From NCBI GenBank assembly GCA_007859835.1, contig SJPJ01000001.1:1869992-1929967 (forward strand): DNA of 59,976 nt. Reading direction: 5' to 3'. Position numbers and translations under genes: made by a program. The stretch comes from Novipirellula herctigrandis. GTDB taxonomy: Bacteria; Planctomycetota; Planctomycetia; Pirellulales; Pirellulaceae. Shown piece by piece: positions 1-59,976 of this stretch (its first letter is position 1; the number at the start of each line of letters is the position of its first letter). Below the pieces are notes generated by a model. It did not search any database, was not told the DNA's origin, and saw only the letters and a program-made list of their open reading frames with translations.

Positions 1-59
1 CTGCGTCCGTTACCCTAGCCCAGCTCTTTGGTCCACGCTCCCCAAACGGTCTTGTTCCC

Positions 60-1073
60 ATGCGTCGAATCGGCACTCTTGATAACGAAGCATCGGCTCG
101 GCGTTTTTGTGATTATTTAGTCACCGAATCAATCGATGCCGATACTGGCGCCGGCGATGACGATTCTCAGTGGGATATTTGGATTCGCGAAGAAACCGAC
201 GTCCAACGGGCACGCGAAGAGTTTTCCCAGTTTCGCCAATCCCCCACCGACCAGCGGTACGACGTGAAGGAGCGGGCCGACAAGCTCCGCAACGAACGGG
301 CAGCGGAGATCCATCGTCGCAGCAAACAGCAGAAAAGTTTGCAGCGAGCCATGCCAAGATCATCGGCGTCGGGCGGTTTTGGAGCGATGGGAGTGGGCGG
401 TCGCCAACAAGCGATTCCGGTGACAATCGCAGTCATCGCGTTGTCGGTGGTCGTCGGTTACGTGACTTATTTTGGGCGTCCCAAGCCATCGCCCGATCCG
501 AACACGTTGTCGTTTGCCGAAGAAACCTATCTAAATTTGTCGTTTGTCGATCTGCGTGATTATGCCGATAGCAAGGGCGACCCATTCGCCTCGATCCGCA
601 AAGGGCAAGTGTGGCGATTAGTGACACCGATGATCATGCACGGCAGTATGATGCACTTGGCGTTCAACATGATTTGGATCTTTGTTCTCGGTTCGGCGAT
701 CGAGCGACTGCAAGGATCGGCGTTTTTGGCGATACTGCTGCTGGTCACGCAAATCGCCGGGATGGCATTGCAAGTGTCGATTCCTCCGGCGGAAGCATTG
801 CCGCCATTTTTGCACGCCATCGGGGGAACCCCGTTCGCAATCGGCGCATCAGGCGCAGTGTACGGATTGTTTGGATATTTGTGGATTCGCCCCACTTTCG
901 ACCCGAATTATCCGATCCATTTGAACCCGTCGAATGTCATGTTGATGCTTGGTTGGTTGGTGCTGTGTATGACAGGCATGGTTGGCAACATCGCCAACGG
1001 AGCCCACCTTGGCGGATTATTGGCAGGAGTCGCGGTTGCATTTTTTGTGGTGCGACGTCTTGATCGCCCCTAA
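60..1073 (+). CDS. Rhomboid family intramembrane serine protease
   Basis: Membrane-embedded serine protease that cleaves transmembrane helices of other proteins; the substrate is unknown. The GASG motif puts the catalytic Ser at about residue 264. The partner His lies in the last helix (GAHLGG, about residue 316), and the conserved HxxxN of the second core helix is present (HLAFNMIW). Both halves of the Ser-His dyad are intact. Residues 1-90 form a soluble, charged cytoplasmic domain resembling the GlpG N-terminal domain, and hydrophobic helices fill the rest. A length of 337 residues is normal for this layout. The start is the ATG at 60. The stop codon lies in a short tandem duplication (1062-1087), and a MATE gene follows closely, possibly on the same transcript. 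Confidence 0.93.
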   Translation: MRRIGTLDNEASARRFCDYLVTESIDADTGAGDDDSQWDIWIREETDVQRAREEFSQFRQSPTDQRYDVKERADKLRNERAAEIHRRSKQQKSLQRAMPRSSASGGFGAMGVGGRQQAIPVTIAVIALSVVVGYVTYFGRPKPSPDPNTLSFAEETYLNLSFVDLRDYADSKGDPFASIRKGQVWRLVTPMIMHGSMMHLAFNMIWIFVLGSAIERLQGSAFLAILLLVTQIAGMALQVSIPPAEALPPFLHAIGGTPFAIGASGAVYGLFGYLWIRPTFDPNYPIHLNPSNVMLMLGWLVLCMTGMVGNIANGAHLGGLLAGVAVAFFVVRRLDRP

Positions 1074-1087
1074 TGGATCGCCCCTAA
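1062..1087. repeat. Short tandem duplication across the rhomboid stop codon
   Basis: The sequence GATCGCCCCTAA occurs at 1062-1073 and again at 1076-1087, so the unit is 14 bp. The first copy contains the rhomboid stop codon. It looks like a small replication-slippage event. Confidence 0.7.
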
Positions 1088-1109
1088 ACCGTGCACCGAT
1101 TCATGTCAT

Positions 1110-1131
1110 CTTTCGCCAAGCGAAAGGCGAC
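1110..1131. repeat. Short dispersed hairpin repeat (GCGAAAGGCGAC family), copy 1
   Basis: CTTTCGC-CAA-GCGAAAG forms a 7-bp hairpin followed by GCGAC. Related sequences occur at 35749-35775, 42652-42713 and 43716-43737, all next to gene boundaries. Confidence 0.55.
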
Positions 1132-1141
1132 GACCACGCAA

Positions 1142-2551
1142 ATGACGACTCCTTCGGCCCACCCTCAAAACCATTCGTCCGATTCGGTTCGCTCGATTAT
1201 TAGCGAGCTGCTTTCGGTGGCGCTGCCTTTGATGGTCAGCGCAGGGACGTTCTCGTTGGTGCTATTCGCTGACCGCACGCTATTGCTTTGGTACGACGGG
1301 ACTTCGATGAGCGCGTCGATGGCGGGTGGCAATTTCTTCTGGGTCGCCACCTGCTTGCCGGTAGGTATCGCTTCGATGACCGGTGCGATCATCAGCCAAT
1401 ACGTCGGTGCGGGGGAAGAACACAAAATCGGTCGTTTTCTGTGGCAATCGATCTTCTTGGGTATATTTTCAATTCCCTTCTTTAGCCTCGTTGCGGTCGC
1501 TGCGCCGGAGCTTTTTCGATTTGCCGAACAGCCCGAAAGTCTGATTCCTGCGGAAGTGACCTACATGCGACTGCTGTTGGTCGGGGCTGTTGGCGCGGTG
1601 CTTGAGAACGCACTGAGTGGTTTCTTTAGCGGAACCGAACGGACGCGAGTGATCATGTGGGTCAGCTTGGCGTCGGGAATAATCAACTTGGTTTTGGATT
1701 GGTTGTTGATTTTTGGCCCAGGACCGTTTCCGGAACTAGGGATCGCCGGTGCCGCGATCGGCAGCTCAATCGCGTTTTGGTTCAAAGCAGCCTGTTTCGC
1801 CAGCCTGATTTTCTATTATGACCGCGACGGACGTTATCAAGTACGAAAGCAATTTGGGTTCGATTGGCCGTTGATCGAAAAGCTGCTGTACTTTGGTTTC
1901 CCAAGTGGACTGATGTTCTTAACCGAAGCGAGTGGCTTCACCGCGATGGTGCTTCGCATCGGCCGACTCGGTGATGTGCCGCTGCGGGCAACAACGATGG
2001 CGATCAATTTCAACATGGTCGCGTTCATTCCATTGGTCGGCGTTTCGATTGCTGCGTCGGTGTTGGTGGGGCGACACTTGATCGAGACGGGACCAAGCCG
2101 CGCGATCAAGAGCGTCGTTGCGGCTTTAGCAATCGGTTGGGCCTATTCGGCGGTTTGGTGTGCGGCTTACTTATTGCTGCCCGATACGATGATGAACTTG
2201 TATGAGCTCAATACGCCTAGCGAAGAATCGGCCCAAGCAATTGCGATTGCTCGTGGACTTTTAACGTTCGTTGCGATTTATGTAGTCGTCGATGCGACGC
2301 AGTTGATTTTGGCCGGGGCGCTGCGAGGGGCGGGTGATACGTGGTTTGTGCTCGGCACGGGGATGGTGACGTCGGTTTTCTCGTTTGCCGTCGGATTGTC
2401 GTTTGAACCGGCTTTGACTTTTGCTCAGGAAACATCCAACGCCTCCCTCCATTGGTGGTGGTGGATGATCACAATGTGGGTATGGCTTCTGGCGATCTTC
2501 ATGGCGGGCCGTTTCATCCAGGGCCGCTGGAAAAAAATGCGCATGGTCTAA
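1142..2551 (+). CDS. MATE family multidrug/metabolite efflux transporter
   Basis: Inner-membrane antiporter of the MATE (multi antimicrobial extrusion) family, expected to expel cationic compounds using a Na+ or H+ gradient. The protein is almost wholly hydrophobic with about 12 predicted helices in two related halves, and its 469 residues are typical. The first helix begins with SELLSVALPLMVSAG, as in MatE domains. The frame is open from GTG 1091, and ATG 1103 is also possible. I prefer ATG 1142 because a short hairpin repeat (1110-1131) occupies the upstream part and would only add a repeat-encoded tail (SSFAKRKATTT). Substrate cannot be told from sequence. Confidence 0.9.
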   Translation: MTTPSAHPQNHSSDSVRSIISELLSVALPLMVSAGTFSLVLFADRTLLLWYDGTSMSASMAGGNFFWVATCLPVGIASMTGAIISQYVGAGEEHKIGRFLWQSIFLGIFSIPFFSLVAVAAPELFRFAEQPESLIPAEVTYMRLLLVGAVGAVLENALSGFFSGTERTRVIMWVSLASGIINLVLDWLLIFGPGPFPELGIAGAAIGSSIAFWFKAACFASLIFYYDRDGRYQVRKQFGFDWPLIEKLLYFGFPSGLMFLTEASGFTAMVLRIGRLGDVPLRATTMAINFNMVAFIPLVGVSIAASVLVGRHLIETGPSRAIKSVVAALAIGWAYSAVWCAAYLLLPDTMMNLYELNTPSEESAQAIAIARGLLTFVAIYVVVDATQLILAGALRGAGDTWFVLGTGMVTSVFSFAVGLSFEPALTFAQETSNASLHWWWWMITMWVWLLAIFMAGRFIQGRWKKMRMV

Positions 2552-2889
2552 GATTCGAGCAGCTCGTGTTGGTGTAAATCACCGCAAAACGCCGCACCCA
2601 GCGGTTCCAACGTGCCCCTTGGGACTCCGCCGCAGAGGAAGGCAGGCAATACACTTTTCATTGTGGAGATTTCGGATATCCTAGTAGCGTCTAAGGCGGG
2701 TGATGGACTCCTTGTTTTGGATAGAATGCTTTCAGAACGTCTGTGGCTGGATTGGCCAAGTGCGATCTGATTGGTACTGGGTGTGGTAGGTAGAACAACC
2801 AGTTGAATTTGTTGAGCGGATGGCGAGTGTCCTCCCATGACGCTCGAATCTCACTCTCTTTTCGATGATTCACAAGGGGAATCGATTAC
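2552..2889. other. Intergenic leader before glutamine synthetase
   Basis: 338 bp without a credible gene; the small reverse open frames here have no domain features. AAGGGGAA shortly before ATG 2890 is a reasonable ribosome site for the glutamine synthetase. I see no convincing sigma-54 promoter or known riboswitch. Confidence 0.4.
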
Positions 2890-3915
2890 ATGACAAAGTG
2901 CAAGTTAGAGTACATCTGGCTCGATGGCTATCAACCTACTCAAAGCCTTCGTAGCAAAACGATGGTCGTAGAAGACTTCAGCGGAAAAGTTGAAGACGCC
3001 AAAATGTGGGCCTTCGACGGATCGTCGACCGAACAGGCTCCCGGCGGCAGCAGCGACTGCTTGCTACAACCGGTTTTCTGTTGCCCCGATCCAGGTCGTA
3101 GTGGCACGAGTTTCTTAGTCATGTGCGAAGTGCTCGACAGCGAAGGCAAACCACATCGCACCAATGGTCGTGCGACGATCATGGACAAAGACGACGATTT
3201 CTGGTTCGGATTTGAACAAGAATACACGATTTGGAATCCCGACACGAGCAAGCCGATCGGTTTCCCAGTAAAAGGCGAACCTGGTCCTCAAGGGCCTTAC
3301 TATTGCAGCGTCGGCCACGGCAAAGCCGTTGGACGTGACATCGTCGAAGAGCACCTTCAAATGTGTCTCGATGCTGGCTTGAACGTCGAAGGCATCAACG
3401 CCGAAGTGATGATGGGCCAATGGGAATTCCAAATCTTCGCCAAGGGAGCACAACGTGCTGGTGATGAAGTTTGGATCGCCCGTTACTTGCTCGAACGCGT
3501 TGCTGAGAAGTACGAAATGAGCATCAACTGGCACTGCAAGCCACTATCGGGTGACTGGAACGGCAGCGGTATGCACGCCAACTTCTCCAACACGACCTTG
3601 CGTACTTGTGGCAGCAAAGAAACTTACGAAGCGATCTGTAAGGCTTTCGAACCACGCATCAAGCATCACATCGACGTGTATGGTGCCGACAACGATCAAC
3701 GCTTGACCGGTCTCCACGAAACGCAATCGATCGACAAGTTTAGCTACGGCGTCTCGGACCGTGGTGCATCGATTCGGATTCCAATTGGAACGGTTCAAAA
3801 TGGATGGAAGGGATGGCTCGAAGATCGCCGACCTGCATCCAACGCCGACCCATACATGGTCGCCAGCGCGATCATCACGACGGTCAAGAGTGCCAAGGTT
3901 CCCGTATCCGCGTAA
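2890..3915 (+). CDS. glnII: Glutamine synthetase, type II (GSII, eukaryotic-like)
   Basis: Makes glutamine from glutamate, ammonia and ATP; cytoplasmic nitrogen assimilation. At 341 residues it matches the short GSII class rather than the ~470-residue bacterial GSI. The beta-grasp N-terminal domain is at about 1-100, with the GSII-typical segment MWAFDGSSTEQAPGGSSD. The catalytic domain carries the glutamate/metal motif WFGFEQEYT and the segment NWHCKPLSGDWNGSGMHANFS, which corresponds to the usual GDWNGAG(C/M)H signature. It also has the ATP-site run SYGVSDRGASIRIP. The GSI adenylylation loop is absent, so regulation by adenylylation is not expected. It appears to be a single-gene unit: a long leader precedes it and a strong terminator follows. 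Confidence 0.95.
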   Translation: MTKCKLEYIWLDGYQPTQSLRSKTMVVEDFSGKVEDAKMWAFDGSSTEQAPGGSSDCLLQPVFCCPDPGRSGTSFLVMCEVLDSEGKPHRTNGRATIMDKDDDFWFGFEQEYTIWNPDTSKPIGFPVKGEPGPQGPYYCSVGHGKAVGRDIVEEHLQMCLDAGLNVEGINAEVMMGQWEFQIFAKGAQRAGDEVWIARYLLERVAEKYEMSINWHCKPLSGDWNGSGMHANFSNTTLRTCGSKETYEAICKAFEPRIKHHIDVYGADNDQRLTGLHETQSIDKFSYGVSDRGASIRIPIGTVQNGWKGWLEDRRPASNADPYMVASAIITTVKSAKVPVSA

Positions 3916-3952
3916 GCGAAAGTCCTAAATAGGATTTTTGATTGATAAAAAC

Positions 3953-3987
3953 AACCCGGTGTCTCAAAAAGTGACGCCGGGTTTTTT
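3953..3987 (+). terminator. Rho-independent terminator after glnII
   Basis: Stem AACCCGGTGTC (3953-3963) pairs with GACGCCGGGTT (3973-3983 region, one T-G wobble) around an A-rich loop and is followed by six T. Confidence 0.9.
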
Positions 3988-4067
3988 CGTTTAAGGCCGT
4001 TTTTTTCGATGAAGTTTGGGCGTCCCGCAAGATGGCAGGAGCGCCCCGCACGAACACGCGATTTCAA

Positions 4068-5045
4068 CTACTCGCCAACCGCAGCGACTTCTTTCAGCTC
4101 AAACTTTCGCGATGTCGGCTTTTCCGAATTGGGGAAATCGTCAGGAAGGGGTTGAGTCACCTTACCCGTCGCGGCCCACTCCACTCCTCGCGTGAACGAG
4201 ACAATAAAGCCGACTCCTTCACAGGAATAATCGTCATGGCCAAGTGTGGTGTGAAAAACGTGCCCCTGTCCGTAGTCAATCACCATCAAAATGGGCTCAT
4301 GACGATCCGTTGGGGCTCTTCCGGACATGTCTTTACCGGTTGCTAAGATTGTCATCTTCTCGGCTGGCCCGCGAAGTTTCGCATAGCATTCATCCTTGGT
4401 CGTCATCCATACCTTTGGCATTCCTTTGGTGATTGGATGCGCGGTGTCGCGAACCGTAATCGGAATCAAATGTGCTGGACCGTGTGCACCACAACCACCG
4501 GGCGTTTCGTCGCGGACCAATTCACCTTCGTTCGTGAAGTAAACATAGGGGCCATCCTTTTCATTACGACCACCCCATCCGCCTAGACCAATCATCCGAT
4601 TGTATTCTTTCCATGCCGGAAACGAGTTGTCCGCAGCGTGAACCGAAACAAATCCGCCCCCCCCTTCGACAAAGGCCTCCAAGGCTTGCTGCGTTGCTTT
4701 CGGCCAATCGGCTGCCTTCCATCCAAAATTCGAAATCACGACATCGTATCCGTCGAACTTGGGTTGAAAGTCGGGATCGCTCTTTGGATCTTTCAAGTCC
4801 TCGGTTTCGCCAACGCCCGCCAGCGGTAGAAAGGCCTTTTCACGGTCGGCCTTCCATGTGTACTGCGTGCGAGCGACATCGACTTCGAATAGACCCGTAT
4901 CTTCTAGGTATTGTTTCATCATGATGGTCGACTTGGGCCACACGAGGTGGTTGTTCTGTCCGTCAATGATCAACGCCCGAAGCTTTGCGTCAGCAGAAGA
5001 AGTAAACAAAACAAGACACGCGAGACTCAGTATTCCGGTTTTCAT
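4068..5045 (-). CDS. ThuA-like domain exported protein
   Basis: ThuA-like domains have a class I glutamine-amidotransferase-like fold and were first linked to trehalose utilisation; in planctomycetes many exported copies accompany carbohydrate degradation. This protein has a signal peptide (MKTGILSLACLVLFTSSADA) and then one ThuA-like domain covering nearly all of its ~325 residues. Typical segments are VVISNFGW, a Gly-rich turn in EGGGGFVSVHAADNSF, and the closing GHVFHTTLGHDDYS. The frame is open to 5168, but ATG 5045 places the signal peptide at the N-terminus and avoids overlap with the upstream gene. No catalytic triad is established for this group, so the enzymatic role is open. It follows the coiled-coil protein gene at 5122-5685 on the same strand. 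Confidence 0.85.
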   Translation of the reverse strand: MKTGILSLACLVLFTSSADAKLRALIIDGQNNHLVWPKSTIMMKQYLEDTGLFEVDVARTQYTWKADREKAFLPLAGVGETEDLKDPKSDPDFQPKFDGYDVVISNFGWKAADWPKATQQALEAFVEGGGGFVSVHAADNSFPAWKEYNRMIGLGGWGGRNEKDGPYVYFTNEGELVRDETPGGCGAHGPAHLIPITVRDTAHPITKGMPKVWMTTKDECYAKLRGPAEKMTILATGKDMSGRAPTDRHEPILMVIDYGQGHVFHTTLGHDDYSCEGVGFIVSFTRGVEWAATGKVTQPLPDDFPNSEKPTSRKFELKEVAAVGE

Positions 5046-5121
5046 TAATTTCACTTTTTTAAAAACTCTGTTTGAAGGGAGAGGGTGGGAATGGGTGGAA
5101 CTAACAGCAACGAAAACTCTG

Positions 5122-5685
5122 TTAGTACGGGTCAATTTGGCGTTCCAAAATATCGACCCGCGTTTCAAGCTGGACGATCTTTGCGGCCATTCGTACGACC
5201 AATCGCCGAAGCTCTTTGTCGCTTAAATCATCGATGGATCCGGAAAGCTTTTGCTTTTCCGCTTTCGCTGCCTTTTCGCGTGCGAGTGCCAAGAGCCTCA
5301 ATTGCTCTGAAATTGTAGCAATCATCGTTTTGACATTTCCGACTGCCGGATGATTAGCCCCCATCGCCGATTCCGAACGCCGAAGCATACGCAATTCGTC
5401 CGACAACTTCACTTCACGCTCGCTCCTTTCAGCGGACTCGCCGACCTGGGTAGCCGCGTTTGCCCCATTGGACTGGCTCGTTTCGTTCAGCGGAGAGGGT
5501 TCTGAATTGCGACCCTCGTCGATCGTCTCCGCCATGTCACGTTCACGAAAGGGATTCGAATCGTCTTGCCCGATTCCCGTCGAGGCAACCGCCAACGATC
5601 CGACAATCAAACCGAACCGCACCAAAGAGTGGACACCGGATCGATAAAAACAGGAGCAATCGTAAGGTGGATTCGTTCGAGTCAC
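5122..5685 (-). CDS. Exported coiled-coil protein of unknown function
   Basis: I do not recognise a family. A hydrophobic segment near residues 20-40 (LVRFGLIVGSLAVASTGIG) looks like a signal peptide or N-terminal anchor. A low-complexity polar stretch rich in Asn, Ser and Glu follows (about 45-90). The C-terminal ~95 residues are charged and heptad-like, ending in KIVQLETRVDILERQID, which suggests a coiled coil. No Cys or metal motif suggests an enzyme. It lies 76 bp upstream of the ThuA-like gene and could be co-transcribed with it. Confidence 0.6.
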   Translation of the reverse strand: MTRTNPPYDCSCFYRSGVHSLVRFGLIVGSLAVASTGIGQDDSNPFRERDMAETIDEGRNSEPSPLNETSQSNGANAATQVGESAERSEREVKLSDELRMLRRSESAMGANHPAVGNVKTMIATISEQLRLLALAREKAAKAEKQKLSGSIDDLSDKELRRLVVRMAAKIVQLETRVDILERQIDPY

Positions 5686-5867
5686 TTGGATTTTATCCTA
5701 GTTGGCACAGCGTTACGAAACAGGCAGCCTTTCCATCATAACGTTTCTGTTATCGAAGGTGGGAATGCGGGATCGTCCTCTGCTCGCCTTATCCATTGCT
5801 AAAATATCGACTATAACCCAATTCCGAACGTACGCACCTTACGCCCCAACAACGAGCGAGAGAATCC

Positions 5868-6545
5868 ATGTGGAAGACGAACGAACTTGGCCACGCGACT
5901 TGGGTCGACCCGGTTTGCGGCGATTCGTCTCACACTTGGTGGTTTGACGCGCGCGGTGGAGAACGGGGAATCTCGATCGGTCGCGATTCCGACTCGAACC
6001 CGCTTCTTCAGTTCCTCTCGGTTGGCGACGATACGATGCCGGTCGTAGAAGATCAATTCGTTCGAGGGGACCAATGGCATGTGTCGCTGCCACAAAAGGA
6101 TCACCAATCCTATTCACTTCACATCATTTTCAGGCCGATTAGATCGTCAGCGGACCAACTGCGACTCGAAGCGACCGTATCGCTTGAAACCTTGTTGCTT
6201 GATACCCACCCAATGATTGATCTGGTTTCCCCAGCGTCAAAGACCGAAGGCTTCTCGCCTGACTTTGCTAAATCCGACAAAGGGTGCAACCCGATTTGTG
6301 TTGCCAATTCCGAACGCGGCAAGACCGCCATATTGCTCGGGCCGCACGACTTTCCGTTCACAACTGACCAGTCGGATGCAGATGGCTTACGCCTGCGCCT
6401 ATTCGGTGAGTTTCTCGAAAAAGGCGTGATCCGCAAAGCACGTCCGTGGATCCAATTGGATGCCCTCGGCAACCCTCAAGACCGCGATTCATTAATCGAA
6501 ACGTATCGCGAGCTTTCCGATAGTCCGCTGCCACTGACGTCCTAG
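5868..6545 (+). CDS. Hypothetical protein, cytoplasmic, unrecognised
   Basis: 225 residues with no signal peptide and no membrane helix. The sequence is a balanced globular one with many short beta-like stretches (SYSLHIIFRPI, RLEATVSLETLLL, KTAILLGPHDFPF) and a Trp-rich start (MWKTNELGHATWVDP, HTWWFDARGG). I recognise no catalytic motif. It ends 21 bp before the SLC13 carrier gene, so the two are probably transcribed together. The open frame is long, follows the local codon style and has few competing frames, which is the main reason for calling it. Confidence 0.6.
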   Translation: MWKTNELGHATWVDPVCGDSSHTWWFDARGGERGISIGRDSDSNPLLQFLSVGDDTMPVVEDQFVRGDQWHVSLPQKDHQSYSLHIIFRPIRSSADQLRLEATVSLETLLLDTHPMIDLVSPASKTEGFSPDFAKSDKGCNPICVANSERGKTAILLGPHDFPFTTDQSDADGLRLRLFGEFLEKGVIRKARPWIQLDALGNPQDRDSLIETYRELSDSPLPLTS

Positions 6546-6566
6546 CCCCACTACTGAGCAGCGAGC

Positions 6567-8135
6567 GTGATGTCGAAAGAACGTGAGCGCAGCAAAACAT
6601 TGCAGTGGAGCGGGTTTATCGTCGGTCCCTTGCTGGCCTTGGTGGCGATGTACTTTTTGCCCACGGAGTTTCGTGACGCAAACACCGGCGAAATGGCTGC
6701 TTTTTCATGGGCCGGCCGCGCGACTTTGGGCGTCATGCTTTGGATGGGAACGTGGTGGTTAACCGAGGCAATCGAGATCTCAGTGACTGCGGTTTTGCCA
6801 ATTGTATTGTTCCCCATTCTTGGTGCGGCCAGCCCAACCGAGGCATGCTTTCCCTACGCGGATCCGTTGGTGTTTCTGTATTTTGGTGGATTCATCATCG
6901 CGCTGTCGATGCAACGTTGGGGCCTCGGCAAACGCATCGCACTAATCACGCTTGGAGCCGTTGGCACTTCCGCATCGGCAATGGTCGGTGGATTCATGTT
7001 AGTAACGGCGGTCCTGAGCGCATTCGTTTCCAACACCGCAACGACCGCAATGATGTTGCCGATTGCGCTCAGTGTCATCGGTTTGGTACGTCAAGCAGAC
7101 CATCCGATGGAGACCGAGTGCGGCAACGAGGACGCAGACGCAACGAGCAATCGATTTGCAACATGCTTACTGCTATGCCTCGCTTATTCCGCATCGATTG
7201 GGGGGGCGATGACGATTATCGGAACGCCCACCAACGCGTTTTTGGTCGGTTTCGTGAAAGACAAAATTCAATCCGAATATCAACGCGACATTGGCTTCTT
7301 TGAGTGGACGCCAATCGGCGTGACTTTGGCGATCGTATTTTTGCCGATCCTCTATTTCGTGATGACCCATCTGCTGTTTCCCATTTCAAAGATCAAGATG
7401 AGTGGCGGCAAGGAATTGGTCGATCGCGAACGAGAAAAAATGGGCAAAATCAAGGAAGGCGAATGGAACACGTTGGCTGTGTTTTTTGTGACCGTTGCCG
7501 CATGGCTGTTTCGGCCGTTGCTCAATCCGATAGAACTGACGATCGATGGCACCGTGGTCAGGCCGCTAGCGAACTTATCAGACCCCGTGATCGCAATGGT
7601 CGGTGCGATGTTATTGTTTGTGATACCGGTGAACGTATCGCGGCGGATCTTTACGATGGACTGGGAGAATGCCGCCAAGTTGCCTTGGGGAATTCTGATT
7701 CTATTTGGTGGTGGCCTTAGCTTGGCATCGGCGATGCAAGCCAACGGAGTGGCTGAGTTCATCGGTAGCCGAACGGGTTCCTTTGCGTCGCTACCGCCGC
7801 TGGTGATCGTGATCTTGGTTACAGCCGCGATCGTGTTTCTAACGGAATTGACCTCCAATACCGCCACCACCGCGTCATTGATTCCGGTTTTGGCTGCGCT
7901 TGCACCAGGGTTGGGGATCCATCCCTTTTTACTGATTTTTCCTGCAACTTTGGCCGCCAGCTGTGCATTCATGCTGCCCGTGGCCACTCCGCCTAACGCG
8001 ATTGTGTTTGGGTCGGGTGAAATCACGATCCCGCAAATGGCTCGGACGGGGGTCTACCTCAACGCCATCGCTGTTTTACTTATTACGGGCCTGACATTTC
8101 TAGTCGTCAAACCCTGGATGGGGATTACGCCGTAA
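6567..8135 (+). CDS. SLC13 (DASS) family sodium:anion symporter
   Basis: Inner-membrane carrier of the divalent anion:sodium symporter family, importing dicarboxylates, sulfate or similar anions with Na+. The family's two inverted SNT motifs are both visible: SNTATTAMMLP in the first half and SNTATTASLIP in the second, each after a helix and marking the Na+/substrate sites. About 11-12 hydrophobic helices span its 522 residues, the usual length. Other family-like segments are GGAMTIIGTPTNAFLVGF and MLPVATPPNAIVFGSG. The exact anion cannot be read from the sequence. The start ATG 6567 is 21 bp after the previous gene. Confidence 0.92.
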   Translation: MMSKERERSKTLQWSGFIVGPLLALVAMYFLPTEFRDANTGEMAAFSWAGRATLGVMLWMGTWWLTEAIEISVTAVLPIVLFPILGAASPTEACFPYADPLVFLYFGGFIIALSMQRWGLGKRIALITLGAVGTSASAMVGGFMLVTAVLSAFVSNTATTAMMLPIALSVIGLVRQADHPMETECGNEDADATSNRFATCLLLCLAYSASIGGAMTIIGTPTNAFLVGFVKDKIQSEYQRDIGFFEWTPIGVTLAIVFLPILYFVMTHLLFPISKIKMSGGKELVDREREKMGKIKEGEWNTLAVFFVTVAAWLFRPLLNPIELTIDGTVVRPLANLSDPVIAMVGAMLLFVIPVNVSRRIFTMDWENAAKLPWGILILFGGGLSLASAMQANGVAEFIGSRTGSFASLPPLVIVILVTAAIVFLTELTSNTATTASLIPVLAALAPGLGIHPFLLIFPATLAASCAFMLPVATPPNAIVFGSGEITIPQMARTGVYLNAIAVLLITGLTFLVVKPWMGITP

Positions 8136-8220
8136 TCCGGTGCGACCGCAAGCCAAGCGAGTTACCGCTCGGATTATGCTCGCCCGCTCCCGTTGGTCAC
8201 TAAAATCGTGTCATGACAAA

Positions 8221-8254
8221 ATCAATTTCAGCGATATATCAATTTCAGCGATAT
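8221..8254. repeat. Exact 17-bp tandem duplication
   Basis: ATCAATTTCAGCGATAT occurs twice back to back (8221-8237, 8238-8254), between the SLC13 carrier and TrpB2 genes. Confidence 0.85.
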
Positions 8255-8415
8255 CGGATGCAATTCCCCTAATCACATGCCGTTGGAGCGACACGCTGTT
8301 TTGATTAAACTCAAGTGCAAGGCCCAATTACACTCCGGTCAAGCCCCAGGCGAGCGATGTAGACTGTCGCAAGTTCCTTTCCCCTCTCACTCTACCCACA
8401 TTCTCTCCAGCCCTC

Positions 8416-9783
8416 ATGAGCAACCCCAAAAAGATATTCCTTTCGGACGCTGAAATGCCACGGCAATGGTACAACTTGGCTGCCGACATTCCAATGCACC
8501 CGCCGATTGGACCTGACAGTCAGCCAATTACTCCTGAGATGCTCGCACCGGTTTTCCCGATGAACATCATCGACCAAGAGATGAGTACGGACCGATGGAT
8601 CGACATTCCCGACGAAGTTCTCGGCATGCTTGCCCGTTGGCGTCCTACACCTTTGGTTCGAGCCACCGCATTGGAAGCGGCGATCGATACGCCGGCAAAG
8701 ATTTACTACAAGAACGAAAGTGTCTCGCCTGCGGGTAGCCACAAACCAAACACGGCCGTCGCTCAGGCCTACTACAACAAAGAATTCGGCATCAAACGAA
8801 TCACCACGGAAACGGGTGCCGGACAATGGGGAAGCGCACTGTCATTCGCTTGCTCACTTCTTGGACTCGAATGCAAAGTGTTCATGGTTCGGATCAGTTT
8901 CGATCAGAAGCCGTTTCGCAAAATGATGATGGCGTCGTGGGGTGGCAAATGTGTGCCAAGCCCAAGCATGGAAACTCAAGCGGGACGACAAATCTTGGAA
9001 CAAGACCCCGATACACCCGGTTCCCTCGGCATCGCAATCTCCGAAGCGATCGAACAAGCGGTTTCGGACCCCACGGGGGAAACGCGTTATGCACTAGGCA
9101 GCGTCTTGAATCATGTCATGTTGCATCAATCCATCATTGGACTGGAAACCCAAAAGCAACTCAAAAAATTTGGCGAGAAGCAAGTGGATGTAGTCGTTGG
9201 ATGTGCTGGCGGCGGCAGCAATTTCGCGGGACTTGCCTTTCCGTTTATTCACGATGTGATCAATGGCGCCACGATCAAAGTGGTCGCTGCGGAACCGATA
9301 TCGTGTCCCACGCTGACCAAAGCGCCCTTCACATATGACCATGGCGACGTGGCCAAGATGACGCCGCTGATGCCAATGCACAGCCTTGGTCACACGTTTA
9401 TCCCAGCGCCGATTCACTCGGGTGGTTTGCGATATCACGGGATGGCTCCATTGGTCAGCGCTGCAATGCAGGAAGGTTTTATCGATGCCGTTGCCTTGCC
9501 GCAGACCGAATGTTTCGATGCAGGCATACTGTTCGCCCGAACCGAAGGGATCATCCCTGCCCCGGAAACCAATCACGCAATCGCTGCGACGATTCGCGAA
9601 GCCAAGTTGGCGAAGGAAGAAGGCAAAGAGAAAGTGATTGTCTTCAATCTTAGCGGGCACGGAATGATGGACTTGTTAGGCTATGAAAAATACTTGTCCG
9701 GAAACTTGGAAGACTATGAACTACCAATGGAAGTGATCGAGCGCTACCAAAGTGTGATCAAAGACCATCCCCAACCTGTTTAA
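8416..9783 (+). CDS. trpB: TrpB2-type tryptophan synthase beta chain (PLP enzyme)
   Basis: Pyridoxal-phosphate enzyme that joins indole and serine to make tryptophan. The 455-residue length and the N-terminal region ([11 protein letters not shown], then [12 protein letters not shown]) mark the TrpB2 group, which differs from TrpA-associated TrpB1. The PLP lysine is in GSHKPNTAV, and the phosphate-binding Gly-rich loop is [11 protein letters not shown]. No trpA or other trp gene is nearby, which is common for TrpB2, a form thought to salvage indole or act alone. A GH5-like gene starts 10 bp downstream and may share the transcript, although the functions look unrelated. Confidence 0.92.
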
Positions 9784-9793
9784 GAGACTCGCC

Positions 9794-12373
9794 ATGATTC
9801 GCATCGTCTTGACTCTAGTACTAGCAACTTGTTTCACTGCCGCGTTATTGGCTCAAGCGTTTCCATTTGTGATTCCAGGTGACGATGCGGCAAAGACTGC
9901 GACCGACCGTAGCGGTTTGCTCGACAAACCGGCGGGGGCCAAAGGCTTTGTGGAAAAACGGGGCAACCAATTTTTTGTTGGCGATCAACGGTTTCGGATT
10001 TGGGGCGTCAACACCTGCTTTGCGTCGAATTTCCCCAGCCATGAGGAAGCCGATCGGGTGGCACCCCACTTGGCGAAACTCGGCATCAACGCTGTTCGTT
10101 TCCACCATATGGACATGCAAGCGGCACCCAACGGCATCTGGAACCCCCAAACGAAAGACGGCGAGCGGACGTTCGACCCCGAAATGGTCGATCGACTCGA
10201 CTACTTTTTGGCAAAGCTGCATGAGCATGGGATCTATGCCAATTTAAACATGCATGTTTCTCGCGAACTAAGCGAAGAAGAAGGCTTCCCCGTCGGCAAA
10301 GACTTACCATGGTGGGGCGGTGCGAATAAATGGGTGATGTACTACGACCGCGATATCCAAGCGAAAGTGAAATCCTATTGCCGCGACTTGTTGACTCACA
10401 AAAACCCCTATCGCGATCACTTGGCTCGAGTCGACGATCCAGGGATCGCGGTGGTCGAGATGTTGAACGAGAACTATTTCTCCGAGCAAGGGTATGACCT
10501 CTACCGGCGAATGCCAAAACGTTTTCAACAGAGCTTCATCCTGGCGTGGAACACTTGGTTACGTGATCGCTATGAAACTCAGCAGAACTTGACTGCGGCA
10601 TGGGAAGCGAACCAAATCCCATTGGGGGATCCGGTGTTTCCGGTTGAATCGTTTGACTCGTCCATCGGCGATTGGGAAGTCAGCCTAACCAATGCTGAAT
10701 TGCCGCGATCGATTGCAGTTCAAGGCCCCGCGCAAAGCCCCCTGTCGGCCCTGCGAATTGCCCCCTTAAAGGTGCTCGAACAAACCCACTTCCAACAATT
10801 GCATCGAGGCGGTTTGTCGGTCGAAGTCGGTACGCCTGTTACGCTGTCGTTTTGGGTACGAGCCGATAAGACCCGGACTTTTCGCGCCGAAATTTCGACG
10901 TCACTCGGCGGCGAATGGCGAGACCTAGGTATCTTCGAAGATATCGTTGCGACGCCCAAGTGGACTCAGATCACGCGAGTGGTGTTGCCAAAGGAAACGA
11001 TCCAAGACCATGTGAACTTGGTGATGACCATTGGCAATGAGACAACTCCCATTGAATTCGCCGGAATCGAGTTACGCGAAGGCGTTGCGCCGGTTTCATT
11101 GCCAAAGGACCAAAACCTCTTCGACGCCACGATTGCCGTCCCCAGTGCCACCTCGCCTGTGGCAGCACATAACGACATGAAAACGTTCATGGTCGATACC
11201 GAAATTCAATGGGTCAAGGAACTGAAAGCATTCTTGACCGAAGAACTCGGCGTGAAGGTGCCGATTACGGCCAGCCAAATCAATTACCATCCGGCGAAGT
11301 TGATTGAAAACGAATTGGATTTTGTCGATCTGCATAATTATTGGCATCATCCGATCTTTCCATCGAACCAACCTTGGAGTGCATCAAATTGGACGATCGG
11401 GAACGATCCAATGGAAGCGATACCCGAACAGTCCGGTTGGCCAGCAAATTCAATTTTGATGCGCACAGGGTGGCGATACGCCGATTTGCCGATGACGATG
11501 AGCGAGTGGAACTATCCCGAGCCAAGCTTTTATGCTGGGGGATGCGTTCCAATAGCGGCCATCATCATGGGACTCCAAGATTGGGACGGCGTTTACTTTT
11601 TCGATTACGATGCCTCCGGCCCTAGCGAAGACAAATCACCATGGTTCCGAGACCAGACGACAAATTTCTTCTCCTTCAACGGTGCCCCCGTGAAGTTGGC
11701 TCTGATGTCACAAATGGCTAACGTCATTCTTCGAGGTGACCTCAACCCGATTCCCGACGAAGCTATCAGCGAACCGGGCGAACCAATCGATGGCCGCTAT
11801 GCGCTGTCGAAAAGACTCGGCGTTCGAACCGGCGCAAAGCCACACGCACCTTTGGGGACAGTCGACATTCGTGATTTGCATTCACCCAACAATCAAGTGG
11901 CCTGGAAAAGCGATGGAAGAGCCCATGGCTACCTAACGTTGAACACACCAGCAACACGAGCGGTTTGGGGAACGATTGCCAAACAAAGCTTTGAGATGGG
12001 AGGCGTAAAAGTAACGACCAGCGAGATCGAACCCAACTACGGATTCGTTTTATTGTCTTCCACCGATGGGCAACCAATTGAATCCGCAGAAACATCGATT
12101 TTGACAGTGGTTTCGCATAGCGAAAACCAAGGAATGAAATGGAACGAGGAAAAAACGAGTGTCGGTTCCGAATGGGGGCATGGCCCGACGATGGTGACAA
12201 GCTTTGCAGCGACCGTTTTCGTGCCACGAAAATCGAACTCGCCGCCAATTCACTGCTATGCACTCGACGGCACGGGCAAACGAATCCGTGAAATCCCCGT
12301 AACACCAACCAAGGGTGGCGTCGAAATCAAAGTGTCGCCGGCAGCAAAAACAATTTGGTACGAACTGCGATAA
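9794..12373 (+). CDS. Exported GH5-like (beta/alpha)8 glycoside hydrolase family protein
   Basis: Probably an exported polysaccharide-degrading enzyme. A signal peptide is present (MIRIVLTLVLATCFTAALLAQA). The N-terminal third resembles clan A (GH5-like) barrels, with FRIWGVNTCFASNFPSHEEA and GINAVRFHHMDM. The likely acid/base Glu is in AVVEMLNENYF and the likely nucleophile in MTMSEWNYPEP, near residue 570. A carbohydrate-binding-like insert (residues ~290-430) separates the two halves of the barrel, and the C-terminus is beta-rich. Its 859 residues are much longer than a simple GH5. I assign clan and mechanism, not substrate or exact family. Confidence 0.75.
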   Translation: MIRIVLTLVLATCFTAALLAQAFPFVIPGDDAAKTATDRSGLLDKPAGAKGFVEKRGNQFFVGDQRFRIWGVNTCFASNFPSHEEADRVAPHLAKLGINAVRFHHMDMQAAPNGIWNPQTKDGERTFDPEMVDRLDYFLAKLHEHGIYANLNMHVSRELSEEEGFPVGKDLPWWGGANKWVMYYDRDIQAKVKSYCRDLLTHKNPYRDHLARVDDPGIAVVEMLNENYFSEQGYDLYRRMPKRFQQSFILAWNTWLRDRYETQQNLTAAWEANQIPLGDPVFPVESFDSSIGDWEVSLTNAELPRSIAVQGPAQSPLSALRIAPLKVLEQTHFQQLHRGGLSVEVGTPVTLSFWVRADKTRTFRAEISTSLGGEWRDLGIFEDIVATPKWTQITRVVLPKETIQDHVNLVMTIGNETTPIEFAGIELREGVAPVSLPKDQNLFDATIAVPSATSPVAAHNDMKTFMVDTEIQWVKELKAFLTEELGVKVPITASQINYHPAKLIENELDFVDLHNYWHHPIFPSNQPWSASNWTIGNDPMEAIPEQSGWPANSILMRTGWRYADLPMTMSEWNYPEPSFYAGGCVPIAAIIMGLQDWDGVYFFDYDASGPSEDKSPWFRDQTTNFFSFNGAPVKLALMSQMANVILRGDLNPIPDEAISEPGEPIDGRYALSKRLGVRTGAKPHAPLGTVDIRDLHSPNNQVAWKSDGRAHGYLTLNTPATRAVWGTIAKQSFEMGGVKVTTSEIEPNYGFVLLSSTDGQPIESAETSILTVVSHSENQGMKWNEEKTSVGSEWGHGPTMVTSFAATVFVPRKSNSPPIHCYALDGTGKRIREIPVTPTKGGVEIKVSPAAKTIWYELR

Positions 12374-12408
12374 GCATTCCAAATTGAAGGAAAAGCCCGG
12401 CGACTGAA

Positions 12409-12524
12409 TCGCCTAAAGGCTACACACCAGCGCTAGCCCCAAGAGCAACGTTGGTGTCCAGGCTTTAGCCGCTCAGAAGCAACTTCTCCCCAACGAAATC
12501 GCCTCAAGGCGACACACCAGCGCT
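12409..12524. repeat. Intergenic palindromic repeat (RAYT-type family), site 1
   Basis: Contains CGCCTAAAGGCTACACACCA, then GTTGGTGTCCAGGCTTTAGC, then a second, more diverged CGCCTCAAGGCGACACACCAG. The two forms are approximate reverse complements. Other sites are at 36627, 40134, 49617, 50476, 52494 and 54366. Confidence 0.8.
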
Positions 12525-12632
12525 CATTCCCCCTCCTATCCGTCACAGGCCGCATATCCTTCGACAAGATGTAGCGTTTAGGCAACAAAGTGTGTTGCTT
12601 TTCGGCATCATCGACATTCTTTACGTGCTAGG

Positions 12633-12708
12633 GTTCCTTGGACAAAGTCTGTCCGCTAAGGAACACCACTCTCACGAAGGGTGTCTGCGAGAATCCATTC
12701 GCAGGCAC
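12633..12708 (+). promoter_or_regulatory. Two consecutive hairpins in the leader of the DUF11 lipoprotein gene
   Basis: Hairpin 1: GTTCCTT+GGACA (12633-12644) pairs with TGTCC (12650-12654) and AAGGAAC (12658-12664), with a 3-nt bulge. Hairpin 2: GTGTCTGCGA (12681-12690) pairs with TCGCAGGCAC (12699-12708). They sit just upstream of ATG 12724. A cis-regulatory role is an inference. Confidence 0.45.
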
Positions 12709-12723
12709 GAGCCGTCGACTCTG

Positions 12724-15693
12724 ATGAATTCTACTGTAGCACGAAGCGAGCGACACATACGAAGGAATCTGCCAACTGGCCGAGTGTCTTTCATTGCGTT
12801 CATTCTGCTAACGGTTTTGTCGAGTGGCTGTGGTCGACTACGGTTACCAGCGATTGACCCGAGTGGTTCTTGCCTTTTTTCGCGTTGTCCCACATCGACC
12901 TATTTTTCATTACCGGGATGCAACGGCGAAGGATGCTTTAGCGGATTATCCGGCGCCAACGGCACGCCTCGTGTGACGACGCCGATTGCACCAAGCCCCG
13001 CCAGTGGCGGCTTTTTTCGTTATTATGATTGCCTGGGCTGCCTCAAGCCATTTTGTTTTTGCCCGTCCTGTCTATCAAATTCCGTTGGCACGAACAAACA
13101 GGGGCGCAGTTACTTCTGTATCAGGTGCTTAACGAAACCGCACTGCGGTGCCCCCAAACCGGCGTTTCCTGAACCGGAAACACCGCCAAAGTGCTCTGCT
13201 CCTCCGTCAACTATCATTGGTGGTGCAGCCGCATCGAACGAACCTTGCGTTCCCGGTCCTGCATGTGGTGGCTCGTGTCAAAGCGGCCCACCGGCGGTAC
13301 TGTTTGGAACTGAAATTGACGAAGACGATCTAGCCAGCTTGCCTGAATCAGGCCAACGCGGTTGCATCCTCCTGTCTCCACAAAAAATCGTCGCACCGGT
13401 GGGCGGCGAAGTCATATTGCTTTCTGGCATTTGCGGAACCGATGGTTACCTAAAGATCGGCGAAACGCTTGAATGGATGTTGACGCCCGACAGCGTTGGC
13501 ACGTTCATTCAAGTCGGTGACGACGACCCAGGTTTTTTACACAAGTTAACTGGCATCAAAAAAGCCGAGAAACACGATCCCTCGTACGCTCGCGGTATCA
13601 CCAGTACCAAGCGGACGATGATCACTCGCGGCAACCTTGATCGAAGCGACGATGTGTTATTAGAAAAAGGCCAAACATGGTTATCGCTTAGCAGCCCCAG
13701 CGAAGGGACTAGCCGCGTGACCGTACTTGCGCCCGACAGTGATTGTTGGGACCAACGTAAAGCGACTGCGACAATTTACTGGATCGATGCCCGCTGGCAA
13801 TTCCCCAGCTCGCAAATTGTCCCCAAAGGGGTCGCCGTCCCGCTTACAACTCGTGTCACGCGAGCCGAAGGAACGGAACCGGCGCGTGGATGGAAAGTTC
13901 GCTACGAGATCCAACAACCGGAATTCGCTACGTTCGCAGGAACAGGCGGTTCGTCGGTAGTCGAAGTCGTGGTTGACGATTCGGGCGATGCACCCGCAAC
14001 CGTCGAACCTGTCCCGGGCACCAACGGGACAACAGCGATCGACATTCAAGTGATTCGCCCCGGTGGCGATGGTGACAACATGCCTACGATGACGCTGGGC
14101 CGCGGCAGCACCAACGTCACATGGAGTTCACCTCAATTGACGATCCGTGCGGGGGCACCATCGGTAGCCAGCTTTGACGTTCCCTACGAAGTCGTTGCCA
14201 ATGTCCAAAACCCAGGTGACCAACCGACCACGAACGTCCGCGTCAGTGTCGAATTGCCTCCAGGCACCCGAACCGTGAGCGCTGACTCTTTCGCACAAGT
14301 CCTACCCAACGCGGTGGTCTGGGAAATCGGTAGCATTCCACCGCAAACCCAATTGGATTTGTCGATGAATGTCGTCTCACAATCGCCCGTACAAATGACC
14401 TTCCAAGCTCGCGGCGATGGTGGTCTCGTTTCGGAAGATACCGTACGCGTCGATGTGTACCGTCCTTCGCTAACGATCACGTCAACACCCGACAAAGAAC
14501 GCTACGAAGCCGGCCAAGACGTCGTATTTAACATCGATGTCAAGAACACCGGTGACCGACCAATGTCCAACGTCCAATTAAAGGCGTTCGGCGACGAAGG
14601 CATGTTGCACAAAGAAAAGGGCACTCGCGATGTCGGAAACGACAAAACCGATGGACCACTACAACCCGGGCAAACTTGGACGACCAGCGTTGTCTACGTC
14701 CCGACGCGTGCCGGTCGACGGTGTGTTGGCTTCCAAGCGATTGCCGACGGTGGACAACAAGCTCAAAGCCAAAACTGTGTGACCGTCATCAATCCTGTCC
14801 CACCGGCACCCGTGTTAACGGTGCGACTAGAAGGACGCGAACGAGTTCAAACGGGCGATAGCGTTCTGCTTCGTGCGTTCATCAACAACTCCGGCAAAGT
14901 GCCACTCGCCGATACGTTGGTGATCCTATCCTACGATCCTCAAATGCAGTTGCTACAAGCGACCGAGGGTGCTGACCAACCACGGCCCGGACAATACCTG
15001 CTGCAATGGAACATTGACAATCTTGACCCAGGACAAACGAAGGTATTGGAGGGCCAATTCCGCGCCGTTTCGACCAGTCCACAATCACGCGCTCAATTAT
15101 CCGCTCGCAGTCGTGATGGGACCGCGGCACAAACCGACTTGACGTTCGCGATCGTTGCCGGGCCACCACCAGTGATCAATCCACCCACGTCATCCACACC
15201 ACAATTGCCGCCCGCATTGCCCCCGCCAGCAATCCCCGGTGGCCCTGGAATCACTTCGCCAAGCGATATCCCGCGCAACACACCGCCAAGTGTTACGCCA
15301 CCTGCTGCGACTCCACCCGTATCGGGACAGGTACGAGTCGAAATTTTCGGCCGTGATAATCCGGTCCGCGTCGGAGAGCCAATTCGATATACGCTTCGAG
15401 TGACCAATGATTCGAACCAGATTGACGGCGAAGTTCGCGTACGATTTAACTTGCCAACCGGAACGTCGATCGACCGCATCGCCCAACGGCAAAGCCCGAT
15501 CGCGGGACAATATCAGGTGAACGCTGGCATGGTAACCCTTGAAGATATCCGCTCGATGCGACCCGGCGAAACGCTTGAATACGACATCGTGCTGCGAAGC
15601 AATCAACCACAAACGATCAACTTGATGGTTGAATCAATCAGCCGTCGCGGTGCCGGCGGTAGCGACATGGCGACGACCGAAGTGATTCAATAG
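12724..15693 (+). CDS. Large surface lipoprotein with DUF11 (COG1361) repeats
   Basis: Outer-surface protein of 989 residues, anchored as a lipoprotein: positive n-region, hydrophobic core and lipobox LSSG-C with Cys at residue 36. ATG 12724 was chosen over GTG 12592 because it puts this signal at the N-terminus. Residues ~36-180 are very Cys-rich (GCLKPFCFCPSCL, YFCIRCL). From about 350 onward come Ig-like domains of the DUF11/conserved-repeat type, with recurring VxxPGDQPTTNVRVSVELPPG-like patterns at least four times. A Pro-rich linker is at ~830-880, followed by a final DUF11 copy. Such proteins are common in planctomycete envelopes, presumably structural or adhesive. No enzyme motif is visible. 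Confidence 0.85.
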   Translation: MNSTVARSERHIRRNLPTGRVSFIAFILLTVLSSGCGRLRLPAIDPSGSCLFSRCPTSTYFSLPGCNGEGCFSGLSGANGTPRVTTPIAPSPASGGFFRYYDCLGCLKPFCFCPSCLSNSVGTNKQGRSYFCIRCLTKPHCGAPKPAFPEPETPPKCSAPPSTIIGGAAASNEPCVPGPACGGSCQSGPPAVLFGTEIDEDDLASLPESGQRGCILLSPQKIVAPVGGEVILLSGICGTDGYLKIGETLEWMLTPDSVGTFIQVGDDDPGFLHKLTGIKKAEKHDPSYARGITSTKRTMITRGNLDRSDDVLLEKGQTWLSLSSPSEGTSRVTVLAPDSDCWDQRKATATIYWIDARWQFPSSQIVPKGVAVPLTTRVTRAEGTEPARGWKVRYEIQQPEFATFAGTGGSSVVEVVVDDSGDAPATVEPVPGTNGTTAIDIQVIRPGGDGDNMPTMTLGRGSTNVTWSSPQLTIRAGAPSVASFDVPYEVVANVQNPGDQPTTNVRVSVELPPGTRTVSADSFAQVLPNAVVWEIGSIPPQTQLDLSMNVVSQSPVQMTFQARGDGGLVSEDTVRVDVYRPSLTITSTPDKERYEAGQDVVFNIDVKNTGDRPMSNVQLKAFGDEGMLHKEKGTRDVGNDKTDGPLQPGQTWTTSVVYVPTRAGRRCVGFQAIADGGQQAQSQNCVTVINPVPPAPVLTVRLEGRERVQTGDSVLLRAFINNSGKVPLADTLVILSYDPQMQLLQATEGADQPRPGQYLLQWNIDNLDPGQTKVLEGQFRAVSTSPQSRAQLSARSRDGTAAQTDLTFAIVAGPPPVINPPTSSTPQLPPALPPPAIPGGPGITSPSDIPRNTPPSVTPPAATPPVSGQVRVEIFGRDNPVRVGEPIRYTLRVTNDSNQIDGEVRVRFNLPTGTSIDRIAQRQSPIAGQYQVNAGMVTLEDIRSMRPGETLEYDIVLRSNQPQTINLMVESISRRGAGGSDMATTEVIQ

Positions 15694-15709
15694 CCTACAT
15701 CGTGTCGCA

Positions 15710-16453
15710 CTAGTTGAGTGCTCGCGACAACAACGCACCAACGATCGCGGCACCGATTTGACGCGAACTGACGCCGCGAGGTTCGTACCGTGACTCCACT
15801 CGCGAATCAACGCCGTATTGCCTTGTAGGAACCCGTTCGTCATGCCATGCGGGAACGCTTGGTGATAACGGTCTTACGGAGTAAGGTGAAACATCGAACG
15901 ATGGGCGAGTTGATCGAATCGGCTCAATCGGTTGAATCGGCGGGGTCAAGGGCGGAGCAACGCGAGGTTGCTCGAATCGTTCTTGGTAGTATTGCCCATG
16001 TCGCGGTCCAAACGAGTGGTCGTGGTCACGGTGAGAACCCAATGCACATTGCCGAAACGCGGCGCTGTACGCATGGAAGGCATATTCAACTCGTCGCCAA
16101 CATGCTTCTAATTTCGGATTGCATGGATAACATGGCCGATTGAACAGCGCCGCGTTGACGGCGTAATGCAAACGCTGAATCTCTTCCCAAGTACAAACCA
16201 AACGATCGAAATCTTTCGCTCGCCGCGATTCACTTCTTAACCGGCTAGTCATGTCTTCAAGTCGGTCCACCAAACGCTTGTCCGAACGCTCGATGTAATG
16301 CAGCCGAATCACATCGCGTTCAAAGTGACAAACCGCGTCGCGGTATTCATCCGCGGCACAATACAGGGGTGAATTCTGAGCTGCCCTCGCCGAAGTGGAA
16401 AAGAACATCGCGGCGATAACAATACCAAGCGTTTGGGGAATCCATCGAGTCAT
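15710..16453 (-). CDS. Exported Arg/Tyr-rich protein of unknown function
   Basis: 247 residues with a clear signal peptide (MTRWIPQTLGIVIAAMFFSTSARA). The next ~110 residues are helical and contain conserved-looking Cys and His positions (YCAADEYRDAVCHFERDVIRLH, and RPCYPCNPKLEACW). The C-terminal half is Pro/Arg/Tyr-rich and probably disordered, ending in a short hydrophobic stretch (IGAAIVGALLSRALN). No family recognised. It is convergent with the DUF11 lipoprotein gene, with only 16 bp between the stops. GGAG about 12 bp before the ATG may serve as a ribosome site. Confidence 0.65.
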   Translation of the reverse strand: MTRWIPQTLGIVIAAMFFSTSARAAQNSPLYCAADEYRDAVCHFERDVIRLHYIERSDKRLVDRLEDMTSRLRSESRRAKDFDRLVCTWEEIQRLHYAVNAALFNRPCYPCNPKLEACWRRVEYAFHAYSAAFRQCALGSHRDHDHSFGPRHGQYYQERFEQPRVAPPLTPPIQPIEPIRSTRPSFDVSPYSVRPLSPSVPAWHDERVPTRQYGVDSRVESRYEPRGVSSRQIGAAIVGALLSRALN

Positions 16454-16785
16454 GATTGAGGGTGCTCCGGTGGGAGAAGGGAAAATGTGAATCCATTGCT
16501 ACCCCCAACCATTGCAACGGGAGTGCCAAAGAGCCCCAAAAGGGAATCTAACGACTAGAAACTCCGTGAAACACGTGTTTTATAGGACCGCTTCAGCGGA
16601 AAGGAAGTTTTTCATGTGTTGTCATGTTGGTGGCGCTTTGTTTGCGATTTGATACCAGAACTCACCGATTCCGAAGATTCGATCGAGCGACGACCAGCAA
16701 GATCGGCGCGGACCAGTCGCCACGGTCGCAAGACCAACGCCCCTCCCTCCATCCACCCATTTCGCCTCCTTTTTGCAAATTCCAG
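16454..16785. other. Intergenic region upstream of the RND operon
   Basis: No gene seen. It contains a perfect 12-bp palindrome AAACACGTGTTT (16569-16580) and a small GC hairpin (16588-16599). It presumably also holds the promoter of the reverse-strand exported protein gene. Confidence 0.4.
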
Positions 16786-16818
16786 TTGCACAAATACTAA
16801 CGGTTCTGTATACAAAAC
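16786..16818 (+). promoter_or_regulatory. Sigma-70-like promoter with overlapping operator for the TetR-RND operon
   Basis: TTGCAC (16786-16791), a 17-bp spacer, then TATACA (16809-16814). A 16-bp imperfect palindrome GTTCTGTATACAAAAC (16803-16818, 7 of 8 pairs) covers the -10 box, as expected for a site bound by the TetR-type protein encoded next. Binding itself is inferred. Confidence 0.6.
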
Positions 16819-16893
16819 TAGTCAGTTCTCAATTGCGACAGAGCGGTTCTCTAGTGGGTGAACAGCTGGCACCTCAACCGGAGGGTGATCTCA

Positions 16894-17499
16894 ATGACAA
16901 AACTAGAGCAACGACGCAAGGAGATGGTGACCTCGGTAATGCGCGAGGGAATCTACGAGGCGGTCGTAGAAGTGTTGACCGAACACGGCCTTGACGGATT
17001 GACGATGGATCGCGTCGCCGCGCAAGCGGGTGTCGGCAAAGCGAGCCTCTACAAATACTTTGCCAACAAGCAAGAAATGCTTCGGTTCGTGCATGCCAAG
17101 GCAATCGAACCTGTCACTGCCGCAGTCCAAACACACTTGAAGAGCGACATTCCCGCTGACCAGAAACTCCGGGCGATTCTTCGCACGTGGTTTGAGCATC
17201 TCGGCGAGCACCAAGTGTTGTTCAATCTTTTCTGTAACGACTTCGGAGTCGAGGGGCTTTTAAAGTCGGAAGAATTAACCGAGCAAGAGCGGGCGTTACA
17301 AGACATTTCCAACGTCCTCGAAGAGGGAGTGCGTTCGAGTGTTTTTCGCAAAGTCGACACCGCGCGAACGAGTTTACTGATCTTTGGTGCGGTCCGCCAA
17401 TTGGTCGAACAGCAACTGGCCAACGATGAAACTTGGCCAACCGACGAATTAACAGAACACGTAATGGATTTCTTTTCACGAGGCTTACAAGTCCGATGA
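16894..17499 (+). CDS. TetR/AcrR family transcriptional regulator
   Basis: DNA-binding repressor, likely of its own operon. The N-terminal helix-turn-helix is intact (GLDGLTMDRVAAQAGVGKASLYKYFANKQEML); the remaining ~140 residues form a variable ligand-binding domain. Its 201 residues are typical. The frame is open from GTG 16858, but ATG 16894 is preferred because GGAGGG (16880-16885) lies 8 nt before it. The stop codon overlaps the start of the adaptor gene (ATGA), so the three genes are translationally linked. An operator-like palindrome overlaps the upstream promoter. The likely inducer is a substrate of the efflux pump. Confidence 0.92.
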   Translation: MTKLEQRRKEMVTSVMREGIYEAVVEVLTEHGLDGLTMDRVAAQAGVGKASLYKYFANKQEMLRFVHAKAIEPVTAAVQTHLKSDIPADQKLRAILRTWFEHLGEHQVLFNLFCNDFGVEGLLKSEELTEQERALQDISNVLEEGVRSSVFRKVDTARTSLLIFGAVRQLVEQQLANDETWPTDELTEHVMDFFSRGLQVR

Positions 17500-18755
17500 A
17501 GATTCGAAGATTAAAGAGCTTCCAGTTGGAACTCGTCAGCGCATCGATCCTTGTGATCGTAGTTGTCGGCGGATTGGCGCTTACCATCGCCGCTGCACCA
17601 CGAGTGGACTCCGACACCGGATTGACCGAAGAGGCGTCAAGTAGAACGCGTACTTCGGATGCGGAACAGCTTGATACGACGAAGCAAACGCCGGTCGTGT
17701 TGACGCCATCGAAAGAAATGGAGTTCGAGGAAAGTCTTGCGATATCCGGAAGCATCCAAGCGAAACACTTCGCCTTGGTGTCTGCTCGCATCCCAGGAAC
17801 GCTTGACGCGGTCTTTGTCGACGAAGGAGACACGATCAAAGCGGGGGAAACGAAGCTGTTTCAAACTGATTCACTCAAATTAAGTAAAGCGGTCGCCATC
17901 GCTCGGCAAGATTTGACGGTTGCCGAGTGTGCGGTGCAAGAGAAAAACGCAATGCTCGAAAAAAGTCTGGCGGTCAAAAGCCAAGCAAACAATGATCTGA
18001 AACGCTTCCGCGATTTACTTCGTAACAACGCCACCGCGATTCAAGAAGTCGAGAAAGCCGAATCGCATTACAAACAATGCGAAGCGGACGTCAAACACAC
18101 TGGCGCGTTGATCGATTTGGCGAATGCCCAATTGGAACAAGCCAAACTGAATGTCACGATTGCTGAAAAGGACATGGACGACTCGTTGGTCGTCAGCCCG
18201 ATATGTGGGCAAGTGTCCAAACGACTTTGCGAACCCGGCGAAATGGCCGCCGCGGGAACACCCGTGCTGAAAATCGAAGACTTGTCGCTGTTAGAAGTTT
18301 CCGTCTATTTACCGTCCGAATTCTATTCACGAGTCGTCCCTGGCGAGACCGAAATGCGGGTCCATGTCGGCGACACGGATTTAGGACTGCGTCCGGTCAG
18401 CTACAAGAGCCCAACGGTGGACAACAAACTTCGAACCTTCAAGGTCGAGGGACTGATCGAATCGCCTCCACCGTCAGTCGTTCCGGGATGCTTAGCCGAT
18501 GTCACGATCGTCTCAAACCGTCGCACCGGCGTGGGCGTACCAATTGGGTCGATCCAAACTCGTGGCAATCGTGCCGTCGTCTTTACGGTCCAAAACAACC
18601 AAGTCAGCCAAGTTAATGTCGAAACAGGATGGCAAGCCAACGGGTTAATGGAAATCGTTAGTGGGCTAGCGGCCGGAACACCCGTCGTTTCGATGGGGCA
18701 AACATTCGTCGAGGCTGGTTCGCGAGTTTCGGTCGTCCAGGAGCAAGCACAGTGA
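17496..18755 (+). CDS. RND efflux periplasmic adaptor (HlyD/MFP family)
   Basis: Membrane-fusion protein linking the RND permease to an outer-membrane channel. An N-terminal signal/anchor is at ~8-35 (LVSASILVIVVVGGLALTIAA). The first half of a biotinyl-lipoyl-like domain follows (VSARIPGTLDAVFVDEGDTIKAGE), then a long coiled-coil hairpin rich in Ala, Lys and Glu (~130-225). Next come the second lipoyl half (VVSPICGQVSKRLCEPGEMAAAG), beta-barrel and membrane-proximal domains. The start ATG 17496 overlaps the TetR stop. The frame is open upstream to 17433, but that would run inside tetR. No TolC-like outer-membrane gene is present, so a channel from elsewhere must be used. Confidence 0.92.
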   Translation: MKIRRLKSFQLELVSASILVIVVVGGLALTIAAAPRVDSDTGLTEEASSRTRTSDAEQLDTTKQTPVVLTPSKEMEFEESLAISGSIQAKHFALVSARIPGTLDAVFVDEGDTIKAGETKLFQTDSLKLSKAVAIARQDLTVAECAVQEKNAMLEKSLAVKSQANNDLKRFRDLLRNNATAIQEVEKAESHYKQCEADVKHTGALIDLANAQLEQAKLNVTIAEKDMDDSLVVSPICGQVSKRLCEPGEMAAAGTPVLKIEDLSLLEVSVYLPSEFYSRVVPGETEMRVHVGDTDLGLRPVSYKSPTVDNKLRTFKVEGLIESPPPSVVPGCLADVTIVSNRRTGVGVPIGSIQTRGNRAVVFTVQNNQVSQVNVETGWQANGLMEIVSGLAAGTPVVSMGQTFVEAGSRVSVVQEQAQ

Positions 18756-21700
18756 GCCTGTCCGATTTCTCGGTACGTCGCCCTGTGGCGATGAGTTGTC
18801 TAATCATCGGATTGACGTTATTGGGCCTCAATGCCTATCGAAAGATGGGTTTAGAGTTGATGCCCAAAATGGACGCTCCGTTTGTCACGATCGTCACGAT
18901 CTATCCTGGTGCAGCGCCGGAGGAGTTAGAAACCGACGTCGCGAAACGGATCGAAGACGCAGTCGTTTCGATTGATGGGCTTAAACACGTTAGCTCCGTT
19001 TGCATGGAGAACGTCTGCCAAACGCTGCTCGAATTCCAAATGAGTGTCGACGTTGACGTGGCTGCCACCGATGTTCGCGAAAAACTTGACGTGATTCGGT
19101 CGGAATTACCAGCCGATGTGGAAGACCCGCAAATTCAGAAGTTTGACATCAACGCCAAGCCGATTGTCAACTTGGCATTGGCAGGTGATGTCCCGCTGGA
19201 TGATTTGTACGACTTTGCGGACAATACGCTCAGTGACAAATTGACGGTAATTTCCGGAGTTGCCGAAGTGCAACTGATCGGCGGCGCCGAACGCGAAGTT
19301 CACGTAAAATTAGACCGCGGAAAATTAGCTGCACGTGGTTTGTCGAGCATGGATATCGTAAAAGTCATCCAGGAGGCCGTTCGCACGATCCCCTCGGGGC
19401 GTGTGCGTGACGGGGGTACCGAATATGCGGTCAAGTTCGATGCCGACTTTGATTCCGCCGTCGACTTATCCAAGCTGGAAGTCGCCAACAACAACGGCCA
19501 ACGATGTTATCTTCGTGACATTGGCGAAGTAAAAATGTCGACCGAAGAATTACGCCAAACAGCATCGATTGACGGCCGACCCTGTATCGCTATCAAAGTT
19601 GTCAAAAAGGCGGACGCCAACGCGGTCCGAGTCGCTCACGCGGTACGCGACGCAATGGACGATCTAAACGCTCAACTGCCGGGCGGAATGGAATTGGTTT
19701 GGGTCGACGATGACGGTCGGTTTATCGAAGCAAACAACCAAAGCGCGTGGGTGAACGTGCTGCAAGGCATTTTGTTGACTGCCGCGATTCTGTTTTTGTT
19801 TCTATACAATGTCCGCACACTGTTCGTCGTTGGCGTAACCATGCCGCTAACGATTGTGATTGGGCTGTACTTTATGAGCGTCGTTGGCTACACGCTCAAC
19901 ACCTCTACCTTGATTGCCATCGGCATGTCGGTCGGCATCTTAGTCACCAACTCCATTGTCGTGCTCGAAGCAATCGACAAGCGACTGGGAACGACCGGCG
20001 ATCCCAAGGAAGCTTCACGGGTTGGATCGAGCGAAGCGTTTATCGCAGTGTTAGCCAGTGCGGGGACCAATGTGGTGGTGCTGTTTCCATTAGCGGTAAT
20101 GGAAAGCAAGATTGGAATGTTCATCGGGCCATTAGCGATGACGATGTTTATCATGACCGTCGTCTCGCTATTCATCTCGTTCACGTTGACACCGATGCTT
20201 TGTTCGCTGATTTTAAAACCACGCAACGAGGGATCGAGGTCCCTATTGGGACGAATGGAGCAAGGATGGAATTGGATGTTCGACAAAGTCGTGGGACGGT
20301 ACCGACACCTGCTGACCTTCACCGAACAACATCGATGGGCCGCCATTCTAGTGCTAGTAGCGGTGATCGGATTGTTTGCAAATTCACTCCACGTCGCCGG
20401 AACGCTGGGAAGCAGCGCGTTTTCGCAATCCGATATGGGGCGGCTCTATTTACGGCTTGAATTCCCAACGCGTTACAGCTTGGATGAAACGGTACGGCGA
20501 GTCAAACAAGCCGAAGATCGACTAAAGGGACTTCCTGAAATTACACATGTGCTGACCACCGTCGGCAAGGTCGAAGCAATGCTTGGCCAATCGAGTGAAG
20601 GCGTTTATTTGGCCCAGTTGCTATTGAAGTTTAGCGAACGTGATGAACGGGATTTGACCATTGCCGAGTTAATGGATTTGGTTCGCGATCGGATCGAAGG
20701 CTATCCGGACGCCGTTGTCGCGGTGAGTCAACCGTCGATCATTGGTGGCCAATCGAGCCCGGTGGAATTGGAGATCGCCGGAGTTGAACTCAATACGCTC
20801 GACAACTTGGCGTTAACCAGTTTGGATTTGGCTCACGACATCAATGGTTTCGTCGAACCCGACACGACCGTGCGCCAAGGCAAACCAGAGATCCGCATTG
20901 AACCCCGCCGAGCGGTACTAAGCGATGTGGCTGCGCCAGCCGTCGGGTTAGGTATGGTACTGAGGGCCAACCTTGAGGGGATCGAAGCGGGAACCTACAA
21001 ACAAAATTCGCGAAACTATGACATCGTCGTAAAACTAAACGAGGAACAAGGGAAACAACAAGTTCGCAATTTCCAATTGCCTGGGCCCGATGGGCATCCG
21101 ATGCTACTGTCCAATTTCAGCCATATCAAGGAATCGGAAATCCCAATCCAGATCACTCGCAAGAACAAACGCCGGATCGCCAAATTGACATCGCAATTGG
21201 CTCCGAGCCTACCTCTTGGAACGGCTGTCACGAAATTGAGCGCAGCGATCGACAACAAGAAGGTCTTGCCGCCTGGTTACGATTACACGTTTGCGGGCGA
21301 GTACGAAATGATGAGCGAAGCACAGCAGGGATTAGCAGAAGCGGGAATCATGGCGATGATCCTAGTCGTCTTGACCTTGTCAGCGATCATGGAATCGTTT
21401 CGTCAACCCGCGTTAATCTTGATGACGGTACCGTTGGCGCTGATTGGCGTTTTTTGGGCATTGGCCATTGCGGGCGAAAGCATCAGCATCTTTGTCATCA
21501 TGGGGATCGTGATGATGATTGGGATTGTTGTGAACAACGCCATTCTGATCATGGACCAATTCAATATGCACGTCGAAGAAGGAGTGCCGCGACACAAGGC
21601 AATGATCGAAGCGGCGTGCGAACGATTCCGTCCGATCGTGATGATCACTTTGGCAGCGGTGCTGGGAATGCTACCTTTGGCCTTGGGCAAAGGGATTGGA

Positions 21701-21829
21701 GCGGAAATGCGAAATGGCGTCGGAATCGCATCGGCCGGCGGGATCTTGGTTTCAGGCGTTTTGACTCTGTTAGTAATCCCGATTCTGTACGACCTGTTTA
21801 CGCGCCGCAAAGCGAAGGCAGACGCATAG
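18752..21829 (+). CDS. RND family efflux permease (AcrB/MdtB-like)
   Basis: Inner-membrane proton-driven pump of 1025 residues with the typical RND layout: helix 1 (SDFSVRRPVAMSCLIIGLTLLGL), a large periplasmic domain, helices 2-6, a second periplasmic domain, helices 8-12. The charged proton-relay region of helix 4 is seen around IGMSVGILVTNSIVVLEAIDK, close to the VDD/NxIV pattern of the group but without the AcrB-like double Asp. GTG 18752 overlaps the adaptor stop (GTGA), so translation is coupled. The single large pump with a TetR regulator suggests multidrug or lipid export; the substrate is unknown. Confidence 0.93.
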   Translation: MSLSDFSVRRPVAMSCLIIGLTLLGLNAYRKMGLELMPKMDAPFVTIVTIYPGAAPEELETDVAKRIEDAVVSIDGLKHVSSVCMENVCQTLLEFQMSVDVDVAATDVREKLDVIRSELPADVEDPQIQKFDINAKPIVNLALAGDVPLDDLYDFADNTLSDKLTVISGVAEVQLIGGAEREVHVKLDRGKLAARGLSSMDIVKVIQEAVRTIPSGRVRDGGTEYAVKFDADFDSAVDLSKLEVANNNGQRCYLRDIGEVKMSTEELRQTASIDGRPCIAIKVVKKADANAVRVAHAVRDAMDDLNAQLPGGMELVWVDDDGRFIEANNQSAWVNVLQGILLTAAILFLFLYNVRTLFVVGVTMPLTIVIGLYFMSVVGYTLNTSTLIAIGMSVGILVTNSIVVLEAIDKRLGTTGDPKEASRVGSSEAFIAVLASAGTNVVVLFPLAVMESKIGMFIGPLAMTMFIMTVVSLFISFTLTPMLCSLILKPRNEGSRSLLGRMEQGWNWMFDKVVGRYRHLLTFTEQHRWAAILVLVAVIGLFANSLHVAGTLGSSAFSQSDMGRLYLRLEFPTRYSLDETVRRVKQAEDRLKGLPEITHVLTTVGKVEAMLGQSSEGVYLAQLLLKFSERDERDLTIAELMDLVRDRIEGYPDAVVAVSQPSIIGGQSSPVELEIAGVELNTLDNLALTSLDLAHDINGFVEPDTTVRQGKPEIRIEPRRAVLSDVAAPAVGLGMVLRANLEGIEAGTYKQNSRNYDIVVKLNEEQGKQQVRNFQLPGPDGHPMLLSNFSHIKESEIPIQITRKNKRRIAKLTSQLAPSLPLGTAVTKLSAAIDNKKVLPPGYDYTFAGEYEMMSEAQQGLAEAGIMAMILVVLTLSAIMESFRQPALILMTVPLALIGVFWALAIAGESISIFVIMGIVMMIGIVVNNAILIMDQFNMHVEEGVPRHKAMIEAACERFRPIVMITLAAVLGMLPLALGKGIGAEMRNGVGIASAGGILVSGVLTLLVIPILYDLFTRRKAKADA

Positions 21830-21881
21830 CCAAGCCACGACTCGGACTGCTGCGCCGAATCCTTAGGGAACCCGAATCCTT

Positions 21882-21988
21882 AGGAAGCCCAGCCGCCTCA
21901 GGAAGCCCAGTCACCTCAGGAAGCCCAGCCGCCTCGGGAAGCTCAGTCGCCTCAGGAAGCCCAGCCGCTTCAGGAAGCCCAGTCGCCA
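21882..21988. repeat. 18-bp tandem repeat array downstream of the RND operon
   Basis: About six copies of AGGAAGCCCAGCCGCCTC with substitutions at three positions (CCGCC/TCACC/TCGCC). It lies in the 599-bp gap before the DAHP synthase gene. The period is a multiple of three, but the encoded GSPAAS-type repeat in frame with an RND shadow frame looks incidental. Confidence 0.85.
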
Positions 21989-22428
21989 GGAAATTGAGCC
22001 GACACGAAAAGGACGACGACGAAGTGAATCATCAAAGCGTCGCCCGGCAACAAGGATGCACTATCCTCCCTTGCGGCGATCGTGTTGGAATCGCCCAACT
22101 GTTTGGTTGGACCCTTCCGGGGAAGATTGGCGGGATATCCGTGCTGGCGCCCAATTGCGATGACGAACTCATTCAGCCTCATTCAGCGAAATTCCGGATC
22201 AATTTGGGCTGGAACGAGGGAGGTGGAAGGGGGAGGTAGGTTGATCGGAGAATGCCAATTTTCCGAAAAAACAGCCCGTTTTCGGTCCCATCAGGCTCCA
22301 TTGCCCTCGACGATTCTAGCATTGGCCTGCTACATTGCCCCGCTTGTCAACACCGTGCGCGTCGGCCAGGCAGATGGACCGAAAAAGCTGCCGGAACTGA
22401 ACACTCTTTCATCGGTCGCCCTGCTGCT
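21989..22428. other. Intergenic region before the DAHP synthase gene
   Basis: No credible gene. The DAHP synthase frame extends upstream through part of it, but family alignment starts at 22429. I see no riboswitch or clear promoter. Confidence 0.35.
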
Positions 22429-23466
22429 GTGATTCTGATCCTTCAAAATAACGCTACTGACGCACAAATCGATCACGTTTTAGAACGTGTCGAAGAGTTG
22501 GGGCTCAAACACCACCTCAGCCGAGGTACCTTCCGGACCATCGTTGGCATCATCGGGGATGAGGAAAAATTGCATGCCGCGTCGCTTGACGCGATTCCTG
22601 GCGTGGCTGAGGTGATCCCTGTATTGCAGCCTTACAAGTTGGCATCGTTGGAAGCTCACCCCGATCCGAGTGTGATCGATGTCTCGGGCGTGAAAATCGG
22701 TGGCGGATATTTGGGGATGATCGCGGGTCCCTGCAGCGTCGAAGATCGCGACCGGATGATGCGAATCGCTGAGAGTGTTCGCGAATCGGGCGCCAACCTG
22801 TTTCGCGGCGGTGCCTACAAGCCACGAACAAGTCCCTATGCATTCCAAGGCCTCGCCGTCGAAGGTTTGAAGATCCTCCGCGATGTTGGAAAAGCGTTCG
22901 GGATGCCGGTGGTCACCGAAGTGACGGACCCACGGTTGGTCGAAACCGTTTCCGAATACGCGGACATGCTGCAAGTCGGTGCGAGGAACATGCAGAATTT
23001 TGCGTTGCTCACCGAAGTCGGAAAGTCAAAGCGGCCCGTACTACTGAAGCGTGGCATGAGCGCAACGATCTCCGATTTATTGATGTGTGCGGAGTACATT
23101 TTGTCGCAAGGCAACGCCAACGTGGTCCTTTGTGAACGAGGCGTTAAAGGCTTTGATTCGGTCACGCGTAATCTATTCGATGTTGCTGCGGTTCCCGTGA
23201 TCCATGGGCTATCGCATTTACCCGTGATCGTCGACCCGTCGCATGCCACAGGCAAACCCGATCTAATTCCACCCTGTGCGATGGCGGGACTTGCCGCCGG
23301 AGCCGATGGCGTGCACGTCGAAGTGCATGATTGTCCTGAGCAAGCAAAAAGTGATGGCCCTCAGGCGTTATTACCCGAACAGTATCGTGAGCTCGCCAGC
23401 CAAATGAAGGGCTTAGCCGAGCTACTTGGAAAAACCATTTCACCTCTACCGGAGCCGTTAACTTGA
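22429..23466 (+). CDS. aroF: 3-deoxy-7-phosphoheptulonate synthase (DAHP synthase, type I-beta)
   Basis: First step of the shikimate pathway: condenses phosphoenolpyruvate with erythrose 4-phosphate. Residues ~1-75 are the ferredoxin-like/ACT-like regulatory domain found in the TM0343-type enzymes (MILILQNNATDAQIDHVLE...). The catalytic barrel follows, with IAGPCSVE, RGGAYKPRTSPYAFQG, KRGMSAT, LCERGVKGFD and PVIVDPSHATGK, all typical metal/phosphate-binding segments. GTG 22429 gives 345 residues, the expected size; the open frame back to 22252 adds ~59 unrelated residues. Its end overlaps tpiA by 4 bp, so the pair is co-translated. Confidence 0.95.
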   Translation: MILILQNNATDAQIDHVLERVEELGLKHHLSRGTFRTIVGIIGDEEKLHAASLDAIPGVAEVIPVLQPYKLASLEAHPDPSVIDVSGVKIGGGYLGMIAGPCSVEDRDRMMRIAESVRESGANLFRGGAYKPRTSPYAFQGLAVEGLKILRDVGKAFGMPVVTEVTDPRLVETVSEYADMLQVGARNMQNFALLTEVGKSKRPVLLKRGMSATISDLLMCAEYILSQGNANVVLCERGVKGFDSVTRNLFDVAAVPVIHGLSHLPVIVDPSHATGKPDLIPPCAMAGLAAGADGVHVEVHDCPEQAKSDGPQALLPEQYRELASQMKGLAELLGKTISPLPEPLT

Positions 23467-24218
23467 CCCGCCAAACGATTATTGCTGGAAACTGGAAAAT
23501 GAACATGCGTTGTGACAACGCCGTCGCATTGGCGAAGGGTGTGGTCGCAGCGGTCGGTGAAACACCGTCGGTTGAAGTCATTCTTTGCCCACCTTCGGTA
23601 TACCTTAGCGAAGTCGGCGATGCGGTTGCCGGCAGCGCTGTCAGCCTCGGAGCCCAGAACCTTTACGCCGCCGAAGATGGGGCGTTCACAGGTGAAGTCA
23701 ACGCAGCGATGTTGTCCGACGTTGGATGTGGCTACGTCATTCTCGGCCACAGCGAACGACGAACCTTGATGGGCGAAACCGACGCGGACGTTAGCAAAAA
23801 GTTGCACGCTGCACTTGCTGGTAACCTCGTTCCAATCGTTTGCGTCGGCGAGTCACTTGAAGAACGTGAAGCAGACGACACCGAAAAAGTGATCGAGCGT
23901 CAAATCAACGGTTCGCTAGCAGGACTCGACGAAGTTCGTGCCGCCGGAATCGTCGTTGCCTACGAGCCGATTTGGGCAATCGGAACGGGCAAGACGGCTT
24001 CGCCCGAACAAGCCGAAGCCGTGCACGCATTTATCCGCAAAGAATTGGGCAAGATGTTCGGTGAAGATGTTGCTGCACAAATTCGCATCCAATACGGCGG
24101 AAGCGTCAAGCCTAGCAACGCAAAAGAGCTACTCGGCCAAACCAATATCGACGGTGCCCTCGTTGGCGGAGCGTCGTTAAAGGTCGAAGATTTCGCTGGC
24201 ATTATCTCCGCAGGTTGA
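23463..24218 (+). CDS. tpiA: Triosephosphate isomerase
   Basis: Interconverts dihydroxyacetone phosphate and glyceraldehyde 3-phosphate in glycolysis. The active-site Lys is in the N-terminal AGNWKMN, the His in ILGHSERR and the Glu in the signature VAYEPIWAIGTGK. The phosphate-gripping loop and C-terminal GGSVKPSNAKEL and GALVGGASL are present. Its 251 residues are normal. The start is TTG 23463, overlapping the DAHP synthase stop (TTGA), which is unusual for a central glycolytic gene and fits translational coupling. The next gene, secG, is 125 bp away. Confidence 0.96.
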   Translation: MTRQTIIAGNWKMNMRCDNAVALAKGVVAAVGETPSVEVILCPPSVYLSEVGDAVAGSAVSLGAQNLYAAEDGAFTGEVNAAMLSDVGCGYVILGHSERRTLMGETDADVSKKLHAALAGNLVPIVCVGESLEEREADDTEKVIERQINGSLAGLDEVRAAGIVVAYEPIWAIGTGKTASPEQAEAVHAFIRKELGKMFGEDVAAQIRIQYGGSVKPSNAKELLGQTNIDGALVGGASLKVEDFAGIISAG

Positions 24219-24343
24219 TATCGCTACGCAAAACCTTTCGGGAACTCACTTGGAGTTCCCTATGGGGCACAAGCACGCCATCGGTACTGACACGGTAAAG
24301 CTTGAAAATAATCAGATTTGTTTTTCACTAGGAACAACGGAAT

Positions 24344-24916
24344 ATGACCACGTTTATCATCGGATCATTTGCCGGCGCCACGCTCGGTATCTTGATGGGC
24401 TTCCTCTCGCTCTTTCTGATCTTGCTAATTCTCGTCCAACGAGGCAAGGGAGGCGGATTGACCGGAGCACTCGGCGGACCCGGAGGACAAAGTGCATTCG
24501 GCAGTAAAGCCGGTGACACGTTCACGGTCATTACCGTCGTCACCGCTTGCATTTGGGGCTTCACGTGTGCATTCACCATGTGGTTGTTGGGCACTCATAA
24601 GCCGACGGCAATCAACACAAGCAAGAGTCTCCAAGCTGGCCCTGGTGACAAGAAAGACAACCAAGTCAACGTGCCTCCGATGACCGACGAACAGATCGCC
24701 GCACCTGCCCCATCCTCGGGTAGCGGACTCAGTGCTGGCGGTGACCAGGGCGAGACCCCATCGGCCGAATTGGTGCCCGCTGAGACCGAGACAGCCACTG
24801 CGGCTGAAGAGGCAACTGCGGCTGAAGAGGCAACTGCGGCTGAAGAGGCCACTGCGGCTGAAGAGGCAGCTCCGGCTGAAGAGGCATCGCCACCCGAAAC
24901 CGTCGGCGGCAACTAG
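24344..24916 (+). CDS. secG: SecG preprotein translocase subunit with acidic repeat tail
   Basis: Small subunit of the SecYEG export channel. Two hydrophobic helices (about residues 8-28 and 60-80) flank the conserved loop with [29 protein letters not shown], the SecG signature. Normal SecG is 70-120 residues; this one reaches 190 because of a C-terminal tail from about residue 100. The tail is Pro/Gln-rich and ends in about five EATAAE hexapeptide repeats. The tail would be cytoplasmic or periplasmic depending on topology and is probably disordered. Position beside tpiA matches the common bacterial tpiA-secG order. Confidence 0.92.
24793..24886. repeat. 18-bp coding repeats in the secG tail
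   Basis: About five in-frame copies of a unit encoding EATAAE. Copy number could vary without a frameshift. Confidence 0.85.
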
Positions 24917-24923
24917 TCGCCGC

Positions 24924-25853
24924 ATGAGTTCCACCAATCATCGACACGTCCGCAGCATGACCGGACAAGGGCATGCGTCGCGACAAACCGATCAAGGCTC
25001 GATCCTCGTTGAAGTTCGGACGGTGAATAACCGGGGCTTCAAATGTACGCTGCGTTCAAGTGATGCGCTGTCCGGTTTTGACAGCCGCATCGAAACACTG
25101 GCTAGATCTTTAATCCATCGTGGCAGCGTTTCTTTGTCGATCCTGTGGAAGCGACCCATCGCCCAATCGATTCCTCAAATTGACCAGGATGTCCTGCAAG
25201 GTTACTTTCGCCAACTGCAAGCCGGTCGTAAAGCACTCGGTGACGAACAGGCGACGATCGATCTAGCCCAATTGGCCATGTTGCCAGGCGTGGTCATTCA
25301 ATCGCAAACCGATGGACGCGATAACAAAGAACTCTGGGACACGATCGAGCAAACGATTCGCGACACGTTTGAGAACCTCAATTCGATGCGTGAACAGGAA
25401 GGGGCTCATATGGCCGAAACCTTGCTGAATGATTGCGACGCAATCGGTCGTCACGTAGAGGAAATCCAAACACTTGCACCGCGGTGCATCGAAGCCTACC
25501 AAACTCGGCTTGAAACCAAAGTCCAACGTTTGCTTGCGAAGCATGAAGTCGAAGTTTCCAAGATTGACCTTCTACGCGAGGTTCAAATCTATGCCGACCG
25601 AGCCGATTTCAGTGAAGAAATCACGCGGCTAGCGAGTCATCTTAAGATGATCCGCGGGGTGATTCGAGGCAGTGCCGAAGTAGCGAAAGACCCCGAACCT
25701 ACGGGGCGAAAACTGGAATTCATCGTGCAAGAATTATTGCGAGAAACCAATACGATCGGCAGCAAAGCGTCCGACACCGACATTTCCGCACACGTTGTTG
25801 AGATCAAATGTGCGATCGAACGGATGCGAGAATTGGTCCAGAATCTAGAATAG
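24924..25853 (+). CDS. YicC family endoribonuclease
   Basis: YicC-like proteins are RNA endonucleases linked to mRNA or small-RNA turnover. The family start RSMTGxG is seen as VRSMTGQGHAS, followed by EVRTVNNRGFKCTLR. The C-terminal half has the characteristic EVSKIDLLREVQIYADRADFSEEITRLASHL and GRKLEFIVQELLRETNTIGSKASD (DUF1732-type region). ATG 24924 gives 309 residues, as usual; the longer frame to 24732 lies inside secG. A yicC-gmk-rpoZ order is common in bacteria, which supports the call. Confidence 0.94.
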   Translation: MSSTNHRHVRSMTGQGHASRQTDQGSILVEVRTVNNRGFKCTLRSSDALSGFDSRIETLARSLIHRGSVSLSILWKRPIAQSIPQIDQDVLQGYFRQLQAGRKALGDEQATIDLAQLAMLPGVVIQSQTDGRDNKELWDTIEQTIRDTFENLNSMREQEGAHMAETLLNDCDAIGRHVEEIQTLAPRCIEAYQTRLETKVQRLLAKHEVEVSKIDLLREVQIYADRADFSEEITRLASHLKMIRGVIRGSAEVAKDPEPTGRKLEFIVQELLRETNTIGSKASDTDISAHVVEIKCAIERMRELVQNLE

Positions 25854-25887
25854 CCATCCGGCGCAAGCGAGCAGAACGCATTATCCC

Positions 25888-26508
25888 ATGTCCAACAAGA
25901 CCACAGGGTCCTACACGACCACAGGCCGACTTGTCATCATATCGGGCCCCAGCGGGGCGGGGAAATCGACCGTGGTGCGCCGACTGCTCGATGAATGCGA
26001 TCTGCCGCTGGAAATGAGCATTTCCGCAACCACTCGCGAACCGAGGGCGGGCGAACAAGACGGTGCCGACTACTTTTTTATCTCCGACGAAGAATTCCAA
26101 AGACGCCGAAAAGCGGGCGATTTCCTCGAATGCAAAGAGGTTTTCGGGCTCGGACATTGGTACGGAACCCTCAAGAACCAAGTCGCCTCTGGTCTAAATG
26201 ATGGTAAATTGGTTATTTTGGAGATCGACGTTCAGGGCGCACTAGCCATACTTGACCAAAAAGAGTTCAGCCCTATTTCCCTGTTCATCCAACCGGGAAC
26301 AATGGAAGAACTCGAACACCGCTTGCGAAGTCGCGGTACCGAAACCGAACAAGCAATTACGGCACGATTGGAAACAGCGGGCCGCGAAATGTTGTTCCTA
26401 CATCGTTACCAACACGAAATCATCAACGATTCGGTCGATCGAGCCGTCTCGGAAATCTGCCAAATTCTGAAAGTCCAAAAGGAAAAACAAGCATGCTCGA
26501 AGAGCTAA
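25888..26508 (+). CDS. gmk: Guanylate kinase
   Basis: Phosphorylates GMP to GDP. The P-loop is GPSGAGKST near residue 22, and the GMP-binding residues lie in SISATTREPRAGEQDGADYFF. The lid and C-terminal parts include GHWYGT, VILEIDVQGA and SRGTETEQAITARL. Its 206 residues are typical. The gene overlaps rpoZ by 16 bp. Confidence 0.96.
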   Translation: MSNKTTGSYTTTGRLVIISGPSGAGKSTVVRRLLDECDLPLEMSISATTREPRAGEQDGADYFFISDEEFQRRRKAGDFLECKEVFGLGHWYGTLKNQVASGLNDGKLVILEIDVQGALAILDQKEFSPISLFIQPGTMEELEHRLRSRGTETEQAITARLETAGREMLFLHRYQHEIINDSVDRAVSEICQILKVQKEKQACSKS

Positions 26509-26768
26509 AAGAAGAAGAGATCGTCAACAAAGTCGGCGGCCGTTTCAAGCTGAGCACGTTGATTCAAAAGCGTTTGGTGCAATTGAATCAGGGCAGCCGA
26601 GCGCTCGTTAACGTCGACACGCACGACAAAATGTCGATCGTGTTGCAGGAAATTGTGCAAGACAAAATCGTCTTGAACATGGACAATGAAGTCCAGACGC
26701 TCGAAGAATTGACCGCAGAGGCCGATGCATCTTCGGATGGACCTGATTTGGAAGCCTCCGATCTATGA
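26493..26768 (+). CDS. rpoZ: RNA polymerase omega subunit
   Basis: Small RNA polymerase subunit that helps beta-prime assembly. The 91-residue protein has the omega-type core: EEIVNKVGGRFKLSTLIQKRLVQLNQGSRALV. The usual MARVT start is replaced by MLEELKEEE, as in planctomycete forms. The C-terminus is acidic. It overlaps gmk at the 5' end and the PPC decarboxylase gene by 4 bp (ATGA) at the 3' end. Gene order (gmk-rpoZ-coaBC) agrees with the assignment. Confidence 0.88.
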   Translation: MLEELKEEEIVNKVGGRFKLSTLIQKRLVQLNQGSRALVNVDTHDKMSIVLQEIVQDKIVLNMDNEVQTLEELTAEADASSDGPDLEASDL

Positions 26769-27313
26769 TCACCGGCGGGCGAACAATCTTGCTTGCCATC
26801 GGTGGTGGTATCGCTGCTTACAAATCCGCGATCGTATGCAGTCGGCTTGTTCAATCGGGCCACGACCTTCGGGTCACGATGACGGATTCGGCTACCCATT
26901 TTGTTGGGAAGCCGACGTTTGCCGCATTGTCCGGAAAACCGGTCGCCACAGATTCATTCGGTAGCGATCACATGCCTTTGGGTGGTCATATCGAATTGAG
27001 TCAGAAGCTCGATTTAATGATCGTTGCGCCGGCAACCGCGAACCTATTGGCCAAATTCGCGACCGGTATCGCCGACGATTTGGTCAGCACACTTTATCTT
27101 CAAGTCGATTGTCCGGTGCTGATTGCCCCTGCGATGAGCTCGTCGATGTGGAGTAAACCGTCGGTCAAACGGAATATGGAAATTTTGCGAACCGACGGAT
27201 GCCATTTTGTTGGCCCCGACGCGGGATGGTTGAGTTGCCGCGAAAAAGGGGAAGGACGAATGTCAGAACCCGAGGCAATTGTCGCAGCAGCGACGGCCAT
27301 TTTCGACATTTGA
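26765..27313 (+). CDS. coaC: Phosphopantothenoylcysteine decarboxylase (CoaC, stand-alone flavoprotein)
   Basis: FMN enzyme of coenzyme A synthesis, turning phosphopantothenoylcysteine into phosphopantetheine. Flavoprotein fold: N-terminal LLAIGGGIAAYKS, the catalytic His in GGHIELSQK, FMN/substrate segments IVAPATANLLAKFATGIADDL, and the Cys in LSCREKGEGRM. The substrate-clamp motif PxMNxxMW reads PAMSSSMW, so the conserved Asn is Ser. At 182 residues only the decarboxylase half is present; the CoaB synthetase half usually fused to it is absent from this window. Start ATG 26765 overlaps the rpoZ stop. Confidence 0.88.
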   Translation: MITGGRTILLAIGGGIAAYKSAIVCSRLVQSGHDLRVTMTDSATHFVGKPTFAALSGKPVATDSFGSDHMPLGGHIELSQKLDLMIVAPATANLLAKFATGIADDLVSTLYLQVDCPVLIAPAMSSSMWSKPSVKRNMEILRTDGCHFVGPDAGWLSCREKGEGRMSEPEAIVAAATAIFDI

Positions 27314-27340
27314 TACGTTCTTTGCCTTCACGAGACTTGC

Positions 27341-29005
27341 ATGACACTTCATGTTTTCGGACATCGCAACCCCGATACCGATTCGATCTGCAGCGCCATC
27401 GCCTATGCGGATTTCCTAAAACAAACGACGCGGCCCGATGCGATTGCTGCTAGCTGTGGGGCGCCGAACCAACGCACCGAGTTTGCGTTAAAAAAAGCTC
27501 ATCTGACTCATCCGCGGATCATCATGGATATCCGCCCCGAGCTCGTCGATGTTTGCCAACGTCAAGTCATCGCGGCGCGCCGTACCGATACGTTTCATGA
27601 AGTCTACGAAGTCATGAAGCAACACTCGCTACGCGCGATACCCGTGCTCGACGATGACGATCGGCTGATCGGAATTGTCTCCCTTCTCGATCTACTGGAA
27701 TTGGTTTTTCAAGGAGGCGTTGATCCGATTCACTCACGCGAAGTCTGTAGCAACCTAACCAAAGTCGCATCGGTGCTTGGCGGTACGCTCGCTCATGCGG
27801 TCGAGCCCGACCGAACCGACGAATTCATTTTGACCGTCGGTGCGATGAGTGCGAGTGGGTTCACCAGTCGTTTGCAAGGGTTCCCAACCGAACGATTGTT
27901 AGTGGTCAGTGGCGACCGACCGACAATCCAATTGCCGGCACTTGAAATGGGTGCTCGGGCAATTGTAGTCACCGGCGGCTTTGAATTGTCGAGCGGGCTA
28001 CTACAACTCGCTCAGGCTCGCGGCGTTTCAGTCATCATCAGCCCCTACGATACCGCCACGACTACCATGCGAATCAAAGCCGCACGGTTAATTGATTCAG
28101 TGATCAAGCGTGACTTCGTGTCTTTGCCCGCGAAGACCCCTATCTGCACCGCACGACAACAAATCGTCCGTTTGCCGCAGACGATTTTTCCCGTGTTGGA
28201 CAACGAAAAATTGATCGGCGTGATTAGCAAGAGCGACTTGGTCAATCCACCCAAACCCGAAATCATTCTGGTCGATCATAACGAACTTTCCCAAGCGGTC
28301 CACGGAGCCGAAGATGCGGACATCGCTGAAGTGCTCGACCATCACCGACTCGGCGGCTCGCTTCGCTCGTCCGACCCCATTCGATTCACACTCGAACCCG
28401 TCGGATCAACATGCACGTTAGTCGCTCGCAAATTCCGCCAAGCTCAAATCGACCCTACGCCTTCCATGGCACTCTGTATGGCTTCGGGGATTATCAGTGA
28501 TACGTTGCACCTCCGTTCGCCAACGACGACCGACGTGGATCGCGATGTCTTAGAGTGGCTTCAGCAGTTTTGCAGTGTCGAATTAGAACAATATGCGAAC
28601 GAGTTCTTTGAAGTCGGTTCCGCGCTTCGCACCTGCACCCCGCGCGAGATCGTCCGCGAAGATTGCAAAGAATTTCACGAAGCCAATAGCCGGTTCTCGA
28701 TTTCACAAATCGAGGAAATTGGTTTTGATCTTTTCTGGCAACGCAAAGAAGAATTAACCGCAGCACTCGAAGAATTGGCGTCGGAACACTTCCTCGATTT
28801 TTCGGCGTTATTGGTCACAAATATCGCCAGCAACGGAAGCTTGTTATTGATGAGCCACCAACCGGAAGGCTGGGACGACATCAACTACCCCGAATTGGAA
28901 AAGAATCTCTACGAGCTCGAGGAAGTGGTCAGCCGTAAAAAGCAGTTGCTGCCGCTGATCATCAGCTTGCTCGATGCAAGCCCGGTCGAAGACACTTCCA
29001 CGTAA
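27341..29005 (+). CDS. Manganese-dependent (family II) inorganic pyrophosphatase with CBS-DRTGG-CBS insert
   Basis: DHH-type cytoplasmic pyrophosphatase hydrolysing PPi. The metal site is visible in GHRNPDTDSICSA at the start, VDHNELSQ, the DHH in VLDHHRLGGS and SGIISDTLHLRSPT. Between the first segment and the rest lies a regulatory insert: CBS 1 (~70-125), a DRTGG-like domain (~130-240) and CBS 2 (~245-305). This makes 554 residues versus ~310 for simple family II enzymes. In clostridial relatives this insert binds adenine nucleotides and makes activity respond to energy state; the same is inferred here. It starts 27 bp after coaC. Confidence 0.93.
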   Translation: MTLHVFGHRNPDTDSICSAIAYADFLKQTTRPDAIAASCGAPNQRTEFALKKAHLTHPRIIMDIRPELVDVCQRQVIAARRTDTFHEVYEVMKQHSLRAIPVLDDDDRLIGIVSLLDLLELVFQGGVDPIHSREVCSNLTKVASVLGGTLAHAVEPDRTDEFILTVGAMSASGFTSRLQGFPTERLLVVSGDRPTIQLPALEMGARAIVVTGGFELSSGLLQLAQARGVSVIISPYDTATTTMRIKAARLIDSVIKRDFVSLPAKTPICTARQQIVRLPQTIFPVLDNEKLIGVISKSDLVNPPKPEIILVDHNELSQAVHGAEDADIAEVLDHHRLGGSLRSSDPIRFTLEPVGSTCTLVARKFRQAQIDPTPSMALCMASGIISDTLHLRSPTTTDVDRDVLEWLQQFCSVELEQYANEFFEVGSALRTCTPREIVREDCKEFHEANSRFSISQIEEIGFDLFWQRKEELTAALEELASEHFLDFSALLVTNIASNGSLLLMSHQPEGWDDINYPELEKNLYELEEVVSRKKQLLPLIISLLDASPVEDTST

Positions 29006-29058
29006 AGACATTCATGAGGCACTTGCCTTATGCTCATCCGGCATTCGCCGCGGGGAAA

Positions 29059-30966
29059 CTACTGCTCTTTCAAATCCTCGCGCTGCCACGCTCTGACGTA
29101 ATCTATTTCAAAGTCCGCGGGCAAACTTGTTGGATCCAAATTGTCGTTATCCCAACCGCCAACGACTTGATACAAGATGATGTAAGACGGAATATTCCCG
29201 ACGCGATCATCCTTCCAACGGCCAACGATTTCTCCGTTGCAGTAGAACGCTAATTCCCCAGGCGTCCACAAAAAACCGGGTGTGATGAATCCTTCTTCGT
29301 CGGGTTGGACGTAGACATTACTGGTGCCGATCGACTTGTGATCTTGCTCGTAACCATCCCAATGGAATGCGATGTTGTAGCGATACGGCCCCCATCGGGT
29401 AAGGTGTTCCATGATGTCAAATTCCATCCCTCCATTGGCCGTACTTCGCCGCGCCCCCGTCGACGCTTCTGAACCTCGGTCGGGCATCATCCAAAAAGCA
29501 GGCCAAAGTCCATCATTGGTCGGCAACTTCATGCGGGCTTCGAAATACCCGTATTTCTGTTTCCATTTCCCATCGGTATCCAGATAGCCGCCAGCAAAAT
29601 CAGACTCGTGTCCGGTTTTGGGATCATCATTCAACCAGCCTCTCTTTTTCTCGAAATGAAGCTTTACCAAACCGTCGCCGACCACAACGTTGTCCTTGGT
29701 CCAATGCGTCAACTCGCTCTTGCCCCACCAATTGGGACCGTAGACATTCCATTTACTCAGGTCAATCTTGGCCCCATCAAAGCTGTCTTCAAAACTTAGC
29801 TTCCAATCGCCTTCGATCGGTGGGCGTTGTCCCAACCAGGATGGCATTTGCTTAGGCTGCACAATCGCCTCGACCGAATCAATCACGATCGCGCCCGAAT
29901 CAACATGTTCGATTGCGATATCCACCGATGTGACACGGTCATTGCGAAATTTCGTGCCTGTTCCTGGTTTCCCGCCATCGTGTGGTTTCGCCGGATCATA
30001 CGCCATCGCCTGCCAAGCAGCCTTAGCGACAAACGAGGCCACTATCTGCTTTGTCTGACCAGACGCGATCGGCGGTGCTGTCGCAACGTCCGTGAAACCG
30101 TTGCCTTCGCTGGCAACCCGAACACTCGGAGTCACCATCGATTGGCCATTGTTACGAATGGAAACACGAACCGCCGTGGCGTTCTTCAAATTCCAGTATT
30201 TGGTCGGCGGCTTGATCGACATCCGATGCATCGCCTTGTCCCTGCCAAAGTTGACACTCAGAGCTGACTTCTCACCCGGGCCTTCTCGTTTGCATGTGAC
30301 CGACTTGTCCGATGTCACTTGCTTTACGATGTCCAATTGCTGATCCGGCCCACCCATCAGATAGCCGTTGTTGGGTTCGGTATGTGCCGCAGCATATTGT
30401 GATAGGGGTCGCATGCCAGCGGTGCCGCCCGCATTCACCGACCGAATACGAAACGATTGTTGCTTCGTACTTCCATCAACAAATATCAGAAGGCGAATCA
30501 CTTTACTGGAATCGAGTTGGTAGCCTGGTTGAAAACCGTATTGATACCCAAAGATCACTTTGATCGATCCCTGTTCGCCAGCAAGGATACGCTGGCTTTC
30601 CGTGTTCCATGGCTCCTTTCTCCAATCACCTTCGTTGTCGACACGAAGCTTTAGTGACAATGGCCCATCACCGGTGTTTTCAACGATCGCTTCGATGAAT
30701 CCCATTTGCGATAAATCCCATACGCCTTCCTGGGGTTCAAGATAGAAACCAGGATATTTCGCATCGCCCGGAGATATCCTCACATCCAACGCATCCTCAA
30801 CGAGCTTGCATTGAACCTGATCATCGTTCGATTCGATTCGCCCGTTAACCACCGAGTTGTTGATTGGAAGTAATTCCAATGACTCAGCATACGTTGCAAC
30901 GCACTGAAAAATGCACAGAATACCAATAAGTTGGGCGGCAAAACGGCCATCAATGAACGGAAACAT
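29059..30966 (-). CDS. Exported glycoside hydrolase family 16 protein with N-terminal binding domains
   Basis: Likely an endo-acting enzyme on marine beta-glucans or galactans (agar, carrageenan, laminarin types). A signal peptide is present near residues 8-28. Two beta-sandwich, carbohydrate-binding-like modules occupy ~30-370. The C-terminal GH16 domain (~385-630) carries the catalytic signature EFDIMEH, with nucleophile and acid/base Glu intact, preceded by NGGM. Nearby are GYFEARMKLP, GLWPAFWMMPD and the aromatic-rich WKQKYGYFEARM. Its 635 residues and extra modules are more than a minimal GH16. Convergent with the pyrophosphatase gene. Substrate not resolvable from sequence. Confidence 0.9.
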   Translation of the reverse strand: MFPFIDGRFAAQLIGILCIFQCVATYAESLELLPINNSVVNGRIESNDDQVQCKLVEDALDVRISPGDAKYPGFYLEPQEGVWDLSQMGFIEAIVENTGDGPLSLKLRVDNEGDWRKEPWNTESQRILAGEQGSIKVIFGYQYGFQPGYQLDSSKVIRLLIFVDGSTKQQSFRIRSVNAGGTAGMRPLSQYAAAHTEPNNGYLMGGPDQQLDIVKQVTSDKSVTCKREGPGEKSALSVNFGRDKAMHRMSIKPPTKYWNLKNATAVRVSIRNNGQSMVTPSVRVASEGNGFTDVATAPPIASGQTKQIVASFVAKAAWQAMAYDPAKPHDGGKPGTGTKFRNDRVTSVDIAIEHVDSGAIVIDSVEAIVQPKQMPSWLGQRPPIEGDWKLSFEDSFDGAKIDLSKWNVYGPNWWGKSELTHWTKDNVVVGDGLVKLHFEKKRGWLNDDPKTGHESDFAGGYLDTDGKWKQKYGYFEARMKLPTNDGLWPAFWMMPDRGSEASTGARRSTANGGMEFDIMEHLTRWGPYRYNIAFHWDGYEQDHKSIGTSNVYVQPDEEGFITPGFLWTPGELAFYCNGEIVGRWKDDRVGNIPSYIILYQVVGGWDNDNLDPTSLPADFEIDYVRAWQREDLKEQ

Positions 30967-31667
30967 GGCGGGACTCTTCGATCGAGGGAGAGGTTCAAAT
31001 CATGCCTAATAGACAAAACGGCGGGTAATTCTCAACCGACTCGGCGCACGTGAACCAGCTTCCAATTGGCTTCGCTGCGTTTTCGACAATTTCGAATTAG
31101 GAGATCATTTTAGACTGCGACGATCTCGGCGTGGGATTTTGGCCAAATCATTTTTTCAAACTGGCCATACGCTGATCCGCGTTAACTGTCGGTCACACGA
31201 TCACAGAGGCCTTACCCACAGCGGCCTTACCGCCAACAGCCATGATGCGTCAAGTGAAAATTGGGTTTGCCCTGCATCGTCATGGCGATGGCGTTTGTCA
31301 CGATCCCAATCGCATGTCCCCGGATGGTTAGCGAACTGGGATGGTTAGCGAACTGGGATGCGAAATTTTGCAACCAATCTGGGTAAAGGCGTTGTCTCAA
31401 GTCGTGGCCCACAACCAAGGCCATGCAAAACCCAAATATATTTTTTGCCTTCGGGCGGTTTGTGACATAGGTTTTTCATAATCGATCAATTAATTCGAAC
31501 AAGACGTTCGACTTGCGAAAGACACCAGAGGGGTCAATTGCTCGCAAATTGATACATCGCGATTCGTCGCGATTTTGTTTCACCCTACCTCTCCAAGCAA
31601 TCACTTCGTCATTGGCGTAGACGATCCAGCGCCAATCGGATCGATTGCAGGGAACCTAATCTATCCG
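30967..31667. other. Intergenic region with a 17-bp tandem duplication
   Basis: 700 bp with no convincing gene. GGATGGTTAGCGAACTG is repeated exactly twice (31322-31355). The small forward and reverse frames have no signal or domain. Confidence 0.5.
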
Positions 31668-32000
31668 ATGACTTGTCACGAACTCGCAAACCGTCTCGCT
31701 TCGCTGCGGCCTGAACTGCAAGCGGTTGAAGTCGCTCGGCTCAGCCTCTTGATTCTGATTCAAGCCGAAGATGCAGGCAAACTTGACGACGATGAAGTAC
31801 TGCTAAAGGCATGGAAGAACGCCAGTTTCCGGCTCGAAGCCGCCGCTGACCAACATGCGGCCGTCGCTGAAGAACTCGAACAGATGTGTTCAAGCGGCCC
31901 CGTTGCTTTCACACCCGATCAACTTTGGATCCTGCTTCGCGCGGTCAAAGTGCAAAGCCAAATCCTTGAACTCTACACCGATCAACCCGCGTTAGCATGA
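31668..32000 (+). CDS. Small helical protein of unknown function
   Basis: 110 residues from ATG 31668 (GCAGGGAA upstream may serve as ribosome site), or 141 from TTG 31575. The sequence is helical throughout, with amphipathic stretches such as HELANRLASLRPELQAVEVARLSLLILIQAEDAG and DQLWILLRAVKVQSQILELY. No signal peptide, Cys or recognised motif. The regular hydrophobic spacing makes a real protein likely, but nothing indicates its role. It stands alone between two long intergenic regions. Confidence 0.5.
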   Translation: MTCHELANRLASLRPELQAVEVARLSLLILIQAEDAGKLDDDEVLLKAWKNASFRLEAAADQHAAVAEELEQMCSSGPVAFTPDQLWILLRAVKVQSQILELYTDQPALA

Positions 32001-32586
32001 CCGGTATCGTCGCTCATTGAAACGACAGTGACATTGGTAACAAACCTACTTCAACGCAGGTCTTATGGCGACACCACTTCAGACGCAAGGCTTTGCAACG
32101 CTTCGGCGGACTAAGATGATCCCGCGCTAAATACTGCCATACTCATTCCGCCGTTCGATGTTTCGCTCGATGTTTCGTTCGCGATGAAAATGAAGCATTT
32201 CTGGCCTGCCACAAGCCGATCGTTTTCCAATCCGCCCGCCTAATCCCTACTTCCTTCCCAATCGGATAGTCTCCAACCAATTTGATAGCTTTTCACGTAG
32301 TCCGGCAAAGAAGTCCAATGCTAGCATCGTAGGCTCGACGATAGAGACACCCGTATCACCAATAGTATTTGGTGTGCATCGAAGCGATTCGATGCAGTGA
32401 CTCCCACAGCCACCCTTGGTTGATCGACCTAGCCGCACCTCCCGTGTTTCGTTTGGCCGATTGATGACGACTTTCGATTGATGGTTCACCTCGGCCCAAT
32501 CGACGACCTAACCATGGTCAGGTTCGGCGGCTTGAAAATCGCATACAAAAACTTTCCGAAAACCTAAATCCATTGGAGATACCACG
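32001..32586. other. Long intergenic region before the Cys-rich protein gene
   Basis: 586 bp without a supported gene. It contains a 16-bp near-perfect palindrome CCTAACCATGGTCAGG (32507-32522, one mismatched pair), 65 bp upstream of the Cys-rich gene, which could be an operator. TGGAGATA precedes ATG 32587. Confidence 0.4.
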
Positions 32587-33114
32587 ATGCGTCGTGCATT
32601 CATTCCTGCCTTGCTTGCTGTTGCTTTCGTCGCTAGCAGCTCGGTCAACGCCAGCGCGTTCGGCCTTTTCGACAAATTGTGTAACAACGGTTGTGATAGC
32701 TGTTGTGACGTCGAGCCTACTTGCGGTTGCGAAGCTCCCGCACCTTGCTACGAGCCAACTTGTGGCGCCGAACCATGCTGTGACAGTGGTTGTGCAGCTC
32801 CTAAGTGTGGTCTTTTCAGCAAATTGTTCCATCGCAACAGTGCATGTGACGTTTGCTGCGAACCAGAACCAACTTGCGGTTGCGAAATCGTTGAGCCTAC
32901 TTGTGGCTGCGAAGTTTACGAACCAGCATGCGGTTGCGAAGCAGCTCCTTGCTGTGACGGACCTTCTTGCGGATCGAAGATCAAAGGCTTCTTCAGCAAG
33001 ATGTTCAAGAAAGACGCTTGCTGCGATTCATGCTGTGCTCCAGAACCGACTTGCGGATGCGAAATCGTTGAGCCTACTTGCGGTTGCGAGCCCACTTGTG
33101 GCGCTGGTTGGTAA
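32587..33114 (+). CDS. Exported, extremely Cys-rich repeat protein
   Basis: 175 residues with a signal peptide (MRRAFIPALLAVAFVASSSV, cut after ASA near 24). The mature ~151 residues contain 33 Cys, about 22 percent. Three modules can be seen, each beginning with a hydrophobic/basic GLFSKLF-like segment (near 26, 76 and 138) followed by CCxxEPTCGCE repeats; the sequence EPTCGCE recurs about five times. Such density suggests disulfide cross-linking into an envelope or metal binding. No enzyme motif. A strong terminator follows. An overlapping frame in +1 (32573-33139) is a shadow produced by the repeats. Confidence 0.8.
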   Translation: MRRAFIPALLAVAFVASSSVNASAFGLFDKLCNNGCDSCCDVEPTCGCEAPAPCYEPTCGAEPCCDSGCAAPKCGLFSKLFHRNSACDVCCEPEPTCGCEIVEPTCGCEVYEPACGCEAAPCCDGPSCGSKIKGFFSKMFKKDACCDSCCAPEPTCGCEIVEPTCGCEPTCGAGW

Positions 33115-33145
33115 TCCAACGGTCAGCAAGATTCATTAAAAACGG

Positions 33146-33184
33146 AATCCTCGGTCGCAAGTATTTGCGGCCGAGGATTTTTTT
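33146..33184 (+). terminator. Strong, probably bidirectional terminator
   Basis: AATCCTCGGTCGCAA (33146-33160) pairs with TTGCGGCCGAGGATT (33165-33179) around a GTAT loop and is followed by seven T. On the reverse strand the hairpin is followed by CCGTTTTT, so it may also stop the outer-membrane protein gene. Confidence 0.9.
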
Positions 33185-33265
33185 GTGGTCGCATTCTATT
33201 CTTAGTGAATCGCTGTCCGTAACAAATGCCCAACCGAGCGGCTCCGATCAGGGTCAACAAACGGC

Positions 33266-34756
33266 TCAATACCCGATTCCCATTCGCAACATAAACGCAT
33301 CGCTAGGTTTGATGTTATCTTGAGGATTATAGCGATATTCGATTTCGCGATTCCAAACATAGCCGATTTCGATAAACGAATTTCGTCTCCCGGCACGGAT
33401 GTATTCGTGTTGGCCCCATTCAAGCCCAAACATGATTCGCAAATCGTTTATGTCGACACTGTCTTCGGCACCACTCGCACGCTGAACCGTCCACGCCCCG
33501 CCACCATATTCACCGGCGACATAGCCCCAAACGTCTTGTGTCCCCACCGTCCGGCAATACTTTGAAAACTTGGGCTGTGGAAAAAAGATGTCACAGCGTG
33601 AATATGGAGTCGGCTGATATAGCAGACCACCCGCAGGCAACAATTTCACTTTATTGCGGTCCAAGTAATGGACGCCCGCTTTCAAAGTTGATGCTGGCGT
33701 TAACCGGAAACTACCGAGTGCTTTGCCCATCAATCGCAGGCTGTCGTCATTGAAAGTGTTGAAATCAGTGAACGCACCAAATCGCAACCCAAGCTCAACG
33801 CCGAAGATTTGGTTCGGATCACTCTGCCAGCCCAGATCCAAAAATCCACTGTAAGCGTTCCCGGGCAAATCGGCTCCGGTGCTCGAATCAGGTCCGTCCC
33901 ACAAATGCAACGAGAACGACGGAGCGATCATCAAAGGTTGGCTTGAAAATAGAAAATTCTGCCACGCGAAAACCACCGATGTGTCAAAGTCATTGATCGA
34001 AAAATTGTCTCCCGAACCACCCGGACCAATGTAGGTGTAACGAAAACGAGGCCCCTGTAAAAAACGATACGCACTCATTGTCGCGGTATCCCAGAGGTTC
34101 ATGTCGCTAAACATGCCGCCTGGGTACAGCGATGTGGGAGCGGATTGGGGGTAAGGCGAACCGGGGTAGCTTGGTTGTGAGTATGGCGATTGCGCATAAG
34201 GCGAAGTTGGATAGCTCGGCGAATACGTTGGTGCACCATACCCCGGTGTCGAATTGTAGGCCGGAGGTGGACTTGCATAGACCGGTGGCAAACCGGGAGG
34301 CGAAAGGTTTGGAGGCGGAACCGTGGTGGTCCCATACGGTGACCCATAACCGACCGGAGCACCAATCGTGCCGGGTGCGTTATAGGCGGGAGTACGTGGC
34401 GGCACCGAACCTGAAAAAATCTGCTCCACCAAACTACGGTTGTACGGAACCGTCGGAGCCGCGGTGCCAAGTGTGGCCCCAGGCGTTGGATAACTTGTCG
34501 TCGGTGGTGGCGCGGCGTAGTTCGAAGCCGGTGGCACATAGGTCGACGGCGGCGCGTTGTAAGTTGGTGATCCCGAAAACGTGGACGGCGCATTCATCCC
34601 CGGCGGTGGACCAATTGGCTGTAGATTTGTTTGCGGTACATCAAAAGCATTGCTACGAGGCGATTGCGCATGAGCATCAACCGCCATCACGAAGCCAAAA
34701 CAAAGCGTCAGTAACCACATACGCCGATTCACCACGAAGCCGACGCATTGCCACAT
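33266..34756 (-). CDS. Outer-membrane beta-barrel-like protein with Pro/Tyr-rich N-terminal region
   Basis: About 496 residues. A signal peptide follows VVNRRMW (hydrophobic WLLTLCFGFVMAV, cut after DAHA). ATG 34756 gives a charged n-region; ATG 34720 and the longest frame to 34816 are alternatives. Residues ~35-230 are low complexity in Pro, Tyr, Ser and Gly (PPSTYVPPASNY, SPYAQSPYSQPSYPGSPY). The C-terminal ~270 residues show alternating strands typical of an outer-membrane barrel (RFRYTYIGPGG, GFLDLGWQ, FIEIGYVWNREIEYRYNP) and end in aromatic Tyr (MLRMGIGY), as many barrels do. The fold and location are inferred; no named family is claimed. Confidence 0.7.
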   Translation of the reverse strand: MWQCVGFVVNRRMWLLTLCFGFVMAVDAHAQSPRSNAFDVPQTNLQPIGPPPGMNAPSTFSGSPTYNAPPSTYVPPASNYAAPPPTTSYPTPGATLGTAAPTVPYNRSLVEQIFSGSVPPRTPAYNAPGTIGAPVGYGSPYGTTTVPPPNLSPPGLPPVYASPPPAYNSTPGYGAPTYSPSYPTSPYAQSPYSQPSYPGSPYPQSAPTSLYPGGMFSDMNLWDTATMSAYRFLQGPRFRYTYIGPGGSGDNFSINDFDTSVVFAWQNFLFSSQPLMIAPSFSLHLWDGPDSSTGADLPGNAYSGFLDLGWQSDPNQIFGVELGLRFGAFTDFNTFNDDSLRLMGKALGSFRLTPASTLKAGVHYLDRNKVKLLPAGGLLYQPTPYSRCDIFFPQPKFSKYCRTVGTQDVWGYVAGEYGGGAWTVQRASGAEDSVDINDLRIMFGLEWGQHEYIRAGRRNSFIEIGYVWNREIEYRYNPQDNIKPSDAFMLRMGIGY

Positions 34757-35038
34757 AGTGCACACTGGTTTACCAACCACTGCGTGATCTGATTCGGGAA
34801 TGCAAACAGGTACCATGCTTGTACGCTCAGTCGCGTGGGCTCTTTTTCATGGGAATGGAGTGTCACAATCGTTTGCGACTCTGAACCAACTACCTCGTCA
34901 GCTGCCCGCCCGTCAAGATAAAATGGATAAAGTAGAAATATTCTCTCAAGCTTTCCGGTATCCGAGCCGACATGCTATGATCTGCCCTTCCGCCTGACCT
35001 CCGCTCCACACTTCCCCCCCAAATCTAGGCTTCCGACC

Positions 35039-35743
35039 ATGGAAGATCTCGACGTCGCACGACTCGCCGAATACCTCCACCTGACGCCGCCTCAAGTGAT
35101 CAAGATGGCAGATCGAGGAAAAGTTCCGGCACGGAAAGTGGGGGGACATTGGGTTTTTAGCGAAGCGGAAATCCATCATTGGCTTGAAGACCGGATTGGA
35201 GCAAGCGATTCACAGCAGCTCGACAAGGTCCAAGAAGTGCTCGACCGCGTCGCACCGGCCGCAGTGGATCGGCCAATTTACGAGCTTTGTACGGTCGACA
35301 CGATCGCGGTTCCTCTGAACGCACGGACTCGCGGTTCGGTGATCCGTTCGATGTCCGAATTGGCTACCAAGTCCGGCTTGATGTGGGATGCGTCGGTGAT
35401 GAGCGATGCCATCAGTGCCCGCGAAGAAATGCATCCCACGGCACTCGATAGCGGCGTGGCACTCTTGCACCCGCGGCGGCCCCAAACGTCGATCCTTTCC
35501 GATTCGGTGATTGCCCTTGGCGTTTGCCCGGCACCGATCCCGTTCGCTCATCGTGGCCAATTAACCGACGTTTTCTTCCTGATTTGCTCTTACGACGATA
35601 CCTCTCACCTTCGTATCCTTGCCAAACTAAGCCGAATGATTGTGCAAGACGACATTTTGGGCGAACTTCGCAATTGCCAATCGGCGGGTGCAGCATGGAA
35701 TTGCTTGAAACTATGTGAAGAACGCATGGATGATCACGAGTAA
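35039..35743 (+). CDS. Helix-turn-helix protein with PTS EIIA (Ntr-type) domain
   Basis: 234 residues. Residues ~1-55 form an excisionase-like HTH (LDVARLAEYLHLTPPQVIKMADRGKVPARKVGGHWVFSEAEI). Residues ~80-225 resemble the PTS EIIA type 2/PtsN domain; the phosphorylatable His is in GVALLHPRRP, matching the LLH of the family. Combining a DNA-binding domain with EIIA suggests a regulator whose phosphorylation state reports carbon or nitrogen supply, but the phosphodonor is not in this window. The start is ATG 35039. A related repeat hairpin (35749-35775) follows, then the next gene 62 bp later. Confidence 0.82.
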   Translation: MEDLDVARLAEYLHLTPPQVIKMADRGKVPARKVGGHWVFSEAEIHHWLEDRIGASDSQQLDKVQEVLDRVAPAAVDRPIYELCTVDTIAVPLNARTRGSVIRSMSELATKSGLMWDASVMSDAISAREEMHPTALDSGVALLHPRRPQTSILSDSVIALGVCPAPIPFAHRGQLTDVFFLICSYDDTSHLRILAKLSRMIVQDDILGELRNCQSAGAAWNCLKLCEERMDDHE

Positions 35744-35748
35744 AGAGG

Positions 35749-35775
35749 GTCGCGTTTCGCTCCGCGCGAGGCGAC
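35749..35775. repeat. Short dispersed hairpin repeat, copy 2
   Basis: GTCGCGTTTCGC-TCC-GCGCGAGGCGAC; GTCGC pairs with GCGAC. Lies between the EIIA gene and its downstream neighbour. Confidence 0.55.
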
Positions 35776-35805
35776 ACCCAACAAAACGGTCAAGGATGAT
35801 AGACG

Positions 35806-36627
35806 ATGAATGCAGCCGATTCACAGATTCGCACTCTACTTTGGATTGGACCTCGGCATGGCGACTCGATTCGCCCTGCCTTTGACCTTTGCGAATCGAC
35901 TTGTGAACAGATTGCTTTTCGGTCGTCACTTGAAAAAGCGATGCTCCGAGTCGCATCATCGGTGGACCGAATCGTTTTCTCGCGGACCAACCGTGCCACA
36001 TTCGATTGGAACGGGGCTATCAAAATCGCCACCGAACATCCTGCCGCAAGCGTGGCATGTTTGTTAGGTGAGTTGTGCGAAGGAGCCATTCATAACGAGC
36101 GATTCGCAATTGCCGATGCCAATCGTGAATTGGAAATGCAAACTGGATCACAATGTTTATTTGCCAAATGGCATCAATCCAGCTCGGTATTACCCAAATG
36201 GCTAGCTGCGAAGCCGACGATTTTGGCCCAACGAGTCACTCGACCAACGGTTGCCGTTGTCGCGACGAACTTGGCCAGTGCAGAGCCGATTCTTGACGGT
36301 TTGGCTGGTTGCGGAACACCCACGATGTGGGTGCGAAAGCCAAATGCGTATCAACTAAGAAACGTTGGACGAGTGATTTGGGACGACTCATTCGCCACCG
36401 CCACAACGGCGAAAAAATGGCATAATCGAATCTCGGCGATGGATCTATTGCCAGGGGCCAGTCACGCGTGGATGGTAAACTGTCCGCAAACGCACCAGAT
36501 CGCTGCGGCTCGGCAAGGCGGCATCGAGCGAATCGTAAGTAAACCAAGCCCGATCGAGGCGATCGAGCAATGGGTTAGTATAGAAAAGCAATCGGAAGCA
36601 AGCGTGCCAGCAAAAATGGCAGCCTAG
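35806..36627 (+). CDS. Degenerate receiver-like protein of unknown function
   Basis: 273 residues, cytoplasmic, no signal peptide. Two halves both look like response-regulator receiver folds without phosphoacceptor residues: the first (~10-105) has strand-like segments around DRIVFSRTN and SVACLLGEL; the second (~145-265) ends in AARQGGIERIVSKPSPIEAIEQWV, close to the receiver pattern Ga..yl.KP. The usual DD and D acidic pocket is not present, so I expect a protein-interaction or signalling-without-phosphorylation role. It directly follows the HTH-EIIA gene and may act with it. The family is not established. Confidence 0.6.
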   Translation: MNAADSQIRTLLWIGPRHGDSIRPAFDLCESTCEQIAFRSSLEKAMLRVASSVDRIVFSRTNRATFDWNGAIKIATEHPAASVACLLGELCEGAIHNERFAIADANRELEMQTGSQCLFAKWHQSSSVLPKWLAAKPTILAQRVTRPTVAVVATNLASAEPILDGLAGCGTPTMWVRKPNAYQLRNVGRVIWDDSFATATTAKKWHNRISAMDLLPGASHAWMVNCPQTHQIAAARQGGIERIVSKPSPIEAIEQWVSIEKQSEASVPAKMAA

Positions 36628-36701
36628 TTGGTGTCCAGGCTTCAGCCGCCCGTGCATTGAAAAAATCGCAAAAGGCTACACACCAGCGCTAGCCGCCCGT
36701 G
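36627..36701. repeat. Intergenic palindromic repeat (RAYT-type family), site 2
   Basis: GTTGGTGTCCAGGCTTCAGC followed by AAAAGGCTACACACCAGCGC. It begins immediately at the stop codon of the receiver-like gene. Confidence 0.8.
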
Positions 36702-36827
36702 AGCAACTAAAACTCCCTCCAACATCCCTCCGAGATTTCTATATAATTTCTCCCTAACAAACTTCTCTCTACTTCGTTGGCCTCATTGAAACCGTCGTTC
36801 TACTCCCTATTCCCATAGTCACGCATC

Positions 36828-37343
36828 ATGTCGGACGCCGCACGCGAAGATTGGCCGCCGGAAACGGTACACCAGCTAGTCGATCGTTATGAGCGGCCAT
36901 TACTGGCGTACGCCAGCCGAATGCTTAGTGGGGATTGGCAAGGAGCTCAGGACGCGGTGCAGGAAACGTTCCTGCGCCTGTGCCGCGAAGATCGCCCAAA
37001 AATCGAACATCGCGTCGCAGCTTGGCTCTTTTCTGTTTGTCGAAGCCGAGTGATTGATATGAAACGCACAACCCATACGACGCCCATCGATGCGTCGACC
37101 GTTTCGGTTGCCGACCCTGCTCCGGACGCGTCCGAAGTAGCCAGCGATGCGGAACAAAAGGACCAACTTGCCGCGATGGTCGACTCGCTATCGCCGCGAC
37201 AACAAGAAGTTTTGAGGCTGCGGATGCAAGCGGGGCTGAGCTACCGCGAAATTGCCGACGTGACAGGGATGACCGTCAGCAATGTCGGTTTCCATTTGCA
37301 CGAAGCGGTCCGCAACCTGCGCGATTCACTTGCCATGTCGTAA
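36828..37343 (+). CDS. RNA polymerase sigma factor, ECF type
   Basis: Extracytoplasmic-function sigma factor, 171 residues. Region 2 (~20-85) includes YASRMLSGDWQGAQDAVQETFLRL; the linker is acidic; region 4 (~118-165) has LSPRQQEVLRLRMQAGLSYREIADVTGMTVSNVGFHLHEAV, a clear HTH for the -35 element. TATAAT (36742-36747) upstream could be its -10 box, but a -35 is weak. The next gene, 66 bp downstream, encodes a membrane protein with an anti-sigma-like N-terminus, the most likely partner. Confidence 0.94.
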   Translation: MSDAAREDWPPETVHQLVDRYERPLLAYASRMLSGDWQGAQDAVQETFLRLCREDRPKIEHRVAAWLFSVCRSRVIDMKRTTHTTPIDASTVSVADPAPDASEVASDAEQKDQLAAMVDSLSPRQQEVLRLRMQAGLSYREIADVTGMTVSNVGFHLHEAVRNLRDSLAMS

Positions 37344-37408
37344 CGCAAAACTGCGTCTATCCACAAGCAAGCGAAGCAACCATACCCCCATCTTTATCGA
37401 GTCCTAAA

Positions 37409-40114
37409 ATGTCTGAATCCTTATGGAACGATCCGCGGATCACCGCCTACGTCCTTGGCGAACTTGACGAAACCGAACGATCCAAATTCGAAAACGAAAT
37501 TCATGACAACCCGGCACTTGCCGCTGCTGTCCAAGAAGCTCGCGAATTGACCAACAAACTCGGCAACTTCTATTCCGCCGAATCAACTCCGCCACTCGAT
37601 GCACACCGACGCGAACAAATCATCTCTGCTGAGTCGCCCCAGCCCGCTACAACCCAGCCTGCTACAACCCAGCCTGCTACAACCCAGCCTGCTACAACCC
37701 AGCCTGCTACAACCCAGCCCGCTACACAACCAAACCGTTCTTGGTATTCACCGAGCGTCTTGAAATTGGTCACCGCAGCATGCGTCATGTTCTTGCTACT
37801 CGGCGTCGTCGCACCAAAGATCCAACACTCATTGACCAACCAGCAGGTGGCGATGCAGAAAACCGAATCCGCGGTTTCGATCAGTTCCGAAAGACAACAA
37901 GACGGCGCTGCGGCCGATGACTTACCGGCCGCTGTCGAACTCGCAATTAACGACGAGAGAGCCTCCGAATCCGAAACGCACGAAGCGGTGATGGACCAAC
38001 CGTTCGAATCAGGACCTGCGCCGAAGCCGCTAAGTCAAAAAAAGACCAACCTCCAGCTAAACGTCACGCCTAGGATCATTATCGAGGAACAAGAGGAAAC
38101 TGCCCAAACGGGCTTTAAGCCCTTGGATAGATCCTCGCTAGAGCAGAACCGAAGGCGAATCGAGCGCAGCCAGCTACTCGAAACCGATTCTGCGGCTGCC
38201 ACCCCGCCCGCGATCAAGGTCGTCAAGCGTGAAGACAAGACGATGGATGAAGGCAAAGGAATTGGAAACAAGCCCGCCTCCAGCTTTGCGTACGAACCGC
38301 AACAACGTGCCGCCCCCATGTTGAGCAAGTCACTTTCCGTCCAAAGCCAACCTGCGGCCCCAGCCGGTGACATGATGGGAATGGGCGGCATGGAAATGGG
38401 CATGGGATACGGTGGCGGCATCGGATCCGGTGGTGTGGACATGGAAATGGGCGACAAGGACATGGGCATGATGGGCGGCATGGACATGGAAATGGGCGGC
38501 ATGGGCATGGAAATGGAAATGGGCGGCATGGACATGGGCATGGACGCAATGATGGGCTCGGGCGGCATGGGCATGGGCGGCATGATGGGCGGCCGCGACG
38601 ATTCCGGCCCTATGATGATGGGCGGAACCAATCTTATGTACGAGTTACCGATCGACGACGGCCGTGGCCCAGGGATCGCCGGTGACCGCTTCGATGTGAT
38701 CGAAGACAACGCCTTCAAACGAGTTTCCGAGCATCCGATGAGCACGTTTTCGATCGATGTGGACACCGCCAGCTACAGCAAGGTGCGTGACTACTTGATC
38801 CGAGCCAATTCACTTCCGCGACCCGATGCAGTACGAATCGAAGAACTCGTTAACTACTTTACCTACGATTACGAACCGCCTAAACCCGATGCCCAACATC
38901 CCTTCGCGGCTCGCGCGGTGATCACCCAATGTCCTTGGAATCCCGATCATCGATTGGCACGAATCGCACTGAAAGGAAAAGTGGTCGAGCAAGCTCAGCG
39001 GCCCCAATGCAACTTGGTCTTCTTAATCGACACCAGTGGGTCGATGAACGCAACGAACAAGTTACCGTTGGTTCAAAAAGGGATGAAGATGCTTCTCAAA
39101 GAACTTAATCCGAACGACCGTGTCGCCATCGTTGTCTATGCTGGATCGGCCGGCTTGGTGCTCGATTCGACGAAGGTCAAAAACGGAAAGAAGATTCGCA
39201 AAGCACTCACTCAGCTTTCCGCAGGCGGCAGCACCAATGGTGGACAAGGAATTGCACTGGCCTACCAATCCGCTCGCGACAATTTCATCAAAGACGGCGT
39301 CAACCGCGTGATCCTTTGCAGTGACGGCGACTTCAATGTCGGCACAACGGGAACCGACGCATTGGTTCGCATGGTGGAAAAGGAATCAAAGGGAGGCGTC
39401 TTTTTGTCGGTCCTCGGTTTCGGAATGGGAAACCATAACGATGCGATGCTCGAACAAATCAGTGGCAAGGGGAACGGCAACTATGCGTTTATCGATAACG
39501 AAGACGAAGCCGAAAAGGTACTCGTTGAACAAGCCAACGGAACGTTGGTGACGATCGCAAAGGATGTGAAACTGCAAATCGAATTCAATCCAACCAAAGT
39601 CGGGTCCTACCGCTTGATCGGATATGAAAATCGTGTACTAGCGAAAGAGGATTTCAACGACGACACGAAAGACGCAGGCGAGATCGGCGCAGGCCATACC
39701 GTGACGGCTCTCTACGAGATCGTCCCCTCGGGAGTCGAACCCGACGCAGCAAAGCCAAAGGTTGATTCGTTGAAATACCAAACCGAGCAATCGCCGACCG
39801 AAGCAGCACAATCGGGCGAAACGATGACAATGAAACTCCGTTACAAACAACCCGATGCGGACGAAAGCACGTTAGTGGAATTCCCCGTGTCCGACGATGG
39901 AAAATCGTTTAACAAAGCGGACGTCGACACGAAATTTGCCGCCGCCGTGGCTGGCTTTGGCATGCAACTCAGGCGGAGCGAATACCGGGGCAATTGGACC
40001 TTGAGCGATGTGATTCGAGTTGCCGAAAGTGCCAAAGGTACCGACCCAGGTGAACTGCGAGCCGAATTCGTTGAATTGGCCCAAAAGGCCAGCATGTTGA
40101 TGGGCGAAGAGTAG
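37409..40114 (+). CDS. Membrane VWA protein (YfbK-like) with anti-sigma-like N-terminal domain
   Basis: 901 residues. Residues 1-55 resemble the N-terminal anti-sigma/zinc-finger-like domain (ITAYVLGELDETERSKFENE) but lack Cys/His ligands. A PATTQ repeat (~80-107) leads to one membrane helix (~117-135). The exported part has an extended Met/Gly-rich region (~320-410), a vWFA N-terminal domain (~430-525), and a VWA domain with MIDAS DTSGSMN near residue 540. A DUF3520-type C-terminal domain follows. E. coli YfbK shares the VWA-DUF3520 part. With the sigma gene 66 bp upstream, I infer it holds or releases the sigma factor in response to an envelope signal. Confidence 0.9.
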   Translation: MSESLWNDPRITAYVLGELDETERSKFENEIHDNPALAAAVQEARELTNKLGNFYSAESTPPLDAHRREQIISAESPQPATTQPATTQPATTQPATTQPATTQPATQPNRSWYSPSVLKLVTAACVMFLLLGVVAPKIQHSLTNQQVAMQKTESAVSISSERQQDGAAADDLPAAVELAINDERASESETHEAVMDQPFESGPAPKPLSQKKTNLQLNVTPRIIIEEQEETAQTGFKPLDRSSLEQNRRRIERSQLLETDSAAATPPAIKVVKREDKTMDEGKGIGNKPASSFAYEPQQRAAPMLSKSLSVQSQPAAPAGDMMGMGGMEMGMGYGGGIGSGGVDMEMGDKDMGMMGGMDMEMGGMGMEMEMGGMDMGMDAMMGSGGMGMGGMMGGRDDSGPMMMGGTNLMYELPIDDGRGPGIAGDRFDVIEDNAFKRVSEHPMSTFSIDVDTASYSKVRDYLIRANSLPRPDAVRIEELVNYFTYDYEPPKPDAQHPFAARAVITQCPWNPDHRLARIALKGKVVEQAQRPQCNLVFLIDTSGSMNATNKLPLVQKGMKMLLKELNPNDRVAIVVYAGSAGLVLDSTKVKNGKKIRKALTQLSAGGSTNGGQGIALAYQSARDNFIKDGVNRVILCSDGDFNVGTTGTDALVRMVEKESKGGVFLSVLGFGMGNHNDAMLEQISGKGNGNYAFIDNEDEAEKVLVEQANGTLVTIAKDVKLQIEFNPTKVGSYRLIGYENRVLAKEDFNDDTKDAGEIGAGHTVTALYEIVPSGVEPDAAKPKVDSLKYQTEQSPTEAAQSGETMTMKLRYKQPDADESTLVEFPVSDDGKSFNKADVDTKFAAAVAGFGMQLRRSEYRGNWTLSDVIRVAESAKGTDPGELRAEFVELAQKASMLMGEE
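37635..37732. repeat. 15-bp coding repeats (PATTQ) in the VWA protein gene
   Basis: About six in-frame copies encode PATTQ just before the membrane helix. Confidence 0.85.
38374..38595. repeat. Met/Gly-rich coding repeat region in the VWA protein gene
   Basis: Degenerate repeats of ATGGGCGGCATGGACATGG encode MGGMDM-like peptides with about 40 percent Met. Confidence 0.8.
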
Positions 40115-40133
40115 AGCTCGTCGAAAACCGATG

Positions 40134-40322
40134 CGGCCAAAGCCTGAACACCAGCGCTGCTCTTAGGAGGCTAGCGCTGGTGTCTAGCCGTTAGGCGATT
40201 TTTTCAATGCACGGACGGCTAAAGCCTGGACACCAACGTTGCGCTTGGATCACTAACGCTGGTGTCTAGCCTTTAGGCGATTTGTCAGGCGTCGGGCGGC
40301 TTAAGCCTGGACACCAGCGTCC
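40134..40322. repeat. Intergenic palindromic repeat (RAYT-type family), site 3
   Basis: A cluster of about five half-units in alternating orientation, including CTAAAGCCTGGACACCAACG and CGCTGGTGTCTAGCCTTTAG. It separates the convergent VWA and toroid genes. Confidence 0.8.
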
Positions 40323-40325
40323 CGG

Positions 40326-42143
40326 TTACCTACTCCCGATCCGCGTGTTGTTATCACGCACGCTATGCCGATAGTAGGTTTCCAAACAAAGCGTTGCCAT
40401 CGAAGTCGTATAGACCGATCCTCCGTAGCCGCCCCAAACGCTATTGGTCGGCCAACGTCCATCGGACAACTGCGTCGATAACAATCGCTGCTGCAGAGCC
40501 TCATTCCACTGGCTCCAAGCATCGTCCTGTAATTGATGCAGAGCCAAGGTAGCGTAATACCAATAGTAATAATTATCTTGTCCCGCACCCGGTTTCTGCT
40601 GCAACAAGTATTGCTCCGCCTCCCCCACCGCCGCCGGTGAAACCGTTTGACCGATCAACAATCGCGTCGCCAAGGCTTCGGCCGTCATTGTTCGGCTGGG
40701 TGCTTCACCCGGTCGGTAACAAGCCAATCCACCTGAGCGTCCCAAGCGGACGGAATCCAAAAAGCGTTCGATCCCTCGTACTGACTGAGTTCCCGGTGGC
40801 ACTCCCGCGCGGGCTCCCGCGTCCATCACCATCGCTTGCCATCCCAATTGACTCAGGTCGCCGGTGTCGCCCACGGTATAGCGCCATCCGCCACTGCTCG
40901 GATGCTGCATCCGCCGTGAGTAGTTCATTGCACGGCGTGCCGACTCAACGGCGGATGGATCGTGCGTGATCGCAGCTGCTTCGCACATTGCCAGCGCCGC
41001 CATCCCGTGACTGTAGGTCGATTCATAAACTGTCGCGTTACCGGCCAGCGATCCATCGGCTTTTTGCTGGCCGATCATATACGCCAACCCCTTGTAAACG
41101 TTATCGGCATAGTCGCCGTTTTGGTGAGTGTTACCGGCCCCCATCATCGTCAAAAGTGCTAAACCGGTGATCGCCGTTTCGCATCGTTTTCCTGCACCAG
41201 GCCGCGCCATACCGAGCGGGTTGCGTTCGATTCCCGCGCCACTAGCAGCCGGACTCCATGAACCGTCGGGACGTTGATTTTGGGCCAAAAACCGAAGCGC
41301 CGCAGCCACTGCGGCTTCGGTTCGTAACGAGCCGCCTGTTTGGATCAACGCTTCCGTTTTCGCTTGTCCAACACGGTTAGCAAAATCGTTCTCCATTTGA
41401 CCAACAACCGTCGCTGGACGAACCGGCGGAGTCGCGGTCGGTTCCGGGCGAGGCGTACTTCGTGCCGACGCAACCTGAGCCTCCACTGCCGCAGGTTCCA
41501 CTGCCTGAGCCTCCACTGCCTGAGCCTCCACTGCCGCAGGCTCGATCGTGGCGGGTTGCATGAGCTTCGCAAAATCCGCATCGAGACTACTAAACAAATC
41601 TTCGACAGCTACCGAATCGGTCGCCACCAACGATGCGGGAACGTCCGCTGCCGGTTCCGCTTCCACCGTCGATTCGGCATCCGGTTGCCCATTCGGCTCT
41701 TCGAATTCCGCGGGCAATATTTCTTCTGCAGGCAATATTGCTTCCGCGGGCAATATTTCTTCCGCTGGCAATGTTTCGGTGAACGATGGCGATTCGAGAA
41801 GATCGGCGATCGCTGCAAGGGGCAATGGCGCCATTTCGGATTCAGCCGAAGAGGCTGCAAAATCCTCGATCTGCATGTCGGGGTCGAACGTGGAAAACGC
41901 GACTTCGTCGATTCCAATCGCTTCATCCCCATCCGGGTCACTTTTCGCTGCGCCACCAGACGGCTTTGCCAGCATCGGAATCAGAAAAACCAAGGCCAAA
42001 TGCAAGGCTACCGACAAGAACAAACAGACCACGCCCGCTTGGCGTCCCTGTTTTCGACCGCGACGGAATAACCATATCGTCACAAGCAGTAGCGCAACGG
42101 CGATTGCCGCGACGGAGTAGACCAAACGAGGGTCAGCCCACAT
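40326..42143 (-). CDS. Membrane-anchored alpha-toroid protein (prenyltransferase/squalene-cyclase-like repeats)
   Basis: 605 residues. N-terminal membrane helices (~5-27 and ~40-62) precede an acidic Ala/Glu/Pro-rich linker with LPAEEI and VEAQA repeats. The C-terminal ~330 residues are an alpha-alpha toroid of the prenyltransferase/squalene cyclase type: QRPDGSWSPAA, QKADGSLAGNA, GGWRYTVGDTGDLSQLGWQAMVMDAG, LSDGRWPTNS. No DxDD catalytic motif of cyclases and no zinc site of protein prenyltransferases is seen, so binding rather than catalysis is likely. ATG 42143 was chosen over TTG 42191. It is the last gene of a putative four-gene operon with ExbD, ExbB-like and a helical-repeat protein. 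Confidence 0.83.
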   Translation of the reverse strand: MWADPRLVYSVAAIAVALLLVTIWLFRRGRKQGRQAGVVCLFLSVALHLALVFLIPMLAKPSGGAAKSDPDGDEAIGIDEVAFSTFDPDMQIEDFAASSAESEMAPLPLAAIADLLESPSFTETLPAEEILPAEAILPAEEILPAEFEEPNGQPDAESTVEAEPAADVPASLVATDSVAVEDLFSSLDADFAKLMQPATIEPAAVEAQAVEAQAVEPAAVEAQVASARSTPRPEPTATPPVRPATVVGQMENDFANRVGQAKTEALIQTGGSLRTEAAVAAALRFLAQNQRPDGSWSPAASGAGIERNPLGMARPGAGKRCETAITGLALLTMMGAGNTHQNGDYADNVYKGLAYMIGQQKADGSLAGNATVYESTYSHGMAALAMCEAAAITHDPSAVESARRAMNYSRRMQHPSSGGWRYTVGDTGDLSQLGWQAMVMDAGARAGVPPGTQSVRGIERFLDSVRLGRSGGLACYRPGEAPSRTMTAEALATRLLIGQTVSPAAVGEAEQYLLQQKPGAGQDNYYYWYYATLALHQLQDDAWSQWNEALQQRLLSTQLSDGRWPTNSVWGGYGGSVYTTSMATLCLETYYRHSVRDNNTRIGSR

Positions 42144-42211
42144 TGACGTTTTCAAGGTTAAATTCGCGAAGAGTTTGGCATGCGAAATCAATTCGTACTC
42201 ACTGTTATCGC

Positions 42212-42625
42212 TTACCTTCGGGCACTTTTGGCTGATAACCCAACTTGTTCCACGCCACTACTTCGAACCGCGTGTAACACTTCGGCGACACGCTGGAACG
42301 AACTTTCGCCGTCACCACGAACAGCAACTTTCAGTGCGGGATAGTTGGCGTGTTGTTGGCCCAATGTTTGCTTGAGGAGTTCGATGGAAACCGGTTGATC
42401 GTCAAGCGTGATCGTGCCCTCGTTGTCAACCACGACGACTCGTTCATCCGGCGTTCGCGTGATCGATCGTAATTCTCCGACCGAGGGCACGTTCACATTG
42501 ATTCGGCTTTCTGCTTCACTAAATTTACTGCCAACCATAAAAAAGATAACCAACAAAAAAACAACATCAATCATCGGTGTCAAATTGATGGTTGCGTCTT
42601 CGGATCGTTCGCGTTGAATTGCCAT
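42212..42625 (-). CDS. ExbD/TolR family biopolymer transport protein
   Basis: 137-residue energy-coupling protein. One N-terminal helix (TPMIDVVFLLVIFFMVGSKF) contains the conserved Asp that takes part in proton flow (LTPMIDVVF). The periplasmic domain has typical segments VVVDNEGTITLDDQPVS and VAVRGDGESSFQRV. It works with the adjacent ExbB/TolQ-like channel to transmit proton-motive force to a periplasmic partner. It lies 98 bp downstream of the channel gene; a short hairpin repeat sits in that gap. No TonB or Tol-Pal genes are nearby, so the toroid protein or the repeat protein may be the partner. Confidence 0.92.
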   Translation of the reverse strand: MAIQRERSEDATINLTPMIDVVFLLVIFFMVGSKFSEAESRINVNVPSVGELRSITRTPDERVVVVDNEGTITLDDQPVSIELLKQTLGQQHANYPALKVAVRGDGESSFQRVAEVLHAVRSSGVEQVGLSAKSARR

Positions 42626-42651
42626 GAGAAAACACGGGAAAAGAGGAGAGG

Positions 42652-42713
42652 GTCGCTTTTCGCTCCGCGAAAGCTATTTTTGGAGGGCGTACTTTCAATG
42701 AGCGAAAGGCGAC
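42652..42713. repeat. Short dispersed hairpin repeat, copy 3
   Basis: GTCGCTTTTCGC-TCC-GCGAAAGC, then AGCGAAAGGCGAC at 42701-42713. It lies between the ExbB-like and ExbD genes. Confidence 0.55.
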
Positions 42714-42723
42714 ATTGATTTTG

Positions 42724-43650
42724 CTACGCAGCTCTTCGTTTCTTTGTGGTCGTCCGTTGAGAATTGTTGTTTTCAAGGCCCTCGGCTGAAATACAATCGA
42801 TGACGCGTTGACACAATTTGTCAATCTCGCCGAGATAACGATCCGATTTGCTGCTGAAATACATGTACGCCAAATAGGCGGGAATGGCGACGGTCAACCC
42901 ACCCGCGGTCGTCATCAATGCAACGCTAATTCCGGATGCCAACATCTCCGGTCGACCAATCGATTCTTGACTGCTAATTGTCTCAAACGCCTGGATCATT
43001 CCAAGAACCGTACCGAGCAACCCAATCAGTGGTGCCACATTACTGATCGCGTGAAACACTCGCACAAACCGGCGCAGCCCATCGGCCACACGGTCACCTG
43101 CGTCCATCACCGCTTGCTCGATCTCGAACATTGGACGTCCCCAACGACGGATCGCTGCTTGAAAGACCTCGGCCACGGGACAATCAAATTCTTCGCAAAG
43201 CTCGGTCGCCTCTTCGTAACTGAGTTGGCCGTCTTCAACACATTCGGTAAACCGGCGCACAAACGGACGTGGGATCACTCGGCCTCGGCGTAACGCCACC
43301 AATCGCTCAATCGAAAGGGAAAAAACGATCAGCGAACAAATCGCTAGCGGCAGCATTAACCAACCACCTTCGGCAATCTTTGCGATCGCCGACGGGATTT
43401 GCCAACCTGCTTCCTCTGGTTCCGGTTCTGGCTCGGAGCTGCCACTTTCGGCAATGATCGCGGAGGCTGGAATCGCAGGTATTCCCGAGTCAAATCGTGG
43501 CGGAGCGGGTTGGTAGGTACCCTGCTGCGGCTGAAGCGTGTTTTGGTTACTACGGTTTGGTTGTGGATATTGAGCCGATGCATTATCCAAATGCACCATC
43601 AAGGAAATCGCACCAATCGCCAATACGACCGCAGGCAATAGTCGCGACAT
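42724..43650 (-). CDS. ExbB/TolQ/MotA family proton channel protein
   Basis: Inner-membrane channel partner of ExbD. From ATG 43650 the product is 308 residues: a signal peptide (LLPAVVLAIGAISLMVHLDNASA), a Gln/Pro-rich stretch, helix 1 (GWLMLPLAICSLIVFSLSIERLV) and a cytoplasmic domain. Two further helices follow, with family features APLIGLLGTVLGMIQAF and GGLTVAIPAYLAYMYF. The frame continues to ATG 43770, which overlaps the upstream gene's stop (ATGA), so 43770 is a real alternative. I prefer 43650 because the signal peptide then comes first and the extra part contains a dispersed repeat (43716-43737). An N-terminal signal peptide plus periplasmic region before helix 1 resembles long ExbB forms. 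Confidence 0.88.
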   Translation of the reverse strand: MSRLLPAVVLAIGAISLMVHLDNASAQYPQPNRSNQNTLQPQQGTYQPAPPRFDSGIPAIPASAIIAESGSSEPEPEPEEAGWQIPSAIAKIAEGGWLMLPLAICSLIVFSLSIERLVALRRGRVIPRPFVRRFTECVEDGQLSYEEATELCEEFDCPVAEVFQAAIRRWGRPMFEIEQAVMDAGDRVADGLRRFVRVFHAISNVAPLIGLLGTVLGMIQAFETISSQESIGRPEMLASGISVALMTTAGGLTVAIPAYLAYMYFSSKSDRYLGEIDKLCQRVIDCISAEGLENNNSQRTTTKKRRAA

Positions 43651-43715
43651 CAAGCCGGCAGTATGAGCTCGGTTAAGGCCCGTTTGCTGCGGAAAAGCGG
43701 TGCGAGAAGCCGCTG

Positions 43716-43737
43716 TCTTCGCAAAGCGAAAGGCGAC
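43716..43737. repeat. Short dispersed hairpin repeat, copy 4
   Basis: TTCGC-AAA-GCGAA hairpin followed by AGGCGAC, at the 5' end of the ExbB-like gene. Confidence 0.55.
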
Positions 43738-43766
43738 ATTCGGCGATTTTGTTTTGTTCGATTCAA

Positions 43767-45614
43767 TCATCGTCGTAGCGTTTTGTTTGAATTCGTTTCA
43801 CCTGAATTCGATAAAGCGGCCAACCGGCGACTCGCCAGCGGTGCATACTGGCACTCGCCGTGACGGCTCATTAATGTCGAATAACATACTGCGGCGTCCC
43901 GTGTCCTCCCCAATTGTTCAAAAGATTTTCCGGCCTGCAGCAGCGCTGCCGCTGCCCATTCACACTTGGGGTCCATTCCCGCGACACTGCGGTAAGCCTC
44001 GATCGCTTCGGAAAACCGTTCCTGTAAGTAGAACGTCTCGCCAATCATCCATTGGGCCCGTCCGCGAAGCGCGGCATCGGTTTGGCTACTGCGGACAACC
44101 GATTCCAATTCGCCCCGTGCCTGGTCAAATCGCAATCGACGAACCGCTAGCTCCGCTGCTAGCATCGCGACGAGCGAACTGCGGTACCCGTTATTTTCAG
44201 CCGCTGCTTTTGCCGCGTCGATTCGTCGTGCCGCCAAGTCGACTTCGCCGAGCGAGCTCTCGGTTTCGGCACATCGCAGCAAAGTCGCAAAATCGGTCAC
44301 CTTTTCGGTATCGACCAAATGCGTCCACCAACGGTGAGCCTCTTCGCGGCGACCGCTTTGCATCAATGCCTCGGCAAACAATCGCTCCATCGCAACCGTT
44401 CGCGACGGATCGTCGGAATCGGGCGAAGTCGATCCCGACGCGAGAGCGAGCATCGTCCAATGCTGGTGACGTCCCACCCATCGGCAAGCCGCTTCACGAG
44501 CCGCCGCACTCAGAGTGACTTGTTCAGGAGGAGCCAAAAAGAAGGTTACCAACCGTTCGGCATCCGCAGCCGAAGACAATTGATCAAGTAGATCGGCCGT
44601 GACTTGGCCAGTGGTATCGAGATGTCCCAAATGCAATTGGCAACGATCCCACACATCCGAATTCGACTCTGTCGCAGCAATTCGCATCGCCATTGCGACC
44701 AAATGAACATCGTCCGTGGCGTTTTGCCCAAGCACCCATCGCCGTACACTCGCCGGAATCTCGTCGATCGCCGCCCCAACGTAGTCCTTTGCAACCTCCG
44801 CCGCCGGTTTCGATTTTGCCCATCGGGTGACAAGGTCATCAACGATTTTACTGCGCAACAACGCGGCATTCTGGTCATCGCTGACCCGTTTCAAACAAGC
44901 GGCACCCATTTGTAATGCCAATGGCGCATCGGGATGCTGCGGAAAGGTATCGACAAAATCGACCATTCCTCGAGCCGCTTCGATAGGTCGATCGCCGATC
45001 ATGGCCGCCGACCACGCTGCACCGAGCATCGCTTCGGCGCGTTGATTCCCCACGGCATGAATCGCCGCCAACGAATACGCAGGATAAGCGGTCGCAGCGT
45101 CACCTTTGGGTAGGCAATGGCCGCCAATTTTTAAACAAATCAACACAGCTTGGTTTCGTTGGGCGTCGGTCACGATTCCCGGATCGGCGAGTGCTTTTTG
45201 CACCGCCCCGAGCGCCTCCGCATCACTGGGAATTTGAACAAACCACGATGCTGCGACCAACCGAATAATCACCGCTGACGTGGGGGGAAGCGACGCTGCG
45301 GCAGGTCGATCGAGTGCCGCACACGAGCGACGGAAGAACTCGTTTGCCCCATCCAATTTGCCAGATTCTTTGAGCGAATTAGCGATTTGTGCCAACGGAA
45401 TGGAAAGTTCAGCCCCCTCCGGGGGGGCGTCGTCAAGCGAACGAGCCAAGGAGATCGCCTCCTCGATCTGGCCCCCAGCGATCGATCGGTTCAGTTTGGC
45501 CAAACGAGTGGACAAATCAGAAGTGCCCTGGGCGTGCGCAGCGCCACTCACAGCCACGATCGCAAAGGCGAGCAGCAGTCTGAAAATCGCTGGAATCCTC
45601 AGGGATTCACGCAT
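43767..45614 (-). CDS. Exported helical-repeat (TPR-like) protein, first gene of the ExbBD-toroid operon
   Basis: 615 residues from ATG 45614: signal peptide (PAIFRLLLAFAIVAVSGAAHA) followed by helical repeats along the length, most TPR-like at the C-terminus (AQWMIGETFYLQERFSEAIEAYRSVAGMDPKCEWAAAALLQAGKSFEQLG). The longest frame reaches 45914, but the added ~100 residues have no signal and lie in the promoter region. It probably resides in the periplasm. Its stop overlaps the alternative ExbB start (43767-43770). It resembles YbgF/CpoB in being a TPR protein beside a Tol-like proton channel, but there is no detectable sequence match to name it so. Confidence 0.78.
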   Translation of the reverse strand: MRESLRIPAIFRLLLAFAIVAVSGAAHAQGTSDLSTRLAKLNRSIAGGQIEEAISLARSLDDAPPEGAELSIPLAQIANSLKESGKLDGANEFFRRSCAALDRPAAASLPPTSAVIIRLVAASWFVQIPSDAEALGAVQKALADPGIVTDAQRNQAVLICLKIGGHCLPKGDAATAYPAYSLAAIHAVGNQRAEAMLGAAWSAAMIGDRPIEAARGMVDFVDTFPQHPDAPLALQMGAACLKRVSDDQNAALLRSKIVDDLVTRWAKSKPAAEVAKDYVGAAIDEIPASVRRWVLGQNATDDVHLVAMAMRIAATESNSDVWDRCQLHLGHLDTTGQVTADLLDQLSSAADAERLVTFFLAPPEQVTLSAAAREAACRWVGRHQHWTMLALASGSTSPDSDDPSRTVAMERLFAEALMQSGRREEAHRWWTHLVDTEKVTDFATLLRCAETESSLGEVDLAARRIDAAKAAAENNGYRSSLVAMLAAELAVRRLRFDQARGELESVVRSSQTDAALRGRAQWMIGETFYLQERFSEAIEAYRSVAGMDPKCEWAAAALLQAGKSFEQLGRTRDAAVCYSTLMSRHGECQYAPLASRRLAALSNSGETNSNKTLRR

Positions 45615-46004
45615 AAAGTTGCTTCCTGCTCCCTCGTACATCCTGATCCGAATCTTGCTGCCAACTTTGACCATGCCCCCCCGTCGATGCAGTTTCGCCT
45701 GCCCGAGCGAGAATGGGATGAAGCCGAAGGAGAAGTTCAAGCAAGAGTTGAAGTTGAAGGCAAAAAGGGTTTTTGAAAGTAGATTGGCAAATTTGGTTGT
45801 TTGACAAATAACCCATTTTGTGAAGTCGCCGCAATCCCGCCTTTGGCAGCCCCTTTCACGCTCAAGACCGAGAAAACCCGCAAAAACAGAGCTAGGCTTT
45901 TTGGCTGCTTTCATTTACTCTGTAAGTATCTAACCCTCGTAAATCACGCGATTTTCTTTGACCAACCTGTCCGTTTTCTTGATCCCGAGCAAAAATCTCT
46001 TCGC
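45615..46004. other. Divergent intergenic region between the ExbBD operon and smc
   Basis: 390 bp with promoters presumably on both strands. The smc frame extends upstream through it but no family similarity supports that. No repeat or RNA recognised. Confidence 0.4.
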
Positions 46005-49000
46005 ATGCTAAAAGCACTCGAACTGGCCGGGTTCAAAAGTTTCGCCGATCGGACCCGCTTCGACTTCCCCGACGGCATCACCGTTGTGGTCGGCCCCAAT
46101 GGTTCTGGCAAATCGAATATCGTCGATGCCATCAAATGGGTGCTCGGCTCGCAAAGCGCTAAGTCGTTGCGTGGCAAGGACATGTCGGATGTCATCTTCA
46201 AAGGCTCGCAAACTCGCGGCCCCGCCAATTCGGCCGAAGCGAGCATCATTTTCGACAACGCCGACGGATCGTTGCCCGTCGATGCCCCCGAAGTCCACGT
46301 CACTCGGCGAGTCTACCGTAGTGGCGAAGCGGAATACCTGATCAATAACGCCCCGGTCCGCCTGAAAGATGTCAGAAGTCTGATCCGTGGAACCGGAATC
46401 GGGATCGACGCCTATAGCCTGATCGAACAGGGCAAAGTCGACCGGATGCTGCAAGCCAACGCCAAGGACCGCCGAGCGATCTTTGAAGAAGCCGCGGGGA
46501 TCAGTCGCTTCAAAGCCAAAAAAATCGAAGCCGAACGCCGACTCGCTCGCGTCCAACAAAACCTCACACGGCTAGGCGACATCGTCGATGAAGTCGCCTC
46601 GCGGTTGCGAAGCTTGCGAAGTCAAGCCAGCAAAGCGGAACGCTATCGCCAAGCCACCGAGCGGCTCAAGGAACTTCGCACCCAAATCGCGTGGACCGAT
46701 TGGGCCGATTTCAGTTTTGAACTCGAAACGACCGAGCAAGATTTGACCGCAGCGGTCAACAAACATGCCGAACTCGAATCGCTTCGCGAACAAATGACCG
46801 AGCAGCGACAAGCTGCCGACATGCAATTACAGAAGATTGCCGACGAAGCCCGGGTGATCGAAGACGCCCGGTCTCACCATTTGCAGCGGATCGCCGAACT
46901 GAGTGGTCGCCGCGAAGCCGACGAAGTCGCCACCGCCGATCTCCGTTCGACCGTCGCCAAATCACTGCGCCGAGTCCGCTTGTTACAAACCCAAGCCGGC
47001 AGCGCCGCGGCGGAACTGCGTAACGCCAACGAACGATTGGCACATTACGAAGTGGAACTTGCCGAAGTCCGCCGCCACAGCAAAGAAGCCGAAGCCGATC
47101 GAGACAAGATCCAAACAGAGGTCGACGAAGTTCGCCGCCGCCGCGATGAGATTCAACAACAACATCTCGCCACCGTCCGCACCGTCGCCGATTTGGAAGC
47201 CGCCCGTCAACGAGCGGAACAACAAATCGCCGAAGTCGGCCGTGTGTTGGCCAATTTAGAAAAACGCATCGCCTCGGCAAAAACCTCGTTAGCCGAAGCC
47301 GATAAAGAGGCTGCCGTTGCAAAGGAACGCGTCGAGACGCTCGATTTAAAAATCGAACAGGCAGCAAAAGAAGCCGAACTTGCCGACGCAAAATTGCAGG
47401 AAAGCAAACGAACCCTCGAACGACGACGCGAAGAAGCGTCCGCTCTCAAAGTCCGCTTGCAGGGCGTCAGCGAACGGCTTAGCGTCCTGCAAGATTTGGA
47501 TCGACGACAAGAAGGCGTTTCCGGCGGCGTCAAAACGATCCTCGATAAACTTCGAAACGGCGACGACCCCATCGCCCACACACCCATGGCCCAATCCCTC
47601 TGCGGAATTGTGGCCGATTGTTTTGAAGTCGATATCCATGTCGCGCCCCTGATCGACGCTGCACTCGGTTCGCGAAGCCAATACTTGATCATCTCTGGCG
47701 GCGAACTGCAAAACGCCATTCTGAGCGGCAAATTGCAAATCAATAGCCGCGTCGGCCTGATCCGTTTGGACGAGTTGCCTCGTCGGCGTCCCGGTGACCG
47801 AATCCGGCTTGATGGTCTAAAAGGGGTCATCGGACGCGGTGACCGGATGATCAAATGCGAACCCAAGTTCGAACCGCTGACACGCCATCTGCTTAGCAGC
47901 ACATGGCTAGTCGATTCGCTCGCCACGGCATTGGGGCTGCGAAAATTGAGCGGAGCCGGTTTGCGTTTTGTCAGTGCGTCGGGCGAACTGCTTGAAACTG
48001 ATGGCAGCGTCGTTGTCGGGCCGGCTAGCACATCGACGGGCCTCGTCAGTCGACGCAGTCAAATCACAGCCGCCGAGCAAGAGATCAAACACTACCAATT
48101 TCAATTACAGGAAGCAGAGAAAGAATCGACCCGATTGGCAGCCCTCGTTGACGATCAAGCAGCCGAACTGGGACGGATCGAGCAAAACCATCGATCGATG
48201 ATCACCGATCGTGCCGCCGCCGTCGCGGAACTAAGACACACCCAAGAACGCCGTCAATCGTTCCAAACCGCTCACGACGAAATCGATGCCGAGATCGTTT
48301 CGACGAATCAACTTCGTGCCACGTCGCAATCCGAATTCGCCACGATGGGAACACGAATCGCCGAAGGCCAACACAAGGTCGAAACACTTGAAATGGAAGC
48401 GGCCGAAGTCGACGAGATGCTCTCGGGCGCTCAATCGGCATTGCAATCCGCCACCAGCGGCGTGATGTCGATCTCGGTCGACGTCGCACGCGCAGAACAA
48501 AAATTCGAAACCTTGTCGACGACGATGCAGCAGCAGAAACGCGACCAAGGCCAACGCGAAGCCGCCGTCGCCGAAGTCCGCGGGCAAGCCGAACAAGGCC
48601 GATCGCGGCTAAGCGATTTGAACCTGCGGATGCTCGAAGCGACTAGCCGATTGGCAACGCTGCAATGGGAATCCGACACAAACACTCGCGAATTGGCCCG
48701 CTTGGCCGAAGCCGCATCTACCGTACGTGCTGAAAATCGCCAAATTGTCAAAGCCAGTGAAGAGGCGATCAAGCAAACCAGCAAAGCCAGTGAGGCGGTG
48801 CACGCAATCACCGCGAAACGCGATAGCTCGAAACTGCGCCGCGACACATTAGCGGATCGATTGCTCGAAGATTACCAAATCGATTTGCGAGGCAGCGAGC
48901 CACCCGAAGACTTACAAGAACCCGAAAACCGCCAAGCGGTCGAAGACGAAATCGCAGGATTGCGGGCCCAATTGCAAAAGACGACGTCGGTGAACATGGA

Positions 49001-49616
49001 AGCTCTCGAAGAGCTCGAAGGTTTACAGGGTCGCTATGACGAGCTTCACGGCCAATACCAAGATTTGACGGCGGCGAAGGATTCGCTGCAACGGATCATT
49101 GGTCGCATCAATGCCGATTCACGTCGTTTGTTCCTAGATACACTCGAAGCGATCCGCCAAAACTTCCAAAAGCTGTATCGCAAATCATTCGGTGGCGGAC
49201 ATGCCGATTTGATTTTGGAAGAAAACGAAGACCCGCTCGAAGCAGGCGTCGAAATTGTCGCAACGCCACCCGGGAAACCCAGTTTCAGTAACTCGTTATT
49301 ATCCGGTGGTGAGAAGGCGTTAACCGCGGTGGCGTTACTGATGTCGATTTTCCAATATCGGCCCAGTCCGTTTTGTGTGTTAGACGAAGTCGACGCCCCG
49401 TTTGACGAAGCGAACATTGGACGTTTCGTGACCGTGTTGAGCGAGTTCTTAGATCATTCCAAGTTCGTTGTCGTCACGCACAGTAAGAAAACGATGACCG
49501 CCGCCACGACCTTGTACGGTGTCACGATGCAAGAGTCAGGCGTCAGCAAGCAAGTCTCAATCCGCTTCGAAGACGTCAGCGAAGACGGAGAAATCAACGA
49601 AGGCGAAGCCGCCTAA
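46005..49616 (+). CDS. smc: Chromosome segregation protein SMC
   Basis: ABC-type ATPase that compacts and helps separate the chromosome. The start MLKALELAGFKSFADRTRF is the classical SMC N-terminus, so ATG 46005 is chosen over the open frame from 45801. Walker A is GPNGSGKS (residues ~32-39); two long coiled coils flank a hinge (~520-650, with IVADCFEVDIHVAPLIDAALGSRSQYLI). The C-terminal lobe has the signature LLSGGEKALTAVALL (~1098) and Walker B PFCVLDEVDAPFDE. Its 1203 residues are typical. The ScpA/ScpB partners are not in this window. A RAYT-type repeat begins directly at the stop codon. Confidence 0.96.
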   Translation: MLKALELAGFKSFADRTRFDFPDGITVVVGPNGSGKSNIVDAIKWVLGSQSAKSLRGKDMSDVIFKGSQTRGPANSAEASIIFDNADGSLPVDAPEVHVTRRVYRSGEAEYLINNAPVRLKDVRSLIRGTGIGIDAYSLIEQGKVDRMLQANAKDRRAIFEEAAGISRFKAKKIEAERRLARVQQNLTRLGDIVDEVASRLRSLRSQASKAERYRQATERLKELRTQIAWTDWADFSFELETTEQDLTAAVNKHAELESLREQMTEQRQAADMQLQKIADEARVIEDARSHHLQRIAELSGRREADEVATADLRSTVAKSLRRVRLLQTQAGSAAAELRNANERLAHYEVELAEVRRHSKEAEADRDKIQTEVDEVRRRRDEIQQQHLATVRTVADLEAARQRAEQQIAEVGRVLANLEKRIASAKTSLAEADKEAAVAKERVETLDLKIEQAAKEAELADAKLQESKRTLERRREEASALKVRLQGVSERLSVLQDLDRRQEGVSGGVKTILDKLRNGDDPIAHTPMAQSLCGIVADCFEVDIHVAPLIDAALGSRSQYLIISGGELQNAILSGKLQINSRVGLIRLDELPRRRPGDRIRLDGLKGVIGRGDRMIKCEPKFEPLTRHLLSSTWLVDSLATALGLRKLSGAGLRFVSASGELLETDGSVVVGPASTSTGLVSRRSQITAAEQEIKHYQFQLQEAEKESTRLAALVDDQAAELGRIEQNHRSMITDRAAAVAELRHTQERRQSFQTAHDEIDAEIVSTNQLRATSQSEFATMGTRIAEGQHKVETLEMEAAEVDEMLSGAQSALQSATSGVMSISVDVARAEQKFETLSTTMQQQKRDQGQREAAVAEVRGQAEQGRSRLSDLNLRMLEATSRLATLQWESDTNTRELARLAEAASTVRAENRQIVKASEEAIKQTSKASEAVHAITAKRDSSKLRRDTLADRLLEDYQIDLRGSEPPEDLQEPENRQAVEDEIAGLRAQLQKTTSVNMEALEELEGLQGRYDELHGQYQDLTAAKDSLQRIIGRINADSRRLFLDTLEAIRQNFQKLYRKSFGGGHADLILEENEDPLEAGVEIVATPPGKPSFSNSLLSGGEKALTAVALLMSIFQYRPSPFCVLDEVDAPFDEANIGRFVTVLSEFLDHSKFVVVTHSKKTMTAATTLYGVTMQESGVSKQVSIRFEDVSEDGEINEGEAA

Positions 49617-49768
49617 TGTTGGTGTCCAGGCTTCAGCCGCCCGTGCATTAAAAAAATCGCCTAAAGGCTACACACCAGCGCAAGCCGCCCAAGAGCAACG
49701 TTGGTGTCCAGGCTTCAGCCGCCCGTGCATTGAACAAATCGCCTAAAGCCTACACACCAGCGCTAGCA
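49617..49768. repeat. Intergenic palindromic repeat (RAYT-type family), site 4, upstream of the RAYT gene
   Basis: Two full units in tandem: GGTGTCCAGGCTTCAGCCGC ... CGCCTAAAGGCTACACACCA, then the same pair again. Both lie between smc and the RAYT gene. Confidence 0.85.
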
Positions 49769-49829
49769 TCCACTCTACCGCCGCCATAAACTGAAATACA
49801 TCGAATTCGCGATCTTCGAAGCAGAGTCC

Positions 49830-49835
49830 AGGAGG
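49830..49835 (+). promoter_or_regulatory. Strong Shine-Dalgarno site for the RAYT gene
   Basis: AGGAGG, 6 nt before GTG 49842. It is unusually good for this window and fixes the start. Confidence 0.8.
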
Positions 49836-49841
49836 CGTACA

Positions 49842-50471
49842 GTGCCGCGAGACCCCTCCCGAATGTACCGTTGGCGGAAAGTCGCGCCACAAGATCGAGT
49901 CGCGATTCTGGACGAGCGTCGCCAGCGAAATCATCCCTGCCACTCGCCCGCCCACATTGAAAGTGAAGCGACTCGTTACTACATGATCACGGCAGCCTGT
50001 TTTGAACACCGCAGTGTCATCGGTTTTTCAAACGAACGAATGGCTGACTTTTCGCTAAGGCTCTGCAGTCTACTCGGTGAAACCTGTAACGCCCTCTTCG
50101 CATGGGTCGTTTTACCGAATCACTACCATGCATTGGTAGACGACAGTTCCATCACGGGAACACTAAAAGAACTCGGCCAACTACACGGGCGCACGTCGTT
50201 TCAGTGGAATGGTGAAGAATCGTGCCGAGGGCGCCAAGTATGGTGCAATGCGGCAGAAACGGCCATGAAATCGGAAGGCCATTATTTTGCATCGCTCAAC
50301 TACGTGCTCAACAACCCCGTTCACCATCACTACAGTGAAAAGTGGGCGGATTGGCCCTTCAGTAACGCGGCTGAGTATTTGCAGTTGGTTGGTCGCGAGC
50401 GGGCATTAGAGTATTGGCGAGAGTATCCGTTATACGATTACGGAAAGAGCTGGGACCCGCCAGAGCTGTGA
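49842..50471 (+). CDS. REP-associated tyrosine transposase (RAYT, Y1_Tnp/IS200-like)
   Basis: 209-residue single-stranded DNA nuclease of the Y1 HUH family. The metal-binding HUH motif is HYH in WVVLPNHYHALVDD, and the catalytic Tyr is probably in FASLNYVLNNPVHH, matching the RAYT Y..NP segment. The closing WADWPFSNAAEYL fits the family W.SS-type box. RAYTs cut at palindromic repeats and are thought to have spread REP sequences; here members of one repeat family flank the gene on both sides (49617-49768, 50476-50582). It has no terminal inverted repeats and appears immobile. GTG start with AGGAGG at 49830-49835. Confidence 0.88.
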   Translation: MPRDPSRMYRWRKVAPQDRVAILDERRQRNHPCHSPAHIESEATRYYMITAACFEHRSVIGFSNERMADFSLRLCSLLGETCNALFAWVVLPNHYHALVDDSSITGTLKELGQLHGRTSFQWNGEESCRGRQVWCNAAETAMKSEGHYFASLNYVLNNPVHHHYSEKWADWPFSNAAEYLQLVGRERALEYWREYPLYDYGKSWDPPEL

Positions 50472-50475
50472 CAGG

Positions 50476-50582
50476 ACAAGAGCAACGTTGGTGTCCAAGC
50501 TTTAGCCGCTCAAGAGCAATCCGACCAAGGTCAACCAAATCGCCTAAAGGCTACACACCAGCGCTAGTGTCCAGGCTTTGCA
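50476..50582. repeat. Intergenic palindromic repeat (RAYT-type family), site 5, downstream of the RAYT gene
   Basis: GTTGGTGTCCAAGCTTTAGC and, after about 35 bp, CGCCTAAAGGCTACACACCA, then a partial unit ending near 50582. Confidence 0.85.
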
Positions 50583-50663
50583 GAACGTCCTGCCTAAGTC
50601 GGACGCTCTCTAACGCACTACGGTTAATGGGATAACGTGGACATCGTCATGGAAAGCGTTGCC

Positions 50664-51983
50664 TTAGGCAGTCATTCCACACACAAAGATTTGGTTTCGA
50701 TTGTCAATCGTGCGAACGTAGGCAATTTGAAGTCCGTTGGGCGAAAACACGCATGCTTCGGGACGTGGCGCTGTGTCGGAGTCGGCTTTCTTCGTTAGCC
50801 GTGTTGTTTGTCCAGTCAATGCGTCGGTGACGCAGACACTGGCGTCCATCACGTGCGCGATCGATCGACCATCGGGACTCCATGTAAACGACGATGCGAT
50901 GCCGTATGGGTTCTCACTTAATTGCATCGGCGCACTTTTGTTTGCGGCGTCGCCGTTTGGCGAAACCGTCCAGAGCTGGACAACCCCTGCATCGTCTTTC
51001 ATCAGAAACGCAATGGATGATCCGTCAGGACAACTGCGCATCCAATGCCGTGGTCCTTGGATTCCCGGATACATGCGGTCGGCCGTATAAGTCAATCGCC
51101 GCTGGACAACTCCTTGCGGCGGTGCGGGCCGACACGTGGGCGTTCCTTCGATCGGTCCCTCACCGGGGCAAGTCAAATCATCGGGTAGATCAACAAGAAA
51201 GACTTCGCTGATCGAACGACCATCCTCGGCAACCACTTGCCCTAAGAATGCAATCGCACGCCTAGGCAGATTGCCGTTACTGTTTGTGCCTACCCATCCC
51301 TCTTCGAACGCTTTGCTGATCTGATCCGAGCCAGGCGCCGGGTGATTGACGGTTCGAGTGACAAGGACTGAAAAATGGGATCCATCATGATTTCGCGGAT
51401 GAGTGCGATCCACTGTGATTGAACCTGTCTTGTTTGGCCAATCGGGAACACTGACACCAATGTTACGTTGATTCCTTTCATGAGGAATCGCATTCGCCCC
51501 ATCGGCATCGAGAGCCGCCAGGACCTGATCTTCGTAGGTGAACGAAACCCATTTCCCATCGGGCGAAAAGGTATGCACGTGAGAACCACCGCGGAGGGCG
51601 CCGGCCGTAAACGGAGGAATCAAGTTGCGGGCTTCTAGGTTAGTGGCTTTGTTGACCGTATTGGGTTGATCGGTTTGCACGATGACACCGCGGCGGTTCC
51701 AAGCGTTGTAGATCCAATCGGCCGTTGGGTTTTCGGGGCCGTGGATGAAGACGACCTGCGGTTTGGTGGGACATGCGGTGACGACGCCGACGCAGGCACC
51801 ATCTTGGGAGCGAAAGACCACTTGCACTTCGCCCGTTTTCACGTGGACTCGTTCGATTCGATCGCCATCAAAGACCGATCCCGACCGATCACTGCGGACG
51901 TCATAATAGATCCATTGTCCGTCATGCGACCAAACGTTCGCATTGGAAAGGATCACGTTGGATGGGCTTGATGTCAGTTGCAT
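50664..51983 (-). CDS. YidR-like DUF3748 protein (TolB-type beta-propeller)
   Basis: Resembles E. coli YidR (DUF3748) along its length: QLTSSPSNVILSNANVWSHDGQWIYYDVRSD, QVVFIHGPENP and YNAWNRRGVIV. The repeated WSPDGRSIAHV and FSPDGKWVSF units are blades of a TolB/WD40-like beta-propeller, so binding rather than catalysis is probable; its true role is unknown. 439 residues from ATG 51983; TTG 52004 is possible. No signal peptide. The upstream gene on the same strand (VOC protein, 54 bp away) may form an operon with it. Confidence 0.83.
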   Translation of the reverse strand: MQLTSSPSNVILSNANVWSHDGQWIYYDVRSDRSGSVFDGDRIERVHVKTGEVQVVFRSQDGACVGVVTACPTKPQVVFIHGPENPTADWIYNAWNRRGVIVQTDQPNTVNKATNLEARNLIPPFTAGALRGGSHVHTFSPDGKWVSFTYEDQVLAALDADGANAIPHERNQRNIGVSVPDWPNKTGSITVDRTHPRNHDGSHFSVLVTRTVNHPAPGSDQISKAFEEGWVGTNSNGNLPRRAIAFLGQVVAEDGRSISEVFLVDLPDDLTCPGEGPIEGTPTCRPAPPQGVVQRRLTYTADRMYPGIQGPRHWMRSCPDGSSIAFLMKDDAGVVQLWTVSPNGDAANKSAPMQLSENPYGIASSFTWSPDGRSIAHVMDASVCVTDALTGQTTRLTKKADSDTAPRPEACVFSPNGLQIAYVRTIDNRNQIFVCGMTA

Positions 51984-52037
51984 TTGATTCCTGTTTGGCC
52001 TCAACGTGCTACGGGTGTGACGACCCGTTCCCGATTA

Positions 52038-52406
52038 TCACGCCTTTGGTGCTTCTCGATCGGACCAAACGGCCAACTCATTGCCGCTTGGGTCGACGAA
52101 CTGAAATCGTCGCCCTCCTGGGAACGAGATGATTGGTTTCACGATCACGCCACCATGTTTCTCGACTTTGGCCAATGTCTCTTCCAGCGTTTCACTGTAG
52201 AAGACAACCAGTACCGAACCGGTTGCGGTGGAGGCAACGAGTTCGCTTCGATAGAAACCTACCTCGATCCCTTGATCGGAGACCGCGGCGTAGTCGGGAC
52301 CATAATCGATAAATTCCCATCCGAATGCGACGGAGAAAAACTGCTTCGTCGCCTCCATGTCTTTCGCAGGGAATTCAACATAGTTGATCTTTTCGTGTTG
52401 GTTCAT
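52038..52406 (-). CDS. VOC family protein (glyoxalase/bleomycin-resistance fold)
   Basis: 122-residue metal-dependent-type beta-alpha-beta-beta-beta fold. Start MNQHEKINYVEFPAKDMEATKQFFSVAFGWEF is the standard VOC opening; the C-terminus GGRRFQFVDPSGNELAVWS is the closing segment. Substrate unknown; many such proteins are uncharacterised. ATG 52406 is chosen over the longer frame to 52532, which runs into the repeats. It lies just upstream of the YidR-like gene. Confidence 0.88.
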   Translation of the reverse strand: MNQHEKINYVEFPAKDMEATKQFFSVAFGWEFIDYGPDYAAVSDQGIEVGFYRSELVASTATGSVLVVFYSETLEETLAKVEKHGGVIVKPIISFPGGRRFQFVDPSGNELAVWSDREAPKA

Positions 52407-52493
52407 TTGGGTTCTCGCGAGCGTATCCAAGTAGAGCAAAAGCTGGCCCAAGGATACACGTTGGGGCAAAGAAAGAAGAGGGTTCGTGATTAA

Positions 52494-52632
52494 GCGCTGG
52501 TGTGCAGGCTTTAGCCGCCTGGGTATTGGCAAAAGACCGACGCCTGCGATCGCCTAAAGGCTAGACACCAGCGCTGGTGTGCAGGCTTTAGCCGCCTGGA
52601 TATTGGAAAGTCCGACGCCTGCGATCGCCTAA
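52494..52632. repeat. Intergenic palindromic repeat (RAYT-type family), site 6, cut by the IS1380 insertion
   Basis: GCGCTGGTGTGCAGGCTTTA ... GATCGCCTAAAGGCTAGACACC, then a second unit that stops at GCGATCGCCTAA where the IS begins. The missing part continues at 54366. Confidence 0.9.
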
Positions 52633-54365
52633 CCCGAACATTGCATCCGCGGATTCAGCTTGCCCACTAGCGCGAAAGCCTTAGTCCTGATAGTCATTGG
52701 AGTTACCACACCTCAATTTCCACAGGCCCAAGGCTTTCTGCAATGACAGATCGTAAACGAAAACGTCCTGCTCTGAAACGCCTACGTCGGCAAGCTGTTG
52801 ATGCTGACTTCGACGGTGGAACGCTCACCTCCGATGGCGGCTTGGTGCTCCTTCGCGAAGTTGATCGGCGGCTCGATCTGATCCGAAGGGTCGATCAAGC
52901 CATCCCCGATCCGCGTGATCCGATCTACACCGCGCATCAGCAAGACGAGATCCTCATCAGCCGAATCTTCGGCATCGCCGCCGGTTACCAAGACGCCAAC
53001 GATCACGACGCCTTGCGGCACGATCCCGCTTTTCAAGTGGCTGCCGGAAGGACGCCAGCAGAAAACGATTACAGCGAAGGCGCCTATCCGCTTGCCAGTC
53101 CCTCGACGCACTGCCGGTTTGAAAACCGAATCGACTCCAAGGCCATCTTCAAGCTTCACGAAGTCCTCGTCGATACCTTCCTGGATAGCTTCGACGAGCC
53201 GCCTGAAGAAATCATCCTGGACTACGACGCGACCGATGACACCGTCCATGGCAACCAAGAGCGTCGGTTCTTCAACGGTTACTACGACAGCTACTGCTTC
53301 CTTCCGCTTTACGTTTTCTGCGGCGATCAGATTTTGGTTTCGTATCTGCGGCCCAGTAGTGTCGGAGCGGCTCATCATGCTCGGCCGGTTACCAAGTTAC
53401 TGGTCCAGAAGATTCGTTCGCGTTGGCCTGACGTGAAGATCATCCTTCGCGGCGACGGCGGCTATGCAGACGAACCGCTGATGCGATGGTGCGACAAGAA
53501 CGATGTCGGCTACATCTTCGGCTTACCCAAAAACAAGGTTTTGGTGCGGGAAATCGCTTGCGAAATGACTCGGGCGAGGATTCAGCAATCGTATCTCGGT
53601 GGCAAGCGAGCGTGCTTCAAATGGTTTCGCTATCGAACGTCCAGGACTTGGGATCGTCATCGCTGGGTTGTCGGCAAGGCACAGTACACCGGCAAGGGAG
53701 CCAACCCGCGTTTCGTGGTCACCAACCTGCCCAGCGACGCGGGCATTGTTGATACGACAAGGCACCGGCCGATGGTCGACGGCAAGCGACAACCTTGGGA
53801 AGTCAAGGAAGCCGGGACACAGTGTAGCGTCGCTTGGAATCCGGAAGACTTCTATCGCACGATGTACTGCATGCGTGGTGAGATGGAGAACCGGATCAAG
53901 GAACAGCAGTTGTGTCTGTTCGCCGACCGAACCAGTTGCACGCGATTCATGGCGAATCAATTTCGACTGATGCTCTCATCGCTGGCCTATGTGTTGGTTG
54001 ATGGCCTGAGGCGACTGGCACTTTCGGGCACCGAGCATTCACGCCTGCGTGTGGACAGCATTCGCCTGCGACTGTTGAAGATTGCCGCTCGGGTCCAAGT
54101 GACTTCTCGCCGGGTGGTGTTTCATCTTTGCAGCCATTGTCCATCGGCGGCGCTATGGGACGACGTGATGCTGCGACTTTGCCGTAGCGATTAGCCTTGC
54201 CCATCGCCAGAGATAATTCGCAACCCGCGAGCCGATGGTCAACGTGGGGGAAGGGGGAACTCCGCGCCGCCAACAAAAAAGACGATCAAATCGATGCTCC
54301 AAAGTGGCCCATGCCATCCCAGCTAAACTCAAAAGCGTCTACCACAGGCGGATGCAATGTTCGGG
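52633..54365 (+). mobile_element. Complete IS1380-type insertion sequence, 1733 bp
   Basis: Bounded by perfect 18-bp terminal inverted repeats: CCCGAACATTGCATCCGC at 52633-52650 and its reverse complement at 54348-54365. A 4-bp target duplication CTAA flanks it (52629-52632 and 54366-54369), the size usual for IS1380. One transposase gene fills it. Removal of the element plus one CTAA rejoins GCGATCGCCTAA with AGGCTAGACACC, the intact repeat seen elsewhere. Confidence 0.93.
52743..54194 (+). CDS. IS1380 family transposase
   Basis: DDE transposase of 483 residues. Family features are DADFDGGTLTSDGGLVLLREVD near the start, the first catalytic Asp in ILDYDATDDTVHGNQ, a second in ILRGDGGYAD and a C-terminal Glu region around RTMYCMRGEMENRIKEQQL, the E(N)RIKE-type motif of IS1380/IS4-like enzymes. 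Start ATG 52743 lies inside the element. The frame is intact from left to right end, so the copy may be active. A reverse shadow frame (52782-53378) is not a gene. Confidence 0.94.
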   Translation: MTDRKRKRPALKRLRRQAVDADFDGGTLTSDGGLVLLREVDRRLDLIRRVDQAIPDPRDPIYTAHQQDEILISRIFGIAAGYQDANDHDALRHDPAFQVAAGRTPAENDYSEGAYPLASPSTHCRFENRIDSKAIFKLHEVLVDTFLDSFDEPPEEIILDYDATDDTVHGNQERRFFNGYYDSYCFLPLYVFCGDQILVSYLRPSSVGAAHHARPVTKLLVQKIRSRWPDVKIILRGDGGYADEPLMRWCDKNDVGYIFGLPKNKVLVREIACEMTRARIQQSYLGGKRACFKWFRYRTSRTWDRHRWVVGKAQYTGKGANPRFVVTNLPSDAGIVDTTRHRPMVDGKRQPWEVKEAGTQCSVAWNPEDFYRTMYCMRGEMENRIKEQQLCLFADRTSCTRFMANQFRLMLSSLAYVLVDGLRRLALSGTEHSRLRVDSIRLRLLKIAARVQVTSRRVVFHLCSHCPSAALWDDVMLRLCRSD

Positions 54366-54420
54366 CTAAAGGCTAGACACCAGCGTTGGGGTGCAGGCTT
54401 AAGCCGCTTCGTCTATTGAA
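54366..54420. repeat. Intergenic palindromic repeat (RAYT-type family), site 7, right part of the interrupted copy
   Basis: Starts at the target duplication CTAA and reads CTAAAGGCTAGACACCAGCG, then GGGTGCAGGCTTAAGCCG. It continues the copy that ends at 52632. Confidence 0.9.
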
Positions 54421-54451
54421 AAAAACCAACGACTGAAAACGGACTACGAAC

Positions 54452-56032
54452 CTACGGTTTAGCCGCGTCTTTCCCTTCTGCAGCGCGACGGAACTCGGCA
54501 GCGGTATCGGGATCGCCTAACTGATCATAGATTTCAGCCAATTGTCGCTGGATCGGCGCCGCATCCTTGGCTCGTTCGAGTGCTTTCTGGTAATCCACGG
54601 CCGCAAGCGCATAGTTCTTCATCTTTAGATGGATCATCCCACGCGTATCGAGATAATCACTGTTGTCGGGCTCTTGTTCGATCGCCTGAGTCGCTAAATG
54701 CAACGCGGCGTCCAAGTCGGGATCATCCTCCAACGCAATCAAATAGGCTAGGTTATTTGCTACCACTGCCAATTTCGGGTTCAAGGCGACTGCTTGCTTC
54801 ATGTTTAATTTGGCCAGTTCACCATTCCCGGCCAACCATTCCAAGCTACCCAACGCGAAATGGGCCATCGCGGTGGCGTTCCCGTCGGCGATCATCCGCC
54901 GCATCGTTTCGCGGCTCTCTTTGAGTTTTTCCGGGGACGAACGAGATACCGTGATCAACCGAGTTAGCGCGGGCTGGTAACTATTGTCATAATCCAACGC
55001 AACTACCAAGTACTTGAAGCTCTCTTCGAGTCCCTTTTCCCCCTCGGATTCCACGTCAAACATCCGGACAAAAACCGCCGCCAAGAGCTTCTTGAACGAT
55101 TCGTTGTCCTCTTGCGCCAATCCCTCTTTCAACAACCGCTCGGCATCAGGAAGTTCCCCCATATAAAACAGGGTCGTTGCGTAGAGCAAACGATTTTTCG
55201 AATCGCCAGGATTTCGGGTGAATTGACGTTCCAATTGCCGACGCGCGGTCGCCAACGTCGCACGGACTGCATCCATGTCATTCATTCGCGCCTCCAACTC
55301 AGCGACTTGCAACCACAGTTCGGGTTGCTCTTCGGCCGCACGACGAAAATACTCGGCCGATTTCTCCAAATCGCCCCCCACCAAATAGTAGAATCCCCAT
55401 GACTTCGCCAAGTCCGCCGAATCGACTTGATCGGCGTGCGACAGATGCCAATACCAATCCTTTAAGTTCGGGGCTTGCTTGGTCGCAGCGACTTGGTTTG
55501 CCGTGCGGATCGCCAAATAGCGATGGGCCGCGGGGTAACCGACTCGGTTCACCGAAGCCAACGATTCCATCAGCGCGCCCGAGCGGTTGGCATCACCGAG
55601 TTGCTCGTACGATCGAGCCAGCGAGAAGATGACCTCGTTCCGATTGATGTTGTCACCCAACAGTGCTTTGCGGAGCAACAATTGGGCCGATTCCGGTTCC
55701 CCTTTTTCCAACAGCTGAACCCCACGACTCCAATACCGCTGGGCATTGGTCGATTGCCGGACATTCCCCATCGCAGTGGCCACAAAGAATCCACCCAGCA
55801 GCAAAACGGCCGGGACCCCCAGCAGCAAATCTCGCTTACTCCGTCGACCCGCCGAGAAATAATCCAACAGCGTCCGCAGCGTCATCCAGAACCGGCTTAG
55901 CAGCCGTCCCGGAAACGCAAACAACCAACGAACCGGCGCAAACAGCCGACTCAGCCAATCGCCCTTAGCGATCGGAGAAGCCTGGCGCCGCATTTGTCGA
56001 CGCATTCGATAACGATGAAACCAGTTAAACAT
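54452..56032 (-). CDS. Membrane-anchored TPR protein of the exosortase locus
   Basis: 526 residues. A basic N-terminus (MFNWFHRYRMRRQMRRQ) and one membrane helix near residues 70-90 (LLLGVPAVLLLGGFFVATAMG) anchor it; the rest is TPR-type helical repeats (for example RYWSRGVQLLEKGEPESAQLLLRKAL and NYALAAVDYQKALERAKD). No catalytic motif. TPR proteins are regular neighbours of exosortases and polysaccharide export; a scaffold role is likely. It lies 294 bp downstream of the exosortase gene, with the heptanucleotide array in between. ATG 56032 gives a sensible N-terminus. Confidence 0.85.
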   Translation of the reverse strand: MFNWFHRYRMRRQMRRQASPIAKGDWLSRLFAPVRWLFAFPGRLLSRFWMTLRTLLDYFSAGRRSKRDLLLGVPAVLLLGGFFVATAMGNVRQSTNAQRYWSRGVQLLEKGEPESAQLLLRKALLGDNINRNEVIFSLARSYEQLGDANRSGALMESLASVNRVGYPAAHRYLAIRTANQVAATKQAPNLKDWYWHLSHADQVDSADLAKSWGFYYLVGGDLEKSAEYFRRAAEEQPELWLQVAELEARMNDMDAVRATLATARRQLERQFTRNPGDSKNRLLYATTLFYMGELPDAERLLKEGLAQEDNESFKKLLAAVFVRMFDVESEGEKGLEESFKYLVVALDYDNSYQPALTRLITVSRSSPEKLKESRETMRRMIADGNATAMAHFALGSLEWLAGNGELAKLNMKQAVALNPKLAVVANNLAYLIALEDDPDLDAALHLATQAIEQEPDNSDYLDTRGMIHLKMKNYALAAVDYQKALERAKDAAPIQRQLAEIYDQLGDPDTAAEFRRAAEGKDAAKP

Positions 56033-56115
56033 AGGAAGCTAGCAGTTGTCAGTTGGCAGAGAAAAAGTAGTCAGTTTTCAGTGGGCAGGGAAAAGAGTTT
56101 GCAGTCGTCAGTCGT

Positions 56116-56240
56116 CAGTTAGTAGTTAGTAGTTAGTAGTTAGTAGTTAGTAGTTAGTAGTTAGTAGTTAGTAGTTAGTAGTTAGTAGTTAGTAGTGGGC
56201 AGTGGGCAGTGGGCAGTGGGCAGTGGGCAGTGGGCAGGGG
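56116..56240. repeat. Heptanucleotide tandem arrays (AGTTAGT)n then (CAGTGGG)n
   Basis: About 11 copies of AGTTAGT (56116-56195) pass directly into about 6 copies of CAGTGGG (to about 56239). Flanking bases are imperfect versions (AGTCGTCAGTCGTCAG, CAGTTGGCAG). Intergenic. Confidence 0.92.
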
Positions 56241-56326
56241 GCAGTCGTTAGTTGGGAGAAAAAGAACTGAAAACTGCCGACTGAGAACGGACAACTCTTT
56301 TCTTCTTCCTGCCAACTGCAAACTGC

Positions 56327-57997
56327 CTACTCTTTCTCCCCCCCAAACGCATGCATCACGGCCATTTGAAACAATTCGTGATTATCCCGGATTTGGCCTC
56401 GTGACAATTTCACTGGCGTTTCATCGAGCAGTTGGACCTGGATCACTCCACCACCATAGGATTGCTTTTCACCAATTGCCCAACGCATTCGGTTGATAAG
56501 ATGGATCCACGCATCGCCAAAGTGAGGCGGTGGTGCGACACAATCCCCACGGGGGTCGAGACAGGCGAACAACACCTCGGCTCGTTCCAGCGGCGGTCGT
56601 TCGAGTGACAAGTCGGCCGCCACGAAATTCTCATTTCCATCAAAAGGGTAAGGCGATCGGTTGCTGACCTGCCACCCAACCCCGGAATAACACATCGCTA
56701 AATCATGCCAATCGTTGTAAGGACCATCGACGCTCAATAGTACCGCCCGCGAACCGTTACTGTATTGCCAAATGAAGCTCTTCATGCCACCGAAAATCGA
56801 TTCCTCAGTCTTCTCATTGACGATGAAATTCGTACGAGTCCATCCAGCGATTTCGGCCGGAAAAAACGATTCGTCGACCGTATCAAAATCGATGGCCGAG
56901 TTTTGAGCCAATTCCACCATCGATGCCTGAGCCAGTGACAATCGCGAAAACTTTGAAAAGGCCGCCACACCGCCTAGACCAAAGACAACCAATACGCCCG
57001 CCACGATCACCGCCGCGCGAGGCGATACCGCCGAATCCAAAAAGCCAATGGGTGAACCATTGACTTCGGACGGGGACGCCGGCGATTCATCGTCGGAAAT
57101 ACCGGTTCCCGGTAACAAATATCGCCAAAAATGATCACTGCTAGTCGCCATCAAGACGCCCGTCGCAAACGTCACCATCCCCAACAGGTCGTGTCGTAAA
57201 CCAGTCGACAAATCAATCCCGTAACGCGATTGGGCGTAGACCACTACAAAAACACGGATCGCATTGGCGATCACCACCCAAAAGACCATTTGTACTACCA
57301 ACGCCAAAATTCGCCACACGCGATAATTTCGCAGCACGCTGTAACCCACGCCGACCGCGATCGCGGCAAACATCGAATGAATCCCACTACACGCATCAGC
57401 CACTGCAAAGTTATTCTCAGGAGTGCGAATTTCAACGCCCGTTGAAAGATGCAGTATTCCCATTAAGTCCAACCATAAGCTGGCCAACCAAGTCGCCAAT
57501 TGCTGCATCTCGACCACGAACCAGCTGTCCATCAAGACCGGCAGTGGGATACAGGCAACCAATAATACCAATGGCCCGCGCAGCCGCCACGTCATTTCGC
57601 GGCCACCCCACAATGTCAGTGCCGCCATCACCGTCGCCACCGTCGCGGGAGCCGCCATCCATCGACTCGGCAAAACATACGTTCCCACAGCGAACCCGGA
57701 AGCGATCAGCGTCCATAATAGGACTCGCGGTGAAACGACCATTTGTCGCGTTGTCGGCTCTTGCCGATAACGGTAAACGCCCAAGATAAAGGCGAATAGC
57801 GCCATCAACGGTACATGTTCGTAATAGTCGCGCGATGACATCCATACGCCCAACTTCGCGACGGGCATCACCAAGGCAACGCCGAGTACCAGCAAAACGA
57901 CCGCGATCACATTCGCCGATCGTGAACCGGGCGGCGCATTGTTGCTTGCAACATCCACAGTGGTTGGGATATCGTCAATTGCAACGGATTTGGGCAT
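56327..57997 (-). CDS. xrtU: Exosortase U with EpsI-like C-terminal domain
   Basis: Membrane transpeptidase-like enzyme expected to process PEP-CTERM proteins. 556 residues. Several helices carry the exosortase triad: Cys in VADACSGIHSMFAAIAVG (~203), Arg in VIANAIRVFVVVY (~247) and His in GLRHDLLGMVTF (~269). After residue ~330 a last helix leads to a periplasmic EpsI/DUF3485-like domain (FFPAEIAGWTRTNF, DWHDLAMCYSGVGWQV). The fused layout and planctomycete setting suggest type U; the subtype is inferred. A PEP-CTERM protein gene lies 1.1 kb upstream on the same strand. ATG 57997. Confidence 0.9.
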   Translation of the reverse strand: MPKSVAIDDIPTTVDVASNNAPPGSRSANVIAVVLLVLGVALVMPVAKLGVWMSSRDYYEHVPLMALFAFILGVYRYRQEPTTRQMVVSPRVLLWTLIASGFAVGTYVLPSRWMAAPATVATVMAALTLWGGREMTWRLRGPLVLLVACIPLPVLMDSWFVVEMQQLATWLASLWLDLMGILHLSTGVEIRTPENNFAVADACSGIHSMFAAIAVGVGYSVLRNYRVWRILALVVQMVFWVVIANAIRVFVVVYAQSRYGIDLSTGLRHDLLGMVTFATGVLMATSSDHFWRYLLPGTGISDDESPASPSEVNGSPIGFLDSAVSPRAAVIVAGVLVVFGLGGVAAFSKFSRLSLAQASMVELAQNSAIDFDTVDESFFPAEIAGWTRTNFIVNEKTEESIFGGMKSFIWQYSNGSRAVLLSVDGPYNDWHDLAMCYSGVGWQVSNRSPYPFDGNENFVAADLSLERPPLERAEVLFACLDPRGDCVAPPPHFGDAWIHLINRMRWAIGEKQSYGGGVIQVQLLDETPVKLSRGQIRDNHELFQMAVMHAFGGEKE

Positions 57998-58282
57998 GAA
58001 TCAAAGTTCCAAAGTAAGACAAAACTCAGAAGACCGGTTCGCGCGGAGCCAGGTGGATAAGCGGCGCGGACTCAAGCGGCGCGATGTACCATCGGATTGC
58101 ACCGGATCCATTCTGCATTGCAGAGAGAGAGTTACCAATAAACGGCCAAAGGGGGAAATGGGACAAAAGGGTCAATCCCCAATCCACGATACAGCTTAGC
58201 TGATTAACCGCGATTTTCTAGCGTAAAATCTCCGGTGAGTTGCCTGGACGTCCGCAGGAGGTTGAACCAACGAAACTTAAAT
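57998..58282. other. Intergenic region upstream of exosortase
   Basis: No gene supported. Leads directly into the ~120-bp tandem array. Confidence 0.4.
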
Positions 58283-59000
58283 CAGCCGCTGGGCGCTAGC
58301 CCACGGTTCACGAGATCGGATGGGGCCGGCGAACGGGCGGGTGATCGCAACGGAACCGGACGCTAGCGCGTGCCGGCTGAGGGTCGCGGATACAAATCAA
58401 ATCAGCCGCTGGGCGCTAGCCCACGGTTCCCGAGATCGGGTTGCGATGGCAAACCCGCAGGTGATCGCAACGAAACCGGACGCTAGCGCGTGCCGGCTGA
58501 TGGTCGCGGATTCGAATCAAATCAGCCGCTGGGCGCTAGCCCACGGTTCACGGGATCGGATAGGGCCGGCGAACCGGGACTAACATAACGGAACCGGACG
58601 CTAGCGCGTGCCGGCTGATGGTCGCGGATACGAAATAAATCAGCCGCTGGGCGCTAGCCCACAGTTCCCGAGATCGGGTTGCGATGGCAAACCCGCAGGT
58701 GATCGCAACGGAACCGGACGCTAGCGCGTGCCGGCTGATGGTCGTGGATACGAATTAATCAGCCGCTGGGCGCTAGCCCACGGTTCCCGAGATCGGATAG
58801 CGATGGCAAACCCGCAGGTGATCACAACGGAACCGGACGCTAGCGCGTGCCGGCTAATGGGGCAACGGAACGGACTGATGGTCGCGGATACGAAATAAAT
58901 CAGCCATTCGGCGCTAGCCCACGGTTCACGAGATCGGATAGCGATCGCGAACGGGCACCTAACGCAACGGAACCGGACGCTAGCGCGTGCCGGCTGATCA
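58283..59000. repeat. Six-copy ~120-bp tandem array of paired palindromes
   Basis: The landmark CAGCCGCTGGGCGCTAGCCC (or variant) starts at 58283, 58403, 58523, 58641, 58760 and 58901, spacing 120, 120, 118, 119 and 141. Each unit also contains GGACGCTAGCGCGTGCCGGC. Both carry a GCTAGC-centred palindrome. The sixth copy is diverged (CAGCCATTCGGCGCTAGC), and the fifth unit carries an extra ~20 bp. Small frames that cross it are not genes. Confidence 0.93.
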
Positions 59001-59008
59001 CGGAATCG

Positions 59009-59040
59009 AAAAAAGGCCTCGGTGAAATACCGAGGCCTTT
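59009..59040 (-). terminator. Terminator of the PEP-CTERM gene
   Basis: AAAGGCCTCGGT (59012-59023) pairs with ACCGAGGCCTTT (59029-59040); on the minus strand the stem is followed by TTTTTT. Confidence 0.88.
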
Positions 59041-59068
59041 CATGTGGATCATCAATGATGAACAAAAC

Positions 59069-59662
59069 TTAGCTGGCGACCGCTGCCTGGCGGCGACGTC
59101 GGAACCCAATCAAACCACCACAAGCGGCAAGTCCGATTAGTGACATGGTTGCAGGTTCAGGGACGGCATATATGCCGTTCGCTGTGAAACTTGTACCACC
59201 TGTTGAAGAAACAACATGAAACGCTAGATCAGTAAATGCAGCAGGGAGAGTAGCAAATGTGAACTCGACGAACGTGTCCGCACTCGTGATTGTTTTCCCC
59301 GAAAAATTCACGAAATTGTCTTCGCTGGCTACCACTGTAAAACTTTCCCCAGCAGAAACGGAAATGTTATTGATCCGAACCGTGACATTCGACAATACCG
59401 AAAGACCAGGGGATGCACTTAGCACCGAATCGACATTCGAGTAACTAATCGCGTCACCAACTTCGAACGTAGCCTGGCCACCACTAAGTGCTACTGGAGA
59501 GACGGGCAAACCAAAAACACCGGATGCTGGGGTCGACCGAATTGCGGCAGAGTCGGTTCCGATCACACTGAAATTATCAATCAGAACAAAGGCGGCATTG
59601 GCTTGCCCCATTGAGAACAGACTGGCCATTACAAGCCCAGCCATCAAAACAACTCGTTTCAT
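59069..59662 (-). CDS. PEP-CTERM sorting-domain exported protein
   Basis: 197 residues. Signal peptide (MKRVVLMAGLVMASLFSMGQ, cut after ANA) and C-terminal sorting signal: VPEPATMSLIGLAACGGLIGF followed by RRRR. The middle is beta-rich and Thr/Ser-rich (SVSAGESFTVVASEDNF, ITSADTFVEFTF), like other small PEP-CTERM cargo. Expected to be exported and cut by an exosortase; the exosortase U gene lies 1.1 kb downstream on the same strand. The frame is open to 59755, but ATG 59662 begins the signal peptide and follows a weak site (AAGGGAAT). A terminator closes the gene. Confidence 0.9.
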   Translation of the reverse strand: MKRVVLMAGLVMASLFSMGQANAAFVLIDNFSVIGTDSAAIRSTPASGVFGLPVSPVALSGGQATFEVGDAISYSNVDSVLSASPGLSVLSNVTVRINNISVSAGESFTVVASEDNFVNFSGKTITSADTFVEFTFATLPAAFTDLAFHVVSSTGGTSFTANGIYAVPEPATMSLIGLAACGGLIGFRRRRQAAVAS

Positions 59663-59976
59663 CTTCAATTCCCTTTTTAAACCCGTTGTAAATATATCTT
59701 GTGTCAAATCAATTAGCTCACGTCTTTGGTGCCAGTATGCACCCAACGATTCCATATGCTAGTACCAGCTAGGCCTCCCGTCAACACTTTCGTTAGAATA
59801 TTTCTAACCCGCCTAAATAGCCCAGCCGGCGAGGAATATGACGGTTTTTCATGGGAAATTCAGAAAAAAGGAAGAATTAGGATTCAGGATTTAGTTGGCA
59901 GTGGGCAGTGGGCAGTGGGCAGTGGGCAGTGGGCAGTGGGCAGTGGGCAGTGGGCAGTGGGCAGTGGGCAGTGGGC
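59663..59976. repeat. Upstream region of the PEP-CTERM gene ending in a CAGTGGG heptamer array
   Basis: The first ~230 bp hold no gene. From about 59898 to the window end, GCAGTGG-type heptamers repeat about 11 times with no visible error; the array runs off the window. The same unit occurs at 56194-56240. Confidence 0.9.

Follow-up and report, generated by a model that had tools for sequence, protein, structure and literature searches.

Positions 52633-54365 of the window, the whole stretch of 59,976 nucleotides analysed here from the genome of Novipirellula herctigrandis, hold an insertion sequence lying inside a palindromic repeat. This raises the question of whether one element happened to land in a repeat, or whether elements of its group use such repeats as landing sites.

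An IS1380-family element inside a palindromic repeat

The insertion sequence is 1733 bp long and lies on the plus strand. End comparison placed its left terminal inverted repeat, CCCGAACATTGCATCCGC, at 52633-52650 (plus strand) and its right one at 54348-54365 (minus strand), and the two ends, CCCGAACATTGCATCCGC and GCGGATGCAATGTTCGGG, are exact reverse complements across 18 bp. The target-site duplication CTAA was read from the sequence on the left (52629-52632) and on the right (54366-54369). A DDE transposase of 483 aa is encoded on the plus strand at 52743-54194, and in profile scans it scored 385 bits against NF033539 (IS1380, cut-off 180) and 492 bits against PF13701 (cut-off 34.7). The element has the features of the IS1380 family, namely an IS1380-type transposase, terminal inverted repeats and a 4-bp target duplication; target duplications in this family are 4-5 bp. 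Such an arrangement is not due to chance, because the entire 1733 bp recurs identically twice elsewhere in the genome, each time with its own 4-bp duplication. The three identical copies suggest that the element may have moved recently. The perfect 18-bp ends, the CTAA on both sides and the intact transposase described in the initial annotation were borne out to the base. No Rfam RNA was found at the gathering threshold between 52400 and 54500. Further along the window, an ORF of 556 aa (56327-57997) gave the impression, from its sequence, of an exosortase-type membrane protein.

The repeat unit consists of inverted arms, A (GGTGTGCAGGCTTTAGCCGC) and B (GGTGTCTAGCCTTTAGGCGA, inverted), around a spacer, with a unit spacing of 77 bp. 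The intact neighbouring unit (52493-52575, plus strand) is composed of the arm GGTGTGCAGGCTTTAGCCGC, the spacer and the inverted arm CGCCTAAAGGCTAGACACC. Arm B of the second unit is the arm split by the element, and the left and right parts of this interrupted unit lie at 52570-52632 and 54370-54386 (AGGCTAGACACCAGCGT), respectively, both on the plus strand. A degenerate extra A-type arm with 2 mismatches is located beyond the element (54388-54407, plus strand). Joining 52632 to 54370 gives GCGATCGCCTAAAGGCTAGA, the sole uninterrupted copy of which in the window is at 52546, 75 bp ahead of the restored one. The joined flanks had been called identical to the intact upstream unit, and the junction 20-mer indeed matches this neighbour. 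It was likewise supported that the element entered, to the base, a repeat unit that was already there: joining the flanks restores a palindromic-repeat unit, and the nesting makes the repeat older than this insertion at this spot.

The nearest other arms, with up to 4 mismatches of 20, were located at 49308, 49621, 49657, 49703, 49739, 50490 and 50540 (49308-50559), a tandem array of arms at 40133-40315 and a further copy of the arms at 12409-12518. A repeat position was also noted at 36630. The repeat is scarce in this genome, with 43 weak-to-strong arm matches at E <= 10 and 17 exact ones. It is also strongly clustered, since 11 of the exact arms surround the window within C1:1.88-1.964 Mb; the repeat may have spread locally, or the region may have come from a repeat-rich relative. 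The exact arm pattern was present in 19 of 199 family genomes with copy numbers up to 176, among them one genome (G147) that has no element match at E <= 1e-60. The repeat is a short extragenic palindrome with many copies, and its mostly extragenic position, its palindromic form and its tandem arrays in places lead us to regard it as REP-like. Its arms carry YTAG at the position where the element landed.

The initial annotation had assigned the repeat to the RAYT family. This label fails because the defining feature, a repeat flanking a Y1_Tnp gene, was not found: when searched with five arm consensuses, flanks of 1.5 kb were free of arms at all 12 Y1_Tnp loci of this genome, and in four relatives an arm was present at 1 of 30 loci (30 of 54 matches listed), which is about background density. 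An association with RAYT genes was rejected on these counts. Of the 12 loci, 3 were inspected, and the one with the best Y1_Tnp match (L012, C1:2355545-2355889) adjoins hairpins of a different type, GTCCCGAAGGGAC. The hairpins near this gene were also recorded as of the AGTCCCGAAGGGACGGCA type, and these are perhaps the real RAYT repeats of this genome.

Insertion sites in this genome and in its relatives

The three identical copies in this genome, counted without the relics L004 and L005, are flanked by CTAA in the repeat, by CTAA on contig C2 and by CTAG near 8.23 Mb, the latter two sites lying within ORFs. The copy on C2 (L001, C2:176229-177961) interrupts its ORF, and the two ORF flanks resemble each other; therefore, the site seems to be a coding tandem repeat. 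The expectation that several IS1380 copies in this genome target repeats was not shown to hold, as one of three copies is in a repeat and the flanks of the other two are unrelated to it. On this count, repeat targeting was rejected as an established fact for this genome.

A search by contig returned 16 element loci, 11 of which belong to Planctomycetes bacterium TBK1r (G199). Across 199 family genomes, matches at E <= 1e-60 were found in 14, this genome included, and G178, G137 and G028 carry several copies each. The transposases of these four relative hosts are 74-76% identical to that of the window. The search with the inverted-end pattern covered 7 of the 13 relatives with matches. Each site was counted once (L074 and L076 were dropped as the same sites as L055 and L067), and partial copies (L068, L069, L077-L083, L088, L101 and L119) and the MITE loci L117 and L118 were left out. 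The site table agreed with a PF01609 census for TBK1r (13 copies in both), and for G028 it holds 11 copies where the census lists 10. Among 52 distinct element-flank pairs, 51 have an exact 4-bp duplication, which is always CTAA, TTAG or CTAG; the exception to this CTAR rule is the OFTM161 copy.

Copies inside repeat arms numbered 13/13 in TBK1r, 10/12 in G137, 7/11 in G028 and 6/9 in G178, which amounts to 36 of 45 in the four relatives. The single copy of UBA6163 is also in an arm, two other single sites are outside arms, and for all hosts together 38 of 51 sites are inside arms. The non-repeat counts include L102, where the element is the latter of a tandem pair in G178, and L100, whose copy entered an arm at a different CTAG. 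As a group, these elements do prefer the repeats, though not without exception, and the idea of the repeat as a landing site, which the unrelated flanks in this genome speak against, found its support in the relatives. In L102 (G178:C1:8620511-8623988), two elements lie head to tail and have only one TTAG in common, which looks like reuse of the duplicated target.

The arms differ by host. TBK1r and G178 have A and B, the arms of G137 are GCCTCAGGCGCTAGCCGTGGGC and GCCGATGGCGCTAGCCACGGGC, and that of G028 is AGCCGCAGGGCGCTAGCCCACGGTTC; a core of approximately GGCNYTAGCC (in B, GCCTTTAGGC) is common to them. Arms of differing sequence were entered at the same relative position in different hosts, and with two arm types counted, all 13 copies of TBK1r are at the YTAG of an arm. 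Miniature elements of ~175 bp with IS1380-like ends (CCCGGATATTGCATCAGC) adjoin the CTAG of repeats at two loci of G137 (L117 and L118).

Control CTAR sites were taken from 20 samples of 20 kb per genome (400 kb) with crude ORF calls; one of the 20 samples of our own genome (L184) overlaps the window. Control sites in arms numbered 11/523, 3/543, 24/877 and 11/872 (0.6-2.7%) in TBK1r, G178, G137 and G028, respectively, and the Fisher p values for the insertions in these four relatives ranged from 6e-20 to 2e-10, although some copies (a pair in L061 and a pair in L062) may go back to a common ancestor through duplication of arrays and do not count as independent. When only intergenic sites were considered, insertions compared with controls gave 11/11 vs 10/155 in TBK1r, 5/7 vs 2/168 in G178, 8/9 vs 23/312 in G137 and 7/9 vs 4/203 in G028 (p 8e-12 to 3e-7). 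In this genome, 40 of 1705 control sites were in arms and the excess was not significant (p 0.07), with intergenic counts of 1/1 vs 26/410.

The in-arm counts lean toward insertion sites because the arm consensuses were drawn from those sites. A model-free count was made for this reason and is the sole measure free of that lean; a site was scored as repetitive when its 28-mer recurs at least 3 times in the sample. By this measure, 10/13 insertions vs 14/300 CTAA sites were repetitive in TBK1r, 10/12 vs 33/291 CTAG sites in G137 and 5/11 vs 7/274 CTAG sites in G028, and control CTAR sites were repetitive at 3-13%. G178 showed no excess by the model-free measure (1/9), probably owing to the rarity of arms in its sample, and in our own genome 0/3 copies were at repetitive sites. 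Controls matched for a hexamer kept the bias, with 9/9 vs 22/55 for GCTAGC in G137 and 13/13 vs 10/34 for CTTTAG in TBK1r. Taken together, the data show the insertion itself, the rule of CTAR at the target and, with CTAR and intergenic position controlled for, an excess of copies in the repeats of four relatives.

Empty sites were compared at three loci. An empty site for the window's own locus was rejected, as the flanking TPR gene has no close orthologue in two same-genus genomes, with matches of just 25-33%. For one TBK1r copy (L057), the orthologous spacer in G184 and G190 contains the repeat arm but lacks the element, and G178 has a diverged, interrupted form of this spacer, also with the arm and without the element; the target tetranucleotide differs among these empty sites. 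For another TBK1r copy (L065), which could be aligned in 4 of 9 relatives, both repeat and element are missing from G190, which shows that the repeat itself is gained and lost; the spacers of G178, G147 and G171 are different ones and also lack the element. The initial annotation had pointed to such comparisons as a check on insertion into a repeat, and the first TBK1r site agreed with it and the second did not. Arms without the element at the L057 orthologues, together with the arms in G147, where the element search gave no match at E <= 1e-60, show that the repeats exist independently of the insertion sequence and predate the insertions nested in them.

Explanations for the choice of repeat arms

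In the proposed mechanism, an IS1380-family DDE element would have cut the CTAA of one intergenic repeat arm with a 4-bp stagger and inserted there. For cutting, transposases of this group would need CTAR, which reads YTAG on the opposite strand, and they would strongly prefer CTAR inside the arms of the host's REP-like repeats (core approximately GGCNYTAGCC or GCCTTTAGGC). The arms would be mostly harmless landing sites because they lie between genes. From the genome comparisons, we assign a probability of roughly 0.8 to this reading of a CTAR cut with a strong preference for repeat arms as the landing sites of this IS1380 group, and we infer that the transposase itself does the choosing of the arms.

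The transposase may do so by reading about 8-10 bp (GGCNYTAGCC-like) nearly confined to repeats, the structure being irrelevant, a variant to which we give even odds. At a context of 9-10 bp, 18/18 sampled matches in G137 and 9/10 in TBK1r were in arms, which favours this variant, and motif and repeat are inseparable at this length because nearly all sampled matches sit in arms. Half-arm sites that do not form a good hairpin (L090, L093 and L099) were also used, as expected if sequence is read. However, the core was matched no better by the 13 non-repeat sites than by random CTAR sites (p 0.16), and therefore it is not required.

It is also conceivable, in our tentative estimate, that the transposase is drawn to YTAG-containing hairpin or cruciform DNA and not to the arm sequence as such. 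This would fit the entry of sequence-different arms at the same relative position in different hosts, and the repeat sites (n=36) do fold well, with a median at the 5th percentile of controls. Sites outside repeats leaned weakly in the same direction (p 0.09, n=10), but this lean was not significant, and several half-arms that were entered fold poorly. An IS4-family element and a 141-bp MITE in palindrome centres are in line with attraction to hairpins. The IS4-family element, from TBK1r (NF033592; L296-L305), occupies the centres of GGC-N4-GCC palindromes at 8/8 sites with clean duplications, the N4 being the duplication. For this count, 11 copies of the 17 listed were retrieved; one is truncated at an end, and in L299, which also contains a false pairing in one row, two have flanks common to L298 and L301. 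Two of the sites resemble a D-type arm of G137 and none is near A/B arms. The 141-bp MITE, with ends GCCCAATACCGC similar to those of the IS4-family element, was found in G184, G190 and G147 (L345, L348-L364). It enters arm A, or the complement of that arm, at GGC-N4-GCC; the 19 loci scanned gave 16 placements, of which 13 show an exact duplication and 14 the GGC-N4-GCC pattern, and these copies are not all independent. A second IS4-type element of TBK1r (L273, L277, L281 and L285) was beside hairpins of a third kind, the CCTCC..GGAGG type, at 3 of 4 copies.

A broader and somewhat doubtful possibility is that one transposase group recognises shape, each host's own repeats (the arms of TBK1r, G137 and G028) being entered at the same YTAG. 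Elements of the IS1380 and IS4 families, along with their MITEs, might then share the intergenic repeats as safe landing pads, each following a local rule of its own (YTAG vs GGC-N4-GCC).

Survivor bias, with insertion at any CTAR and persistence only in neutral intergenic repeats, would suit arms that are mostly intergenic, and the two copies of our own genome in ORFs mean that gene insertions occur and may later be lost, but it is improbable because the excess stays large among intergenic sites alone in all four relatives and because 0 of 28 copies of four control element types in TBK1r were near A/B arms. The control copies comprised 10 of a 403-aa type (of 17 listed), 4 of a 406-aa type (of 5), 10 loci of an IS4-type element (468 aa) and 4 of a second IS4-type element (468 aa, of 9). 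The first IS4-type element had been chosen as a negative control but proved to target palindromes, as described above. The ISAs1-type copies among them, for which only A/B arms were checked, gave 0/14; the 406-aa protein scans as ISAs1, and the 403-aa type was grouped by common ends.

Comparison with known systems

The IS1380 family has members, ISEcp1 among them, by which neighbouring genes are moved, and target choice within the family is thus of practical interest. The window's element resembles known IS1380 members such as IS1247 in its NF033539 and PF13701 DDE transposase, its single ORF, its short inverted ends and short target duplication, and its length of ~1.7 kb. IS1247 is described with 1672 bp and a 5-bp duplication (PMC3281130). 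The group of the window differs from it in the CTAR-specific 4-bp duplication and in the targeting of repeats.

The repeats share with REP/BIME and RAYT systems, for which PMC3733652 describes GTAG repeats and reports them also in R. baltica, the features of being intergenic, palindromic, multi-copy and in tandem or paired units. The two differ in that a Y1 (RAYT-like) gene adjoins the arms at 0/12 of our own loci and 1/30 of the relatives' loci examined.

The phenomenon itself is familiar. REP-targeting insertion sequences listed in the consulted portion of PMC1525189 include ISPsy8, ISPa11, ISPpu9/10, ISRm22, ISRm19, IS1397, ISKpn1 and IS621, and that portion names the IS3, IS110, IS4, IS256 and IS5 families and not IS1380. 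No open-access paper linking IS1380 to such repeats was found by title or the start of the abstract, a limited search that tests absence weakly; as far as these sources go, IS1380 is an added family among repeat-targeting insertion sequences, with no earlier report found. In 'type 1' elements as characterised in that part of PMC1525189, 100% of copies are in the repeat at the same position, compared with 1/3 in our own genome, and the joined flanks restore the full repeat, which was also found for the window copy and, against the arm consensuses, for the TBK1r sites. The likeness to the elements described there extends to the use of one position in the repeat, the restoration of the repeat on joining the flanks and, often, clusters of repeats; the differences are that the element here is an IS1380, that the hosts are Planctomycetes and that targeting is incomplete in some hosts. 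The counts and controls from the four relatives would place IS1380 among the families of insertion sequences that target extragenic palindromes, and the four hosts with their different repeats provide a natural test of sequence versus shape recognition.
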